The position numbers were made by a program, and so were the translations under genes. A stretch of DNA of 53,277 nt from Methanocaldococcus sp. (GTDB lineage: Archaea > AGJL01 > Methanococci > Methanococcales > Methanocaldococcaceae), in assembly GCA_027068365.1 (NCBI GenBank), contig JAMOTQ010000010.1, forward strand, positions 1-53,277, given 5' to 3'. The notes under the pieces were generated by a model. The model made no database searches. It was not told the DNA's origin and worked only from the letters and a program-made list of their open reading frames with translations. This document shows, piece by piece, positions 1 to 53,277 of this stretch; the stretch's first letter is position 1, and each line of letters opens with the position of its first letter.

Positions 1-201
1 GCTGAAAATAACGCTAACATCTTAGATATAAGTCAAACAATTATGGATAACCTATTTGCCATGATTATGCTCGTTGATATATCAAAGGCAAAGGTAGATT
101 TTACAACCTTAAAAAAAGAGCTTGAAAAGGCAGGAGATGAGTTAGGAGTTAAGGTTATCGTTCAACACGAGGATATATTTAAATACATGCATAGGATTTA
201 A
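1..201 (+). CDS. ACT-domain protein, C-terminal part (UPF0237-like)
   Basis: The frame is open from base 1 to a TAA at 199-201, giving the last 66 residues of a gene that begins before the window. The remaining part reads as an alternating strand/helix ACT fold: a hydrophobic strand with DNLFAMIMLVDISK, a helix after it, then the strand VKVIVQHEDIF, ending in YMHRI. This pattern is typical of the roughly 90-residue UPF0237 proteins (stand-alone ACT domains of unknown ligand). The gene faces taw2 head-on and the two stop codons share one TTAA. The family call rests on a partial sequence. Confidence 0.6.
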   Translation, partial: AENNANILDISQTIMDNLFAMIMLVDISKAKVDFTTLKKELEKAGDELGVKVIVQHEDIFKYMHRI

Positions 202-941
202 ATAGCTTTAAATTCAGCATCTACAACAACATGCCAAACTCCTGGGGCATATTTTTTTATCCTCCTAATCTCAAAATTTAAAAGCTTATATCCATTTTTT
301 TCAGCGTAATATTTTAATCTCTCTACGGGTCTCTCAAACATAATTCTTTCAGCAACTGTTTCGTGGTAATGTATAACCCCCCTATCTTTCAAAAATTCAA
401 ATGCCTTATCTAAAAATTTGTGTGTTTTATGCACATAACCCATGATAACTCTATCAGCAACATCTTTTAAATCAACATCTCTATTATCAGATAAAATTGG
501 AACTACATTATTTAGTTTATTCAGCTTGATGTTTTCACATAGATAATAATAAGCAACAGGGTTTTTTTCAATTGCATAAACCAACTTTGGTTTTGAGTAT
601 TTAGCCAAAGGGATTGTAAAATAACCAATGCCTGCAAACATGTCAACAACTACCTCATTCTCATTGCTTATAACTGCCATCCTCCTTCTCTCTTCAATAT
701 TCCCCTGACTCCACATAATTTTGGCAGTGTCCAACTTAAATAAACAGCCGTATTCTTTATGAATTGTTTCTGTTTCTTCCCCATACAATATTTTTACATG
801 TGGAGTTCTAAACTCCCCTGTTATTTGGGTAGTATATAGCAAGATAGTTTTACATTTGGTTTTTTTTACTATTTCTTTAATTTCATCTTCACTTAGCTCT
901 CTTTTAACAATAACAACATCTCCAACCTTTTGATACTTCAT
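198..941 (-). CDS. taw2: tRNA wybutosine-synthesis aminocarboxypropyltransferase Taw2
   Basis: Taw2 moves the 3-amino-3-carboxypropyl group of S-adenosylmethionine to C7 of 4-demethylwyosine at position 37 of tRNA-Phe. The 247-residue length fits the archaeal enzyme. The SAM-binding loop is seen at residues 100-111 (DMFAGIGYFTIP), preceded by SQGNIEERRR at 78-87, a Trm5/Tyw2 family signature. The position where Trm5 methyltransferases have an NPP/NLP catalytic motif reads MGYV (167-170), which argues for Tyw2-type chemistry over m1G37 methylation. The ATG follows a GGGGGATT site. It ends tail-to-tail with the ACT gene. The alternative, a second Trm5, is less likely. Confidence 0.85.
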   Translation of the reverse strand: MKYQKVGDVVIVKRELSEDEIKEIVKKTKCKTILLYTTQITGEFRTPHVKILYGEETETIHKEYGCLFKLDTAKIMWSQGNIEERRRMAVISNENEVVVDMFAGIGYFTIPLAKYSKPKLVYAIEKNPVAYYYLCENIKLNKLNNVVPILSDNRDVDLKDVADRVIMGYVHKTHKFLDKAFEFLKDRGVIHYHETVAERIMFERPVERLKYYAEKNGYKLLNFEIRRIKKYAPGVWHVVVDAEFKAI

Positions 942-1077
942 AATCCCCCATCTTAAAAACTATAAAACAACAAAAAATAATCTTAAAATTGTAAAATTTG
1001 GTATTAATGCATATATGGAAAACTACAAAAATAAAAATATTATTTTAAATTTTATTTAAAAAGTTAAAAATTTGATA

Positions 1078-2382
1078 TTATGGAGTTAATCTCTGCCTAT
1101 CTCTTGGGAATAACACACACTCCCTAATATTCTCTTGCTGAGTTAAAACCATTGTAAATCTATCAGCCCCTAAACCCCAACCAGCATGTGGTGGCATTCC
1201 ATACTTAAATGCCTCTAAGTAATAGGTAAATCCATCAGGGTTTAATCCCTTTTTCTTAATATTTTCAACTAATAAATCATATAGGTGGATTCTCTGAGCT
1301 CCTGAGGAAATCTCTAAATCTTTATACATTAAATCAAATGCCTTACATATCTCTGGATTATCTTCCTTTGGCATTGTGTAGAACGGTCTAATCTCAGAAG
1401 GCCAATCGATTATAAAGTAGAGACCTCCCATCTCTTCTCCAATTGCCTTCTCTGCCTCTCTACTTAAATCTTCTCCCCAACTAATCTCAACTCCTTTTGC
1501 ATTTGCAATATCAATTGCCTCATCATAAGTAATTCTATCAAACTTTTCTGGTGGAAGTTCAAAGTCAATACCCAAAGTTTCAATCTCTCTCTTTCTATTT
1601 TCATAGACATCCACAAATGCATTATAAACAACCTTCTCCAACATATCCATAGCATCCTTGTCATCTGCAAAAGCCATTTCAACATCAATTGAAGTTGCCT
1701 CATTTAAATGCCTTCTTGTGTTGTGCTCCTCAGCCCTGAATATTGGTGCTATCTCAAAAACCCTATCCAATCCAGTAGCCATTAACATCTGCTTATATAA
1801 CTGAGGACTCTGCCCTAAAAATGCCTCCTTTTCAAAGTATGAGATTGGGAATAACTCCGTCCCTCCCTCTGTGCATGAAGCTACCAATTTTGGTGTATTT
1901 ACTTCAATAAAGCCCTCATTGAATAATGTATTCCTCACTGATTTTAACATCTCACTTCTAATCTTAAATATTGCCTGAACTTTTGGTCTTCTTAAATCTA
2001 AGAATCTATTTTCTAATCTTGTATCCAATTCAGCTGGAACTTTTTCAGCTGGGTCTAATGGCAAAGGTCTTTTAGCGGTGTTTAAAACTTCCAACTCTAA
2101 TGGCAATATTTCAAATCCATTTGGTGCTTTCTCGTTAGCTATAACTTTCCCTTTAACTGCTATAACATCCTCAGTTCCAAGTTTCTTTATCTGTTTAAAT
2201 AATTCTTCTCCAACTTTTTGTTTTGGTGCTACGATTTGCACAGTTCCCTCTCTATCTCTTAAAATGACAAATATAATCTTTCCCAATGCTCTAATTGAAT
2301 GCACCCATCCCATTACAACTACTTCCTGTCCGTCCATTTCTGGTTTAATCTCTGCTGAGTAGTGTGTTCTTCTCCACTTCAT
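1078..2382 (-). CDS. aspS: Aspartyl-tRNA synthetase (archaeal type)
   Basis: Class II aminoacyl-tRNA synthetase that charges tRNA-Asp in the cytoplasm. The N-terminal ~100 residues form the anticodon-binding OB fold; the catalytic domain shows motif 2 with [14 protein letters not shown] and motif 3 with [11 protein letters not shown] near the C-terminus, ending [10 protein letters not shown] as in archaeal AspRS. The 434-residue length is normal for the short archaeal form, which lacks the bacterial GAD insert. I start at the ATG at 2382, preceded by GGTGAATAAA; an in-frame ATG four codons upstream overlaps that site. In methanogens without AsnRS this enzyme is usually non-discriminating (also makes Asp-tRNA-Asn); that is inference here. 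Confidence 0.95.
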
Positions 2383-2542
2383 TTTATTCACCATTGTGTT
2401 ATGTGTTTCCTAAATTACTTAAAAACTTTTTAAGGTTATTAATTGTGTAAATGGTTTTTATAGTTTCCTAAGCTTTTGTATTATCGGTATATTTAATTTT
2501 ACAAATTAATTTATCAAAAATAAAAAAATTAAAAATTAAAAT

Positions 2543-4414
2543 TTATTTTAACCCACATCCATAGGGCAGATAATTCTCAAACTCAATTTTTTTAAGTAAT
2601 TTCCAGTTATTTTCATCCAAAATGTGCATCTCTGAAAGTGAAAATGTGTATAAATAATCATTTATAAATAAAGCCCTCAAAACATTTGTTTTATGCTCGT
2701 CATCTTTAACCATCTCTATATCATTATCATCAACCTTAAATATATAGGCATGTCTATTAACTGGCATGAAAAAGATTCTATACTTTTCATCCCATAAAAA
2801 TGCATGATAATCCCTTAAAACTGGACTCCACCACTCATTTAGCTTATATCTATCAATCTCCTTAGGATTTTGTAAATCAGAGATGTCAAATAAAGAGATT
2901 TTTATCTTTCCATCCTCATCCTTCCCAATCCCTATAAACAAATTATTGCCTATTGGATGCAAATATGTGGAATAGCCAGGGATTTTCAACTCCCCCAAAA
3001 CCTTTGGATTTTTTGGATTTTTCAAATCAATAACCAATAAAGGGTCTGTCTCTTTGTAAGTTACTATATATGCCTTGTCTTCCATAAATCTTACTGCATA
3101 AATCCTCTCCCCTTTTTCTAAGTCAGTTAGCTTTCCAACAACATTTAAATCCTTATCTAAGATGTATATGTTATTGGTCATCTTGTCCCTAAACCTCCAA
3201 TCCCCAATTGTTGTTGCCACTCTCAAATAGCCGTTGTATTCATCCATGGCAAAGTTGTTTAATAGATGCCCACTAACCTTTCCACTTTTAACATCAAAGT
3301 TATTTAAATCAATTTTAGCTATTCCAGTGTACTCCAACTCTTCCCAGTGCTTTTCTAAATACTTTTCAAAGTCATTCTTCAAATTTTTCATTATATTATG
3401 TCTCTTCTCAGAAGGGAGAGAGCTTAAATACCTTTCAATAGTTTCAGTTATCTCAATGAACTTGGCATTGTCTCCAAAGTCCTCATTTTCAATAACTCTC
3501 TTTATCTTGTCAGCAATCTCTGGCGGGAAGTATTTGTTTGCATTTTCTTTTAAAAAATTAAGTATGAGTTTTTGTTCATTAATTTCTAAATTGTATGCAA
3601 AATATAAGTTGTTCTTTGACATGTAAAGGGTTGTTCTGTAAGAACCAACAACTGCCACTGAGTTTTTAACATCCCCAGTTTTTGCATCTATTTTACTTAT
3701 TATGTAAGTTATCTCATAATCATTTGTATAGATTGGAGGAATTACTGGGATGTAATATTTATCATAACCAATCTTATAGCCGTTCCATATAATTGGGCAG
3801 TTAATAGAGTTTTTTCTAACTACTAAATACAACGTCCCATTATACAACCTTGAATCAACATAACTTCCATTTAGGTCTATTTTCCACATTGTTTTTGGCA
3901 TTTCTGGATTTGAGATGTTATAGGCAGTTATCTTGTCCCAACTTATAATTATTAGAGTATTGTTTGTTAAGTAGAGATAGCCACATTCAGATATGTTTTT
4001 TATTATTTTGGCATCTTTTGGAGGAAGAGGTTTAATTAAATAAATCTTATTTTGAGAGAAGGCAATAATATTTCCATTTGTTTTTAATATATCTGCTTCA
4101 TCAATTCCTTTAACCTGAACATTGGTTTTTGAAAATCTTTCCGTTTTTGTAGAGGTCTCTCCATTGAAAGATTTAACAGTTGAGGTTATCTCTACTCCCC
4201 TACTTGCATAACTATGTCCAATGTATATACCTCCCATTGAATTTTCAATTGTATTTTTAAATTTTTCAAAATTTAATTTAGAATTAACAGGGATTAACTT
4301 AAAATCTTCTTTTTGAGATAATTTATTGCCTTCTTCTTGCTTCTCAAAACATCCAGAAAAAATTAGAGAAATAGCTATTAATATAAATAGACCAAAAATT
4401 ATTAATCTCTTCAT
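2543..4414 (-). CDS. Secreted beta-propeller lipoprotein
   Basis: A 623-residue protein with a lipoprotein signal: MKR, a hydrophobic stretch, then FSGC with the lipid-modified Cys at 22, so it should be anchored outside the membrane. The body resembles the Beta_propel (PF09826) family of archaeal and clostridial surface proteins: repeated blade strands such as GNIIAFSQNKIYLI, TLIIISWDKITAYN and AYIVTYKETDPLLVIDL, with an insert around residues 270-370 rich in charged helix. The end of the chain (LPYGCGLK) reads as a closing strand. Substrate unknown. It is monocistronic, with a clear TATA-like element about 40 nt upstream and GGTGAAATT before the ATG. Confidence 0.75.
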   Translation of the reverse strand: MKRLIIFGLFILIAISLIFSGCFEKQEEGNKLSQKEDFKLIPVNSKLNFEKFKNTIENSMGGIYIGHSYASRGVEITSTVKSFNGETSTKTERFSKTNVQVKGIDEADILKTNGNIIAFSQNKIYLIKPLPPKDAKIIKNISECGYLYLTNNTLIIISWDKITAYNISNPEMPKTMWKIDLNGSYVDSRLYNGTLYLVVRKNSINCPIIWNGYKIGYDKYYIPVIPPIYTNDYEITYIISKIDAKTGDVKNSVAVVGSYRTTLYMSKNNLYFAYNLEINEQKLILNFLKENANKYFPPEIADKIKRVIENEDFGDNAKFIEITETIERYLSSLPSEKRHNIMKNLKNDFEKYLEKHWEELEYTGIAKIDLNNFDVKSGKVSGHLLNNFAMDEYNGYLRVATTIGDWRFRDKMTNNIYILDKDLNVVGKLTDLEKGERIYAVRFMEDKAYIVTYKETDPLLVIDLKNPKNPKVLGELKIPGYSTYLHPIGNNLFIGIGKDEDGKIKISLFDISDLQNPKEIDRYKLNEWWSPVLRDYHAFLWDEKYRIFFMPVNRHAYIFKVDDNDIEMVKDDEHKTNVLRALFINDYLYTFSLSEMHILDENNWKLLKKIEFENYLPYGCGLK

Positions 4415-4449
4415 AATTTCACCAAAAACTTAAATTATTTAAGTCCATT

Positions 4450-4463
4450 TATATATTTATAAA
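4450..4463 (-). promoter_or_regulatory. TATA-like element for the beta-propeller lipoprotein gene
   Basis: Read on the minus strand the stretch gives TTTATAAATATATAAATGG, a good archaeal TATA box 36-49 nt before the ATG. Exact TSS is not determinable by eye in such AT-rich DNA. Confidence 0.4.
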
Positions 4464-4534
4464 TTTGTAAGAGGAGTATAAAATAGTTTTCTAAGTTATC
4501 CACATTAAAACTATAAAAAAATAAAAAAATAAAT

Positions 4535-4930
4535 TTAGTTCTCAATAGGTCTAAACTTATAACCATAAGTTATAACCCCATCATCTCCATCCTCTTTAAT
4601 CCTCCTAAATACTGCCTCAACAGGCATGCCTATATAAACATCCTCTGGCTTGCAATCCACTATCTGCCCAGTAATTTTTGCCCCTTCCTCCAACTCAATT
4701 ATTGCTATAACATAAGGAGCTTGCTTTTCAAAATCCTTTGGAGCTACATGGACAACTGAGTAGGTATAAACTTTTCCTCTACCACTTAATTTTATCTCTT
4801 CAAATTTTGTTTTTCTCCTACATTTTGGACATATCTCTCTTGGAGGAAAATAAACAGTCCCGCAATTTTTACATATAACTCCAATTAAATTGTATCTCTC
4901 CTTAATGTGCCTCCAACTTCTTACAACCAT
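4535..4930 (-). CDS. DUF35 OB-fold CoA-binding partner of thiolase/HMG-CoA synthase
   Basis: 131 residues with a rubredoxin-like zinc ribbon (Cys20-x2-Cys23 and Cys34-x2-Cys37) followed by an OB fold beginning at GRGKVYTYSVVHV. In Methanothermococcus this protein forms the shared CoA-binding site that holds acetoacetyl-CoA thiolase and HMG-CoA synthase together and lets the intermediate pass between them. Here it is the last gene of an operon containing both partners, which supports the same role. The ATG has GAGGGGATAGA upstream. Family call is strong; channelling is known from the homologue, not shown here. Confidence 0.9.
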   Translation of the reverse strand: MVVRSWRHIKERYNLIGVICKNCGTVYFPPREICPKCRRKTKFEEIKLSGRGKVYTYSVVHVAPKDFEKQAPYVIAIIELEEGAKITGQIVDCKPEDVYIGMPVEAVFRRIKEDGDDGVITYGYKFRPIEN

Positions 4931-4978
4931 TCTATCCCCTCACAACTATTAATAAGATTATCTGTCATATTTTCGAGC

Positions 4979-5152
4979 TTATCCCTCAATAAATATCTTA
5001 TTTTCATTCAAATCAATTTTTTTAATATCTCCAACGAATTCTTTTTTCTCCCCAAACAAATCAATGGCTATAATTTTATTATCTTTCTTTTCAACAATCA
5101 TGACATCTTCCATAACCAACTCTCCATTAAAGTAGAGGTTACAACTGCACAT
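4979..5152 (-). CDS. Small CooT-like protein (57 aa), possible nickel-binding
   Basis: A short reading frame on the minus strand: it begins MCSCNLYFNGELVMEDV, continues through IDLFGEKKEF and ends NENKIFIEG. The N-terminal Met-Cys, the VMEDV block, the LFGE(K/R)KEF strand and the closing N-K-I strand are the pattern of the CooT/DUF2097 family, ~60-residue beta proteins; CooT of carbon-monoxide users binds Ni(II) through Cys2. Here Cys2 and Cys4 are both present. A GGTGA site sits 4 nt before the ATG (5157-5161). It lies 17 nt after the 62-residue Cys protein and 48 nt before the DUF35 gene, so it is in the mevalonate operon. Whether it binds nickel, or RNA as some annotations say, is open. 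Confidence 0.72.
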   Translation of the reverse strand: MCSCNLYFNGELVMEDVMIVEKKDNKIIAIDLFGEKKEFVGDIKKIDLNENKIFIEG

Positions 5153-5169
5153 ATTTTCACCATAAAAAA

Positions 5170-5358
5170 TTAGCTTGCTTCATCCTCTTCTACATCTTCA
5201 ATTTCAAATACTCCATCCTCATACCCATAAAGTTCATAGATTTTTGATGATATATATAAATCTATCAACATAATTAACCTACACTCCCCTCCAATCCACA
5301 TAACACACCTATCTTTTTTACAAATTCCCTTAATAAATGGACAAAACTTCTCTGTCAA
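5170..5358 (-). CDS. Small four-cysteine protein (62 aa), function unknown
   Basis: Begins at a TTG with GTGAGAGA just upstream. Four cysteines in the first half (6, 13, 18, 26; spacing C-x6-C-x4-C-x7-C) could hold a zinc ion or Fe-S cluster; the rest is a short helix and an acidic tail ([11 protein letters not shown]). It sits between the thiolase gene (53 nt away) and the CooT-like gene in a mevalonate-entry operon. I do not recognise a characterised family; small proteins like this occur in methanogens. Role in the thiolase/HMG-CoA synthase complex is speculation. Confidence 0.65.
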
Positions 5359-5411
5359 TCTCTCACGTTTTTAACTTATTGTTTATGGTTATTTTTAATT
5401 ATTTTTTATTT

Positions 5412-6602
<1,191 letters not shown>

Positions 6603-6651
6603 TCATAGAATTCAGTAATTAATCGTTTCTTAGGTATCAGTTGTTTATTTT

Positions 6652-7689
6652 TTACATCTTAATCTTCCTTCTGAATTTGGCATATATTGCATAGTCAATG
6701 TATTCCTTCCTCTCTAAGTAATAAGCTGTTTTTGGAGCTTTGTCTTTAACTTTGTTTATCCTATCAGTTACAGTTATATCAAATGCATCACTTCCAGCCC
6801 CACTACCATAAGAAACAGCCAAAATTCTTTCCCCACCATCACAGTTGTCCAAGATATTTGATAATCCCAAAGGAACAGCTCCTGAATAAGTGTTTCCAAT
6901 ATATGGAGTTAATAAACCAACTTTATACTGCTCTTCCTTAAAGCCCAAAATCTTAGCTACCCTAATGTAGAATTTTCCATTTGGTTGATGAAAGACGCAA
7001 TAATCATAATCCTCTGGCTTTGTGCCCATCTTTTCCATCAATCCCTTAGCCGCATTAATCACATGTTTAAAGTATGCTGGCTCACCTGTAAATCTTCCTC
7101 CGTGTCTTGGATATGGCTTCCCTTCTCTCCTCCAAAAATCAGGCGTATCTGTTGTATATGAATAAGTGCCGTTAAACTCAGCTATAACATCTGATTTTCC
7201 TATTATATAGGCGGCTCCACCAGCTGCTGCTGTATATTCCAACGCATCTCCCGGGGCTCCTTGTGCCGTATCTGCCCCAATGGCTAATCCATATTTGATT
7301 AAACCACTCTCAACCAATCCCATACACATCTGAATTCCTGCTGTTCCTGCCTTACACGCAAATTCTAAATCAGCCGCTGTTAGCTCTGGAGTAGCATCAA
7401 TTGCCTCAGCAACAATTGTAGCAGTTGGTTTAACTGCATAAGGGTGGCTTTCACTTCCAACATAAACAGCTCCAATGTCTTTTGGGTCTATGTTTGCTCT
7501 TTTTAAAGCATTTTTTGATGCTTCAACAGCAATGGTTGCGGTATCTTCATCTAAGCTTGGAACTGACTTTTCATAAACTAAGAGACCATTTTTTATTGCA
7601 TTCGGGTCTTTGTTCCATACTCTTGCTATCTCTTCAACCTTTATCCTATACTTTGGAATGTATGCCCCATATCCAACAATACCAACCAT
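6652..7689 (-). CDS. Hydroxymethylglutaryl-CoA synthase
   Basis: Adds acetyl-CoA to acetoacetyl-CoA to give HMG-CoA, the second mevalonate-pathway step. At 345 residues it is the short archaeal/bacterial form. Visible catalytic residues: the nucleophile Cys112 ([11 protein letters not shown]), Glu80 in GSESHPYAV, and a His in [18 protein letters not shown] lies before the ATG. It is directly downstream (13 nt) of the HTH regulator and upstream of its thiolase and DUF35 partners, so complex formation and co-regulation are likely. Confidence 0.92.
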
Positions 7690-7702
7690 AATTCCACCAA
7701 AT

Positions 7703-8401
7703 TTATTTTATGTTTTCATTTAATCTTTTTATAAGTTCTTTTGTATCGATTTGTGTTGTTATTAGTGGAATGTTATCAATCTCAGCCAATTTTAAAGCTA
7801 ATCTATCTATCTTATCTTTATCTATTCCTTGCAAGACGACAACTCTTGGTTTCATTAAGCTAACTCTAACGGCAACCATTGGGCTTCTTCCAGTTGATAC
7901 GTTTGTAAATATTAAAGCTCTCTCAGTAGTCCATCCGTATAAGTGATAAAAATCATCCCCAGTCATCTCCAATATTGCCTTTATACTATCAACAACCGTA
8001 TGTCCATATATTGGAATATTTAAGTTGTCTCCAACAATAATTTCCCCCTCAATAATATTTACAAATTCTTTAAGTGATATGGGGTTTTCATACTCTTTTA
8101 TTGATAAAATTGCCTTCATTGATGGGCTTTTATCCAAAATCCTTTTTAATGCTTTTATTGTTTGCCCTCCTTTCTCTTTATCAATTTCTATTAATGCCAA
8201 AACATACTTTTTTACAATATTTACACCAGGATTCTTTCTCCTTCCAACTTCGTAATCGCTTATGACAGAAGGAGAGACGTTTAGATGTTTAGCCAATTCA
8301 ATCTGTTGGATGTTAAAGAGATTTCTCCATTTTTTTAACGCTTTTCCAGTATTTTCAGCTAAAACAATATCCCCTATAATGTATGTTGCCACTTTCTCCA
8401 T
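7703..8401 (-). CDS. HTH-type transcriptional regulator of the mevalonate-entry operon
   Basis: 232 residues. An XRE-like helix-turn-helix occupies roughly residues 15-65 ([20 protein letters not shown] then GRRKNPG). The C-terminal ~120 residues form a separate alpha/beta domain with [22 protein letters not shown] and [10 protein letters not shown], as in the COG1709 archaeal regulators; its ligand is not known to me. It is the first gene of the operon with HMG-CoA synthase, suggesting it senses a pathway metabolite and controls this operon and perhaps itself; this is inference. Start chosen at ATG 8401 after GTGATTA. Confidence 0.75.
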
Positions 8402-8432
8402 ATTAATCACAAATAAAAATAAAACATCAATA

Positions 8433-8441
8433 TTATATAAA
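8433..8441 (-). promoter_or_regulatory. TATA box of the regulator/HMG-CoA synthase operon
   Basis: The minus strand reads TTTATATAA 32 nt before the regulator ATG at 8401, a near-consensus archaeal TATA box preceded by an A-rich BRE-like CAAAAAC. Spacing implies a 5' leader of under about 10 nt. Confidence 0.55.
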
Positions 8442-8466
8442 GTTTTTGATTTTGTTGAAATTGATT

Positions 8467-8662
8467 ATGTTTATTGTCGGATATAGTTTAAGAAGATGGA
8501 TGTTTTATATTGGAAAGGCAATAAAATATTTAAAACTCAATGGCATCAATTTAAAAATTATAACTTACAACGATGGAAGGATTCAAAAAAATAATAGTTG
8601 ATGAAAGAATATTTGATAGAGGTTGGTCCATTCTGGAAGTGGAGCTTAATCCCTTAATATAA
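8467..8662 (+). pseudogene. Possible small gene broken by a one-base shift in an A-run
   Basis: An ATG at 8467 opens a frame (MFIVGYSLRRWMFYIGKAIK...) that stops after the run of seven A at about 8586-8592. If that run had six A, the frame would continue into IIVDERIFDRGWSILEVEL and a TAA at 8660-8662, giving one coherent 64-residue protein. No ribosome binding site stands out. It fills most of the 290-nt gap between the regulator and ilvC. I do not recognise the family, and chance cannot be excluded. Confidence 0.3.
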
Positions 8663-8701
8663 TAACATTTTAAATTGATAAAATAAAAAAGAAATTAAAA
8701 A

Positions 8702-9694
8702 TTATTCCTTCTCCAATCCACACATCTTTCTTAACTCTTTACCAACTTTTTCAATTAAATGCTCTTTCTCCAATCTTCTTAAAGCATTTAATTGAGGAGC
8801 TCCAGCAACATTTTCTAAGCTCCACTCTTTTGCAAATCTTCCATCCTGAATCTCTTTTAATATCTCCTTCATCGCTTTTCTTGACTCCTCATTTATAACT
8901 CTTGCTCTTCTTGTTAAGCCACCATATTCAGCAGTGTTTGAAACATTTTCCCACATTCCTTGTAATCCTTTTTGGTAGATTAAATCAACAATCAACTTTA
9001 ACTCGTGGCATGTTTCAAAGTATGCCATCTCTGGGGCATAACCTGCCTCAACTAAGGTTTCAAACGCTGCCTTAATTAACTCAGTAACCCCACCACATAA
9101 AACAACTTGCTCCCCAAATAAATCTGTCTCTGTCTCTTCCCTAAAAGTTGTTTGTATTACTCCAACTCTTGTCAATCCAATACCCTTAGCCATTCCCAAG
9201 GCAATTTGTAAAGCATCCCCTGTGTAATCTCTCTCAACAGCAACCAATCCAGGGACTCCAAAACCCTCCTCATAGGTCTTTCTAACCATTGCTCCTGGTG
9301 ATTTAGGAGCAACCATAGTTATATTGACATTTTCTGGGGGCTTTATGAATCCATAATGTATATTATAACCATGTGAGAAGCTTATTGTCTTTCCTTCTGT
9401 TAAGTATGGTTCAATTTGTTTTTTATAAACCATTGGCTGGACTTCGTCTGGTATTAATATGTGGATGATATCTGCCTTCTCAGCCGCTTCTTCAATTGTC
9501 ATTACTGTATGTCCGTCTTTAATTGCCTTGTTCCATGATGCTCCATTAGGTCTCAAACCAACTATAACATTTAAACCACTATCTTTCATGTTTAATGCCT
9601 GAGCTCTCCCTTGGCTTCCATAGCCAATAACTGCTATTGTTTTGTCTTTAACTGCATCAAAGGTTACATCTTTATCATAGAATATCTTAACCAT
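8702..9694 (-). CDS. ilvC: Ketol-acid reductoisomerase
   Basis: Second common step of valine, leucine and isoleucine synthesis: NADPH- and Mg-dependent isomeroreduction of acetolactate. 330 residues, the short class I form. The Rossmann loop [12 protein letters not shown] is at about residues 24-35, and the all-helical knotted C-terminal domain contains [12 protein letters not shown] and [12 protein letters not shown], which carry the metal-binding acidic residues. GGTGATATAAA precedes the ATG. Monocistronic, divergent from dadD. Confidence 0.95.
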
Positions 9695-9749
9695 TTTATA
9701 TCACCATAAATATTTTTTTATTAAACTCGCTACATCTATTTACCCTAAT

Positions 9750-9770
9750 ACTATTTTAAGGTTTTCGGTA
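9750..9770 (-). promoter_or_regulatory. Candidate BRE/TATA for ilvC
   Basis: On the minus strand the stretch reads TACCGAAAACCTTAAAATAG, i.e. a CCGAAA BRE-like block followed by an AT-rich TATA-like block, about 60-75 nt before the ilvC start. The match is moderate. Confidence 0.35.
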
Positions 9771-9882
9771 ATTTTGTAATTAAAGATTTAAAAGATTTAT
9801 AAGATAACACAAATAACAAACAATAAAACAACAATGATTATTTAAAAATTTTTTTATTTAAAAGTTTTTTGGGGTGGAAATA

Positions 9883-11145
9883 ATGATATTAATAAAAAAT
9901 GTATTTGTGAATGGGAAGAGGCAAGATATATTAATTGAAGGGAACAAGATAAAAAAGATTGGAGAGGTTAAAAAAGAAGATTATGGGGATGTTGAAATCA
10001 TAGATGGAGAGAAAAAAATAGCTATCCCTGGTTTAATAAACACCCACACCCACATACCAATGACATTATTTAGAGGGGTCGCTGATGACTTGCCATTGAT
10101 GGAGTGGTTAAATAATTATATCTGGCCTATGGAGGCAAAGTTAAATGAGGAAATTGTTTATTGGGGGACTTTGTTGGGATGTGTTGAGATGATTAAGAGT
10201 GGGACAACTACTTTTAACGATATGTATTTCTTTTTAGAGGGGATTGCCAAGGCAGTGGATGAGAGTGGAATGAGGGCGGTTTTAGCTTATGGAATGATTG
10301 ATTTGTTTGATGAAGAAAAGAGAGAGAAAGAGCTTAAAAATGCTGAGAAGTATATAAATTATATAATTGATTTAAATAATAGCAGGATAAAACCAGCTCT
10401 TGGACCTCATGCACCATACACTTGCTCCAAAGAGCTTTTAATTGAGGTTAATAACTTAGCTAAAAAGTATAATGTTCCAATCCACATACATATGAATGAA
10501 ACGTTGGATGAAATAAAGATGGTTAAAGATAAAACAGGAATGGAGCCATTTATTTATTTAAATTCGTTTGGTTTCTTTGATGGTGTTAGTGTTATAGCCG
10601 CTCACTGCGTGCATTTAACAGATGAAGAGATTAAGATAATGAAAGAAAAAAACATAAATGTTTCTCATAACCCAATTAGTAATTTAAAATTAGCTTCTGG
10701 AATAGCCCCAATTCCTAAACTCTTGGCTGAGGGGATAAATATAACCTTAGGGACTGATGGATGTGGAAGTAATAATAACTTGAACTTATTTGAAGAGATA
10801 AAGGTCTCTGCCATTTTACATAAGGGGGTTAATTTAAATCCTACAATTGTTAAGGCAGAAGAGGCATTTAACTTTGCCACTAAAAATGGAGCTAACGCCT
10901 TGAATATAAAAGCTGGGGAGTTAAAAGAAGGTTATTTAGCAGATATTGTTTTAATAAACTTAGATAAACCGTATTTATATCCAAAAGAAAATATAACATC
11001 CCATTTAGTTTATGCATTCAATGGCTGTGTAGATGATGTTATCATAGATGGGAAAATAGTTATGAGGGATGGAGAGATTTTAACCATTGATGAAGAGAAG
11101 GTTTATGAAAAAGCTGAGGAGATGTATGAGATTTTAAGAGGTTAA
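9883..11145 (+). CDS. dadD: 5'-deoxyadenosine deaminase (DadD/MtaD family)
   Basis: Amidohydrolase-superfamily enzyme; the M. jannaschii homologue deaminates 5'-deoxyadenosine, S-adenosylhomocysteine, methylthioadenosine and adenosine, recycling by-products of radical-SAM enzymes. 420 residues. Metal ligands and substrate motifs are all present: NTHTHIPMT near residue 57, GPHAPYTCS, HIHMNET, AAHCVHL and the catalytic Asp in TDGCGSNNNLNL. I start at ATG 9883 because GGGGTGG (9871-9876) serves as ribosome binding site; a longer GTG start would consume it. It ends on a TTAA shared with the next, opposing gene. Confidence 0.9.
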   Translation: MILIKNVFVNGKRQDILIEGNKIKKIGEVKKEDYGDVEIIDGEKKIAIPGLINTHTHIPMTLFRGVADDLPLMEWLNNYIWPMEAKLNEEIVYWGTLLGCVEMIKSGTTTFNDMYFFLEGIAKAVDESGMRAVLAYGMIDLFDEEKREKELKNAEKYINYIIDLNNSRIKPALGPHAPYTCSKELLIEVNNLAKKYNVPIHIHMNETLDEIKMVKDKTGMEPFIYLNSFGFFDGVSVIAAHCVHLTDEEIKIMKEKNINVSHNPISNLKLASGIAPIPKLLAEGINITLGTDGCGSNNNLNLFEEIKVSAILHKGVNLNPTIVKAEEAFNFATKNGANALNIKAGELKEGYLADIVLINLDKPYLYPKENITSHLVYAFNGCVDDVIIDGKIVMRDGEILTIDEEKVYEKAEEMYEILRG

Positions 11146-11552
11146 TTTTTGACTTCATTTAACATTTTTATTAAAGCTAATTTATCAACGATTTTTATAT
11201 TTTTTAATATGAGCCCTCCCCTTGCATCATAGCCAGCAATTAAAACGTCTCTTCCATTATATTTTAGTATAAATGTCCTTTTTTCTTTAACCAAAATCTC
11301 AGCTATTTTTGAAATTTCTGATAACAATTTTTTAAAATCGTCAATTTTCTCAAAAAAACTTTTTATTTTTTCATCTTTTGATTTTGGAAAAATCCCTTCA
11401 ACAATAGTTTTTAATACTTTTATATTTTTAATGTCTACTATAATATAGTCCCTACTAATCGCTAAACAAAAAACGTTTGTTAATATGATTTTTAAACTTC
11501 CCTCTTTTATCAATCTTTGAAATAAAAATAAATAATTAAGCTTTTCAAGCAA
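11142..11552 (-). CDS. Conserved hypothetical protein (136 aa)
   Basis: Not recognised. Starts at a TTG (11552) with GTGGGA upstream. Predicted as mixed alpha/beta: a hydrophobic N-terminal helix, a central charged helical stretch (roughly 55-90) and a C-terminal strand-rich part with YNGRDVLIAGYDARGGLIL. It lies 9 nt after the 105-residue gene and probably shares its transcript. No membrane anchor or cysteine pattern. Confidence 0.6.
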   Translation of the reverse strand: MLEKLNYLFLFQRLIKEGSLKIILTNVFCLAISRDYIIVDIKNIKVLKTIVEGIFPKSKDEKIKSFFEKIDDFKKLLSEISKIAEILVKEKRTFILKYNGRDVLIAGYDARGGLILKNIKIVDKLALIKMLNEVKN

Positions 11553-11561
11553 AGTCCCACT

Positions 11562-11879
11562 TTATTCCTTTTTCTCTTTCTTCAATGGAATGATTTTTAA
11601 ACCAACTTCTCCGTCAATTGTCAATTTATCAAATACAATTTTAACCTCACTACCACTACCTTCCAATATCTTGGCTATTTTTTCAACATCAACATTTAAC
11701 TTAGGTAACTTATCTTTAACTTCATCAATTAACTTCAACATCTCTTCAATTTTCTCCTTTGAAATTACTTCCTTTTTCTCTTTTAAACTATTTAAAAATT
11801 CAGTTATTTTTTCTATTTTCTCTGCAACTTCCTTAGGAACTTCAACCTTTATCTCTTTAACTTCTTTTCCTTCTGACAT
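11562..11879 (-). CDS. Conserved hypothetical charged protein (105 aa)
   Basis: Not recognised. Highly charged and Lys/Glu-rich; residues about 10-75 look like two amphipathic helices able to form a coiled coil (VAEKIEKITEFLN, EKIEEMLKLIDEVKDKLPKL), ending in a short beta segment (VKIVFDKLTIDGEVGLKII). The ATG is preceded by GGGGGATAAAT. Upstream partner of the 136-residue gene, so the two may act together. Confidence 0.6.
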   Translation of the reverse strand: MSEGKEVKEIKVEVPKEVAEKIEKITEFLNSLKEKKEVISKEKIEEMLKLIDEVKDKLPKLNVDVEKIAKILEGSGSEVKIVFDKLTIDGEVGLKIIPLKKEKKE

Positions 11880-11946
11880 ATTTATCCCCCATAATATTTT
11901 TTATAATATATACTTATCTTTTAGTCATATTTAAAATTATCTATTT

Positions 11947-12732
<786 letters not shown>

Positions 12733-12801
12733 TTAGGAGTAAAGTATAAATATAGGGAGGTTAATAATAGTGTATAGATGTGGCACAATCAAGGTGATAA
12801 T

Positions 12802-13806
12802 ATGAGTTTATCAACGAATTTAAAATTATGCAATTATAACAACTGCATTTGTGATATTGGAAAGGAATATTATAATCACACTTATCCACAATTTTGGAAT
12901 AGGATTATTGAAAAATATAAACTCAATAGAATAATCTCCTACGATTTCACCCCATTACCGTATTATAGATTTGTGGGAATGGTTGGGGACTTTATTTCAA
13001 AAAATATAACAACAGGACCTTGTTTATTAACACCAAAGGAAATTAAAAAGCTCAACCCCAATATGGATTTTGAAGATGTTAAGAAGATGTTTTTAAGACA
13101 TCCAACATTTGAAGATTATGTATCAGTGGCTATTGAGACAAACAAAGGATATAAAAACCACGTAATAATTGAGACCTATGAATATGCGAAACTTGTTGAA
13201 TATAAAACAAACATACCTTTTGAAGAGGCATTAAAATTAACAAAACTTAGTGCAAAGAACTTTAAAAAATACTATAAAAAGAAAGTTAAGGCAAAATATT
13301 ATTTAACCCATAAGAAATCATTTGATAGAAGGTTGAGAGAACTTTGTAATGAATATTACAATTATTATTTAAAAAATGAGAATCTTTCAAAGAAAGGTAG
13401 GGAGATAATAAAAAACAACCCAGAAGAATCAACTTGGTTGAGAATTAAAGTTTCATTCCTTCCAGAGGCAATAAATAAAGATGAATCTACAATAGTCGAG
13501 CCAGTTTCAAGCATTGAAGGGATGTTATTAGCCAACAAAATTTCAGAAGTTAGTGGAATTGTTGTTAGAAGCCCACCAACTTTAAATTTAAAGCCAATCA
13601 TGAACGAAGGAAATGAGAACGAGATATTTTATTTAAACAATGATGTAGGGGAAGAAATAAAAAAACTAACCTATGGAACAAGAACAAAGTGGGGATGTTC
13701 ATTGTATCACAACCTTTTATTCTTAAATTCTCCAATATGCTGTAATAAAAATTGCGAAGAATGTTTAGAAATCTTTATAAATAAAATTAAAAATATTAAA
13801 AATTAA
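12802..13806 (+). CDS. Conserved methanogen protein of unknown function (334 aa)
   Basis: Not recognised. Cysteines cluster at both ends: CNYNNCIC near residues 9-16 and CCNKNCEEC near 313-321, which could form a shared metal site in the fold. The middle has a very basic Tyr/Lys-rich segment ([19 protein letters not shown] at about 155-175), suggesting nucleic-acid contact. ATG 12802 has AAGGTGATA immediately upstream; the ORF-start 24 nt earlier has no site. It is followed by trxB after 13 nt, so the two are probably co-transcribed, which makes a redox-controlled Cys protein an attractive guess only. Confidence 0.65.
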
Positions 13807-13819
13807 ATGGGGTGAAAAA

Positions 13820-14728
13820 ATGATTTATGACACGATAATTATTGGTGCTGGACCTGGGGGCTTAACAGCTGGAATATATGCCATGAGAGGAAAGTTAAAT
13901 GCCTTATGCATAGAGAAGGAAAATGCCGGGGGGAGGATTGCAGAAGCTGGGATTGTTGAGAACTATCCCGGATTTGAAGAGATTAGGGGCTATGAATTAG
14001 CTGAAAAATTTAAAAATCACGCTGAAAAATTCAAATTGCCAATAATTTATGATGAAGTTGTTAAAATAGAAACTAATGAAAGACCATTTAAAGTTATAAC
14101 AAAAAACTCTACTTATTTAACTAAAACTATCGTTATAGCAACTGGAACAAAACCTAAAAAACTTGGTTTAAATGAAGATAAATTTATTGGTAAGGGGGTT
14201 AGTTACTGCACAATGTGTGATGCCTTCTTTTATCTAAATAAGGAGGTTATAGTTATTGGAAGGGACACCCCAGCAATAATGAGTGCTATAAATTTAAAAG
14301 ACATTGCCAAAAAGATTATTTTAATTACTGATAAATCAGAGTTAAAAGCCGCTGAGCCAATAATGTTAGATAAACTTAAAGAAGCTAATAACGTTGAAAT
14401 AATATACAATGCCAAACCATTGGAAATTGTTGGAGAAGAAAAAGCTGAGGGCGTTAAAATATTGATTGATGGGAAAGAGGAGATAATAAAGGCAGATGGA
14501 ATATTTATAAGTTTGGGGCATATTCCAAATACTGAATTTTTAAAGGATAGTGGAATAGAATTGGATAAAAAAGGATTTATTAAAACAGATGAAAATTGTA
14601 AAACAAATATAGATGGAATTTATGCTGTTGGGGATGTTAGAGGAGGAGTTATGCAGGTAGCTAAGGCAGTTGGAGATGGATGTGTTGCCATGGCAAACAT
14701 TATTAAGTATCTGCAAAAAGTAGGATAA
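13820..14728 (+). CDS. trxB: Thioredoxin reductase, probably F420H2-dependent type
   Basis: FAD flavoprotein, 302 residues. FAD site [10 protein letters not shown] at residues 9-18, redox pair Cys130-x2-Cys133 ([10 protein letters not shown]) and the C-terminal FAD motif YAVGDVRGG. The second nucleotide fold reads [10 protein letters not shown] where NADPH-using reductases have GGGxSA, and the usual NADPH-phosphate-binding HRRxxxRA stretch is missing. This fits the deazaflavin-dependent flavin thioredoxin reductase shown for M. jannaschii, which takes electrons from F420H2. GGGGTGA precedes the ATG. Confidence 0.88.
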
Positions 14729-14753
14729 ATTAATTATATATTAAATTAATTAA

Positions 14754-15653
14754 TTAACTATTTTGTGTTAAAGGAATATCGTAAATTATGTTTTCCCCTA
14801 TTTTAAAGTTTAATCTCAAATTATCTAAGTTATCTGGTTTTTTGAATAACCAATAATCATCAACTTCCTGGTTAATTCCAAGTTCTATTTCGTCAAGTCC
14901 TCCAATTTTTCCATACTTCTTATCTCCAGAAATTAAACATACATCCATAGGGGAGAACTGATAAGTATCTGAATTTAAGTTTTTAACACTAAAATCAACT
15001 CTAAATACTTCTTCAATTTTATCAGTTTGGTTATTGTATATTTTATAATACCCATATTCTTTTACAGTGAATTTTATTCCAACTAAATCCCTAAACTCCT
15101 CTATATTAGTTTTTATTGAGTTTTTGTGATATTCCTCCTCAAAGATTTTCTTCATTTCTTCTTCTGAATATCTTTCAATTGTTCCATAGGTTGTTTTTGA
15201 TACATTTATGTTATTATCTTTATAAGTTACAACAAACTTTGCGTTGCTATAAAATCCCTTAATTTTTGGTAATTCAATCTCATAGTAATATTTTGCTTTC
15301 ATAGGAAGCTTATTGATATCATAAGTTTTTTTAAACAACAAACCGGTATCGTCAAATACTTCTACTGTAACCCTCCCATTATTAACTTTTATTAAACTGC
15401 CATTCTCACAAGCTAAGGCAAATTGGATTTTTGTTTTATTTCCTTCTTTAACGATATACACATATTTTATTTCTTTTATTTTATTTAATTGCCCTTTTTC
15501 AGTTTTTTGAGTTAAACTCTCATTTTCTAAGGTCTTATTAACATTAGATGTATTTAAACTATTACTTATTTCATTATTTACATTTGTTGTTTTATTTGTG
15601 GTGCACCCACATAGCAGAATGGCAATTATAAAGATAAAAAATAGCTTTTTCAT
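14754..15653 (-). CDS. Predicted lipoprotein (299 aa), unknown function
   Basis: Signal peptide MKKLFFIFIIAILLCGC with the lipobox Cys at 17, then an Asn/Thr/Ser-rich linker (NKTTNVNNEISNS) that carries many N-x-S/T sequons, followed by beta-rich domains from about residue 55. It resembles other Methanocaldococcus surface lipoproteins with DUF4352-like Ig sandwiches (a segment NSDTYQFSPMDVCLISGDKKY would match the ligand edge), but I cannot assign it firmly. ATG 15653 follows GAGGTGA; convergent with trxB. Confidence 0.6.
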   Translation of the reverse strand: MKKLFFIFIIAILLCGCTTNKTTNVNNEISNSLNTSNVNKTLENESLTQKTEKGQLNKIKEIKYVYIVKEGNKTKIQFALACENGSLIKVNNGRVTVEVFDDTGLLFKKTYDINKLPMKAKYYYEIELPKIKGFYSNAKFVVTYKDNNINVSKTTYGTIERYSEEEMKKIFEEEYHKNSIKTNIEEFRDLVGIKFTVKEYGYYKIYNNQTDKIEEVFRVDFSVKNLNSDTYQFSPMDVCLISGDKKYGKIGGLDEIELGINQEVDDYWLFKKPDNLDNLRLNFKIGENIIYDIPLTQNS

Positions 15654-15709
15654 AACTTTCACCTCATAAAAATAAATAAAAAAGAAAAATTTAAAGGGAG
15701 GTTTTATAT

Positions 15710-16738
<1,029 letters not shown>

Positions 16739-16793
16739 TTATTATATTATCTTTTTATGGTAGTAATTAAGTTTTCTATTTACCACAAATCGA

Positions 16794-16810
16794 AAAATAT
16801 TTATAGAGGT
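16794..16810 (+). promoter_or_regulatory. Candidate BRE/TATA for the PIN-KH ATPase gene
   Basis: CGAAAAATATTTATAGAGG: a CGAAAA BRE-like block directly followed by ATATTTATA. It would leave a leader of about 160 nt before the ATG at 16990; other AT-rich candidates lie nearer (about 16915-16935). Confidence 0.35.
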
Positions 16811-16989
16811 AAAAATTTTTGATAAGGGATATTAATTTATTTAAAAAATGTTTAACTCTAAGAAAAAATGTTTAAATGCCAAAATCATTTAAATAATATA
16901 AATAATACTTATAAGAAGTTTATTATATATTTGTTAAAATTATCAAAGTCATTATCATATCATAAGGTTAAGAATTAAAGGTGACGGTT

Positions 16990-19900
16990 ATGAATCTTGA
17001 AGAGAGAAAAAAGTTAGAAATGAAATCTATTGACGAATTGGATTTAGTTGGAAAAAAGGTCTGTGTTGATACATGTGTGGTTATAGATGGTAGAATAACT
17101 GAACTTATTGAAAAAGGAAAGTTGAAAGATGCAACCATAGTAATCCCTGAGGCAGTTGTTTCTGAATTAGAATTTCAAGCAAATAGGGGGAGGGAGATAG
17201 GATATAAAGGAATAGAGGAGCTTAGAAAGTTAGTGGAAAAAGCTAATGAATACAATATTAAAGTTGAATACTATGGGGAGAGACCTACAAGAGAGGAGAT
17301 ATTTTTAGCAAAAAGTGGAGAGATAGATGCGATGATTAGAAAAGTGGCAAAAGAAACAAACTCTATATTATTAACAAGTGACTGGATTCAGTATAACTTA
17401 GCTAAGGCACAGGGGATTGAAGCGTATTACTTAGAAAGTGTTGAGGAAGAGGTAGAGCTTGTATTAAATAAATACTTCGATGAAGAAACGATGTCTGTGC
17501 ATTTAAAAGAAGGTTGCTTACCTTATGCTAAAAAAGGAAAGCCAGGAGCTGTTAAACTTGTTCCAATAGGAGACAAAGAACTAACAAAGGAAGAAATGGA
17601 GGATATTATTGACAATATTATAAAGTATGCTGAACAAAACAATGGATTCTTTGAAATTCAGAGAAAGGGGGCTACTGTTATTCAATTAGGAAATATTAGG
17701 ATTTCAATTGCAAGACCTCCGTTCTCTGAGGCATTGGAAGTTACAGCAGTTAGACCAGTAGTTAAAGCTTCATTAGATGACTACGAGTTATCAGATAAGC
17801 TATTAGAAAGATTAAAAGAGAGAGCAGAGGGAATCTTTGTCTCTGGACCGCCTGGAAGTGGGAAGTGTTTGCCAAGAGGAACAAGGGTTTTATTGCCAGA
17901 TGGAACATTTAAAAATATAGAGGAGTTAAAATTAGGGGACTATGTCTTGTCAGTTGGGTTAAATGAGATTATGGAAAATCCAATTATTAAGACTTACAAG
18001 AGAAAGGAGAGTAGATTAATAAAAATTAAAACAAGATTGGGAAGAGAGTTAATTTTAACTGAAAGACATCCAATATTATGCATTAAAGATGGGTTTGTTG
18101 GGTGGAGAGAAGTTAAAAACTTAGATGTTGGAGATGTTATTGGTGTAGTTAAAAGTTTGGATATTGAAGGAAAAGATATAGAACTCAACATTGTGGATTT
18201 AATTAAAAATATTGGAGAAGGAAACAAATTTTATGCAATTTTGGAGAATGGAGATGAGAAACCAGTAAGTGAAGTTAATGATACTGACAAAATTAAATAT
18301 ATTTACTACAAAGGGAATAATAATATAAAATCAAGAAAAATAAAGCCAAATATAAAATTAGATGAAAACTTTGCTGAATTATTAGGATTGTTGTGGGCAG
18401 AAGGTAGTGGAGGAAATCTTGAATTTAATAATTTAGATGAAAGATTAATTCAGCATTATAAAAAATTGATGATGGAAGTGTTTGACATTAAAGAGAATGA
18501 GTTTTACTTTGCTGACAGAGGAAGATTAAGAATAAGAAATCCAAAAACTATATATCTGGTTTTAAAAGCTCTTGGATATCCAGAGAGTAAAAAGTCAAAA
18601 ACATTAAAAGTTCCAGGAATCATATTTAAGAGTAATAAAAATATAATATCAGCATTTATAAGGGGAGTGTTTGAAGGAGATGGCTACATTGGAGAGAGGG
18701 GTATTGAAATAGCAACGGCAAGCAAGGAGTTTGCTAATGGCATATATTACCTATTGATTAGGTTGGGCATTACTCCATTCCTAAAAGAGAAAAAAATTGG
18801 AGATAATGTATATTACAGGATATTAATACAAAATTCAAAGGACATTAATAAATTCTACAACATAATAAAACCAAGATTTAAAGTTGCTGGATTTGAAAGG
18901 TTTTTAAACAAAGAGAGCAATCCAAATGTAGGAACAGTCCCAGTTGGAAATGTTTTAAAGGAATTGTATGAGTTGTTGGGTGGATATATAGATAATGCTG
19001 AGAAAAATGAATACTCAATAGAAAGATTAGAAATGCACTTAAATATATTAATTGATATGTATAAAAACTATGTGGCATACAAAGAGAAAATTGAAGCTCT
19101 CAAACATATAAATTCAACATTAAAAGATTGGAAAGATGTTATAAAAAGATTAGATGAATTATTAAAGACAGTTAATAAACAGAAATTCTGCAAAGAGCAT
19201 AATATAGACCACAATGCATTTAGCAAATATCTCTCCAATAAAAGAAAACCAACATTAAAAACCATAATAAAATACTTAGAGGAGTTTAATAAAGAGTTTG
19301 ATTTAGAAGATACTTTAATGAATTGGAAAACTACTTATGAGCAATTAAATGAAATATTGGATAAAATAAAGGATGCTCCATTTATAAAGTTCAAATCAGA
19401 AGTATTAAGCCCAGATATGAAGAGATTGTTATTCAAAGAAAAGAAACTTCCAAACTTAATATCATTATCTGAATATATTGACGAGATTTGTAAAGAATAT
19501 TATGAAAGATTAAATAAAATTGAGACGTGCCTCTCAAATTTAATGGCAATACTAAATAAAAATATCTTCTGGGACAAAATTGTTGAAAAAGAGGAAATTG
19601 ACTATAATGACTTTGTATATGATATAGAAGTGCCATATCATAACTTTATAATAAATGAAACCCCAATAATTGTGCATAATTCAACGTTCGTAGCGGCATT
19701 GGCTGAATTTTACAAAAATCAAGGAAAAGTAGTCAAGACGATGGAAAGTCCAAGGGACTTGCAAGTTAGTAAGGAGATAACTCAATATGCACCATTGGAG
19801 GGAGATATGGAAAAGACGTGCGATATCCTATTATTGGTTAGACCTGATTACACAATCTACGATGAGGTTAGAAAGACGAGGGACTTTGAGATATTTGCAG

Positions 19901-20718
19901 ACATGAGGATGGCAGGAGTTGGAATGGTTGGGGTTGTGCATGCATCAAAACCAATAGACGCTATACAGAGATTGATTGGAAGGGTTGAGCTTGGAGTTAT
20001 CCCACAAGTTGTTGATACGGTAATCTTTATAAAAGATGGGAAGATACAGAAGGTTTATGAAATAGATTTTACAGTTAAAGTGCCTTATGGAATGGTTGAG
20101 GAAGATTTAGCAAGACCTGTTATTGAAGTTAAGGACTTTGAGACAGGAAGAGTTGAGTATGAAATCTACACCTATGGGGAGCAAGTTGTTGTTATGCCAA
20201 TTAAAGATGAGGAGGGGAAAAAAGCTCCAATATATGGATACGCTGAGGAGAAGTTAGAGGAGATATTAAAAAAGCTTCTTCCAAGAAAAGCCAAGCCAAT
20301 GGTAAAGGTTACAGGAGACAACTCAATTGATTTAATTGTTCCAGAGAAGTATGTTGGGGCTATTATAGGTAAGGGAGGTAGAGAGATATCAAAATTAGAG
20401 GACATGCTTGGATTAAAGATTTCAGTTAAAGAGAAGGAAAAAGAGGAAGAAAAAGACATGGAAAAAATATATAGAAGGTATGAGTATGTGAATGAGCTTG
20501 AAGCAACAAAGATTTATGAGACAGATAAATATGTGGTTGTAGATGTTGGGGAGGACTTTGCAGGGGAAAACATAAAGATTTACATAGATGGGAAGTTATT
20601 AACAACTGTAACTGTGAGGAATGATGGGACTGTGAGGATAAACAAAAAAACAAAGGTTGGAAAAGAAATTCTAAAAGCAATAGATGAGGGAAGAGATGTG
20701 TATGTTGATTTGCAATAA
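16990..20718 (+). CDS. PIN domain-ATPase-KH protein, interrupted by an intein
   Basis: The host protein after splicing is 637 residues: a PIN nuclease-like domain (residues about 20-150, acidic residues in CVDTCVVIDG and in GEIDAMIR), a PilT/GspE-type secretion-ATPase-like domain with P-loop GPPGSGKST, a Walker B-like LLLVRPDYTIYDEVR, and a C-terminal KH domain with IVPEKYVGAIIGKGGREI. This archaeal family is conserved but its substrate is not known; PIN plus KH suggests RNA. A 605-residue intein sits between the P-loop Lys and Ser, so no ATPase activity is possible before splicing. Start at ATG 16990 after GGTGA; the GTG nine bases earlier is part of that site. Divergent from mer. Confidence 0.88.
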   Translation: MNLEERKKLEMKSIDELDLVGKKVCVDTCVVIDGRITELIEKGKLKDATIVIPEAVVSELEFQANRGREIGYKGIEELRKLVEKANEYNIKVEYYGERPTREEIFLAKSGEIDAMIRKVAKETNSILLTSDWIQYNLAKAQGIEAYYLESVEEEVELVLNKYFDEETMSVHLKEGCLPYAKKGKPGAVKLVPIGDKELTKEEMEDIIDNIIKYAEQNNGFFEIQRKGATVIQLGNIRISIARPPFSEALEVTAVRPVVKASLDDYELSDKLLERLKERAEGIFVSGPPGSGKCLPRGTRVLLPDGTFKNIEELKLGDYVLSVGLNEIMENPIIKTYKRKESRLIKIKTRLGRELILTERHPILCIKDGFVGWREVKNLDVGDVIGVVKSLDIEGKDIELNIVDLIKNIGEGNKFYAILENGDEKPVSEVNDTDKIKYIYYKGNNNIKSRKIKPNIKLDENFAELLGLLWAEGSGGNLEFNNLDERLIQHYKKLMMEVFDIKENEFYFADRGRLRIRNPKTIYLVLKALGYPESKKSKTLKVPGIIFKSNKNIISAFIRGVFEGDGYIGERGIEIATASKEFANGIYYLLIRLGITPFLKEKKIGDNVYYRILIQNSKDINKFYNIIKPRFKVAGFERFLNKESNPNVGTVPVGNVLKELYELLGGYIDNAEKNEYSIERLEMHLNILIDMYKNYVAYKEKIEALKHINSTLKDWKDVIKRLDELLKTVNKQKFCKEHNIDHNAFSKYLSNKRKPTLKTIIKYLEEFNKEFDLEDTLMNWKTTYEQLNEILDKIKDAPFIKFKSEVLSPDMKRLLFKEKKLPNLISLSEYIDEICKEYYERLNKIETCLSNLMAILNKNIFWDKIVEKEEIDYNDFVYDIEVPYHNFIINETPIIVHNSTFVAALAEFYKNQGKVVKTMESPRDLQVSKEITQYAPLEGDMEKTCDILLLVRPDYTIYDEVRKTRDFEIFADMRMAGVGMVGVVHASKPIDAIQRLIGRVELGVIPQVVDTVIFIKDGKIQKVYEIDFTVKVPYGMVEEDLARPVIEVKDFETGRVEYEIYTYGEQVVVMPIKDEEGKKAPIYGYAEEKLEEILKKLLPRKAKPMVKVTGDNSIDLIVPEKYVGAIIGKGGREISKLEDMLGLKISVKEKEKEEEKDMEKIYRRYEYVNELEATKIYETDKYVVVDVGEDFAGENIKIYIDGKLLTTVTVRNDGTVRINKKTKVGKEILKAIDEGRDVYVDLQ
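17866..19680 (+). other. Intein with LAGLIDADG homing endonuclease (605 aa)
   Basis: Splicing motifs are complete. Block A begins at Cys1 (CLPRGTRVLLPDGTFKNIEE), block B has the TxxH of TERHPILC, block F/G is VYDIEVPYHNF ... PIIVHN, and the next host residue is Ser. The endonuclease has two dodecapeptide motifs, LLGLLWAEG (about residue 170) and IRGVFEGDGYI (about residue 266), each with an acidic residue. Residues about 360-590 are extra for an intein of this kind and include a helix-turn-helix-like stretch (FCKEHNIDHNAFSKYL). The frame is fully open, so both splicing and endonuclease could be active. Confidence 0.92.
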
Positions 20719-20741
20719 AAAATTTATTTTTTTACTTTAAA

Positions 20742-21455
20742 TTACTCTTTACTTATTTTTAATGCCTCTTTTAAGTCAATCAAACCCTTATAAAGTGCTG
20801 AGCCAATAACAACCCCATAAACTCCAATCTCTTTTAAAGCTTTTATGTCATCTAAGGTTGTAACCCCGCCAGAGTAAATGATTGGAATTTTGGTATTTTC
20901 AATTAATTCTTTAATTATATCAACATTTATTCCTTTTAACAAACCCTCAACATCTACATTTGTAAATAAAATATATCCAACCTTATCCTCAAAGTCATTA
21001 ATAACCTCTATTGGAGTTTTATCTATTTTCTCTTTCCAACCCTTAACAACAACCTTTCCATCTTTACATTCAACAGCTAAAACTATTTTATCCTTCCCAA
21101 TATCTTTATTTAACTCCTCTATAAATTCTGGCTCTAAAATTGCCTTGGTTCCAACTATAACCCTATCAACTCCCAAGTTAATTAGCTCTTTTGCTATATC
21201 TAAGCTTCTAATTCCTCCTCCTACCTCTACTGGAACATTAACCTCTTTTATAATACTTTTAATAACATCTCTATTATTTCCCGTCCCAAATGCGGCATCT
21301 AAATCAATTATATGTAGATACTCAGCCCCCTCATCCACAAATTTTTTAGCAACCTCTACTGGATTGTTTAACTCTAAATGCTTTTTATTTGGGTCTCCTT
21401 GAATTAGTTGGACGCATTTTTTACCTTTTAAATCAACTGCTGGAATTACCAACAT
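20742..21455 (-). CDS. hisA: Phosphoribosylformimino-AICAR ribotide isomerase
   Basis: Fourth step of histidine synthesis: isomerises ProFAR to PRFAR. 237-residue half-barrel-repeat TIM barrel with the catalytic Asp8 in AVDLKGKKCVQL, GGGIRS in the first phosphate site, the second catalytic Asp in NVDVEGLLKG and GGVTTLDD/GVVIGSALYKG in the second phosphate site. GGTGATTTAA precedes the ATG. The gene probably followed rimI directly before a hairpin element inserted between them. Confidence 0.95.
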   Translation of the reverse strand: MLVIPAVDLKGKKCVQLIQGDPNKKHLELNNPVEVAKKFVDEGAEYLHIIDLDAAFGTGNNRDVIKSIIKEVNVPVEVGGGIRSLDIAKELINLGVDRVIVGTKAILEPEFIEELNKDIGKDKIVLAVECKDGKVVVKGWKEKIDKTPIEVINDFEDKVGYILFTNVDVEGLLKGINVDIIKELIENTKIPIIYSGGVTTLDDIKALKEIGVYGVVIGSALYKGLIDLKEALKISKE

Positions 21456-21479
21456 TTAAATCACCACAGAGTTATTATT
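21456..21479. repeat. Left copy of 24-bp direct repeat flanking hairpin element
   Basis: TTAAATCACCACAGAGTTATTATT; matches 21616-21639 at 22 of 24 positions. This copy holds the hisA ribosome binding site. Confidence 0.7.
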
Positions 21480-21615
21480 CCATAGGGGTTACGCCCCTAT
21501 TGGGATACCCCAACTTTTCCCCAGGATTTTCTTAAAAGGCTGTTCGGAATACCCAAGATGCATTGCTTCCAAAGGAAGCAATACTTCTTAAATCATTATT
21601 ATTTGATTATTTTTA
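21480..21615. mobile_element. Short GC-rich hairpin element inserted between rimI and hisA
   Basis: 136 bp without an ORF and more GC-rich than its surroundings. It contains three perfect stem-loops: ATAGGGG/CCCCTAT (21482-21500, 5-nt loop), TTGGG/CCCAA (21500-21513) and ATTGCTTCC/GGAAGCAAT (21562-21582, AAA loop). Direct repeats of 24 bp lie on both sides, as expected of an insertion with target duplication or a slipped duplication. It may act as a terminator, a structured leader of hisA, or a MITE-like element; the sequence does not decide. Confidence 0.5.
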
Positions 21616-21639
21616 TTAAATCACCACAACGTTATTATT
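21616..21639. repeat. Right copy of 24-bp direct repeat flanking hairpin element
   Basis: TTAAATCACCACAACGTTATTATT; this copy contains the last codons and TGA stop of rimI. The TGA overlaps a TGGTGA site, as if hisA had once started right after it. Confidence 0.7.
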
Positions 21640-22091
21640 AATGGTCCCTTAGCATTTGGTTTCTTTTTTATCATCAATATGGCATCTTCTCCATCTTCAT
21701 AGTATTTTGGAAGTAGTTTCCTATCTTTATAACCCATTTTATAATAAAATTTTCTTGCAACAATGTTTGAGACCCTAACCTCCAAAACTATATAATTACA
21801 GTTTGCAACATTAAAATAATAGTTCTCCAAAGTTTTTAATAGGGCTGTTCCAATCCCTAAACCTCTATATTCCTTTTTTACAGCTAATGAAACAATGTGC
21901 CCATTTCCCCAGTCCATACTACCCAAAATATAGCCAACAACCCTCCCATCAAACTCTGCCACATAAAAACAGTTGGGATACATTGTCCATATTCCTAAAA
22001 TTAAGCTTGTTGGGTAGGGATTTTTAAATGCCTCCTTTTCAATCTCTTCAATCTCATCCAAATCCTTAGATGTGAATTTTCTTATTATCAT
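21621..22091 (-). CDS. rimI: GNAT N-acetyltransferase, RimI/Ard1-like
   Basis: 156-residue acetyltransferase. The acetyl-CoA loop is seen as VKKEYRGLGIGTALLKTLE at about residues 72-90, followed by LEVRVSNIVARKFYYKMGY, the block typical of RimI/Ard1 protein N-terminal acetyltransferases. Archaeal members acetylate protein N-termini with broad specificity; a specific ribosomal target is not shown. TGAGAGC lies before the ATG. It is 49 nt downstream of ogt on the same strand. Confidence 0.82.
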   Translation of the reverse strand: MIIRKFTSKDLDEIEEIEKEAFKNPYPTSLILGIWTMYPNCFYVAEFDGRVVGYILGSMDWGNGHIVSLAVKKEYRGLGIGTALLKTLENYYFNVANCNYIVLEVRVSNIVARKFYYKMGYKDRKLLPKYYEDGEDAILMIKKKPNAKGPLIITLW

Positions 22092-22140
22092 GCTCTCATA
22101 CCAAAAAATTTTTTAATCTTTTTATATTCTCTTTTTGTAT

Positions 22141-23307
<1,167 letters not shown>

Positions 23308-23344
23308 TTTATTTTAATTTCAATTTTATAACTTTATAATGGGA

Positions 23345-23385
23345 TTTATAATTTTATATATATGATTTATATATCATGCATCTCC
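23345..23385 (+). promoter_or_regulatory. Candidate promoter/operator before the UPF0132 gene
   Basis: TTTATATATATG (about 23353-23364) is a TATA-like box, overlapped by an imperfect palindrome ATGAT-TTATAT-ATCAT. Position is about 100 nt before the ATG. Confidence 0.3.
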
Positions 23386-23460
23386 AAATTTGTTTTATTT
23401 GGTTTTATTTAATTTTACTTTTGTTTTGTGCTAATGATGACAATATGCCATGGTGAAATT

Positions 23461-23790
23461 ATGGCTTTGGGATTAAGTAGGAATATAGAGGGAGTTTTAT
23501 GTTATTTATTGGGTTGGATAAGTGGGTTAATATTTTTACTTTTGGAGAAAGAGGACGATTTTATAAGATTTCACGCTATGCAGTCATTTATAACATTCCT
23601 AAGTTTAAATATAATTGCTGTTATTATTTCAATAATTCCAGTAATTGGAAAAATAATCTACGCGTTAATAAATATATTTATCATTGTCTTATGGATTGTT
23701 GGAATGGTTAAAGCTTATAATGGGGAGAAGTATAAATTTCCAGTGTTTGGGGATATAGCAGAAAAATATTATAAAGAATTTTTAAAATAA
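23461..23790 (+). CDS. UPF0132/DUF4870-type small membrane protein
   Basis: 109 residues with three hydrophobic segments: LCYLLGWISGLIFLLL, FITFLSLNIIAVIISIIPV and a following IIYALINIFIIVLWIVGMV. The loop EKEDDFIRFHAMQS is the family hallmark. Role unknown; a Tic20-like fold has been proposed for related proteins. ATG 23461 is preceded by GGTGAAATT. The UPF0280 gene follows after 10 nt. Confidence 0.8.
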   Translation: MALGLSRNIEGVLCYLLGWISGLIFLLLEKEDDFIRFHAMQSFITFLSLNIIAVIISIIPVIGKIIYALINIFIIVLWIVGMVKAYNGEKYKFPVFGDIAEKYYKEFLK

Positions 23791-23800
23791 GGGAATTTTT

Positions 23801-24538
23801 ATGGTGTGGTTTAAAAAAAGAATTATAATAAAAGAGACAAACCTACTTCTAAAAGTTGATAATAAAAGGTATTTTAAAAAGGCAGCGGAGATTATCTTAA
23901 AAAATAGGTTAGATTTGGAGAGATACATATTAAAAAACCCTTATTTTTTAACATCGTATTTTCCTGTTGATGTAGAAGATGATGCCCCAGAGATTGTTAA
24001 ATTGATGGCTACATCTGGAAAAATTGCCAATGTAGGACCTATGGCAAGCGTTGCCGGTGCAATAGCTGAAATATTAGTTAAAAATCTTAATGCAAAAAAT
24101 GTAATTGCTGAAAATGGTGGAGACATATGTTTAAGGTCTAAAAAAGATGTTATTGTTGGGTTATATGCAGGAAATTCAAAGATTACGGGAGAAGTTGGAT
24201 TCAAATTAAAAAAAGAAAAAATCAAAGATATTTATGGAGTTTGCACATCCTCTGCAACTGTTGGGCATTCAGTAAGTTTTGGAGAGGCAGACGCTGTAAC
24301 TGTTTTTGCTAAAAGCTCAGCCATTGCAGACGCTGCTGCGACAGCTATATGTAACGCTTCAAGAGGCGGGGATGAGGAGGAAATAATAAATAATGCATTG
24401 GAAAAAGCGGATGAAATAGAAAAAATAGATGGGGTTTTTGTTGTTTTCAAAGATAAGTTAGGATTTAAAGGAAGAATCCCAGAATTGGTTAAGACAAATA
24501 AAAAAATTACATTAGGAGAGATATTTGACATTTATTAA
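23801..24538 (+). CDS. UPF0280 family protein (ApbE-like fold)
   Basis: 245 residues. Gly/Ala-rich core with KIANVGPMASVAGAIAE at about 67-83, NVIAENGGDI at about 102-111, and VCTSSATVGHSVSFGEADAVTVF at about 147-169, which recall the flavin-transferase ApbE fold (the TxxxxGHS... and AD-AVTV motifs). The family is common in methanogens but its reaction is unknown. AAGGGA lies upstream of the ATG. Confidence 0.8.
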   Translation: MVWFKKRIIIKETNLLLKVDNKRYFKKAAEIILKNRLDLERYILKNPYFLTSYFPVDVEDDAPEIVKLMATSGKIANVGPMASVAGAIAEILVKNLNAKNVIAENGGDICLRSKKDVIVGLYAGNSKITGEVGFKLKKEKIKDIYGVCTSSATVGHSVSFGEADAVTVFAKSSAIADAAATAICNASRGGDEEEIINNALEKADEIEKIDGVFVVFKDKLGFKGRIPELVKTNKKITLGEIFDIY

Positions 24539-24571
24539 TTTAATTTATTTTTATAATTTTAGATAAGAAAA

Positions 24572-24584
24572 ACATTTATACAAC
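24572..24584 (+). promoter_or_regulatory. TATA-like element for rpiA
   Basis: ACATTTATACAAC about 50 nt before the GTG start; spacing gives a leader of roughly 25 nt. Confidence 0.4.
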
Positions 24585-24629
24585 CTCTTTTTACCAGAAC
24601 TATGCTAAAAATATAAGAGAGGGATAACT

Positions 24630-25310
24630 GTGTCAAATGAAGATTTAAAATTAAAGGTAGCTAAGGAAGCTGTGAAGTTGGTTAAAGATGGGATGGTTAT
24701 TGGGTTGGGAACTGGCTCAACAGCAGCGTTATTTATCAGAGAACTTGGAAATAGAATTCAAGAGGAGGAATTAACGGTCTTTGGAATTCCTACATCATTT
24801 GAGGCGAAAATGTTGGCTATGCAGTATGGAATACCATTAGTTACATTGGATGAGTATGATGTCGATATAGCATTTGATGGAGCTGATGAGGTTGAAAAAA
24901 AAACCCTTTTCTTAATAAAAGGAGGAGGAGGTTGTCATACTCAGGAGAAGATAGTGGATTATAATGCAAATAAGTTTGTTGTTTTAGTTGATGAAAGTAA
25001 ATTAGTTAAAAAATTAGGGGAGAAGTTCCCAATACCTGTGGAGGTTATTCCATCAGCATATAGGGTTGTGATGAGGGCTTTATCAGAAATGGGTGGAGAG
25101 GCAGTTATTAGGTTGGGAGAGAGGAAAAGAGGACCGGTTATAACTGATAATGGGAATATGATTATAGATGTGTTTATGAAAGTTGATGATGCTGTTGAGC
25201 TTGAAAAAGAGATAAATAACATCCCAGGAGTAGTTGAGAATGGTATATTCACAAAGGTAGATAAGGTTTTAGTTGGGACTAAAAAAGGAGTAAAAACCTT
25301 GAAGAAATAA
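24630..25310 (+). CDS. rpiA: Ribose-5-phosphate isomerase A
   Basis: Interconverts ribose-5-phosphate and ribulose-5-phosphate; in methanogens it links to ribulose-monophosphate and nucleotide synthesis. 226 residues. Phosphate loop GLGTGSTAALF at about 22-32, DGADEVE with the catalytic acid, and KGGGGCHTQEK. GTG start with GAGAGGGATAACT upstream. Convergent with the phosphofructokinase gene. Confidence 0.95.
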   Translation: MSNEDLKLKVAKEAVKLVKDGMVIGLGTGSTAALFIRELGNRIQEEELTVFGIPTSFEAKMLAMQYGIPLVTLDEYDVDIAFDGADEVEKKTLFLIKGGGGCHTQEKIVDYNANKFVVLVDESKLVKKLGEKFPIPVEVIPSAYRVVMRALSEMGGEAVIRLGERKRGPVITDNGNMIIDVFMKVDDAVELEKEINNIPGVVENGIFTKVDKVLVGTKKGVKTLKK

Positions 25311-25314
25311 AAAA

Positions 25315-27928
<2,614 letters not shown>

Positions 27929-27955
27929 ATTTCCCCCCAAAATATTTTAAATTTA

Positions 27956-29521
27956 TTATTTCAAGCAATGGTTATAAATGGCTCCTCCAAACAAACCCTT
28001 ATACTTTCTTATAGATGGAGAGTTCTGCCAGCTTAAATTTCTAAGCACGTGGTAATAACAGTTTCTCATCATCATAGATAATGGGGCGTTTTCATCATAA
28101 GGATGTTCGGGGCATTCATATCTTAAATACTGCATAAACATACAAGCCTCCTTAACCTTGTAAAATGTCCAATTTAATGCATGTTCAACACCCCACATAA
28201 GCCCCAACTTATCTGGAACTTTAAATAAAACACCTGTTGCCTTATCAAAATTTGGACGCTCATTAGGATTTGGGTGGAGAGGAATTATCGTATCTTTAAG
28301 CCCCCCAGTTTCTGTGGCTATGACGGGAGTGCAGTATGCCATCGCTTCCATTTGCACCAAACCACATGGCTCCCAATATGATGGCATAATTATCCAATCA
28401 CTTCCGGCAAACACCAAAGATGATAATGGGAGAGAATAACCTACCAAAGCCAATATCTTCCCGTCATATTCATTTGCAAGATTTTTTAATCTATTCTCAA
28501 TATCTTTATCTCCCTTTGTTAAAAATACAAATCTTATATCATGTCTCTCCAAAAGTTCAGGAATTGCTTCAAACATCGTATTAAAACCTTTTTGATATGT
28601 CGCTCTACCAACAAACCCAATTAACGGGGTTTCTATATCCCCATCTAATCCACCACAGACCTCTACATCAGTGGCTGATATTCCTTTCTCAATTTTATTC
28701 CAATCTTCTACGTATTCATAAACTCCTCCCTTATAAAACCATGAATATTTTATTTTTGGTTTCACATCATGAGCATCCTCAGCTGAGTAAGGGGAGATAT
28801 ACGCGTAATTTCTCGGGTCGAGTTTGTTGTTTGAGAGATTACACATCCTTTCGATTATCCTCATTGGGTCGTATTCATCAATATCAATTCCATTTAAAAT
28901 TCCATGGAATGGCTTATCTTTAATGTGCTTTCTAATATAAGGATAGTTTTTTATTTCCTCAGCATGTGTGGGGCTTACAGTATTAACTGCATCTGCATAT
29001 TTAAGCCCAAACTCTAAAAATGTCATAATTTCTCCTTTGTATTCAACCATCTCCCCCTTAAATGCCTCATTGTGAATTGTTAAAGTTGTTGGCAAGTCCA
29101 AAATATCACTGCATTTGGCTATTGCCAAACCACACATCCAATCATGCCCTGAAACAACATCTACATCTTTGATATCATCCAAATACTCAACAACTAAGTC
29201 AGCAAAAATCTCATACTTTATTGGGTCCCAAACATCCAAGTTATTGATTTTTTCATTACTGAATACAATCAACTCAACGCCAGTTGTTGGATGTTTTGTC
29301 TTTAAAACATTAAATGTAATTTTGGCTCCTTTATAAATAACATTTATTTTTTTAATAACTTCATATGGAAGGGAAAAATATCTATTGTTATGATTTAAGG
29401 TTAAAACTAAGACATCATTATTTTTTTCTTTTAAAAATTTTGGTAAGTCCCTCATTACATCTCCCAACCCACCATAGGAAACAATTGGCGTTATTGTAGG
29501 AGCGAGTATTACAATCTTCAT
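27956..29521 (-). CDS. glgA: Glycogen/starch synthase (GT5)
   Basis: Adds glucose from a nucleotide sugar to an alpha-1,4-glucan. 521 residues, two Rossmann domains. N-terminal SYGGLGDVMRDLPKF takes the place of the usual KxGGL donor motif; C-terminal GRATYQKGFNTM and the EPCGLVQMEAMAYCTPVIATETGG block (broken here: EPCGLVQMEAMA then TPVIATETGG) are the GT-B donor site. GTGATAATT precedes ATG 29521. Upstream of pgi and pfkC by 27 nt, forming a glgA-pgi-pfkC operon. Confidence 0.9.
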   Translation of the reverse strand: MKIVILAPTITPIVSYGGLGDVMRDLPKFLKEKNNDVLVLTLNHNNRYFSLPYEVIKKINVIYKGAKITFNVLKTKHPTTGVELIVFSNEKINNLDVWDPIKYEIFADLVVEYLDDIKDVDVVSGHDWMCGLAIAKCSDILDLPTTLTIHNEAFKGEMVEYKGEIMTFLEFGLKYADAVNTVSPTHAEEIKNYPYIRKHIKDKPFHGILNGIDIDEYDPMRIIERMCNLSNNKLDPRNYAYISPYSAEDAHDVKPKIKYSWFYKGGVYEYVEDWNKIEKGISATDVEVCGGLDGDIETPLIGFVGRATYQKGFNTMFEAIPELLERHDIRFVFLTKGDKDIENRLKNLANEYDGKILALVGYSLPLSSLVFAGSDWIIMPSYWEPCGLVQMEAMAYCTPVIATETGGLKDTIIPLHPNPNERPNFDKATGVLFKVPDKLGLMWGVEHALNWTFYKVKEACMFMQYLRYECPEHPYDENAPLSMMMRNCYYHVLRNLSWQNSPSIRKYKGLFGGAIYNHCLK

Positions 29522-29607
29522 AATTATCACAACCTTTTTATAATATCCTAATTAAATTTTTATTTGGTAGTATTAAAATCTTAGGTATCTTTAAATTAAG
29601 TTATACC

Positions 29608-29627
29608 CATAACAAATATATGTTATG
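29608..29627. promoter_or_regulatory. Inverted repeat in the glgA/GT4 divergent region
   Basis: CATAAC-8 nt-GTTATG with an AT-rich core AAATATAT that may also be the TATA box of the rightward gene (ATG at 29667). It is in the right place for an operator, but no regulator is identified. Confidence 0.35.
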
Positions 29628-29666
29628 AACAAGTATAAAAAGTTTAATAACATGATAGATGATATT

Positions 29667-30839
29667 ATGAGAATTGCTATGGTAACATGGGAATATCCTC
29701 CAAGGATAGTTGGAGGTTTAGCAGTTCATTGTAAGGGATTAGCTGAGGGGCTGGTTAGGAATGGACATGAGGTAGATGTTATAACAGTGGGGTATGATTT
29801 GCCAGAATATGAAAACATAAATGGAGTTAATGTTTATAGAGTGAAACCAATATCTCATCCACATTTTTTAACTTGGGCTACGTTCATGGCTGAGGAGATG
29901 GAAAAAAAATTGGGAATTTTGGGAGTTGATAATTACGATGTAATTCACTGTCATGATTGGATGGCTCATTTTGTTGGGGCTAATTTGAAGCATGCCTGTA
30001 AAATGCCTTATGTCCAATCAATACACAGCACGGAGATAGGAAGATGTGGGGGGCTGTATTCAGATGATTCAAAAGCTATTCACACGATAGAATACCTTTC
30101 AACTTATGAATCCTGTCAAGTAATAACTGTAAGTCATTCTTTGAAAGAAGAAATATGCTCTATATTTAATACACCAGAGGATAAAGTTAGGGTTGTTTAT
30201 AATGGAATAAATCCATGGGAGTTTGATATTAATATGAGTTTGGAGGAGAGGATAAATTTTAGGAGGAGTATAGGCGTTCAAGATGATGAAAAAATGATTT
30301 TATTTGTTGGTAGATTAACATATCAAAAAGGGGTTGAATATTTAATAAGGGCAATGCCAAAAATCCTTGAAAGGCATAATGTAAAGTTAGTTATTGCTGG
30401 TTCTGGGGATATGAGGGGTTATTTGGAAGATTTATGTTATCAACTGGGAGTTAGGCACAAGGTAATTTTTTTGGGGTTTGTTAGTGGAGAGATGTTAAAA
30501 AAATTATATAAATCAGCTGATGTTGTTGTAATTCCATCGGTTTATGAGCCGTTTGGTATTGTAGCTTTGGAGGCAATGGCGGCTGGCACACCAGTTGTTG
30601 TGAGTTCAGTTGGAGGATTAAGGGAGATTATAAGGCATGAATATAACGGTGTTTGGGTTTATCCAAAAAATCCTGATTCGATTGCTTGGGGGGTTGATAG
30701 GGTTTTATCTGATGAAGAGTTTAAAAATTATATAGTAAATAATGCCAAAAAAGATGTTTATGAAAAGTATAGTTGGGATAACATAGCAAAAGAAACTGTT
30801 GAGGTTTATAAAACAGCCATAAAGATGATGGGGCGATAG
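29667..30839 (+). CDS. Glycosyltransferase family 4 (glycogen-locus type)
   Basis: 390 residues of GT-B fold. N-terminal WEYPPRIVGGLAVHCKGLAEGL and IHCHDWMAHFVG; C-terminal FVGRLTYQKGVEYLIRAM and EPFGIVALEAMAAGTPVVVS. Related archaeal enzymes at glycogen loci act as alpha-glucan synthases or elongases; a second polymerising enzyme beside GT5 glgA fits. I start at ATG 29667 behind AGATGATATT; the 14-codon longer ORF begins within the palindrome. Divergent from glgA. Confidence 0.85.
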   Translation: MRIAMVTWEYPPRIVGGLAVHCKGLAEGLVRNGHEVDVITVGYDLPEYENINGVNVYRVKPISHPHFLTWATFMAEEMEKKLGILGVDNYDVIHCHDWMAHFVGANLKHACKMPYVQSIHSTEIGRCGGLYSDDSKAIHTIEYLSTYESCQVITVSHSLKEEICSIFNTPEDKVRVVYNGINPWEFDINMSLEERINFRRSIGVQDDEKMILFVGRLTYQKGVEYLIRAMPKILERHNVKLVIAGSGDMRGYLEDLCYQLGVRHKVIFLGFVSGEMLKKLYKSADVVVIPSVYEPFGIVALEAMAAGTPVVVSSVGGLREIIRHEYNGVWVYPKNPDSIAWGVDRVLSDEEFKNYIVNNAKKDVYEKYSWDNIAKETVEVYKTAIKMMGR

Positions 30840-30840
30840 T

Positions 30841-31053
30841 ATGGAAGATATGTGGGGAAAAATTGGTGAAACTGCTGGAAAAATCTATCATTTATTGGAA
30901 GAGGGAGAAAAAAGTTTATCTCAAATAGAGGATAGTTTAAGAAAAGAGGGGTGTAATTCAAATATTGTAAAGATGGCTATTGGATGGCTTGCAAGGGAAG
31001 ACAAAATATTTGTATTGAAAGATGGGAGAAAATGGGTGATTAAATTAAAGTAG
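30841..31053 (+). CDS. DUF2582 winged-helix protein (70 aa)
   Basis: A single winged-helix domain: GKIYHLLEEGEKSLSQIEDSLRKEG as helices 1-2, NIVKMAIGWLAREDKIFVLKDG as recognition helix and wing. DUF2582 proteins are small archaeal/bacterial DNA-binding-like proteins without known target. It begins one base after the GT4 stop codon, so it is co-translated and may regulate the carbohydrate locus (inference). Confidence 0.8.
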   Translation: MEDMWGKIGETAGKIYHLLEEGEKSLSQIEDSLRKEGCNSNIVKMAIGWLAREDKIFVLKDGRKWVIKLK

Positions 31054-31063
31054 GTTATATACT
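31054..31063 (+). promoter_or_regulatory. TATA-like element before ATPase copy 1
   Basis: GTTATATACTT just after the DUF2582 stop and 25-34 nt before the ATPase ATG, close enough for a near-leaderless transcript. Confidence 0.4.
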
Positions 31064-31087
31064 TAAATTAGTTTTTGGTGATTTTTT

Positions 31088-32212
31088 ATGAAATTTTTCA
31101 ATAGAGAAAAAGAAATTAATAAAATTTTATCTATTATTGAAGGAGAGCCAAATAATATTTATTTTATTTATGGTCCTTTAAATAGTGGGAAATCAACCCT
31201 AATAAGGGAAATTATAACCAACAGGTTAGATAAATCTAAGTATGTCCCATTTTTTATTGATTTTAGGACGAGGAATATTTTAAACGTTGATAATTTTATT
31301 GAGTGTTTGTTTGAAGTGGATGAAAAATCAAAGATAGATGATTTTAGGGAATATGTTAAATCATTAACTGATTTGTTGGTTGGAGGTAGTGAAGAGATTA
31401 GCAAATACTACCTGGGCATGCCCATTAAAATACCAAAACCATTTTTTGATAAGATTTTTAATAAAAAAGATAAATCAGCAGATGTTTATCAATATATTGA
31501 ATATTTATTTGCTAAATTGAATGAAAAAGGTAAAAAACCAATTTTAATATTTGATGAATTACAGATGATTAGGGAGATAACATTAAATGGAAATAGATTA
31601 TTATTATGGAGTTTATTCCAGTTCTTAGTTGCCTTAACTAAGGTTCAACACCTATGCCATGTTTTCTGCCTAAGTTCTGATAGTTTGTTTATTGAATATG
31701 TTTATACTACTGGGGAATTAGAAGGAAGGGCTGACTATATTTTAGTTGACGATTTTGATAAAGAGACAGCTTTAAAGTTTATGGACTTTTTATCTGAGGA
31801 GATTTTAAATAAAAAACTATCTGATGATGAGAAAGAGCTAATTTATAGCTACGTTGGTGGAAAGCCAATATTAATAATAAAAGTCGTAGATAAGTTAAGA
31901 TACGAAGATTTAAAAGAGATTTTAGACCAAATGCTTAAAGAAGAAATTCAGAAATTAAGACATTTTTTAAAGGATTTAGATTACATAAAACCAAGAGTTA
32001 ATATTGAAGATGAAATTATTGAAATCAATAAAGAAGATATAATCGAAGCGTTGAGGTTGTTCAAAGATAATTACGAGATTAGTGATGACAAAATACCAAA
32101 ACCAGTTTATATTTATTTAGTTAAAAGAAATATTTTATTCTTAAACCCAGTAGAAGGAACTTTAAAACCACAATCTTTTTTAACGTGGAATGCTATAAAA
32201 AGAATATTGTAA
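31088..32212 (+). CDS. Archaeal AAA-type ATPase, paralogue 1 of 4
   Basis: 374 residues, archaeal ATPase family (PF01637-like, much expanded in Methanocaldococcus, role unknown). Starts with the family's [10 protein letters not shown]; Walker [10 protein letters not shown] at 29-37, Walker B ILIFDELQ at 152-159, sensor-like [12 protein letters not shown] at 190-201, and the conserved C-terminal block [19 protein letters not shown] stretch [20 protein letters not shown] near residue 300 is longer than in the other copies. It separates the winged-helix gene from the glucoamylase gene. GGTGATTTTTT lies before the ATG. Confidence 0.85.
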
Positions 32213-32239
32213 TAATTAAAAGTTTATTGTGTGATTATT

Positions 32240-34075
32240 ATGGGGGGAATCGTTGGAAATAACAGTTTATTAGCCAAAATTGGAAATTATGGGGAGATTA
32301 ATTATATTTTCTATCCTCATGTTGGTTATGAGACGCATTTTTTTGACTCTGCTCTGGCAATCTATGATAAAAAGGTAAAATGGCACTGGGATGAAGATTG
32401 GGACATAACTCAAAAATACATTGAGGAGACGAATATATTTAAAACCATAATGGAAGATGATAAGATAATATTAACAATCAAAGATTTAGTTCCTGTCTCT
32501 CATAATGTAATCATTAGACGGCTGTATATAAAAAATAAACTTGATAAAAAGTTGAATTTTAAATTATTCTTTTATGAAAATTTGAGGATTGGGGAAAATC
32601 CAACAGAAAATACTGTAAGATTTTTAGAAGAAGACGATTGTATTATTAAATATGGTGGAAATTATATTTTTTGTATTGGGAGTGATAAAAAGATTCATTC
32701 ATTTCAATGTGGGAATAGGTATAGTGAAAATAGTGCATACATAGACATTGAAAATGGGATATTGAAAGAGCACAAAGAAAGCCATGGGATAATGACGGAT
32801 AGTGCAATATGTTGGGACATAAATCTTGACAAAAAAAGAAGCTTGGCATTTAATATATATATAATCCCCCAAATATTTGATGGAGATTTTTCATTAATCA
32901 CAGAACAACTAAAAATTATAAAAAACAACAGTGAAAATATTAAAAATCTCTCATTAAATTATTGGAGGAATGTTATAGGAGATATAAGAAGGCATTTACA
33001 TCCTGAATTTTGCTCAAATAATAATATATACTGTATAGCTAAAAGGGCTTTAATGGTTCTTTTAATGCTGTGTGATAAAAATGGGGGGATTATAGCCGCT
33101 CCTTCATTACATCCAGATTATAGGTATGTATGGGGGAGAGATGGAAGTTATATAGCAATTGCATTAAACTTATTTGGAATGAGGACAGATAAATTCTTTG
33201 AATTTATGTCAAGGGTTCAAAATCCTGACGGTTCATGGCTACAAAATTACTATGTTAATGGAAATCCAAGATTAACTGCCCTACAAATTGACCAAATTGG
33301 CTCGGTATTGTGGGCTATGGATGTGAGGTATAGATTAAGTGGAGATAGAGGGTTTGTCAAAAGATATTGGGATACCATTGAAAAGGCAGGTAATTATTTA
33401 AGCTCTGCGGCTTTAAACTTCACACAATGCTTTGATTTGTGGGAGGAGAAAGTTGGAGTTTTTGCATATACCATGGGGGCAGTATATGGAGGATTGAAAT
33501 GTGCTTACAGTATGAGTAAGGCGGTTGATAAGAGAGATGAGGTTAAGCACTGGGAAAAGGCACTTGAATTCTTAAAGAGAGAGGTTCCAAAGAGATTTTA
33601 TTTAAAGGATGAGGAAAGATTTGCTAAATCAATAAATCCATTAAATAAGGAGATAGATACAAGTATATTGGGATTAAGTTATCCATTTAACTTAATTAAC
33701 GTTGATGATGAGAGGATGATAAAAACAGCCGAGGCAATTGAAAAAGCTTTTAAATATAAGGTTGGAGGAATTGGAAGGTATCCTAATGACGTTTATTTTG
33801 GAGGGAATCCATGGATTATAACTACATTATGGCTTTCTTTGTATTATAGAAGGTTGTCAAAGATTCTAAAAGAAAAAGATGATAATAGAGCAGATATTTA
33901 TTCACAAAAATCTAAGAAGTTGTTTGATTGGGTAGTAAAATATAGTTTTAATGGGTTGTTTCCAGAGCAGATACACAAAGACCTTGGCATTCCAATGTCT
34001 GCAATGCCGTTGGGTTGGAGTAATGCAATGTTCCTCATGTATGTTTATAGAGATGAGGAGGTATTTATTCCATAA
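32240..34075 (+). CDS. Glucoamylase-type glycoside hydrolase family 15
   Basis: Releases glucose from the non-reducing ends of alpha-glucans, probably intracellular since no signal peptide is seen. 611 residues: an N-terminal beta-sandwich (about 1-260) and a C-terminal (alpha/alpha)6 barrel. Barrel motifs: YVWGRDGSYIAIALN, general acid Glu in FDLWEEKVGVF, and the catalytic base in NGLFPEQIH. ATG 32240 follows GTGATTATT. The ATPase stop is 27 nt upstream. Confidence 0.9.
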   Translation: MGGIVGNNSLLAKIGNYGEINYIFYPHVGYETHFFDSALAIYDKKVKWHWDEDWDITQKYIEETNIFKTIMEDDKIILTIKDLVPVSHNVIIRRLYIKNKLDKKLNFKLFFYENLRIGENPTENTVRFLEEDDCIIKYGGNYIFCIGSDKKIHSFQCGNRYSENSAYIDIENGILKEHKESHGIMTDSAICWDINLDKKRSLAFNIYIIPQIFDGDFSLITEQLKIIKNNSENIKNLSLNYWRNVIGDIRRHLHPEFCSNNNIYCIAKRALMVLLMLCDKNGGIIAAPSLHPDYRYVWGRDGSYIAIALNLFGMRTDKFFEFMSRVQNPDGSWLQNYYVNGNPRLTALQIDQIGSVLWAMDVRYRLSGDRGFVKRYWDTIEKAGNYLSSAALNFTQCFDLWEEKVGVFAYTMGAVYGGLKCAYSMSKAVDKRDEVKHWEKALEFLKREVPKRFYLKDEERFAKSINPLNKEIDTSILGLSYPFNLINVDDERMIKTAEAIEKAFKYKVGGIGRYPNDVYFGGNPWIITTLWLSLYYRRLSKILKEKDDNRADIYSQKSKKLFDWVVKYSFNGLFPEQIHKDLGIPMSAMPLGWSNAMFLMYVYRDEEVFIP

Positions 34076-34137
34076 ATTTAAATTGAAAAATTAAATTAAA
34101 ATATTTAAAATAATTAAAAATTTTTTGAGATGATAGC

Positions 34138-35565
34138 ATGTTAATAACATTCAACTTTGAGGTTCATCAACCACACAGGTTAAATAAAGAGATAAACAAA
34201 AAAGGAACGACTCTATGGGATAGATATGTTGATACAAAATTAAATAAGGAAGTTTTTAATAAAGTAGCAAATAATTGCTATATTCCTGCAAATGAATTAA
34301 TGTTAGAGCTTATTGATGAACATGACTTTAAAGTTAATTATTCAATTACCGGAGTTTTTATAGAGCAGGCGTTGGAGTTTAACGATTATGTTTTAGATTT
34401 GTTTAAGGATTTGGTAAAGACCGGAAATGTTGAATTAATAGCCGAGACATACCACCACTCTTTATCAAGCTTATTTGAGGATGACGAGGAGTTTATTGAA
34501 GATATTGAGAGGCATAGAGAGTTGTATAAAGATGTATTTAACTTTAAAGCCAATATTTTTAGAAATACTGAATTGATATACAACAACAGAATTGCAAAAG
34601 TAGTTAAGGACTTGGGATTTGAGGCAATATTTACAGAGGGGACTGAGAAAATCTTAGATTGGAGAAGCCCAAACTATCTATACCAATCACCAGATGGTAT
34701 GAAAGTGTTGTTAAGAAATTACAGGTTGAGTGATGACATTGGTTTTAGATTCTCAGCAAGGGATTGGGACCAATATCCTTTAACAGCTGATAAATATGCC
34801 ATTTGGCTGGCTTCAACCCCTGGGGAGGTTATAAACATCTATATGGATTATGAGACATTTGGAGAGCACCACTGGAAAGAGACCGGAATATTTGAGTTTT
34901 TAAGACATCTGCCCATAGAAATTGCTAAGCATGAACACTTAGAGGTTGTTAATGTCAGTGAGGTTGTTGATAGATTGGAACCAAGAGGAGAGATTTACGT
35001 GCATGAATTTGCCACAATATCGTGGGCTGACACTGAAAGAGATGTAAGTGCATGGTTAGGAAATAAAATGCAAAGGATATCATTTGAAAAGTTAAAAGAC
35101 ATTGGAAGATTTATAAAAGAAAATGAGGAAGTAAAAAAACTTAATAACTTTGATGAGATTTATAAGATTTATAAGGTATTACAAACAAGTGATAACCTTT
35201 ACTACCAATCTACTAAGGGGCTTAGTGATATGAGTGTCCATAACTATTTCAGCCATTTTGATACTCCATTTGATGCCTATGCAAGTTATTTAAATATACT
35301 ATATGATTTTGAATATTATATAAAACTCCAACTGCACAAATTAAAAAATGAGAATAAAAATAAATCTGTAAAAACTAAGAAGATGGGAAAATGTAGAATA
35401 AAAAAACCATGCAAAATAAAACATCAAAATAGTGAAGATATCATTATATATGTAGGGGATGAGGATATTGAAAGCATGCAATTGGATATAAAAAATAATA
35501 AAAATAAAAATAACGATAAAGAAGACAAAAAAGATAATGAATCCAAAAAATTTATAGTTGCATGA
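34138..35565 (+). CDS. GH57 alpha-amylase-type glycoside hydrolase
   Basis: 475 residues. GH57 motifs: FEVHQPHRL at residue 5, ETYHHSLSSLFE, nucleophile Glu in FTEGTEKILDW (about 163), and the acid/base Asp in YMDYETFGEHHW (about 240). It should cleave or rearrange internal alpha-1,4 bonds of glycogen. Residues about 400-475 form a low-complexity tail of Lys/Asn/Asp with two Cys (GKCRIKKPCKIK), not part of the catalytic barrel. Its TGA overlaps the ribosome binding site of apgM. Confidence 0.9.
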   Translation: MLITFNFEVHQPHRLNKEINKKGTTLWDRYVDTKLNKEVFNKVANNCYIPANELMLELIDEHDFKVNYSITGVFIEQALEFNDYVLDLFKDLVKTGNVELIAETYHHSLSSLFEDDEEFIEDIERHRELYKDVFNFKANIFRNTELIYNNRIAKVVKDLGFEAIFTEGTEKILDWRSPNYLYQSPDGMKVLLRNYRLSDDIGFRFSARDWDQYPLTADKYAIWLASTPGEVINIYMDYETFGEHHWKETGIFEFLRHLPIEIAKHEHLEVVNVSEVVDRLEPRGEIYVHEFATISWADTERDVSAWLGNKMQRISFEKLKDIGRFIKENEEVKKLNNFDEIYKIYKVLQTSDNLYYQSTKGLSDMSVHNYFSHFDTPFDAYASYLNILYDFEYYIKLQLHKLKNENKNKSVKTKKMGKCRIKKPCKIKHQNSEDIIIYVGDEDIESMQLDIKNNKNKNNDKEDKKDNESKKFIVA

Positions 35566-35573
35566 GGGATATT

Positions 35574-36806
35574 ATGAAAGAGAAGTGTGTAATCTTTATT
35601 ATAGATGGATTGGGAGATAGACCTAATGAAAAGGGATTAACCCCTCTAAAAGAGGCAAAAACTCCAACTATGGATAAAATTGCCAGAGAGGGAATTTGTG
35701 GTTTAATGAATGCCATAGACATTGGTGTAAGACCAGGAAGTGATACAGCCCATTTATCTATTTTAGGATACAACCCTTATGAGGTTTATACTGGTAGAGG
35801 TCCTTTGGAAGCTTACGGTGTTGGTTTAGAGTTGAAGGAGGGAGATGTAGCTTTTAGATGCAACTTTGCCACTGTTGATGAGAACTTTGTTGTTTTAGAT
35901 AGAAGGGCTGGAAGAATAAGCCCAGAAGAAGCAAAGGTGTTGGAGAAAGAGATTGATGGTTTGGAGATTGATGGAGTTAAGATTATTTTTAAATCATCAA
36001 AAGGATATAGAGGGGCTTTGGTTTTGAGAGGAAAAGGTTTATCTCACAAAGTTAGCGATGGAGACCCACATGAAGAGGGTGTTAAAGTTAGCGAGATAAA
36101 GCCGTTGGATGATTCAGAAGAGGCAAAGAGAACAGCAGAGATTTTAAATAAACTTTTAAAGATTGTTTATGAGAAGTTAAACAATCACCCAATAAACGAG
36201 GAGAGGAGAAAAAAGGGCTTACCTCCAGCTAACATTATACTACCAAGAGGGGCTGGCGTAGTTCCAAAGATAGAGAAGTTTTCTGAAAAATACAATATGA
36301 AAGGAGCTTGTATTTGCGGAACTGGACTAATAAAAGGTATTGCTAAAATGATTGGCTTGGATGTTATAGAGGTTGAAGGAGCAACTGGAACGCCAAAAAC
36401 AAACTTTATGGGCAAGGCAAAGGCGTTGGTTGAGGCATTAAAAGATTATGATTTTGTTATAGTAAATGTTAAAGGGGCTGATGAGGCAAGTCATGACGGT
36501 AATTACAATTTGAAAAAAGAGGTTTTGGAAAAGATAGATGGAATGCTTTCCTATGTATTTGAACATATAAATAAAGATGATGTTTATTTTGTTTTGACTG
36601 GAGACCACTCAACACCAGTAGAGATGAAAGACCACTCAGCAGACCCTATTCCAATAGTTATCTGGGGGAAAAGTGTTAGAGTTGATGATGTTACAGAGTT
36701 TAATGAATTTGCATGTGCTAAGGGAGCTTTACACTGGATTAAAGGAGAGCATGTAATGAAAATATTATTAGATTTAACTGGAAGAAATGAGAAGTTTGGT
36801 GCTTAA
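35574..36806 (+). CDS. apgM: 2,3-Bisphosphoglycerate-independent phosphoglycerate mutase, archaeal
   Basis: Interconverts 3- and 2-phosphoglycerate. Alkaline-phosphatase superfamily, 410 residues. Metal sites FIIDGLGDRP near the N-terminus, KGADEASHDGNY and TGDHSTP near the C-terminus; nucleophilic Ser in RPGSDTAHLSI. ATG 35574 has GAGGGATATT upstream, which overlaps the amylase stop, so translation is coupled. Confidence 0.94.
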   Translation: MKEKCVIFIIDGLGDRPNEKGLTPLKEAKTPTMDKIAREGICGLMNAIDIGVRPGSDTAHLSILGYNPYEVYTGRGPLEAYGVGLELKEGDVAFRCNFATVDENFVVLDRRAGRISPEEAKVLEKEIDGLEIDGVKIIFKSSKGYRGALVLRGKGLSHKVSDGDPHEEGVKVSEIKPLDDSEEAKRTAEILNKLLKIVYEKLNNHPINEERRKKGLPPANIILPRGAGVVPKIEKFSEKYNMKGACICGTGLIKGIAKMIGLDVIEVEGATGTPKTNFMGKAKALVEALKDYDFVIVNVKGADEASHDGNYNLKKEVLEKIDGMLSYVFEHINKDDVYFVLTGDHSTPVEMKDHSADPIPIVIWGKSVRVDDVTEFNEFACAKGALHWIKGEHVMKILLDLTGRNEKFGA

Positions 36807-36814
36807 TTTATAAT

Positions 36815-37864
36815 TTATAAAATTTCTTTTATAGCATTCCAGATTAAAAAACTCTGTGGTTTTAGAGTTCCTTCTATTGGATTTAAAAATAGGATATTTC
36901 TTTTAACTAAAAATTCTCTTATTTTCTTAGGTATTGTTATATCTTCAATTTCATAATTTTCCTTAAATATTTTTAGTGCATCAACAACTTTTTTATAAAG
37001 TTCTTCATCCTCTTCTTTAACATCCTCTAAAAAGTATTTTAGTTTTTGAGTTTCTTCTTTAAGCATAAAATTCAATATATTCATTAACTCCTTATTTCTC
37101 AACTCATTAATAATATAAATTATATCAACTGGCTTCCCCCCTACATAGGAATATATTAACTCCTTTTCATTATTAGGTAGTTTTTTATTTAAAATCTCCT
37201 CAGATAAAAAATCCATAAACTTTAAAGCTGTCTCTCTATCAAAATCATCAACTAAGATATATTTACATCTACCATATAACATTGCTTCATTATAAACCCT
37301 CTCAATAAACAAACTATCCGAACTTAGGCAGAAAACATGACATAGATGCTTATGCTTAGTTAAGGAGACAAAGTAATTAAAAAGCTCATAAATTAAAAAT
37401 CCATTAATTTTCATATCTCCTATTTTTTGTAGTTCATCAATAATAATTATTGGTTGTTTTCCTTCTTTTTTAATATCCATTAATACATTAGTTATATACC
37501 TAAAAACATTTTTAGTGGTTTTCTTTTTAAAAATCTCATTTAATGTATTTTTTGGTATAGGAATTCCATATAATGAAGGTAAGTCATTAATAATTGCCTT
37601 AATAACCTCTATCGGGCTTTTATCATCATCATACTCCTCAAACAAAACCTCAATAAAGTCATCGTATTTAGAGATGAAGATTTCTCTCAAATCAAAATAA
37701 AATACAATGTATTTATCTTTATCTAACCTATTGTTTATTATCTCATTTATTAAAGCTGTTTTACCGCTATTTATAGGTCCATAAATAAAATAAACTAAAT
37801 TTGGATCTCCCTCAATAATAGAGAGGACTTCCTTAATCTTTTTCTCCCTATTAAAAAACTTCAT
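36815..37864 (-). CDS. Archaeal AAA-type ATPase, paralogue 2 of 4
   Basis: 349 residues from ATG 37864 (GAGGTG upstream; 32 extra codons of the longest frame have no family counterpart). Walker [10 protein letters not shown], Walker [21 protein letters not shown] and C-terminal [16 protein letters not shown]. Its central part is almost identical in DNA to paralogue 4, while its C-terminal third ([30 protein letters not shown]) is closest to paralogue 3: a mosaic. It replaces the usual gene context between apgM and cbiZ. No nearby transposase. Confidence 0.85.
37401..37726. repeat. 326-bp tract shared with 47605-47930 (one mismatch)
   Basis: Internal part of ATPase paralogue 2. Over this length the only difference from paralogue 4 is one G/A (AAAGTC against AAAATC, near 37658). 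Just outside, synonymous differences are frequent. Confidence 0.85.
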
Positions 37865-37975
37865 AAAAAACACCTCTTTATTCAACTTAAATCTACTTGC
37901 ATCCAACTCTAAAACTAAAAAAAATTTAATAAATTTAATCTTAATTTCTATGATAGTCAAGAGTTAGAAAATTAT

Positions 37976-38752
37976 TTAAATTGTTTCAATATTTATCCCA
38001 TCCTGTTTTATTAATGCCTCAATAACACTCCTTTTAACTGCTTTTGCTATCATCTCACCCATCTTTGTATGTCCTCCTGTGTAATCAACCCCTCTACCAA
38101 AACCTTTAACAACAATTATATTATCTGTCCCGGTTCCAGTAGCTAAAAGCTCTGGATGTTTTGTGCTTCTTATATTTAGCTCTTGGAAGGCATTTGTTTT
38201 TGCCTCTGTAATGGTTATTATTGCCCTTGCCATAGCTCCATCGGTTAGATTGGCATTTGTTATTAAAATAATATTTACTGTCCCTACCTTATCTTTTGGA
38301 ACTATCTTTCCATCAACTATTTTGTAGGTTTTAAAGTCCTTCTCAATATAATCTGCCTCTTCATCCCCCAATCTTATTGCGTTATATTTAGCCCCAGCAG
38401 TTGTAAAGGTAACAACATAAAATTCATCAAACTCCTCTTTTGCAACTGCTAAATTGTCCATATTTGCCCCAGTTGATAACAAAGCTATATCCTCCTTTTT
38501 AATGCCAATCTTTTTTAAAACCTGACTTTCATAGTCCTTGTAGTTATGAACTTTATCCCAAAATGGAACTGGGATTGAATGGTTTCCTACAAATTTAACC
38601 TCTTTAAATCCTTCTCTTGTCGATAAGACTCTCCTTTTATTTTCAAACTCAATTATTAATGTCTTTGTATTTTCAACCATGCCATCAATCTCTACTGTGT
38701 GGGGAATTTTATAAGCTTTCCAATCATCCATTTCTAAAACTTTCTCTACCAT
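37976..38752 (-). CDS. cbiZ: Adenosylcobinamide amidohydrolase
   Basis: Cleaves the aminopropanol tail from adenosylcobinamide so that salvaged corrinoids can be rebuilt; methanogens need cobamides for methyl transfer. 258 residues with RVLSTREGFKEVKFVGNH, LLSTGANMDN, TFTTAGAKYNAIRLGD, the metal-binding-like ITEAKTNAFQEL and ATGTGTDNIIVV, all CbiZ family features. GAGGTAATAAC before the ATG; 4 nt from the next gene upstream, so an operon with the TIM-barrel gene. Confidence 0.9.
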   Translation of the reverse strand: MVEKVLEMDDWKAYKIPHTVEIDGMVENTKTLIIEFENKRRVLSTREGFKEVKFVGNHSIPVPFWDKVHNYKDYESQVLKKIGIKKEDIALLSTGANMDNLAVAKEEFDEFYVVTFTTAGAKYNAIRLGDEEADYIEKDFKTYKIVDGKIVPKDKVGTVNIILITNANLTDGAMARAIITITEAKTNAFQELNIRSTKHPELLATGTGTDNIIVVKGFGRGVDYTGGHTKMGEMIAKAVKRSVIEALIKQDGINIETI

Positions 38753-38756
38753 GTTA

Positions 38757-39512
38757 TTACCTCAAAAGTTCTTTTAAATTATTTATGCATAAGTCCAAAT
38801 CTTCCATACTCTTTTTTTGTAACTCTATCATCTTTATGGCATTTATATTTTTTAAATCTTTTTTAAAATAATTAAAGTTAATTTTTCCTTTACCTATTGG
38901 TAGATGCTCATCAAATTCCCCACTGTTGTCATGGATGTGAATGTGGGCTATTTTATCAGATATTTTAAAAAAGTCAGAGATATTTTTGTTTAAAAAAGAG
39001 TGTCCTATGTCAAAGGTTATCTTCAAATCTCCCAAGTTTTCAATAATCTCCTTATCTGGCTTTCTGAACATAAACATGTCATAGGAGGGCATGTTTTCAA
39101 TAGTTATCTGAATGTTAAACTCATCTTGGATGTTATTCAGCTCTTTTAAACTTTTTATTAATGAGTTTAATGCCTTTTCATAATCATATTTAAAAACGCA
39201 GTAACCAGGATGCAAAACTATTAAGTTGGCATCAACTTTTACAGCAGTTTCTAAGATATCTTTTACAAACTCTAAGCTAACTTTTCTTATTTTTTCTCTA
39301 AATGATGAAAGATTTAAGTCGGTTAATGGGCAGTGAAGTGTGTATTTTAAATCATAAGATTGGGTAATTTCAACATTGTTATCTAACATTACATTCATAT
39401 TTCCGTCACATCCCAATTCAACATATTTCACCTTTTTTTCTAAGATTTCAAGGGCTTCTGATAAATTTTTATCTGAATCTAAAAATACACTTGTTGATAC
39501 TCCTATTTTCAT
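38757..39512 (-). CDS. Sugar-phosphate isomerase/epimerase-like TIM-barrel protein
   Basis: 251 residues, xylose-isomerase/AP-endonuclease-2 family. Metal-site motifs: LHCPLTDLN, VLHPGYC, ITIENMPSYD, FDIGHSFLNK and HIHDNSGEFDEHLPIGKG. Substrate is not evident; DNA-nicking EndoIV motifs are incomplete, so an isomerase/epimerase role is preferred. GGTGAAGTAG before the ATG. Directly upstream of cbiZ. Confidence 0.75.
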   Translation of the reverse strand: MKIGVSTSVFLDSDKNLSEALEILEKKVKYVELGCDGNMNVMLDNNVEITQSYDLKYTLHCPLTDLNLSSFREKIRKVSLEFVKDILETAVKVDANLIVLHPGYCVFKYDYEKALNSLIKSLKELNNIQDEFNIQITIENMPSYDMFMFRKPDKEIIENLGDLKITFDIGHSFLNKNISDFFKISDKIAHIHIHDNSGEFDEHLPIGKGKINFNYFKKDLKNINAIKMIELQKKSMEDLDLCINNLKELLR

Positions 39513-39703
39513 CTACTTCACCGTTTATTCAAAATATTTTAAGATTCCAATATGCTTATAATCTAAAAAGATTATCATGTATCTAAGTATAAACAACATC
39601 ACATTTTTATTATTCTTAGTGCATAAAGGTAGAGATATTACCCCTTTCCTTCTTCCAACTCCTATATTTTTAACTTCTTCTTCATATTACTTTTAATCTA
39701 AAC

Positions 39704-41560
39704 TTAAAACCTATTTTTTATACTTGCATCAAGCTCATCTAAGGAATAAACATTTAACTCCCCATTTTTGACTGCCTCTATTGCTTTAACTGCCGCTTTT
39801 GCTCCAGGGATTGTAGTTATATATGGGATACCTAAATCCACAGCCGCCCTCCTTATATAATAACCATCTGACTTTGCCTTTTTTCCAGAGGAAGTGTTTA
39901 TAATTAAATGTATTTTCCCATCTCTCATTAGCTTTAATATGTTATCATTTGGACTTTCAGATATCTTTTTAACAAGTATTGCTGGTATACCATACTCTCT
40001 CAACACTTTTGCAGTCCCCTCAGTTGCATATATTGTAAATCCAAGCTCATGCAACTTTTTAGCAACCTCTACAACATTCTTCTTATCCCTATCTCTAACG
40101 CTAATAAACACATTCCCAACGATTGGTAACTCCATGTTTGCAGATAACTGGGCTTTATAATAAGCTCTACCAAAGTCCTTATCTATCCCAATCGCCTCCC
40201 CAGTGGATTTCATCTCTGGACCTAAGACAGGATCAACACCGGGCAATTTTTGGAATGGAAAGACAGATTCTTTAATTGATACATATTTTGGCTTGGAAAT
40301 CCATACCTTTTCAGCCACTTCCTCAACATCGTAATCTTTAATCAGCTCCTCTAACTTTTTACCAAGCATAACTTTTGTGGCTAACTTAGCTAAAGGAATT
40401 CCAACTGACTTACTTACATAAGGAACAGTTCTTGAAGCTCTTGGATTTGCTTCTAAAACATAAACAACCCCATCCTTAACTGCATACTGCACATTTAAAA
40501 GCCCCACTATATTTAAAGCTCTTGCCAATTTTGCAGTGTAATCTATGACTGTATCGATTATCTCCTTTGGTAGTGTTTGTGGTGGAATAACTGTCGCTGA
40601 GTCACCACTATGCACTCCTGCCTCTTCAATATGTTCCATTATAGCCCCAATTAAAACACTCTCTCCGTCACATACTGCATCAACATCCAACTCAATGGCA
40701 TCCTCTAAGAACTTGTCAATTAATACGGGGTGTTCTTCTGAAACTTTAACAGCCTCTTCCATATACTCAATTAGCTCATCTTCACTATAAACAATTTGCA
40801 TTGCCCTTCCTCCCAAAACATAGGAAGGTCTAACCAAAACAGGATAACCAATTCTTTTAGCTATTTCTAATGCCTCTTCCTTAGTAAATGCAGTCCCTCC
40901 TTCTGCTTGTGGGATATTTAGTTTCTTTAAAAGTTTTGAAAACTCTTCCCTATCCTCAGCGAGGTTTATATTTTCGGGAGTAGTTCCTAAGATGTTAATT
41001 CCAGCTTTTTTTAACTTCATGGCTAAGTTTATCGCTGTTTGACCACCAAACTGGACTATAATCCCCAACAGTTCCCCTTTTTCTTTCTCCCTTTCAGCAA
41101 TATTTAATACATCCTCAAATGTTATTGGCTCAAAATAAAGCTTATCTGAGGTATCATAGTCAGTTGAGACAGTTTCAGGGTTGTTATTTACAATTATTGC
41201 CTCAATACCCATTTCCTTTAAAGCTAAGACGGCATGAACACTTGAATAATCAAATTCTATCCCTTGTCCAATCCTTATTGGCCCAGAACCTATAATTATA
41301 ACCTTTTTTCTATCAGAAGGGTTGCTTTCATCTTGCTCTTTATAAACATAGGTCTCATAGGCTGAGTAGTAGTAGGGAGTTTTTGCCTCAAACTCAGCGG
41401 CACAGGTATCTACCATTTTATACAGTGGGATTATATTGAGCTTCTTTCTCAATTCTCTAACTTCCAATTCATCCATTCCTAATAAATTAGCTATCTGTTT
41501 ATCAGAGAATCCCAGTTTTTTTGCTTTTAATAATATTTCTTTCAATTTTTCCATATCCAT
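39704..41560 (-). CDS. carB2: Carbamoyl-phosphate synthase large chain, C-terminal half
   Basis: 618 residues: part of the helical oligomerisation domain (1-70), the second ATP-grasp domain that phosphorylates carbamate (GSGPIRIGQGIEFDYSSVHA, VRPSYVLGGRAMQIV, VQYAVKDGVVYVLEANPRASRT) and the C-terminal MGS-like allosteric domain (about 480-610). Split CarB is known in M. jannaschii; here the break falls in the oligomerisation domain. GGTGATTAC before the ATG. ATPase 3 and a small membrane gene lie between it and carB1 on the same strand. Confidence 0.94.
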   Translation of the reverse strand: MDMEKLKEILLKAKKLGFSDKQIANLLGMDELEVRELRKKLNIIPLYKMVDTCAAEFEAKTPYYYSAYETYVYKEQDESNPSDRKKVIIIGSGPIRIGQGIEFDYSSVHAVLALKEMGIEAIIVNNNPETVSTDYDTSDKLYFEPITFEDVLNIAEREKEKGELLGIIVQFGGQTAINLAMKLKKAGINILGTTPENINLAEDREEFSKLLKKLNIPQAEGGTAFTKEEALEIAKRIGYPVLVRPSYVLGGRAMQIVYSEDELIEYMEEAVKVSEEHPVLIDKFLEDAIELDVDAVCDGESVLIGAIMEHIEEAGVHSGDSATVIPPQTLPKEIIDTVIDYTAKLARALNIVGLLNVQYAVKDGVVYVLEANPRASRTVPYVSKSVGIPLAKLATKVMLGKKLEELIKDYDVEEVAEKVWISKPKYVSIKESVFPFQKLPGVDPVLGPEMKSTGEAIGIDKDFGRAYYKAQLSANMELPIVGNVFISVRDRDKKNVVEVAKKLHELGFTIYATEGTAKVLREYGIPAILVKKISESPNDNILKLMRDGKIHLIINTSSGKKAKSDGYYIRRAAVDLGIPYITTIPGAKAAVKAIEAVKNGELNVYSLDELDASIKNRF

Positions 41561-41589
41561 GTAATCACCATAAAATATTTTTACAATAA

Positions 41590-42654
41590 TTACAAAGCTC
41601 TTTTTATGGCATTCCAGATTAGATAACTTTGGGGTTTAAGTATTCCTTTTTGTGGATTTAGGAATAAGATGTTCTTTTTAACTAAAAATTCTCTAATCTT
41701 TTTGTTTATCTTAATATCTTCAACTTCATAGGCTTCTTTAAACAATCTCAATGCATCAACAACCTTGTTATAAAACTCTTTATTTTCTTCTTCAACATCT
41801 TCCAAAAAGTATTTTAGTTTTTGCATTTCATCTCTAAGTAATTCATCTAAAATCTCTTCTAAGCCATTATATCTTAATTTTTTAATAACTTTTACTATTA
41901 AAATTGGCTTTCCTCCAACATAAGAATAAATAAGCTCTTTATCATCCTTAGAGAGTTTTTTATTTAAAATATTCTTTGATAAGAAGTCAATAAACCTTAA
42001 AGCAGTTTTCTTATCAAAGTCGTCTACCAAAATATAATCAGCTCTATCTTTTAGTTCTCCAGTATTATAAATATACTCAATAAATAAACTATCTGAACTC
42101 AAACAAAAAACATGACATAGATGTTGCTCCTTTGTTAGAGAAACTAAGAATTGGAATAACTCTTTTAATAAATATTTTTGCCCGTTTAAGACAACATCTT
42201 TAATCATCTGAATCTCATCCAATATTAAAATTGGTTTTTTTCCATTTTCTTTAACCTTCAATAGTATATCATTTAGATATTGAAAGGCATCATTTATTTT
42301 TTCTTCAAAGAGTTTATCAAATTCAATCTCCGGTATAGGAATGCCAGTTAAAATCTTAGCTCCTTTAGTTATTAGATTTAAAACCTCTGATTTATCCTTA
42401 ATTTTTTCAAATAGATTGTCTTTTTTAGTGGTAAAAATTGCCTCAATAAATTCTCTTTTTTCTGAAATTAAATAAGTTCTAAAATTAATATAAAAGACCT
42501 TATAATCATCAGTTAGCTTATTTTCAATAATATGCTTTATTAGAGTGGTTTTTCCAGAATTCAAAGGGCCATAAATAAAATAAATTAAATCAGGTTCATC
42601 CTCTAAGAGTGATAAAATGCTGTTTATTTCTTCCTCCCTGTTAAAGAATTCCAT
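41590..42654 (-). CDS. Archaeal AAA-type ATPase, paralogue 3 of 4
   Basis: 354 residues. [10 protein letters not shown] start, Walker [10 protein letters not shown] at 29-37, Walker [21 protein letters not shown] and [16 protein letters not shown]. The N-terminal half is the most diverged of the four copies. It sits between the carB halves with only 29 nt to carB2, so reading through from carB1 must cross it. GGTGATTTTAA before the ATG. Confidence 0.85.
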
Positions 42655-42739
42655 TTAAAATCACCATAATATATCTCTCTACGTTCTTTTTTATGTTTTT
42701 CTTAATATCTACTTAATTTCAGAGAGAGTTCTTATAGTT

Positions 42740-42901
42740 TCACTCTTCCTTAGCTCTCTTCAAAGCTAAAAGTCCATTAATTATGCACACAATTCCAACT
42801 AAAGTTACCAATATCCTTCCAGTCATTAAAGCAAATAATGTCAATGCTACAAGTATGGCGTTCATTAGGATTATTAATCTTATTTTAGTCTCTTTTTTCA
42901 T
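42740..42901 (-). CDS. Small membrane protein (53 aa) between carB1 and ATPase 3
   Basis: MKKETKIRLIILMNAILVAL..., ending LLALKRAKEE. Two hydrophobic segments (about residues 8-26 and 30-47) with basic residues at both ends, so both termini are probably cytoplasmic. GGAGATATC lies just before the ATG, and the carB1 stop is 9 nt upstream, so translation is likely coupled. Family not recognised. Confidence 0.65.
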   Translation of the reverse strand: MKKETKIRLIILMNAILVALTLFALMTGRILVTLVGIVCIINGLLALKRAKEE

Positions 42902-42910
42902 GATATCTCC

Positions 42911-44359
42911 TTAGATATTCAATTTCTTAATTTCTTCTTTCAATTTCTCAAGTTCTTTCTTCATATCAACAATATTCTTAATCTTTTTAATGAAGAACTC
43001 ATCAATATCTGTTAGCTCCGCTATTTTTTCAACACTCCAACCTTTCTTCAATGCCTTAGCTATAACAAAAATCCTCTCATCAGTTGGATTCCTTAAAATT
43101 TCTTCTATTTCCTCATCACTGTAATCTTTATCCTTCCCATCTCCAATTAAACCAAACCTGCCTATATCTAAGCTTCTAATTGCCTTTTGTAATGCCTCCT
43201 CAAAACTCCTACCTATTGCCATAACCTCCCCAGTTGACTTCATACTCGTTCCTAATCTCTTATCCACTGTCTTAAACTTATCAAATGGCCATCTTGGGAT
43301 TTTTACAACCACATAATCCAATGTTGGTTCAAAGCTTGCTGGTGTCTCCTTTGTAACATCATTTAATATCTCATCCAACGTCTTACCAATTGCTATTTTA
43401 GCCGCTATTCTTGCTATTGGGTAGCCAGTAGCTTTACTTGCCAGAGCAGAACTCCTTGAAACTCTTGGATTTACTTCAATAACTCTATATTCAGTCATCT
43501 CCTTATTTACTGCAAATTGTATATTACACCCTCCTTCAACTCCCAAGTGCCTTATAATTTTTATAGCCGCATTTCTTAGCTTTTGATAAAATTCATCTGG
43601 CAGTGTTTGGATTGGAGAGACAACAATACTCTCCCCAGTGTGTATTCCCATTGGGTCAATGTTTTCCATACCACAGACAATGATGCAGGTGTCTTTTCTA
43701 TCCCTCATAACTTCAAGCTCAAACTCCTTCCAACCTAAGACGCTCTCATCAATTAAAACTTGGTTAATTATTGAGTATTTTAAACCTTTTGAGGCAATGT
43801 CTATTAACTCCTCTTTGTTGTGGGCTATTCCCCCTCCTGTTCCCCCTAAGGTAAAAGCAGGTCTAACAATAACTGGATATCCAACTTCTTCGGCAAACTC
43901 AACTGCTTCATCAACGGAATTAACTGCTTTACACTTTGTAACTGGCTCATTAATTTCAGCCATTGCCTTGGCAAAAAGCTCCCTATCCTCAGCTATTTCA
44001 ATTGTCTTTATATTTGAACCAAGAAGTTTAATTCCATATTTATCTAAAACTCCCCTTCTATGCAATTCCAAAGCTAAGTTAAGCCCTGTCTGCCCGCCCA
44101 TTGTTGGTAAAATAGCATCTGGTCTTTCTTTTTCAATAATCTTTTCAACTATATCAGGATGTAGTGGCTCTAAATAAACTTTATCTGCCATGTCCGTATC
44201 TGTTTGTATAGTTGCAGGGTTTGAATTCACTAAAATAGTATAAATTCCCTCTTCCTTCAAAGCTTTACACGCCTGAGAGCCAGAAAAGTCGAACTCTGCC
44301 GCTTGCCCAATAACTATTGGTCCAGAGCCAAAAACCATAACTTTTTTGACAGTTTCCAT
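42911..44359 (-). CDS. carB1: Carbamoyl-phosphate synthase large chain, N-terminal half
   Basis: 482 residues: first ATP-grasp (carboxyphosphate) domain with [60 protein letters not shown] (split here by domain), then the first part of the oligomerisation helices ([17 protein letters not shown]...). Needs carB2 for a complete enzyme supplying pyrimidine and arginine synthesis. GGTGAATATCA before the ATG. Confidence 0.94.
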
Positions 44360-44385
44360 TGATATTCACCACAATAATATTTTGC

Positions 44386-44402
44386 AATATTTATATATTT
44401 AA
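44386..44402 (-). promoter_or_regulatory. TATA-like element for carB1
   Basis: Minus strand reads AAATATATAAATATTGC, 27-43 nt before the carB1 ATG. Confidence 0.4.
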
Positions 44403-44542
44403 CTATTATTGCTCAGATTACTTTAATATTAAGGATGAGCTTTTTAAAATTGTTAATCATATTATTGTTGCTTACATTTAAGTATCCTTTCCATAATAAT
44501 CAATAAAGGTTTTTAAAGTTAATGGTTGTAAATGGTGATAAT

Positions 44543-46201
44543 GTGGAAGAGATGATTTTACCAATTGCTTTAAGAAATGCTATAAAATATAATGGAAAGG
44601 CAAATCCAAAGGCAGTTTTAGGGATATTTTTATCAGAAAATCCAGAATACAGAAGTAAAGTAAAAGAAATAATGCCAATTGTTGAGAAAGTTGTTGAAGA
44701 AGTTAATAATTTATCATTGGATGAAATTAAGAAAAAGTTAGAGGAGTTGGGTGAAGACACTAAAAAGAAAGAAAAAAAGGAGAGAGATTTAGAACTACCA
44801 AATGTCAAAGATAAGGTGGTTATGAGATTCGCCCCAAATCCCTCAGGTCCTTTGCATATTGGGCATGCAAGAGCCGCGGTTTTAAACGATTACTTTGTTA
44901 AAAAATATAATGGGAAGTTAATTCTAAGATTGGAAGATACAGACCCTAAGAGAGTTTTGCCTGAGGCATATGATATGATTAAAGAGGATTTGGAATGGTT
45001 GGGAGTTAAAGTTGATGAAACCATTATACAATCAGATAGAATGGAAATTTATTACGAATATGGTAAAAAACTGATTGAGATGGGTAAAGCTTATGTATGC
45101 GATTGCAATCCAGAAGAATTTAGAGAACTAAGAAATAAAGGAATCTCATGTAAGTGTAGAGATAGGGCTATTGAGGACAACTTAGAACTCTGGGAAAAAA
45201 TGTTGAATGGAGAGCTTGAAAATGTTGCTGTTAGATTAAAAACAGATATAAAGCACAAAAACCCATCAATTAGGGACTTTCCAATATTCAGAGTTGAAAA
45301 AACACCACATCCAAGAACTGGAGATAAATACTGCGTTTATCCTTTAATGAACTTCTCAGTGCCTGTTGATGATTATCTATTAGGAATGACGCACGTTTTG
45401 AGAGGAAAAGACCATATTGTAAATACTGAGAAGCAAGCTTATATTTATAAATACTTTGGCTGGGAGATGCCTACATTTATACATTATGGTATTTTGAAGA
45501 TAGAGGATATTGTTTTAAGCACTTCATCAATGTATAAGGGAATTAAAGAAGGGCTTTACACTGGATGGGATGATGTTAGATTAGGAACTTTAAGGGCTTT
45601 GAAAAGGAGAGGAATTAAGCCAGAGGCAATTTATGAGATGATGAAGAGAATTGGGATTAAACAGGCAGATGTTAAGTTTTCTTGGGAAAATTTATATGCT
45701 ATAAACAAGGAGTTTATAGATAAAGATGCAAGAAGATTTTTCTTTGTTTGGAATCCTAAGAAGCTTGTTATTGAAGGAGCTGATAGGAGAGTTTTAAAAC
45801 TTAGAATGCATCCAGATAGACCTGAATTTGGTGAGAGAGAGTTGATATTTGATGGGGAGGTTTATGTTGTTGGGGATGAGTTAAAAGAGGGTAAGATGTA
45901 TAGGTTGATGGAGTTGTTTAACATAGTTGTTGAGAGGGTTGATGATATTGCATTAGCTAAATATCACTCAGATGACTTTAAAATAGCAAGGAAAAATAAA
46001 GCTAAGATTATACACTGGATTCCTGTAAAAGATAGCGTTAAAGTTAAAGTTTTAATGCCAGATGGAGAAGTAAAGGATGGCTTTGCTGAAAAGGACTTTG
46101 CTAAGGTAGAGGTTGATGATATTATTCAATTTGAGAGGTTTGGGTTTGTTAGGATAGATAAGAAGGATGATGAGATAGTTTGCTGTTATGCACATAGATA
46201 A
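44543..46201 (+). CDS. gltX: Glutamyl-tRNA synthetase (archaeal type)
   Basis: Class I synthetase; in archaea without GlnRS it also misacylates tRNA-Gln for the amidotransferase route. 552 residues, HIGH motif at about 105-108 ([13 protein letters not shown]), KMSKS counterpart [10 protein letters not shown], and the beta-barrel anticodon domain of the GlnRS-like archaeal type at the C-terminus. An N-terminal helical ~80-residue extension is normal. I start at GTG 44543 because GGTGATAAT is directly upstream; ATG 44522 would include that site. Confidence 0.93.
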
Positions 46202-46222
46202 GAGACATTAATTTTATTTAAT

Positions 46223-46963
46223 TTATTTTTTAGATTTTAATTTTCTCATCTCTTTAATTTTTTTAGCTAATAACTCATTGTTATCCTCATTCTCAGATTT
46301 TTCAATTCTCTTTATTCTATCCTCTTCTTCCCATTTTTTTCCAGTGTATCTCTTGGCTATAACATAGACCTCGGCACTCTCTTTTCTTGATGCTTGGGGC
46401 TTTGTAATATAAACCTTCTCAAAGTATTTTTTAACTAAATTTACATAATCATCAACCATATCTCCATAAAATACCTTAGCTACAAAATTCCCTCTCTCTT
46501 TTAGCATCTCAGTAGCTATTTGTAAGGCAGTTGTTACCAAATCAATTGAACGAGCGTGGTCTACATCCCAATAACCGCTTATATTTGGAGAGGCATCACT
46601 TATAACTACATCTACCTTTTTTTCTTCGTTTGGAATTAGTTCTCTAATTTTATTTAAGTTCTCTTCTAATGTAAAGTCCCCTTTTATTGCAACTACATTA
46701 TCATATTCAAACGGTTTAACTGGTTGTAGGTCAATGCCAATAACAAAACCTTTATCTCCAACTATTTCCCTTGCTACCTGCATCCACCCTCCCGGAGCAC
46801 AACCCAGGTCCAAAACTATCTTTCCTGGTTTGATTATGTTAAATTTTTCATTTAACTGCATAAGCTTGAATGATGCTCTTGAACGGTATTTAAGTTTTTT
46901 AGCCAATTTATAATAAAAATCTCTCTTTCTTTGCAAAACCCATCTTTTATCTTTTCTTCCCAT
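46223..46963 (-). CDS. rlmE: Ribosomal RNA large-subunit 2'-O-methyltransferase RlmE/FtsJ
   Basis: 246 residues. SAM site [37 protein letters not shown] and [21 protein letters not shown], giving the K-D-K-E catalytic tetrad of FtsJ enzymes. Predicted to methylate a uridine ribose in 23S rRNA. The charged C-terminal tail (about 205-246) is an archaeal addition; some relatives carry a TRAM domain there, which is missing. ATG 46963 follows GGTGAAACT. Convergent with gltX; ATPase 4 is 49 nt upstream. Confidence 0.9.
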
Positions 46964-47012
46964 AGTTTCACCGAGATAATGAATCATTCCTTCAATTCAT
47001 CAAAGATTTGAA

Positions 47013-48068
47013 TTATAACACCCTCTTTATAGCGTTCCACATCAAATAAGATTGTGGTTTTAAGGTTTCTTCAATAGGATTTAAGAATAATATATTCCTT
47101 TTAACTAAAAATTCCTTTGTATCTTCATCTACCAAATATTCATTAATTTCATAATTCTCCTTAAATAGTTTTAAGGCATTAATAACTTTTTCATACTCAA
47201 TTCCTTCAAACTTATTATTTTTAATCCTTATTAATAGCTTCCTTAATTTAGATGTTTCCTCTTTAAGCATAAAGTTTAAAATATCGTTCAAATTTTCATA
47301 TCTCAATTTATTTATGACCTTTATAATTAAAATTGGTTTTCCACCAACATAAGAATAAATCAGCTCTTTATCCTCATCAGATAGTTTTTTATTTAGAAGC
47401 TCCTTAGATAAAAAGTCCATAAATTTTAAAGCTGTCTCTTTATCAAAGTCATCCACCAAAATGTAATCAACTCTATCCTCTAACATTGCCTCATTATAGA
47501 CCCTCTCAATAAATAAACTATCTGAACTTATACAGAAAACGTGGCATAAATGTTTATGCTTAGTTAAGGAGACAAAATAATTAAATAATTCGTAAATTAA
47601 AAACCCATTAATTTTCATATCTCCTATTTTTTGTAGTTCATCAATAATAATTATTGGTTGTTTTCCTTCTTTTTTAATATCCATTAATACATTAGTTATA
47701 TACCTAAAAACATTTTTAGTGGTTTTCTTTTTAAAAATCTCATTTAATGTATTTTTTGGTATAGGAATTCCATATAATGAAGGTAAGTCATTAATAATTG
47801 CCTTAATAACCTCTATCGGGCTTTTATCATCATCATACTCCTCAAACAAAACCTCAATAAAATCATCGTATTTAGAGATGAAGATTTCTCTCAAATCAAA
47901 ATAAAATACAATGTATTTATCTTTATCTAATCTGTTGTTAATTATTTCATTTATTAAAGCTGTTTTACCACTATTTATAGGTCCATAAATAAAATAAATT
48001 AAATTTGGCTCTCCCTCAATAATAGAGAGGACTTCCTTAATCTCCTTCTCCCTATTAAAAAACTTCAT
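47013..48068 (-). CDS. Archaeal AAA-type ATPase, paralogue 4 of 4
   Basis: 351 residues. [10 protein letters not shown], Walker [10 protein letters not shown] at 29-37, Walker [21 protein letters not shown] and [16 protein letters not shown]. Residues about 45-155 are encoded by DNA almost identical to paralogue 2, but from [17 protein letters not shown] onward it is closer to paralogues 1 and 3, and its segment [17 protein letters not shown] is its own. GGTGAAACT before the ATG. Upstream lies a 535-nt gene-poor region. Confidence 0.85.
47605..47930. repeat. 326-bp tract shared with 37401-37726 (one mismatch)
   Basis: Internal part of ATPase paralogue 4; partner of the tract in paralogue 2, in the same orientation 10.2 kb away. 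Confidence 0.85.
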
Positions 48069-48603
48069 AGTTTCACCAATTATATACTTCTTCCAAAAAA
48101 GTTAATAAAATTTATTAATGAAGTTTAAACTCCTTCTATATCATCGCCTTTATGTATTCTATTTGAAAGAACTATAAAAATAACAAGACCAAATTATTTA
48201 AAGTTTTTGTGAGTTATTTTGGATTTTATAGTGGTAATAAATCTTGTTGAAATATGAATTTGGGCATATAAACCATCTAATGAACTTATGATAGAATATT
48301 CAAACAAAATATTATAAAATTTGGGGATTACGAGGTTTTCCCACAATTTAACGAAATAAACTATTTATAACATGATTTCATAATTAAAAATAAGTTAAAA
48401 AATAGACGAGAAAATAAAGTTTGGTAAGATTTCTAAATAAAAATTATAAATGCAAAGCCATATGTAGCATTTTAAAATGTCTAAGAGATAATGTTAGATT
48501 TGGAGAAAGATGATTTATTTGAGGATTTAGTTGGTAAATGTTTAAAAGAAATTGTCGTTTATTATACCTAACATAAAGAAAAATGGATAAATAGTTGATT
48601 CTT
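48069..48603. other. Gene-poor region with short ORF fragments
   Basis: No convincing intact gene in 535 nt. Two short open pieces on the plus strand look gene-like: 48290-48370 (DRIFKQNIIKFGDYEVFP..., no start codon) and 48491-48571 (MLDLEKDDLFEDLVGKCL..., ATG but no clear ribosome binding site). They may be remains of decayed genes beside ATPase 4. A/T runs and the promoters of ATPase 4 and the flippase gene should also be here. Confidence 0.4.
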
Positions 48604-49857
48604 ATGAGTTTGGGAAGAGACAGCATTTATATATTAATATCAAATATTTACTCAAAGGGAATGGCATACCTATTTTATTTAATAACCGCATTTTTGTTGG
48701 GAACAGAAGCATTTGGGATTTTAAAGGGTTTGATGCCAATAGCTGATACTTTAACAATATTTTTCTCTTCTGGAATTCCTCCGGCAATAGCAAAATTTTT
48801 GGCTGAGGAAAAAGAAGTAAATATCTATAAATACATTCCAATATTATTCTTAATGATTTTGCTCTCAGTTGTTGGATTTGCCTTAACCCCATTTATAAAA
48901 TACATTTTAGGAGGGCATTATCTAAGTTTAGACAACTCCTTATATTTGGCAGTTGGGTTTTGCATTATTGCATCAACAATAATAGCATTTTCAAGGGGGA
49001 TATTACAGGGACTATTAAAAATTAAATACCTCTCCCTTACTTGGATTGTTGAATATACTGCAAAAGTTATTTTAGTTTTTATTTTAACCTTATATTTGGG
49101 AATTTTTGGCTCTTTACTATCAATATCATTGGCATATTTAATAGGGGGAATTTTTGGGATGTATTTGATTTATAAAGCATTAGGAAGGGAATTAGATTTC
49201 AAAAGATTGGTAGATTTAAAATATACGATAAAAAATCTCTTTTCAAAATTTAATTTGGAGGTCTTAAAATATTCAATTCCTATTGCTTTAACATCATCAT
49301 CTTACAGGTTGTTTGGAGATGTGGATAACATAATTATAATGTCCATTATGGGAGGGTTTTGGAGTGGGATTTATGGTTACTCCTCTTTAATATCGAGGGG
49401 AATATTTATGTTTGCTTCGGCTGTTAGCATTCCTTTACTTCCAAGAATATCAAAAACAAAAGATTTAAATTTATTGAAAAAAGGGATTGTTTATAACACC
49501 ATTTTTTCATCTATTTTTGTTGTTGGTTGCTTATTTTTTCCTGAAATTCCTTTAATAGCATTTTTTAAAATAGCCCATCCAGATGGAGTTTTATGTTTAA
49601 GAATTTTAGCAATCTCATCCTTATTTATGAGTTATTACACCTTAATATCCTCAGCACTTCAAGGTTTAGGATATGCAAAAATATCATTTTACATAATTTT
49701 ATTTGGGTTGATGTTAAATATTATCTTAAATCTAATTTTGGTAAATGCCTATGGAATTGTTGGAGGAAGCTTAGCCACTTTAATAACATCAATAATTATC
49801 TTTATAATTGGTGTTTTTGCTATTTTAAGAATAAAAAAGTCCTATTTAATTAGGTGA
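48604..49857 (+). CDS. Polysaccharide/lipid-linked oligosaccharide flippase (MOP superfamily)
   Basis: 417 residues with about 12 hydrophobic segments, starting MSLGRDSIYILISNIYSKGMA (first helix from about residue 8). The pattern, including SGIPPAIAKFLAEEKE, GILQGLLKIKYLSL and ALQGLGYAKISFY, is that of Wzx/MurJ-like exporters that flip polyprenyl-linked glycans, here likely for N-glycosylation or cell-surface sugars. ATG 48604 preceded by GTTGATTCTT. Overlaps the opposing MBL gene by 16 nt at its 3' end. uppS, which makes the carrier lipid, is 1.3 kb away. Confidence 0.85.
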   Translation: MSLGRDSIYILISNIYSKGMAYLFYLITAFLLGTEAFGILKGLMPIADTLTIFFSSGIPPAIAKFLAEEKEVNIYKYIPILFLMILLSVVGFALTPFIKYILGGHYLSLDNSLYLAVGFCIIASTIIAFSRGILQGLLKIKYLSLTWIVEYTAKVILVFILTLYLGIFGSLLSISLAYLIGGIFGMYLIYKALGRELDFKRLVDLKYTIKNLFSKFNLEVLKYSIPIALTSSSYRLFGDVDNIIIMSIMGGFWSGIYGYSSLISRGIFMFASAVSIPLLPRISKTKDLNLLKKGIVYNTIFSSIFVVGCLFFPEIPLIAFFKIAHPDGVLCLRILAISSLFMSYYTLISSALQGLGYAKISFYIILFGLMLNIILNLILVNAYGIVGGSLATLITSIIIFIIGVFAILRIKKSYLIR

Positions 49858-50642
49858 TACTTATACTTCCCATTTAAAAGCTCAACTTTTAATCCTAATT
49901 TTGCTGGAATAACCTCAATCCCAGTATTTTGAGAAATGTATTCTGCCTCTATTTGAGGATTTGTCATCTTAATTCCCATGTGGTTCATTATCAATAACTC
50001 TGGCTTTTTATTCATTGAGTTTATTAAATCAATGGCATCATTTGAACATAAATGCCCTCTAATTCTCTCATTTTTCTTTCTAACAATATTTGCTATCAAA
50101 ATCCTAACCCCGTCAAAGTCATCAATTAGCTGAGGGATTAACTCAGTGTCTGATGTGTAGCCAATATCACCATAAATCGTTGATAACCTAAAACCAATAC
50201 CAAAAGGGTCTCCGTGTTTTGTATGCGTTGCCTTTATTGTTGTGTCATACAATTCCACTTCATCTTTTGGATATAGAACTCTAACCTCTTCAAGCTTTGA
50301 TTGATGGTATTTTGATATAACATGCTCATACTCTCCAAAACCTTCAACCGCTGATAAACTACCTAAAAAAACTCCTCGCTTTTTAGTCATTCCCTGAGTC
50401 ATTGCCTCAACAATAATCTCTCCATCATTGTAGTGGTCTGGATGGCAGTGGGATATAAATAAGGCATTGGTTCTCCATGGAGATATTTTTAGCTCGTTTA
50501 ATCTCACTATCGCTCCCGGTCCAGGGTCTATGTGCATCCTTAACTTATTTGTGTGTATTCTAAACCCTCCCGTTGCCTTTTTTTGTGTTATCGTTGCCCA
50601 TCTTCCACCACCGCATCCCAAAAAAATAATTTCTACCCTCAA
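49842..50642 (-). CDS. Metallo-beta-lactamase-fold hydrolase
   Basis: 266 residues. Metal-binding SHCHPDH at 64-70, TSDTE at about 175 and a final NHMG. The opening LGCGGGRWATITQKKATGGF differs from RNase Z and glyoxalase II, so the reaction is not clear; a phosphodiesterase or lactonase are options. TTG start after GGAGATGTGGTATT; an out-of-frame ATG lies in that leader. Confidence 0.8.
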   Translation of the reverse strand: MRVEIIFLGCGGGRWATITQKKATGGFRIHTNKLRMHIDPGPGAIVRLNELKISPWRTNALFISHCHPDHYNDGEIIVEAMTQGMTKKRGVFLGSLSAVEGFGEYEHVISKYHQSKLEEVRVLYPKDEVELYDTTIKATHTKHGDPFGIGFRLSTIYGDIGYTSDTELIPQLIDDFDGVRILIANIVRKKNERIRGHLCSNDAIDLINSMNKKPELLIMNHMGIKMTNPQIEAEYISQNTGIEVIPAKLGLKVELLNGKYKYHLIK

Positions 50643-50699
50643 AATACCACATCTCCTTTTTGTGTTTTGAACTGTAAAACTATTATATTCAGTTAATTA

Positions 50700-51209
50700 T
50701 TAATCTTTTATCTCTTTGCATTCAACATTATAGAAACTTCCATTTACAGATATTTTTATATATGGGTAGGTTATAACCATTGCCGCAATTTCCTTTGGTG
50801 GAATAACTTTATAATATACTATAATTCCGTTATCAGTTTCTGTTATATTTATTATTTCTATTTTATATCCAGCAGTAGGCATTTCTCCCAAATTTATAAC
50901 TATTATGGTTTTATTACCTTCATAGTAATAGTAACATCCTCTATTTTTCTCTCCAAAAGCACCATAGGCAATTATTTCATAATTTAATATTTTTGGAAGA
51001 TTAACTTTATTTTCTATTTTATTTTTTACTGTATTGTTATTAGTGTTTTGAAAACTTTGATTTTTAGAAATATTTAAATTAATATATAAATTATTTTTTA
51101 TGTTTGAATATTCTGTTTTATTTTTTTCAGGGATATTTTTCTCAAAAGAGACACAGCCACATAAAAATAGAATAATTAAAACAGCCAAAAATAATAATCC
51201 CCTCTTCAT
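50700..51209 (-). CDS. Lipoprotein with PrcB-like C-terminal domain
   Basis: 169 residues. Signal MKRGLLFLAVLIILFLCGC with lipid Cys at 19, an Asn/Lys-rich linker with many N-x-T/S sequons, and from about residue 75 a beta domain including LGEMPTAGYKIEIINI, the hallmark of PrcB_C domains (protease-complex accessory). The 4-nt overlap with uppS (ATG inside its stop region) means coupled translation. No protease gene is adjacent. Confidence 0.7.
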   Translation of the reverse strand: MKRGLLFLAVLIILFLCGCVSFEKNIPEKNKTEYSNIKNNLYINLNISKNQSFQNTNNNTVKNKIENKVNLPKILNYEIIAYGAFGEKNRGCYYYYEGNKTIIVINLGEMPTAGYKIEIINITETDNGIIVYYKVIPPKEIAAMVITYPYIKISVNGSFYNVECKEIKD

Positions 51210-52039
51210 TTCCCAAACCTCCTGTTCCTCCTCTGATATTCTCTAATAGCCCTCAAAAAATCTACTTTCCTAAATAAAGGCCAGTATATATCACAAAAAT
51301 ATAACTCAGAGTAAGAACTCTGCCAAATTAAAAAATTACTAATCCTCTCCTCCCCAGAAGTTCTAATAATCAAGTCAGGGTTTGGAAATGGCAAGTCAGC
51401 AGTGTATAAATGTTTATCAATTAACTCCTTATCAATGTCCTCTGGCTCTATCTCTCCTTTTTTAACCTTATAAGCTATCTTTTTTACTGCGTCTATTATC
51501 TCCTGCTGTCCTCCATAAGCAATGGCAAAATTAACAAAAAATTTATTGTAGTTTTTTGTCCTTTCTTCGGCATATATTATCGCTTCTTGAACATTCTTTG
51601 GTAATAAATTAATTCTTCCAATAGCTTTAACCCTAATCTCATATTTATGGACTTCTTCATCATCAGCAATTTCATAAAACTTTTTTTCAAACAATTCCAT
51701 AAGTTTATCAACTTCCTCTTTTGGTCGTTTAAAATTTTCAGTAGAAAAGGCATACAAAGTAACAACCTTTATTCCCAAATTCCTCGCCCATCTCAAAACA
51801 TCTCTAACCTTTTCAGCTCCCAAGTAATGCCCGTAATATCTATCCTTTCCATAAATCTCCGCCGCTCTCCTATTTCCATCCATTATTATTGCTACATGTT
51901 TTGGTAAGTTATTTTTATCAATTGACTCCTCTAAAATCTTCTCGTAAATTTTTAAAATTCCAGAGTTTTCCATAAAATTATAAAAATCGATTATAATCCT
52001 TTTACCAATACTCTTTAATTTCTTTTTTAAATTAGCCAA
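51206..52039 (-). CDS. uppS: cis-Prenyltransferase (undecaprenyl/dolichyl diphosphate synthase type)
   Basis: Builds long cis-polyprenyl diphosphates used as glycan carriers. 277 residues. Catalytic Asp in AIIMDGNRRAAEIYG, FSTENFKRP, and the C-terminal RTSGEERISNFLIWQSSYSELYF block (read as RTSGEERISNF then WQSSYSELYF). The N-terminal 40-residue amphipathic extension is longer than in bacteria. Start at TTG 52039 behind GGTGAAGGTT; an in-frame GTG at 52048 lies inside that site and is the alternative. Confidence 0.92.
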   Translation of the reverse strand: MANLKKKLKSIGKRIIIDFYNFMENSGILKIYEKILEESIDKNNLPKHVAIIMDGNRRAAEIYGKDRYYGHYLGAEKVRDVLRWARNLGIKVVTLYAFSTENFKRPKEEVDKLMELFEKKFYEIADDEEVHKYEIRVKAIGRINLLPKNVQEAIIYAEERTKNYNKFFVNFAIAYGGQQEIIDAVKKIAYKVKKGEIEPEDIDKELIDKHLYTADLPFPNPDLIIRTSGEERISNFLIWQSSYSELYFCDIYWPLFRKVDFLRAIREYQRRNRRFGK

Positions 52040-52059
52040 AACCTTCACCTGCTAAGAAT

Positions 52060-52175
52060 TTAACAGCGAAACTTTAATAAAGTTGAATGAAAACTTTTAG
52101 TTTTCATAGCTGGAAAGCAAAGCTTTCCATTTCATCAAAACCTAACACTTCCTCGCTTACGCTCGGAGGTGTAAA
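52060..52175. repeat. Cluster of four stem-loops between mtxX and uppS
   Basis: Consecutive inverted repeats: AACTTT/AAAGTT (52070-52084), ATGAAAAC/GTTTTCAT (52087-52107), TGGAAAGC/GCTTTCCA with AAA loop (52111-52129) and ACACTTCC/GGAGGTGT (52145-52172). No ORF. It might be a structured leader of uppS, a terminator for mtxX, or an element of the same sort as 21480-21615. Confidence 0.5.
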
Positions 52176-52199
52176 TTATTAAGATTGAGAGTATCCTAA

Positions 52200-52931
52200 T
52201 TAGAGGCGTAGTTCCCTATAGGCAGACAAAAATTTAACTGCGTTATAATACCTCTCCCAATTAGCGTTTCTACTTGTATCAATAAAATTGACATCTTTAT
52301 CTGACAAAATAACTGCCCCATAACCCGGAATTTTACAAACTAAACCTAAACATCTAAAAATTAAATTTCCTGTAATTCCATCTATTGCTATAATTACATT
52401 ACACCCTTCTTTTAAATATTCTTCTATTAATATACCATTATGCCTTATATCAACCTTCCCCTTAAAATACTCCACTACCTTCTCAGCTTCGTATATTGTC
52501 TCATCAACCTCTTTATTTCTTCCTAAATCACCCAATCTCCCTCCGGACAAGATAGCAACCTTTGGCTCAATATTATGATTTTTTAAAAACTTAGATGCAA
52601 ATTCTATAATCTTTATCTTATCCTTTATCCTTTCATTTTTATCTTCTGATATGTCATCAATTCCAACGGGGGATAGTAAAAAAATATCTTTTGTAAAAGG
52701 ATTTTTTAAAATTGAAGCTCTATAAAAATTTCCTATTTTTTCCCTTAAATAAGGAATCACCTTTGATGATGGTAAAGAACCCCTAACAGCTCCTTTTATC
52801 TCCCCACATAATAATTTATCTATTAAAATTTTTGGATTGTCAATTAACTCAACCTCTATCCCCTCTTCTTTTAATTTATTATATGCCTTTAAAACCTCCT
52901 CTTTATTTTCCCCCAAACCTATCGCATACAT
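52200..52931 (-). CDS. mtxX: Methanogenesis marker protein 4 (MtxX-like)
   Basis: 243 residues, related to phosphotransacetylase-like folds but restricted to methanogens, described as a putative methyltransferase MtxX or methanogenesis marker 4. Visible blocks: GEIKGAVRGSLPSSKVIPYLRE, LLSPVGIDD, AILSGGRLGDLGRN and GYGAVILSDKDVNFIDTSRN. Biochemical activity has not been settled. ATG 52931 after GTGATAGCT; the downstream partial gene ends 9 nt before it. Confidence 0.8.
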   Translation of the reverse strand: MYAIGLGENKEEVLKAYNKLKEEGIEVELIDNPKILIDKLLCGEIKGAVRGSLPSSKVIPYLREKIGNFYRASILKNPFTKDIFLLSPVGIDDISEDKNERIKDKIKIIEFASKFLKNHNIEPKVAILSGGRLGDLGRNKEVDETIYEAEKVVEYFKGKVDIRHNGILIEEYLKEGCNVIIAIDGITGNLIFRCLGLVCKIPGYGAVILSDKDVNFIDTSRNANWERYYNAVKFLSAYRELRL

Positions 52932-52940
52932 AGCTATCAC

Positions 52941-53277
52941 TTAAAACTCAACTTTTATTCCTAAAATATCTCTCTTCCCTTTTAAAATATCCTCTGCTAT
53001 CAAAGCCCCTCCAATAGCCCCACTCTCTCCATATAAAACAAATATCTTTGCCTCAACAAACTCTTTAATTCTCATTGGGACATCTATTGGAGTCCTCAAA
53101 GTTCCAATAGAGCCAGCTAAAACTACTCTTTTTTTATTTTTATCCAATAAAGGCAATAAGCTATTAATCTCCATAGACACACTTAAAATTAAGCTATCAA
53201 CAGCCAATTTACAATTTTTGTCAGTAAAGTAGTTGTTAATTATTTCTTTTTTAGTGTTTTCAACTCCCTTATAAAGT
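52941..53277 (-). CDS. Methanogenesis marker protein 12 (UPF0285), C-terminal part
   Basis: The frame is open from the window edge (codons from 53276) to the stop at 52941, so these are the last 111 residues of a longer protein; an internal TTG at 53207 is not needed as start. The ending with VVLAGSIGTLRTPIDVPMRI, YGESGAIGGALIAEDI and KRDILGIKVEF matches the C-terminus of the UPF0285 family, actin/sugar-kinase-like proteins found only in methanogens. Next to mtxX, as in M. jannaschii from memory. Confidence 0.7.
   Translation of the reverse strand, partial: LYKGVENTKKEIINNYFTDKNCKLAVDSLILSVSMEINSLLPLLDKNKKRVVLAGSIGTLRTPIDVPMRIKEFVEAKIFVLYGESGAIGGALIAEDILKGKRDILGIKVEF

Follow-up and report, generated by a model that had tools for sequence, protein, structure and literature searches.

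How the Walker A motif of an archaeal ATPase comes to be broken by several hundred additional residues, and whether the interruption serves the host or mainly perpetuates itself, are the questions raised by a locus in a 53 277-nucleotide stretch of Methanocaldococcus sp. DNA (contig JAMOTQ010000010.1 of assembly GCA_027068365.1), hereafter referred to as the window. Positions 16981–20718 of the forward strand, on which all of the features of this gene lie, form one uninterrupted frame that starts with GTG and encodes 1245 amino acids. The first 295 and last 345 residues of its product match the ATPase equivalog NF010335/PRK13764, and the best overall explanation for the insert between them, which we hold with high confidence, is an old and repeatedly mobile class-1 LAGLIDADG homing intein at the Lys/Ser junction of the Walker A motif of PINA.

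The host protein matches the PINA-type archaeal PIN–ATPase–KH proteins, in agreement with the family to which a first-pass annotation of this DNA had assigned it. It scores 866 bits against the PRK13764 model (cut-off 340) and contains the PIN domain, the Walker A ATPase and the KH domain expected of that family. The N-extein (16981–17865) comprises the PIN domain (Pfam PIN, 2.2e-13) and the N-terminal half of the ATPase, and ends in VSGPPGSGK, the Walker A motif GPPGSGK itself (17845–17865) being broken after the lysine. The C-extein (19681–20718) starts with Ser+1-Thr and provides the remainder of the ATPase and the KH domain (20329–20445; Pfam KH_1, 1.2e-07). The solved PINA structures 5f4h and 5yww are matched at about 1e-109, and MJ1533 (3i8o) is a further match for the PIN domain. 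Against the narrower NCBIfam model HJMigATPsPINA, which has a cut-off of 800 bits, the full-length sequence with its intein included reached 442 bits. The Sulfolobus enzyme is reported to be a Holliday-junction branch-migration ATPase, the deletion of which causes cold sensitivity in S. acidocaldarius, where growth at low temperature requires PINA (PMC8775617); by homology, the host protein would also be expected to migrate Holliday junctions. The predicted spliced product comprises 640 residues counted from the GTG codon; the previously proposed length of 637 residues holds if the ATG at 16990 is taken as the start.

The limits of the insert follow directly from the host profile. The PRK13764 match runs from 17053 to 17865 (profile positions 4–276) and resumes at 19681 (profile positions 277–612), so that the insert occupies exactly 17866–19680. 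The 605-residue in-frame intein in GPPGSGK|ST described by the first-pass annotation, starting with Cys, ending in His-Asn and followed by Ser, is therefore correctly delimited to the base, and its splicing and LAGLIDADG motifs proved to be complete (Cys1, Thr65-x-x-His68, His604-Asn605, Ser+1, Glu179 and Asp272). Pfam Intein_splicing (PF14890) covers residues 9–605 of the insert with 80.2 bits (1.8e-22; cut-off 35.8), LAGLIDADG_3 (PF14528) matches with 59.8 bits (3e-16) and the NCBIfam model intein_Nterm also recognizes it. The profile scores, together with an 82% identical copy at the same codon junction in a congener (G011, which we take to be M. vulcanius M7) and ten uninterrupted congeneric orthologues, exclude chance, and the comparisons confirm 17866–19680, as far as sequence can, as a class-1 intein with a LAGLIDADG homing endonuclease at the Walker A Lys/Ser junction.

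The insert shows the organization of a splicing domain interrupted by an endonuclease. The N-terminal part of the HINT domain (17866–18165), recognized by Intein_splicing, intein_Nterm and an alignment of 11 alleles of the PINA intein family, carries Cys1 and block B (TERH), and its C-terminal part (19561–19680) contains block F (VYDIEVPYHNF) and block G (PIIVHN), with Intein_splicing extending to residue 605 and a weak intein_Cterm match; the insert ends in VHN and the next residue is Ser. Cys1, His68, His604 and Asn605 are invariant across the 11 alleles. A profile search of the PDB returned the V-ATPase P-loop intein 7qss as the best match (3e-39), followed by PI-PkoII (2cw7) and then by splicing domains including those of KlbA MJ0781 and RadA. 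The endonuclease domain, with approximate limits at 18358–18900, contains both LAGLIDADG helices: block C (ELLGLLWAEGS; 18376–18408) with the catalytic acid Glu179 of the WAEG motif, and block E (FIRGVFEGDGYIG; 18655–18693) with Asp272 of EGDG. About 200 residues separate the endonuclease from the C-terminal splicing part, and archaeal inteins are reported to carry an accessory domain in the corresponding position (PMC8966425). The region 18946–19560 is thus a probable accessory domain with a putative role in DNA recognition, and residues 453–479 within it show a helix–turn–helix match (HTH_3) at E=0.01, below the cut-off. A single-sequence structure prediction for the insert alone reached a pLDDT of 39 and was not used for any conclusion. 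The intein has a G+C content of 0.28 compared with 0.37 in its exteins, a lag that is similar in most copies and thus provides no evidence on origin.

Orthologue comparison within the genus showed an uninterrupted PINA gene with GPPGSGKS in ten congeners, two further congeneric drafts having no scorable PINA gene; the empty target site is of the type GGACCTCCTGGAAGTGGAAAG|TCAACG. With 20 other Methanococci, the number of empty alleles in this class reaches 30. The insert is hence not common to all relatives, and the empty sites that the first-pass annotation had suggested looking for in other Methanocaldococcus genomes do exist. The gene is also uninterrupted in G007, presumably M. jannaschii, as that annotation had stated for this species. 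In the extein tree the sister of the occupied G011 is an empty genome, G004, from which it differs around the site at 14 positions in 90 bp where about 3.5 are expected (P about 2e-5). At these positions the genus-typical base is mostly found in G011 and the unusual base in G004 (11 to 1 when judged against G007), which would be explained by conversion of G011 from a congeneric donor or, alternatively, by recoding of the site in G004, for example as resistance. The codon for the P-loop serine of GSGK is TCG in G004 and AGT in all other compared congeners, possibly a recoding of the homing site.

The PINA intein allele is not confined to the lineage of the window, a point that the first-pass annotation had missed. 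In the Thermococcaceae, 12 genomes contain a full 594-residue intein at the same junction with 38–42% identity to that of the window, a contig ends inside a 13th copy and 77 PINA alleles are empty. The PINA genes of two small-genome archaea (G522 and G523) likewise contain the intein at GPPGSGK|ST. In a maximum-likelihood tree all sampled PINA inteins form one clade (support 100/99), separate from the RFC, V-ATPase, CDC48 and TFB inteins, with the inteins of the small-genome archaea branching outside the Methanocaldococcus and Thermococcaceae group. The genome sample contained one genome per species and covered other archaeal phyla unevenly; a search of the phylum of G371, run without a positive control, returned no copy. 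No close relative was found among phages, plasmids and IMG/VR, where the best matches were partial and of about 31% identity or less, which speaks against a viral or plasmid origin; the viral scan used two short peptide patterns only and carries little weight.

These comparisons also bear on where the insert came from. The window belongs to a 168-contig draft genome of about 89% completeness, a setting in which an assembly artefact might be suspected, or a native host domain mistaken for an insert. Yet the same insert is present in the independent, near-complete three-contig genome G011, relatives have exact empty sites and intein profiles span the whole insert; both ideas are refuted by the orthologue comparison, and we assign them a negligible probability. 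The alternative that the RFC P-loop intein of the same genus recently jumped onto the similar P-loop of PINA has some points in its favour: after the other PINA copies, RFC inteins at GPPGVGK|TT rank with the closest matches (about 30% identity over residues 167–605), and most P-loop codons are common to both target sites. The V-ATPase inteins, however, match the endonuclease region about equally well, and the PINA inteins, those of the Thermococcaceae and small-genome archaea included, form their own clade (100/99) rather than belonging to the RFC P-loop or VMA-b allele families. This monophyly, apart from RFC, points to one old allele and not to recent spill-over; the tree rules out a recent jump, which we consider very unlikely as an overall account, and any such jump was ancient.

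Several known inteins interrupt a P-loop in a comparable manner. The VMA-b intein of the archaeal V-type ATP synthase subunit A (for example TliVMA, 7qss) likewise follows the Walker A lysine and likewise combines a class-1 HINT domain, a LAGLIDADG endonuclease and an accessory domain, but differs in its V-ATPase host, +1 Thr, separate clade and smaller size (429–535 residues, compared with 594–610 for PINA inteins). The RFC small-subunit intein occupies the same P-loop position, is about 30% identical and resembles the PINA intein in layout, including a large extension towards the C terminus, but resides in a clamp loader, is followed by Thr and falls into a separate clade. In Pyrococcus horikoshii and Thermococcus sibiricus, RadA inteins also lie in the P-loop of a recombination ATPase of hyperthermophilic archaea; they differ from the PINA intein in being mini-inteins that lack an endonuclease and for which conditional splicing has been demonstrated (PMC5790916). 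The haloarchaeal MCM-a and MCM-d inteins reside in a different host gene, MCM-a again following the Walker A lysine; co-conversion of a flanking residue to Ser upon intein invasion is reported for MCM inteins, the homing and endonuclease activity of which have been tested in vivo (PMC10643990). In the open-access literature, covered mostly through titles and abstracts, no paper describing the PINA Walker A intein was found.

Patchy occupancy, incongruence with the host and co-conversion of flanks argue that the PINA intein has been mobile, as expected of a homing LAGLIDADG element. Within one Thermococcaceae genus, the exteins of G473 and G469 are 96–98% identical but their inteins only 59%, which makes separate acquisition most likely. 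Along most of the gene G469 and G481 are closest to their own genus; from −60 to +60 around the intein they are 92% identical to another genus and 77–80% identical to their own, and this stretch is evidently a co-conversion tract. The +1 residue follows a related pattern: in the Thermococcaceae it is Ser in all 12 occupied alleles, compared with Thr in 75 and Ser in two of the 77 empty ones (Fisher 4e-13, relatedness ignored); the independent, well supported contrasts agree in four of four cases (sign test p=0.125). Outside the Thermococcaceae, the sampled Methanococci and sister families have Ser at +1. On the simplest reading the intein brought its own Ser codon into the Thermococcaceae or Ser+1 was selected for splicing, two readings that are compatible; for MCM inteins, a similar co-conversion to Ser of a residue in the flank is reported (PMC10643990). 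The two empty Thermococcaceae alleles with Ser+1 (L154 of G488 and L160 of G415) use AGC/AGT, compared with TCN in occupied alleles; they may have changed from Thr to Ser independently or may preserve old traces of an intein since lost.

The endonuclease appears to have been maintained in the lineage of the window. Between the window genome and G011, a single pair with fairly high dS, the intein has a dN/dS of 0.12 and its endonuclease region (residues 161–360) one of 0.08, compared with 0.04–0.05 for the exteins; the first two values argue for purifying selection on the endonuclease, and both genomes retain Glu179 and Asp272. Recent transfer of the intein between these two genomes was rejected, since its synonymous divergence (pS 0.48) is similar to that of the exteins (0.60 and 0.49). 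In one Thermococcus allele (L086 of G454) both catalytic acids have been replaced, by Lys in block C (WAKG) and by Asn in block E (EGNG), with the splicing motifs intact; this double loss would be an expected stage of decay in the homing cycle.

The motifs suggest how the element would operate as a homing intein. Splicing would start with an N–S acyl shift at Cys1, proceed by transesterification to Ser+1 and by cyclization of Asn605 aided by His604, and end with an O–N acyl shift, this post-translational excision regenerating GPPGSGKST in a PINA of about 640 residues. Given the position of the insert in the P-loop, the precursor would be unable to bind ATP normally, so that activity would need splicing. 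At the DNA level, the endonuclease would cleave empty P-loop alleles and double-strand-break repair would copy the intein together with a short flanking extein stretch that includes the +1 Ser codon, the old allele persisting through cycles in which it homes horizontally, its endonuclease decays and it is lost.

Dependence on splicing invites the further idea of a domesticated intein that acts as a conditional switch, PINA splicing awaiting a temperature, redox or DNA-substrate signal and thereby gating Holliday-junction processing. In its favour, an insertion in the P-loop must presumably stop ATP binding until splicing, the P-loop RadA inteins of P. horikoshii and T. sibiricus are reported to splice only at raised temperature in their native exteins (PMC5790916) and S. 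acidocaldarius requires PINA when growing in the cold (PMC8775617). Against this, most relatives live without the intein, its distribution is of the mobile-element type, purifying selection still acts on the endonuclease and Cys1 is the only invariant cysteine across the allele family. Redox control by a disulfide was rejected, as the family offers no invariant partner cysteine, and no cysteine was found among the adjoining extein residues. A temperature or redox switch is possible by analogy with RadA; the suggestion of the first-pass annotation that the intein marks such a control point is unsupported, and domestication as a switch seems improbable to us. The strongest signals, namely mobility, purifying selection on the endonuclease, co-conversion and patchiness, are what an ordinary homing intein would leave. 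More speculative still is the notion that the intein gates a branch-migration motor and so times the processing of recombination intermediates, including those arising from its own homing; if true, it would be a self-interested switch within the very pathway that copies it.

The window intein is one of many in its genome (G000), in which about nine further intein-bearing frames were noted (contigs C32, C45, C64, C73, C74, C118 and C144), with a polymerase, TFB, a secretion-type ATPase, apparently ribonucleotide reductase and others among the hosts. The RFC small subunit (L002; G000:C32:16224-16877) has a 228-residue mini-intein devoid of an endonuclease at GPPGVGK|TT, where it represents a decayed relative in the paralogous position; the RFC P-loop site of G007 holds 548 residues. 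A helicase that we read from its sequence as Hel308/Hjm-like (L001; G000:C118:3425-4507) also bears an intein, so that splicing would be required for both of the candidate enzymes of Holliday-junction branch migration.

The PINA Walker A site is an addition to the P-loop intein sites, occupied by an element of a kind that is already known. Related hyperthermophiles include both occupied and empty alleles, the +1 residue changes from Thr to Ser with occupancy in the Thermococcaceae and the host is itself a recombination enzyme; the site is therefore well suited, as a natural experiment, to studying the passage of inteins between genera and any regulation of hosts by P-loop inteins.
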